Assembly (NCBI GenBank): GCA_937890045.1
Contig: CALBXV010000655.1
Span: 1 to 6,320 of the forward strand
Direction: 5' to 3'
Length of the DNA: 6,320 nucleotides
Source of the DNA: an uncultured archaeon
GTDB taxonomy: Archaea > Thermoproteota > Nitrososphaeria > Nitrososphaerales > CALBXV01
Below the pieces are notes generated by a model. It worked only from the letters and a program-made list of their open reading frames with translations, did no database searches and had not been told where the DNA came from. This document shows, one piece after another, positions 1 through 6,320 of this stretch. How positions within the stretch are numbered: position 1 is the stretch's first letter; every line of letters begins with the position of its first letter. A program made the position numbers and the translations under genes.

Positions 1-137
1 TCAATCTCTATGGGTTTAGTGATTACTTCTACTTGTTTTGTCGCACAACCACTAATTATCAGTAGTGGTAGGATCGTCAAGATTGTCAAGTGATTTACTA
101 TCTTCTTCAATCGTTTCAAATACTTTCTTTGTTCCAT
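1..137 (-). CDS. Putative outer-membrane spanin lipoprotein (o-spanin, Rz1-like), cut by the window edge
   Basis: This frame opens with ATG at 137-135 and stays open for 45 codons to the window edge, so the 3' end is missing. The product starts with a basic n-region (MEQRKYLKRLKK), then a hydrophobic stretch (LTILTILPLLII), then a lipobox ISGC with Cys31 encoded at 47-45. This is a textbook lipoprotein signal peptide. The residue after Cys is Ala, not Asp, which favours outer-membrane sorting. The mature part begins ATKQVEVITKPIEI, which I recall as typical of short lipoproteins in marine T4-like phages. A purine-rich AAGAGAG lies 6 nt before the ATG. The gene overlaps the 3' end of the membrane-anchored coiled-coil gene by 86 nt in the +1 frame, the arrangement of Rz/Rz1 pairs. 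Role by inference: it bridges to the inner-membrane partner and fuses the membranes during lysis. A TTG at 110-108 is a weaker alternative start. Confidence 0.78.
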   Translation of the reverse strand, partial: MEQRKYLKRLKKIVNHLTILTILPLLIISGCATKQVEVITKPIEI

Positions 138-438
138 CGTTTACTCTCTTTTCAATTAGACCTGGTTTAGCTATAGCTAACTTATTCATATTATGTCTTT
201 TGAATATGTCTAAATATCTATTCATTTCTCCCTCAATCTCAGCATTTCTAGCAGTCATATTATTCAAAGCAGATGACTGCTTCTCAAAACTTTCTTGTTG
301 AGCTTTAATTGTGGCTGTTTGTTCTTGATCTCTCACTTGAAAAGCAAGATTTTCAATTTTAAGTGATTCATTCTGTTGATATAAGAAATATCCACCCAAA
401 GCCATGGCCATTATAATACCTATAAATAACTGATTCAT
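52..438 (-). CDS. Putative inner-membrane spanin (i-spanin, Rz-like): N-terminal TM plus coiled coil
   Basis: The product is 128 residues. Residues about 4-20 form one hydrophobic segment (LFIGIIMAMALGGYFLY) with no lipobox, fitting a type II signal anchor. Residues about 22-75 are rich in E, Q, K and A and look like a coiled coil. The segment around 71-104 (EMNRYLDIFKRHN...AKPGLIEKRVNDGTK) is one I recognise from marine T4-like phages. The tail is acidic and low in complexity (EEDSKSLDNLDDP). That tail, residues 101-128, is the part overlapping the lipoprotein gene in the other frame. The start ATG shares ATGA with the stop of the upstream 74-residue gene (438-435), so translational coupling is likely; AAGAG lies about 12 nt upstream. 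The topology, length and overlapping lipoprotein partner match i-spanins, which span the periplasm in Gram-negative lysis. No holin or endolysin is in the window, so the role is inferred. Confidence 0.75.
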   Translation of the reverse strand: MNQLFIGIIMAMALGGYFLYQQNESLKIENLAFQVRDQEQTATIKAQQESFEKQSSALNNMTARNAEIEGEMNRYLDIFKRHNMNKLAIAKPGLIEKRVNDGTKKVFETIEEDSKSLDNLDDPTTTDN

Positions 439-659
439 TTTTTATAATCTCTTAACATATAATCCATCGGTTTTGCTGATTTTATTTCAACAAGACGCCA
501 CTTATCATCTTTAAATTTAATGTGTTTTGGAGTGATTTTAATCTTTCTATTGACTACAAACCTATGGCTCTCTCGAATGGGAGCAGGCTCTCCTAAAACT
601 CTATCGTCCTTGTTATAGGTTACCCAAAGTTCATACTTTTTGTTGAATGGCCAAAACAT
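435..659 (-). CDS. Small conserved marine T4-like phage protein, function unknown
   Basis: The product is 74 residues. The N-terminus MFWPFNKKYELWVTYN is one I recall from small proteins of cyanophages and related marine myoviruses, usually annotated hypothetical, and this supports the start. The rest (ESHRFVVNRKIKITPKHIKFKDDK...) alternates charged and hydrophobic residues and looks like a compact all-beta fold. There is no signal peptide, membrane segment or cysteine. The gene overlaps the end of the HNH-fusion gene by 29 nt and shares ATGA with the next gene, so it sits inside a translationally coupled run. Only a weak purine tract (AAAGAGAA) precedes the ATG. No function can be assigned from the sequence. 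Confidence 0.8.
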   Translation of the reverse strand: MFWPFNKKYELWVTYNKDDRVLGEPAPIRESHRFVVNRKIKITPKHIKFKDDKWRLVEIKSAKPMDYMLRDYKK

Positions 660-1782
660 TATCTATAATTCTCTTTCTAAGTGACTTCTGATTCTTCAAT
701 TTGAACTTCAATTTCACATCTTTCTTTTTGTCTTTTCTGAAACTTTTCCAGAACTTTTGTCTAATTTGTTTCGACAACTGTTGTCGTTTTTCCCAATCTT
801 TCATTGACGGACTTAATCTATTTTCAGTTTTTCTTCTACGCACCTTCTTCTTCCTAACTTTAACTGTTGATGAATCATCTCCTGTTCCCGCTATGTGTGG
901 ACCTGTAACCGTTCCCATATCTTCTGTTACTTTAAGACCTAGTTTCTTTTGATATCTGTTAATCTGTTTTAATAAAATTTTCTTCTCGTTCTTATTTTTA
1001 GTATTAAGATACTTCTGCATAAGATTAATCATTGCATCAGAATCAAAAGATTCTTGAACATCTTCCCAAACACTACCGACCTTATATTTACTACCAGGTG
1101 CACTAACAAGTTTTAACTTTCCTACACGACCAGCATCTTTAGGATATTTTTTCTTTAATTCTTTAAATTTCTTTGTCATCGCAGATTTAGAACCTTTGGC
1201 AACAATTTTACCATTATGAACTACAGCTATCATACCTGGACTACTTGTGAATGACTCATTAACATCTTCACCAAAAGCTGTGATCATTTTAGCAAACGGA
1301 GCATCCCAAACCTGAAATATATCTTTCTTATCCATTGCTTTATTGACAGCTTTAGCTATCAATTCTCTTACACTTGATGATCTTTGTTTTTGAAAATGTA
1401 ATTGAAATGCTCTTGTACTTTTTCTCAAAGCATCAGATGATTGATACATAATTTTAGTTTCTAAGCCAGCTGTGTCATTTCTTCCACTTATTTGTATAAG
1501 TTGTGCTACTTTGTTTCGAAAATACTGACCTTCAAGCTTTCGTAAAGCTCCTTCTGTAGCATCTCCTTCTCTGAGTCTAGGCTCTCTACGGTTATAATGT
1601 TGAGTAACTAAAGAAAGATTATTCTTATCGTTGTTTAAAGGATTGTTGTCTTTATGGTGGACATCTTTATTAGGATCAGCGTCTTTAAAACGTGCTCTGG
1701 CCGCATTCCTAGCAGCTCTTCTTATCTTCTGTTCTGGTCGTGAATGATAATTATCGTATTCTTTTCTATAGTTTCTACTCAT
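631..1782 (-). CDS. HNH-endonuclease-like domain fused to marine-phage modules and a very basic C-terminus
   Basis: The product is 383 residues. Residues 3-35 (NYRKEYDNYHSRPEQ... then RAARNAARARF) lead into an HNH_3-like motif at 40-66: DVHHKDNNPLNN, NL at 55-56 and NRR at 64-66. The His pair (H42, H43), N55 and N64 are intact, so nuclease activity is plausible. Residues 172-240 form a second module (GMIAVVHNGKIVAKG, then a Lys-rich helix and a GSVW end) that I recall in other marine-phage proteins. Residues 241-305 form a third segment ending in GTVTGPHIAGTGDD. Residues 307-383 hold 31 Lys/Arg against 6 acidic residues and probably bind nucleic acid. The motif EDVxESF occurs twice (172-178, 240-246), at module borders. 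The start fits the family and lies 21 nt after the previous gene, but no Shine-Dalgarno is visible. The HNH part is common near structural genes of these phages; whether it is a nuclease or a virion component is open. Confidence 0.85.
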   Translation of the reverse strand: MSRNYRKEYDNYHSRPEQKIRRAARNAARARFKDADPNKDVHHKDNNPLNNDKNNLSLVTQHYNRREPRLREGDATEGALRKLEGQYFRNKVAQLIQISGRNDTAGLETKIMYQSSDALRKSTRAFQLHFQKQRSSSVRELIAKAVNKAMDKKDIFQVWDAPFAKMITAFGEDVNESFTSSPGMIAVVHNGKIVAKGSKSAMTKKFKELKKKYPKDAGRVGKLKLVSAPGSKYKVGSVWEDVQESFDSDAMINLMQKYLNTKNKNEKKILLKQINRYQKKLGLKVTEDMGTVTGPHIAGTGDDSSTVKVRKKKVRRRKTENRLSPSMKDWEKRQQLSKQIRQKFWKSFRKDKKKDVKLKFKLKNQKSLRKRIIDNVLAIQQKV

Positions 1783-1788
1783 AATAAC

Positions 1789-1796
1789 TATTTATG
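1789..1796 (-). promoter_or_regulatory. Possible T4-type late promoter octamer (CATAAATA)
   Basis: The minus strand reads CATAAATA in the 21-nt gap before the HNH-fusion gene. It is 7 of 8 with the T4 late consensus TATAAATA and fits the looser NATAAATA reported for cyanophages. T4 spacing would put the transcript start at about 1783, next to the ATG at 1782, giving a leaderless or nearly leaderless mRNA. About six NATAAATA matches are expected by chance in a window of this composition, so this is a weak call. Confidence 0.25.
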
Positions 1797-1803
1797 TAAA
1801 TAA

Positions 1804-2373
1804 TTATCTTAAATCGTGACTTGTACAATACATCATTGCTTCTTTATCAACATTGTACATTTTGAATACGCTTACTCCATATACTTTACCTGCAGGTTTT
1901 GCACCTGAATGTATGATTGTATCACCTCGTCCAGCTACAACTTCTTCATCTATAATCATAGGCCGGACTAAAGTATATGTTCGTTCATTTTGTACTTTAT
2001 TAATTGGAATGAAATCTTCTAATAAATCTTCTTGAAGAAATCCTGATTCTTTCATATACTTGAATACTTCTTTATCTAATTTATTACCTGTGATACCCGC
2101 GTGTTCTTTAATAAGAAACAATGCAGTAGCATATGATGCTAACCTTGTTTTACCAAAGGGTAACAATTCCATAAGTCTTTTTAGATTGAATACTAATCGG
2201 TGTAAGAAAGTATAAGCATTTTTTCTATCTGCTGTGTTTACTTTCTCTTTTTTTAGTCTTTTGCCTTTGCTATCAATAAGGCCTTCTTTGTATGCAGCTT
2301 GCTCTTCCCAAGGAGTTGTTAAGAGTTTAAGAATTCTGAATACGATTACTGTGTCTATTGCTCTTGTTGCCAT
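1804..2373 (-). CDS. Conserved marine T4-like phage protein, unknown function (189 aa)
   Basis: The N-terminal 110 residues look all-helical (AIDTVIVFRILKLLTTPWEEQAAYKEGLID, ADRKNAYTFLHRLVFNLKRLM, LASYATALFLIKE), a pattern I recall from a hypothetical protein conserved in cyanophages and pelagiphages. The last 60 residues (RPMIIDEEVVAGRGDTIIHSG...KVYGVSVFKMYNVDKEAMMYCTSHDLR) look like a small beta domain, so the protein is probably two-domain. There is no signal peptide; the hydrophobic helices are amphipathic rather than membrane-spanning. The ATG directly abuts the TAA of the 123-residue gene upstream (ATATAAATG), and no separate Shine-Dalgarno is seen, so translation is probably coupled. 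Pairing with the 123-residue gene suggests a shared, perhaps assembly-related, role; this is inference only. Confidence 0.85.
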   Translation of the reverse strand: MATRAIDTVIVFRILKLLTTPWEEQAAYKEGLIDSKGKRLKKEKVNTADRKNAYTFLHRLVFNLKRLMELLPFGKTRLASYATALFLIKEHAGITGNKLDKEVFKYMKESGFLQEDLLEDFIPINKVQNERTYTLVRPMIIDEEVVAGRGDTIIHSGAKPAGKVYGVSVFKMYNVDKEAMMYCTSHDLR

Positions 2374-2745
2374 TTATATTTTTCTCATCCGTTTTACTGC
2401 TATTTCATCTAATGGTATTTCTACTTCCCATTCTTCATCAATATAATCTAAGTATAAAAGGCAAGTTTTAAGAACTGGCCAGTATTCATCATCTATTTTA
2501 TATTGTAACATTTTTATTGCGTTCGGTACTCCGAACACATTGCTCAATATAATGAGATGATTGAGAATAAGTCTTTCCCTTAATTCACCTGTCCTGTGAT
2601 ATCGTTTAAGAAGTCTTTTTAGGTATCGGAATCTCCGAAGGTCCTCATAGAATTCTTCAGTTGATGTACATTGTGGATTGTCGTAATGACGAATCGCAAA
2701 TAAGGTAAAGTTTTCCTCGTTGAGGTCTTCAAAAATATCCATCAT
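2374..2745 (-). CDS. Conserved phage protein of unknown function (DUF7207-like), 123 aa
   Basis: The product is acidic at the N-terminus and mostly helical. The pattern FAIRHYDNPQC, EEFYEDLRRFRYLKRLLKRY, TGELRERLILNHLIILSNVFGV is a signature I recall from a family conserved across T4-like phages of marine hosts. I believe Pfam lists it as DUF7207, but the name is from memory. Residues 83-110 (KIDDEYWPVLKTCLLYLDYIDEEWEV) make a second hydrophobic/acidic helix. There is no known catalytic motif, membrane segment or signal peptide. Two consecutive ATGs (2745 and 2742) could each start it. The 24-nt gap before it has no Shine-Dalgarno and is mostly taken up by an inverted repeat (2746-2764). The stop abuts the start of the next gene. 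Confidence 0.87.
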   Translation of the reverse strand: MMDIFEDLNEENFTLFAIRHYDNPQCTSTEEFYEDLRRFRYLKRLLKRYHRTGELRERLILNHLIILSNVFGVPNAIKMLQYKIDDEYWPVLKTCLLYLDYIDEEWEVEIPLDEIAVKRMRKI

Positions 2746-2764
2746 GTAAGTATATATTACTTAC
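2746..2764. promoter_or_regulatory. 7-bp inverted repeat filling the gap before the 123-residue gene
   Basis: The arms GTAAGTA and TACTTAC are perfect and flank a 5-nt loop, ending at the base just before the ATG at 2745. The gap holds no Shine-Dalgarno. In RNA this would place a small hairpin against the start codon, which could limit initiation or mark a processing site. A+T-rich dyads of this size arise by chance, so only the position supports a role. Confidence 0.4.
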
Positions 2765-2769
2765 AAATA

Positions 2770-3174
2770 CTATTGAATCTGACCAGAAACCCTAAATCCG
2801 CCAGTTGGCATTCTTTCATACTCTATATTCATTACCAGGTCTTCTGGAATTGATATAGGTTGTGTATGTTCTCCAGCGTGGTCATGTTTTTCACCAAATT
2901 GTGCTAATGGTATTCTCAATGCCCCGCTATCGCCAGCTGCTTCTACTTGTACATTAAATGAAAGACCAATCTGTTCTACTTTACCAGCTAGTTGTCTTAA
3001 AGCAGCGTCTACATTCATATACTCTACTTGCATGTTAGCTGAGAGCCAGTTATTTACTCTGGCTCTAACATCTTCTTGGTCAATTCTATGGAAATCAGGA
3101 TCTACTTCCGATGTTAAACCGGCTGATCCTGTGCCTAAAGCTACTTCTCTTATGTAAGTTTTAAAGCTTTTCAT
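2770..3174 (-). CDS. Conserved marine-phage protein with capsid-targeting-like N-terminus, likely virion-associated
   Basis: The product is 134 residues. It begins MKSFKTYIREVALGTG. Residues 1-10 resemble the capsid-targeting sequence of T4 internal head proteins (MKTYQEFIAE then A), and I8-R9-E10 before V11 fits the (L/I)-X-E consensus of the T4 gp21 prohead protease. The middle (EDVRARVNNWLSANMQVEYMNVDAALRQL, then IGLSFNVQV) and the end (LVMNIEYERMPTGGFRVSGQI) match a hypothetical protein I recall in cyanophages, there starting MKSF...REVA. A His-rich patch (KHDHAGEH, 96-103) could bind a metal. AGGA lies about 8 nt before the ATG. The gene follows the Ig-like structural gene after 16 nt. 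Inferred role: a head component processed in the prohead; not demonstrated. Confidence 0.85.
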   Translation of the reverse strand: MKSFKTYIREVALGTGSAGLTSEVDPDFHRIDQEDVRARVNNWLSANMQVEYMNVDAALRQLAGKVEQIGLSFNVQVEAAGDSGALRIPLAQFGEKHDHAGEHTQPISIPEDLVMNIEYERMPTGGFRVSGQIQ

Positions 3175-3181
3175 TATTTTA

Positions 3182-3185
3182 TCCT
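3182..3185 (-). promoter_or_regulatory. Shine-Dalgarno of the 134-residue gene
   Basis: The minus strand reads AGGA with TAAAATA after it and then ATG at 3174. It supports the MKSFKTYIRE start, which matters for the capsid-targeting interpretation. Confidence 0.6.
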
Positions 3186-3190
3186 AAATT

Positions 3191-3925
3191 CTATGATTCA
3201 GCTGTTGTTACGCCATACAATATCTGTGCAGAACCTGAACTTGACCCGGCTTTAGTTTCTTCTGTATAAACAGTTGTAGAACCTGTCTTAAGTACTGCAT
3301 TACCGAATAACTCAGCACTACCTGCTGGTCCACCGATTGCACTACCGCCTGCCATATCACCTTCTGTAACTGCTGTTCCATTTGAATCAACCATTGCAGA
3401 TGAACCATTGGTTCCTAAAGTATATGTAGTATGTCCCAAGTAACCACCAGCAACTGCTGTTCCTGGAATTGTTCCTCTGAACACTAGTCTGTTAGTTCCA
3501 CTACCTGAGTAGTACTGCATTTGCATAGACCCATCATCAACCATATCCGTTGGCCCATAATTCGCTATGGTAAAATATACTTTGTTTGAATATACTTGGT
3601 CAGCTGACCATGCTACTGATGTTACTGTAATAGCTTCATCAAACGTCAATGCGATATCAAATGTTTCTGTACGAGCATATTCACCTGCAGTAAAGTCTAC
3701 TGATAATATATTAGCTGCGCCTAATGTAGCGGCCAATCCACCCATTGCTACCAGAATTTCTGGTGTTGCACTGGTGTTATCGTTTCCACTAGCTGAAGTT
3801 CCTGCTTTATATGACCAACCACTTTGTGTAGCAAAAGCATGTTCTTGCTTGTACTCAGCAGTGTCTGTTGCTCTTAGAAATTTAGGTCGGCTTTCAACCG
3901 ACGTTGATTTTTTCCATAAAGGCAT
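3191..3925 (-). CDS. Probable structural/decoration protein with Ig-like domain
   Basis: The product is 244 residues. The N-terminus MPLWKKSTSVESRPKFL, followed by SGW at 35-37 and a short PEILVAMGGLA segment at 55-65, matches the layout of a marine T4-like phage structural family that I recall (MPLW..., GW..., ETLVAMG). Residues about 72-150 (ILSVDFTAGEYARTETFDIALTFDEAITVTSVAW ... then YYSGSGTNRLVFRGTIPG) have the features of a bacterial Ig-like (SwmB-type) beta-sandwich: a FDEAITV strand and a Y.SGSG..LVFR strand pair. Residues 151-244 are Gly/Ser/Thr/Ala-rich and nearly Lys/Arg-free, as in exposed fibre or capsid-surface proteins. There is no signal peptide. It has the clearest Shine-Dalgarno of the window (AGGAGA, 9 nt spacing) and the longest upstream gap (37 nt), which suggests high expression. 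Decoration of the head is the likeliest role; a tail or neck position cannot be excluded. Confidence 0.85.
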   Translation of the reverse strand: MPLWKKSTSVESRPKFLRATDTAEYKQEHAFATQSGWSYKAGTSASGNDNTSATPEILVAMGGLAATLGAANILSVDFTAGEYARTETFDIALTFDEAITVTSVAWSADQVYSNKVYFTIANYGPTDMVDDGSMQMQYYSGSGTNRLVFRGTIPGTAVAGGYLGHTTYTLGTNGSSAMVDSNGTAVTEGDMAGGSAIGGPAGSAELFGNAVLKTGSTTVYTEETKAGSSSGSAQILYGVTTAES

Positions 3926-3934
3926 TTGTTTTTA

Positions 3935-3940
3935 TCTCCT
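3935..3940 (-). promoter_or_regulatory. Strong Shine-Dalgarno of the Ig-like structural gene
   Basis: The minus strand reads AGGAGA with 9 nt to the ATG at 3925. It is the best ribosome-binding site in the window and fixes this start. It stands out because most neighbouring genes have weak or no such site. Confidence 0.75.
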
Positions 3941-3941
3941 A

Positions 3942-3957
3942 ATTAAAATATTTTAAT
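3942..3957. promoter_or_regulatory. 16-bp perfect A+T palindrome upstream of the structural gene
   Basis: ATTAAAATATTTTAAT is a perfect dyad. It lies in the 37-nt gap between the 150-residue gene and the Ig-like structural gene, just before the Shine-Dalgarno. At this base composition a perfect 16-bp palindrome is expected about 0.25 times per window, so its function is unproven; it could be a weak hairpin, an RNA-processing point or an operator. Confidence 0.35.
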
Positions 3958-3962
3958 CATTA

Positions 3963-4415
3963 CTATCTATTTAGTAATTTAAAGAACTTATCAAACCCAC
4001 TTTTCGATTTTTGCATAGCTATTAAAGCTTGCCCGCGCTCTTGTGGTTTTAAGTTCATTAAGTTTTTCAAGACTTTCGTAGCTGTACGTCTGTCCATCTT
4101 AACTTTTGTTTTATCATGTAAAATGATCTCACCGCGACCTAAGTCTACGATACCCTTCATTTGGTTCATAACATTTCTATCTGGATTTGCTAAATGACCA
4201 ACATTTCCTTTGGTCTCAAACGCCTCTATAGCTGCTCTTGTTATCAACTCATCTTTAGCATCCTTGTATTTGCCACCCATTTTGAGTGCCAACTTATCAA
4301 TCATGCTAAGTAATTCTCTTTTGGTCTTAGCTTTTCGGGTAAGACCCCAAAGAAGATTATTACCGGCTTGTGTCGGCATTCCCAAATCTGGTGCTCTTCT
4401 ACCTTCACTAATCAT
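3963..4415 (-). CDS. Basic hypothetical phage protein (150 aa)
   Basis: I do not recognise this family with confidence. The product is Lys/Arg-rich and looks mostly helical: residues 26-66 (TRKAKTKRELLSMIDKLALKMGGKYKDAKDELITRAAIEAFE) and 106-150 (DRRTATKVLKNLMNLKPQERGQALIAM...FDKFFKLLNR) flank a short beta-like stretch (RGEIILHDKTKVKMD). There are no cysteines, membrane segments or catalytic motifs. The ATG follows the TAG of the 630-residue gene after 2 nt (TAGCCATG), so the two are probably translationally coupled; it is the only ATG available before an in-frame stop upstream. Its location between modular virion-type genes suggests a structural or scaffold-associated role, by context only. 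Only 37 nt separate it from the strongly translated structural gene downstream. Confidence 0.8.
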   Translation of the reverse strand: MISEGRRAPDLGMPTQAGNNLLWGLTRKAKTKRELLSMIDKLALKMGGKYKDAKDELITRAAIEAFETKGNVGHLANPDRNVMNQMKGIVDLGRGEIILHDKTKVKMDRRTATKVLKNLMNLKPQERGQALIAMQKSKSGFDKFFKLLNR

Positions 4416-4417
4416 GG

Positions 4418-6310
4418 CTATTCGCCTTTGATATAGCCGAGCTTTTTCATCTTCTCTCTAAAATTCTTCCTACGACCATCAACTTTATAACTCTTGTGAA
4501 CATCTTGTTCTACTTCTTCATGGTCACCTTTCCAATTCTTATCAACATAGTCAAAGAACTTTTTCTTTTTCTCACCTTCTAATTCATCTGGTGAACTAAC
4601 ACCAAATTTCTTTAAGGCTGCATTAAAGAATTTTTTATATGCTTCTTTATCACCACCTTCTGGTAGCCAATTAGTATAGTCTGTTGTTTCTTCACTTTCA
4701 TTAGCGATTCTCAACATCTCTTTAACTTTAGGATCATCTGATAATCCTTTCTTTAATTTCTCAATAGCTCTAACTGCACCTGACATATTTCCCATATAGT
4801 ATCTTTTGTCAAAGGCTATGCCACCGGCTTGTTTAATAAGTTGTTTTGAAAATTTACCTTCTTGAATATCTTCTGCAAAGTTTTGATCTGGCTTAGGTGT
4901 CTTAATATATCTAATATCTCCTCCATTGAATCCAGCTTTTCTCATATTAGCATCACTCTTAGCAATACTTCTAAGTGAGTCTAAGAAGTCTTTTTTATCT
5001 TTTTTATATGATGATAAATTAGTAGTAAACCCATGTAGATCAATTAACACAGTAAGAACTCTGTATAATTTTGAATCTTTTGTTGCCCATACATTAGGAA
5101 AATCTTTCCTTAACATATTTGGACTAAGTTCAACTTCTTTAATATTCTGTGTCACTTCTTTAAATGTTTTCACTTTTCCTTCCTCTAATTTAACATCTTT
5201 ACCACTGTATTTATAAGTGAAAGACTTTCCTGTGAATTTATCTTTAATATTAAAAGTATTTCCACTCATTTTTAATATTGGTCCTTTGGCTTTCTGTCCA
5301 TCAGGCTTTAAAAATTCTAATTCTTGTTCATGTAATTGAGCATATGCTACTTCACCTTGAACATATTCTATTGGTTCTTGTTCTTCTGCAATAGATTCTA
5401 AAGCTAAAATCATTCGTTCTGTTTCTCTTTCTTCAAATATATCTTCTAATTGAGATTTATTATATGTTATAAATCCTTTCTTTCCTAATACTTTTTGAAT
5501 CTGTTCTACTTGTAATTCTTTATCAATTATCATTCCAAAGCTATCACATGCTGTTATAATATCTTCTACTGTTGCGTGTCTTTTACCATAACCATCATCA
5601 TTGATAGCAATTGCTCTTGGAACCTGTTCTGATTTTAATTTGAATGGAGATTGTTTTGCGTGTTCGTATTCTTCTTTAATTCGTTGTGATCTTGATTTTA
5701 CTTCTTTTAATGGATCATTTTCAGCTGCTCTTAATCTTGGAGCTTGTGATACTTTCTTATAATCATCTACAAATCTTTTCGCTGTTTTCATATCTAATCC
5801 ATATTTTTTAGAGATTTGTTGTGCTGATGCTCCATCTTCTAAGTCTTGGAACAATCGTTTCATTCCACCTTCGTCAATATTCTTTAAATCTTTAGAGAAT
5901 TTAACTTTAAATTTCTTGAGAGCTTTTTCTAGACCTGTATCTAATACAACATATTCAACAAATCTAACTCTAAACTTTTTCAATGCTTGTTTAAGACCAT
6001 TCTCTACCTCATCATAATCAAACCCTCTATTACTAAATGCACTGTCCCAATCATCTTCAAAGTCTTTCATGACTTGACTGAATTTAACACCATTCTTATA
6101 TTTGTATGATTTGATTTGACTATCGAATTCTTTTGGAGTATAATTAAATGCTTCTTTCACTTCTTTCTTTAGACCTGGAGCTTTTGTTGATCTTTTTCTA
6201 CCATAATAATCTGAAAGAAAATTCTTAGCTGTTGCTAAAGATATATTATGATCTCTAGCTAACTCTTTAGCTGTTGCTCCCATTTGAATATCAATAAGAA
6301 GATCACCCAT
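4418..6310 (-). CDS. Large modular marine-phage protein with repeated HTH-like modules, probably virion-associated; 5' end uncertain
   Basis: At least 630 residues, strongly charged. Residues 1-36 (GATAKELARDHNISLATAKNFLSDYY part) and 150-185 (GASAQQISKKYGLDMKTAKRFVDDYK part) are two copies of a helix-turn-helix-like module, 12 of 36 identical. Between them GLKQALKKFRVRF (105-117) recurs as GLEKALKKFKVKF (126-138). A conserved KPDGQKAKGPILKMSGNTFNIKD segment lies at 335-357, and NMSGAVRAIEKLKKGLSDDPKV at 508-529. The segment FGVSSPDELEGEKKKKFFDYV (569-589), running into DKNWKGDHEE, is a C-terminal motif I know from marine T4-like phage structural proteins. Most of the centre is helical and probably partly disordered. 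The first ATG (6310) has GAGAG 5 nt upstream, but the frame is open to the window edge, and upstream codons (E-S-K) line up with the second repeat (E-G-G), so the gene may begin outside the window. No enzyme motif is seen. Confidence 0.85.
   Translation of the reverse strand: MGDLLIDIQMGATAKELARDHNISLATAKNFLSDYYGRKRSTKAPGLKKEVKEAFNYTPKEFDSQIKSYKYKNGVKFSQVMKDFEDDWDSAFSNRGFDYDEVENGLKQALKKFRVRFVEYVVLDTGLEKALKKFKVKFSKDLKNIDEGGMKRLFQDLEDGASAQQISKKYGLDMKTAKRFVDDYKKVSQAPRLRAAENDPLKEVKSRSQRIKEEYEHAKQSPFKLKSEQVPRAIAINDDGYGKRHATVEDIITACDSFGMIIDKELQVEQIQKVLGKKGFITYNKSQLEDIFEERETERMILALESIAEEQEPIEYVQGEVAYAQLHEQELEFLKPDGQKAKGPILKMSGNTFNIKDKFTGKSFTYKYSGKDVKLEEGKVKTFKEVTQNIKEVELSPNMLRKDFPNVWATKDSKLYRVLTVLIDLHGFTTNLSSYKKDKKDFLDSLRSIAKSDANMRKAGFNGGDIRYIKTPKPDQNFAEDIQEGKFSKQLIKQAGGIAFDKRYYMGNMSGAVRAIEKLKKGLSDDPKVKEMLRIANESEETTDYTNWLPEGGDKEAYKKFFNAALKKFGVSSPDELEGEKKKKFFDYVDKNWKGDHEEVEQDVHKSYKVDGRRKNFREKMKKLGYIKGE
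5756..5863 (-). repeat. HTH-like module, copy 2 (protein-level repeat)
   Basis: Encodes residues 150-185 of the 630-residue protein, the partner of the module at 6203-6310. The alignment continues upstream of the methionine: EGG before M150 faces ESK encoded before the first ATG at the window edge. Confidence 0.65.
5897..5998 (-). repeat. Tandem amphipathic repeat, 21-residue period
   Basis: Residues 105-117 and 126-138 of the 630-residue protein share G-L-x-x-A-L-K-K-F-x-V-x-F (9 of 13 identical, all other changes conservative). The period is 21 residues (63 nt). It lies between the two HTH-like modules. The DNA copies differ at many third positions, so the duplication is not recent. Confidence 0.6.
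6203..6310 (-). repeat. HTH-like module, copy 1 (protein-level repeat)
   Basis: Encodes residues 1-36 of the 630-residue protein. It aligns without gaps to residues 150-185 with shared M, L, D, GA, A, TAK, F and DY, and conservative changes elsewhere (12 of 36 identical). The pattern G-A-[TS]-A-x-x-[LI]-[AS]-[RK] then T-A-K-x-F resembles the recognition part of resolvase/sigma-type HTH domains. The nucleotide sequences of the copies have diverged. Confidence 0.65.
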
Positions 6311-6320
6311 TTTACTCTCA

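Follow-up and report, generated by a model that had tools for sequence, protein, structure and literature searches.

A very likely overlapped spanin pair of the T4 PseT.3/PseT.2 families at a contig edge of a probable T4-like marine phage

Spanins are two proteins which many phages use to break the outer membrane of the host at the end of infection. In phage lambda they are an inner-membrane protein, Rz, and a lipoprotein, Rz1, encoded by genes which overlap in the +1 frame; Rz1 lies wholly inside Rz, and both proteins carry periplasmic cysteines (PMC6139136). In the part of that source used here, the lambda Rz/Rz1 pair is classed as embedded, the P2 and T5 spanins as overlapped, and the T4 genes PseT.3/PseT.2 as separated. 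The locus described here lies at one edge of a 6,320-nt stretch of contig CALBXV010000655.1 (the whole analysed stretch is referred to as the window), and its features are the following:

1..137, - strand: 5′ part of the putative o-spanin gene, 45 codons (open frame; identity with locus L001; lipobox frame in relatives)
45..56, - strand: lipobox ISGC, codons 28-31, with Cys31 at 47-45 and Ala as the +2 residue (from the sequence)
52..137, - strand: overlap of both putative spanin genes, 86 nt (from the sequence and the substitution pattern)
52..438, - strand: putative i-spanin gene, 128 aa (open reading frame; phrog_739; hydropathy; homologous loci)
138..151, - strand: probable ribosome-binding region, AAAGAGAGTAAACG, ahead of the o-spanin start codon (from the sequence; L001 has the same stretch)

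The 128-residue protein was compared with PHROG profiles and matched phrog_739 ('Rz-like spanin') at 7.2e-15 over residues 5-114. Hydropathy predicted a transmembrane segment at the N-terminus (best 19-residue span at residues 1-19, mean KD 1.59), and every 19-residue span from residue 26 onward had a mean KD of -0.13 or lower, which fits a periplasmic remainder. This predicted topology, an N-terminal transmembrane segment followed by a periplasmic part, is that of the inner component of a two-component spanin. The periplasmic part is without Cys, is coiled-coil-prone and carries the conserved KPGLIEKRVNDGT.

An earlier, sequence-only reading of the window had placed a second - strand frame inside the 3′ end of this gene, with a basic start, a hydrophobic core and the lipobox ISGC, and its coordinates were exact. 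The frame starts with ATG at 137-135 and is open up to base 3, giving the 45 residues MEQRKYLKRLKKIVNHLTILTILPLLIISGCATKQVEVITKPIEI, which make up a lipoprotein signal peptide and the first mature residues. Judged by motif and hydropathy, it combines basic first residues, a hydrophobic core whose best decamer averages KD 3.09, and the lipobox, that is, the lipoprotein signal of the outer component of a two-component spanin. It lies in the +1 frame relative to i-spanin and covers the last 86 nt of that gene, again as had been claimed, and the conserved i-spanin residues EKRVNDG double as a purine-rich stretch and the ATG of o-spanin. The stretch AAAGAGAGTAAACG upstream of this ATG is probably the ribosome-binding region. 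Codons 7 and 10 are TTG and are possible alternative starts; database relatives P0002-P0004 and P0007, protein entries whose start codons are unseen, start from the residue that corresponds to codon 10. A TTG start would give a shorter signal and the same reading. The frame was absent from the closed-ORF listing and present in the open-end listing, confirming that a simple ORF caller misses it.

The frame is cut in the window after 45 codons, its last two bases there being GA and the next codon in L001 being GAA; what is said of its C-terminal domain and stop derives from the relatives. Searched alone, the 45-residue piece gave weak matches to spanin profiles (phrog_456 at 0.006, phrog_812 at 0.059), and zero tblastn matches in phage records at E <= 10. 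The full-length o-spanin of L001 (L001:3302-3862, with stop) matched phrog_812 'Rz-like spanin' at 2.4e-13. Both proteins thus match the named lysis families of PHROGs, phrog_739 and phrog_812, the o-spanin strongly only via its full-length relative in L001, and the predicted family membership of the o-spanin rests on the full-length relatives.

The layout had been read as that of Rz/Rz1. An overlapping spanin pair is indeed what was found, but the layout is of the overlapped type, as in P2 and T5, and not embedded like that of lambda. A strict embedded layout was rejected, given that the o-spanin reaches far beyond the i-spanin, by at least 51 nt in the window and by 478 nt in L001. The comparison with lambda is one of layout and not of sequence homology. 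T4 PseT.3/PseT.2, on the other hand, belong to the same two families by profile, as tested on the PseT.3/PseT.2 pair of Dhakavirus IME341 (phrog_739/phrog_812). T4 PseT.3 and the i-spanin of the window are both without Cys, whereas the T4 genes are classed as separated and the pair in the window overlaps by 86 nt (PMC6139136, in the part used here). The Cys pair of PseT.2 lies at positions 87 and 98, whereas the closest relatives of the window have a two-Cys insert. The T4 family is described as having a beta-alpha-beta fold, which was not confirmed for the present pair. The AlphaFold2 model of the L001 o-spanin was too poor (mean pLDDT 51.8) to serve for fold searches. No relative was found among solved structures, the best E being 0.67 and 0.75. 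Neither spanin protein had a meaningful match in Pfam or NCBIfam, where the hits lay far below curated cut-offs and were treated as noise.

Two further phages carry comparable pairs. The annotated i-/o-spanin of Stenotrophomonas phage DLP4 show the same overlap order, the same two families and a related KPGLIQSRVNAGT motif, but differ in the overlap of 188 nt, an annotated endolysin adjoining, another host and an o-spanin of 124 aa. In Methylophilales phage Melnitz the pair gp34/gp35 (L102:4469-5204) belongs to the same families (gp34, phrog_739 at 5.3e-17; gp35, phrog_812 at 4.6e-15) and overlaps by 65 nt; the o-spanin gp35 has 135 aa and its sole Cys is that of the lipobox. By sequence, the pair in the window is a further member of the known overlapped spanins, within the T4 PseT.3/PseT.2 sequence families.

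It is very likely that the pair acts as an overlapped two-component spanin, with an anchored i-spanin and a lipidated o-spanin which bring about membrane fusion at lysis. Lipidation, sorting, complex formation and fusion are drawn by analogy with what is known for lambda, P2 and T4. The N-terminal helix of the i-spanin would anchor it in the inner membrane, and the o-spanin would be exported, cleaved before Cys31 and lipidated on it. With Ala and not Asp at +2, the o-spanin would be sent to the outer membrane under the +2 residue rule for lipoprotein sorting, which comes from E. coli; the 44 distinct o-spanins of the relatives (best 80 of 223 loci) have Ser in 41 cases and Ala in 3. The C-terminal parts of the two proteins would pair across the periplasm. 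Once the endolysin had cleared the peptidoglycan, the complex would change shape and fuse the inner and outer membranes, completing lysis.

The two proteins might instead form an envelope complex of other use, derived from or resembling spanins and serving, for example, superinfection exclusion or membrane-stress control. This is very improbable. Profile searches recognised no holin or endolysin gene adjacent to the pair or elsewhere in the window, a further small lipoprotein-like ORF lies near the pair in L002 and L004, and the Melnitz neighbourhood contains a 'putative S-layer protein' gene, all of which would suit such a complex. However, both genes match lysis families that include PseT.3/PseT.2, and the T4 pair complements lambda spanin defects and sits away from the T4 holin and endolysin (PMC6139136, in the part used here).

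The spanin reading was followed through the relatives. The i-spanin alone, used as query, gave 11 viral loci (L001-L011). An alignment of nine sequences, all of them i-spanins (A1), then brought in 80 loci, the best of 223. An ORF with a lipobox, starting from ATG and overlapping in the +1 frame, was present in 79 of these, and in the sole exception, L080, the contig ends inside the i-spanin. The two genes therefore co-occur in relatives, as the sequence-only reading had anticipated, and homologues without the lipobox frame, which it had named as counter-evidence, were not met among these loci, the truncated one aside. These 79 loci represent 47 distinct pairs (44 distinct o-spanins and 38 distinct i-spanins), and the overlap ranges from 47 to 155 nt, most commonly 83 nt (43 of 79). 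All seven loci L005-L011 have the overlapping lipobox frame too. In five loci on further contigs (L016, L017, L023-L025), an i-spanin-like ORF overlapping upstream was seen by eye in each. A search of 5.8 billion proteins returned 1707 o-spanin homologues at E <= 1e-3, none with a functional name among the 120 listed; most of those listed carry the precomputed label PF26831, which was absent from the Pfam scan of the L001 o-spanin.

It could also be that the o-spanin of the window's genome is broken beyond the edge, as seems to be the case for both spanin genes in the record deposited for Pelagibacter phage HTVC008M. At the syntenic place of that record (L105:8679-9416), phrog_739 matched at 1.5e-8 and 1.1e-6 and phrog_812 at 3.0e-7. 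In the HTVC008M searches 14 of 14 and 10 of 14 control genomes also matched at E <= 1, and only strong matches were used. There the matches to both families are spread across different frames, in frames other than those of the annotated gp145/gp146 or with an internal stop; both genes appear broken there, and a real break and a sequencing matter are alike possible. The annotated gp145 and gp146 look like front pieces of the spanins only. The closest locus found points the other way for the window: L001, whose i-spanin is 87% identical, shares 43 of the 45 visible o-spanin residues, and its own o-spanin frame is intact. An early stop beyond the edge was looked for in relatives only, and in L001-L004 the frame continues to a length of 187 aa. 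A broken o-spanin in the window's genome is, on this comparison, highly unlikely.

The frame was also examined by shuffling that preserved the 128-residue protein, its TAG stop and the next 51 nt, which include the Cys codon. A signal and lipobox from an ATG within the last 240 nt or just beyond were counted. When codons were redrawn from the codon usage of the window, the frame stayed open in 5,106 of 40,000 sequences and gave signal plus lipobox in 2,454 (6%); when codons were permuted within the i-spanin gene, the numbers were 3,229 of 20,000 and 1,863 (9%). No comparable lipobox frame was present at the 3′ ends of the eight other window genes examined. The lipobox frame in isolation is therefore suggestive, only mildly beyond chance, and because 6-9% of the shuffles also yield such a frame, the case for the o-spanin rests on the relatives.

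Selection on the two frames was estimated from substitutions at codon positions 1/2/3 of the i-spanin, whose first position is the third position of the o-spanin. Between the window and L001 there were 9/5/24 differences outside the overlap and 7/2/2 inside it (Fisher p = 0.015), and over 20 disjoint sequence pairs, window-L001 included, 120/53/337 outside versus 28/10/26 inside (p = 1e-4), the p-values being indicative only, given that pairs within one clade share history. The third-position excess of the i-spanin vanishes within the overlap, and the substitutions there, as judged from these alignments, track the lipoprotein frame. Downstream, over o-spanin codons 31-187 of L001-L004, dN was 0.025-0.052 and dS 0.25-0.38 in five of six pairs; the sixth pair, L003 and L004, is identical over these codons. 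That the lipobox frame is open merely by chance and the 128-residue protein alone is real is hardly credible, for despite the yield of the shuffles the frame is kept in 79 of the 80 relatives, the other being cut off, leads into a long conserved WFVV...DYELMS...ELRRY domain with dN well below dS, shapes the substitutions in the overlap and has its many homologous proteins, and for the o-spanin family the relatives refute it.

The gene order of the window is as in relatives, running from a phrog_407/DUF7207 gene through a phrog_18642 gene, an HNH-like gene and a 74-aa gene to the spanins. The larger neighbours are:

2374-2745: phrog_407/DUF7207 gene (profile match)
1804-2373: phrog_18642 gene (profile match)
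631-1782: HNH-like gene, 383 aa

Further downstream, primase and ribonucleotide reductase genes are present in L002 and, by eye, in L004. Melnitz matches in the broad neighbourhood, with phrog_407 and phrog_18642 genes upstream and primase and ribonucleotide reductase downstream, and HTVC008M also keeps the broad gene order (the phrog_407 gene aside); the records of both phages are filed under Kyanoviridae. Among named relatives of the window's phrog_18642 gene, HTVC008M ranks first (39.9%), and the contig of locus L049 carries a T4-type capsid gene 23 (E 2.9e-149), the only one of ten relative contigs to do so, some of which are possibly fragments. Because of the synteny with Melnitz and HTVC008M, the phrog_18642 relative and the gp23 contig, the source phage is probably a marine myophage of the T4-like kind, close to the pelagimyophages. 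The earlier description as marine T4-like thus has its support in these relatives, not in the window taken by itself. When the first 2 kb were compared with phage records by blastn, the sole match was one of 61 nt within the HNH-like gene.

The HNH-like gene varies in length: it has 383 aa in the window, 184 aa in L001 and 129 aa in both L002 and L004. An N-terminal HNH-like part and an EDMG(S/T)VTG.HIAGTGDD stretch are common to all, and the middle of the window's protein is extra. A peroxiredoxin-like gene lies between the phrog_18642 and HNH-like genes in L001 (L001:1769-2239), L002 and L004, its phrog_2281 match having been tested in L001 only; there is none at this place in the window (1783-1803).

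The cysteines of the pair were also compared. At least one periplasmic Cys in either spanin component was reported for 507 of 528, a feature that is common and not definitional (PMC6139136, in the part used here). Among the best 80 of 223 loci, with L041 left out for its incomplete o-spanin and the 47 distinct pairs thereby reduced to 46 complete ones, neither the i-spanin nor the mature o-spanin contains Cys in 28 pairs (e.g. L044 and L048), the o-spanin has two Cys within an insert in 17 (alignment A3), and two Cys lie in a deviating, shortened o-spanin tail in one, L100. Pairs free of periplasmic Cys are unusual compared with the reported near-universal periplasmic cysteines. In the window the i-spanin is without Cys and the o-spanin is visible for 45 codons only; L001 has Cys75 and Cys85 in its o-spanin, and Melnitz gp34 is without Cys. 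The insert with the Cys pair (NPC..C..GYTYLD) is of variable length and follows a WFVV stretch in the o-spanin of the window's closest relatives. The distant relatives checked (L010, L016, L023, L024 and Melnitz) lack both the insert and any extra Cys, which suggests that the insert was a later gain. We tentatively propose, with somewhat less than even confidence, that marine T4-like phages have a large spanin subfamily, many members of which are disulfide-free in the periplasm, and that one sub-branch, that of the window's closest relatives, later gained a Cys pair on an o-spanin insert. If so, covalent linkage of the spanin complex would be dispensable and gainable as a module, and cultured Melnitz-like phages would use standard spanins, not a curli pore, for the outer-membrane step. 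With the Cys-free pairs, the need for disulfides in spanin function could be put to a natural test.

For lysis of Melnitz, curli pores and a lysozyme-like gp67 were proposed (PMC9004378). In the part of that paper used here, the lysis model names no phage spanin, and 'spanin' appears a single time, where lambda is discussed; the paper was the only literature found that pairs Melnitz with spanin. A survey found that endolysin alone predominates in Kyanoviridae (PMC12596118, in the part used here). gp34 and gp35 are annotated hypothetical in the four Melnitz records, and these records and that of HTVC008M bear out the earlier remark that such genes are mostly annotated so. Under the present reading, these hypothetical genes of Melnitz, a cultured phage of the OM43 clade, and of HTVC008M would serve a step of lysis, and given the size of the o-spanin family the assignment would carry to many records.

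Other genes adjoin the spanin place in both phages. One, at L102:5205-5807 in Melnitz and L105:8058-8663 in HTVC008M, lies on opposite sides of it in the two genomes and has an N-terminal hydrophobic segment; in Melnitz its annotation is DUF1353 (phrog_1158, tail assembly chaperone), in HTVC008M tail assembly chaperone, and a lysis role for it is conceivable. The proteins encoded at L102:5813-6268 and L105:9417-9839, also beside the spanins, have a single C-terminal hydrophobic segment (VLEKWR...GG), and are possibly tail-anchored or holin-like.
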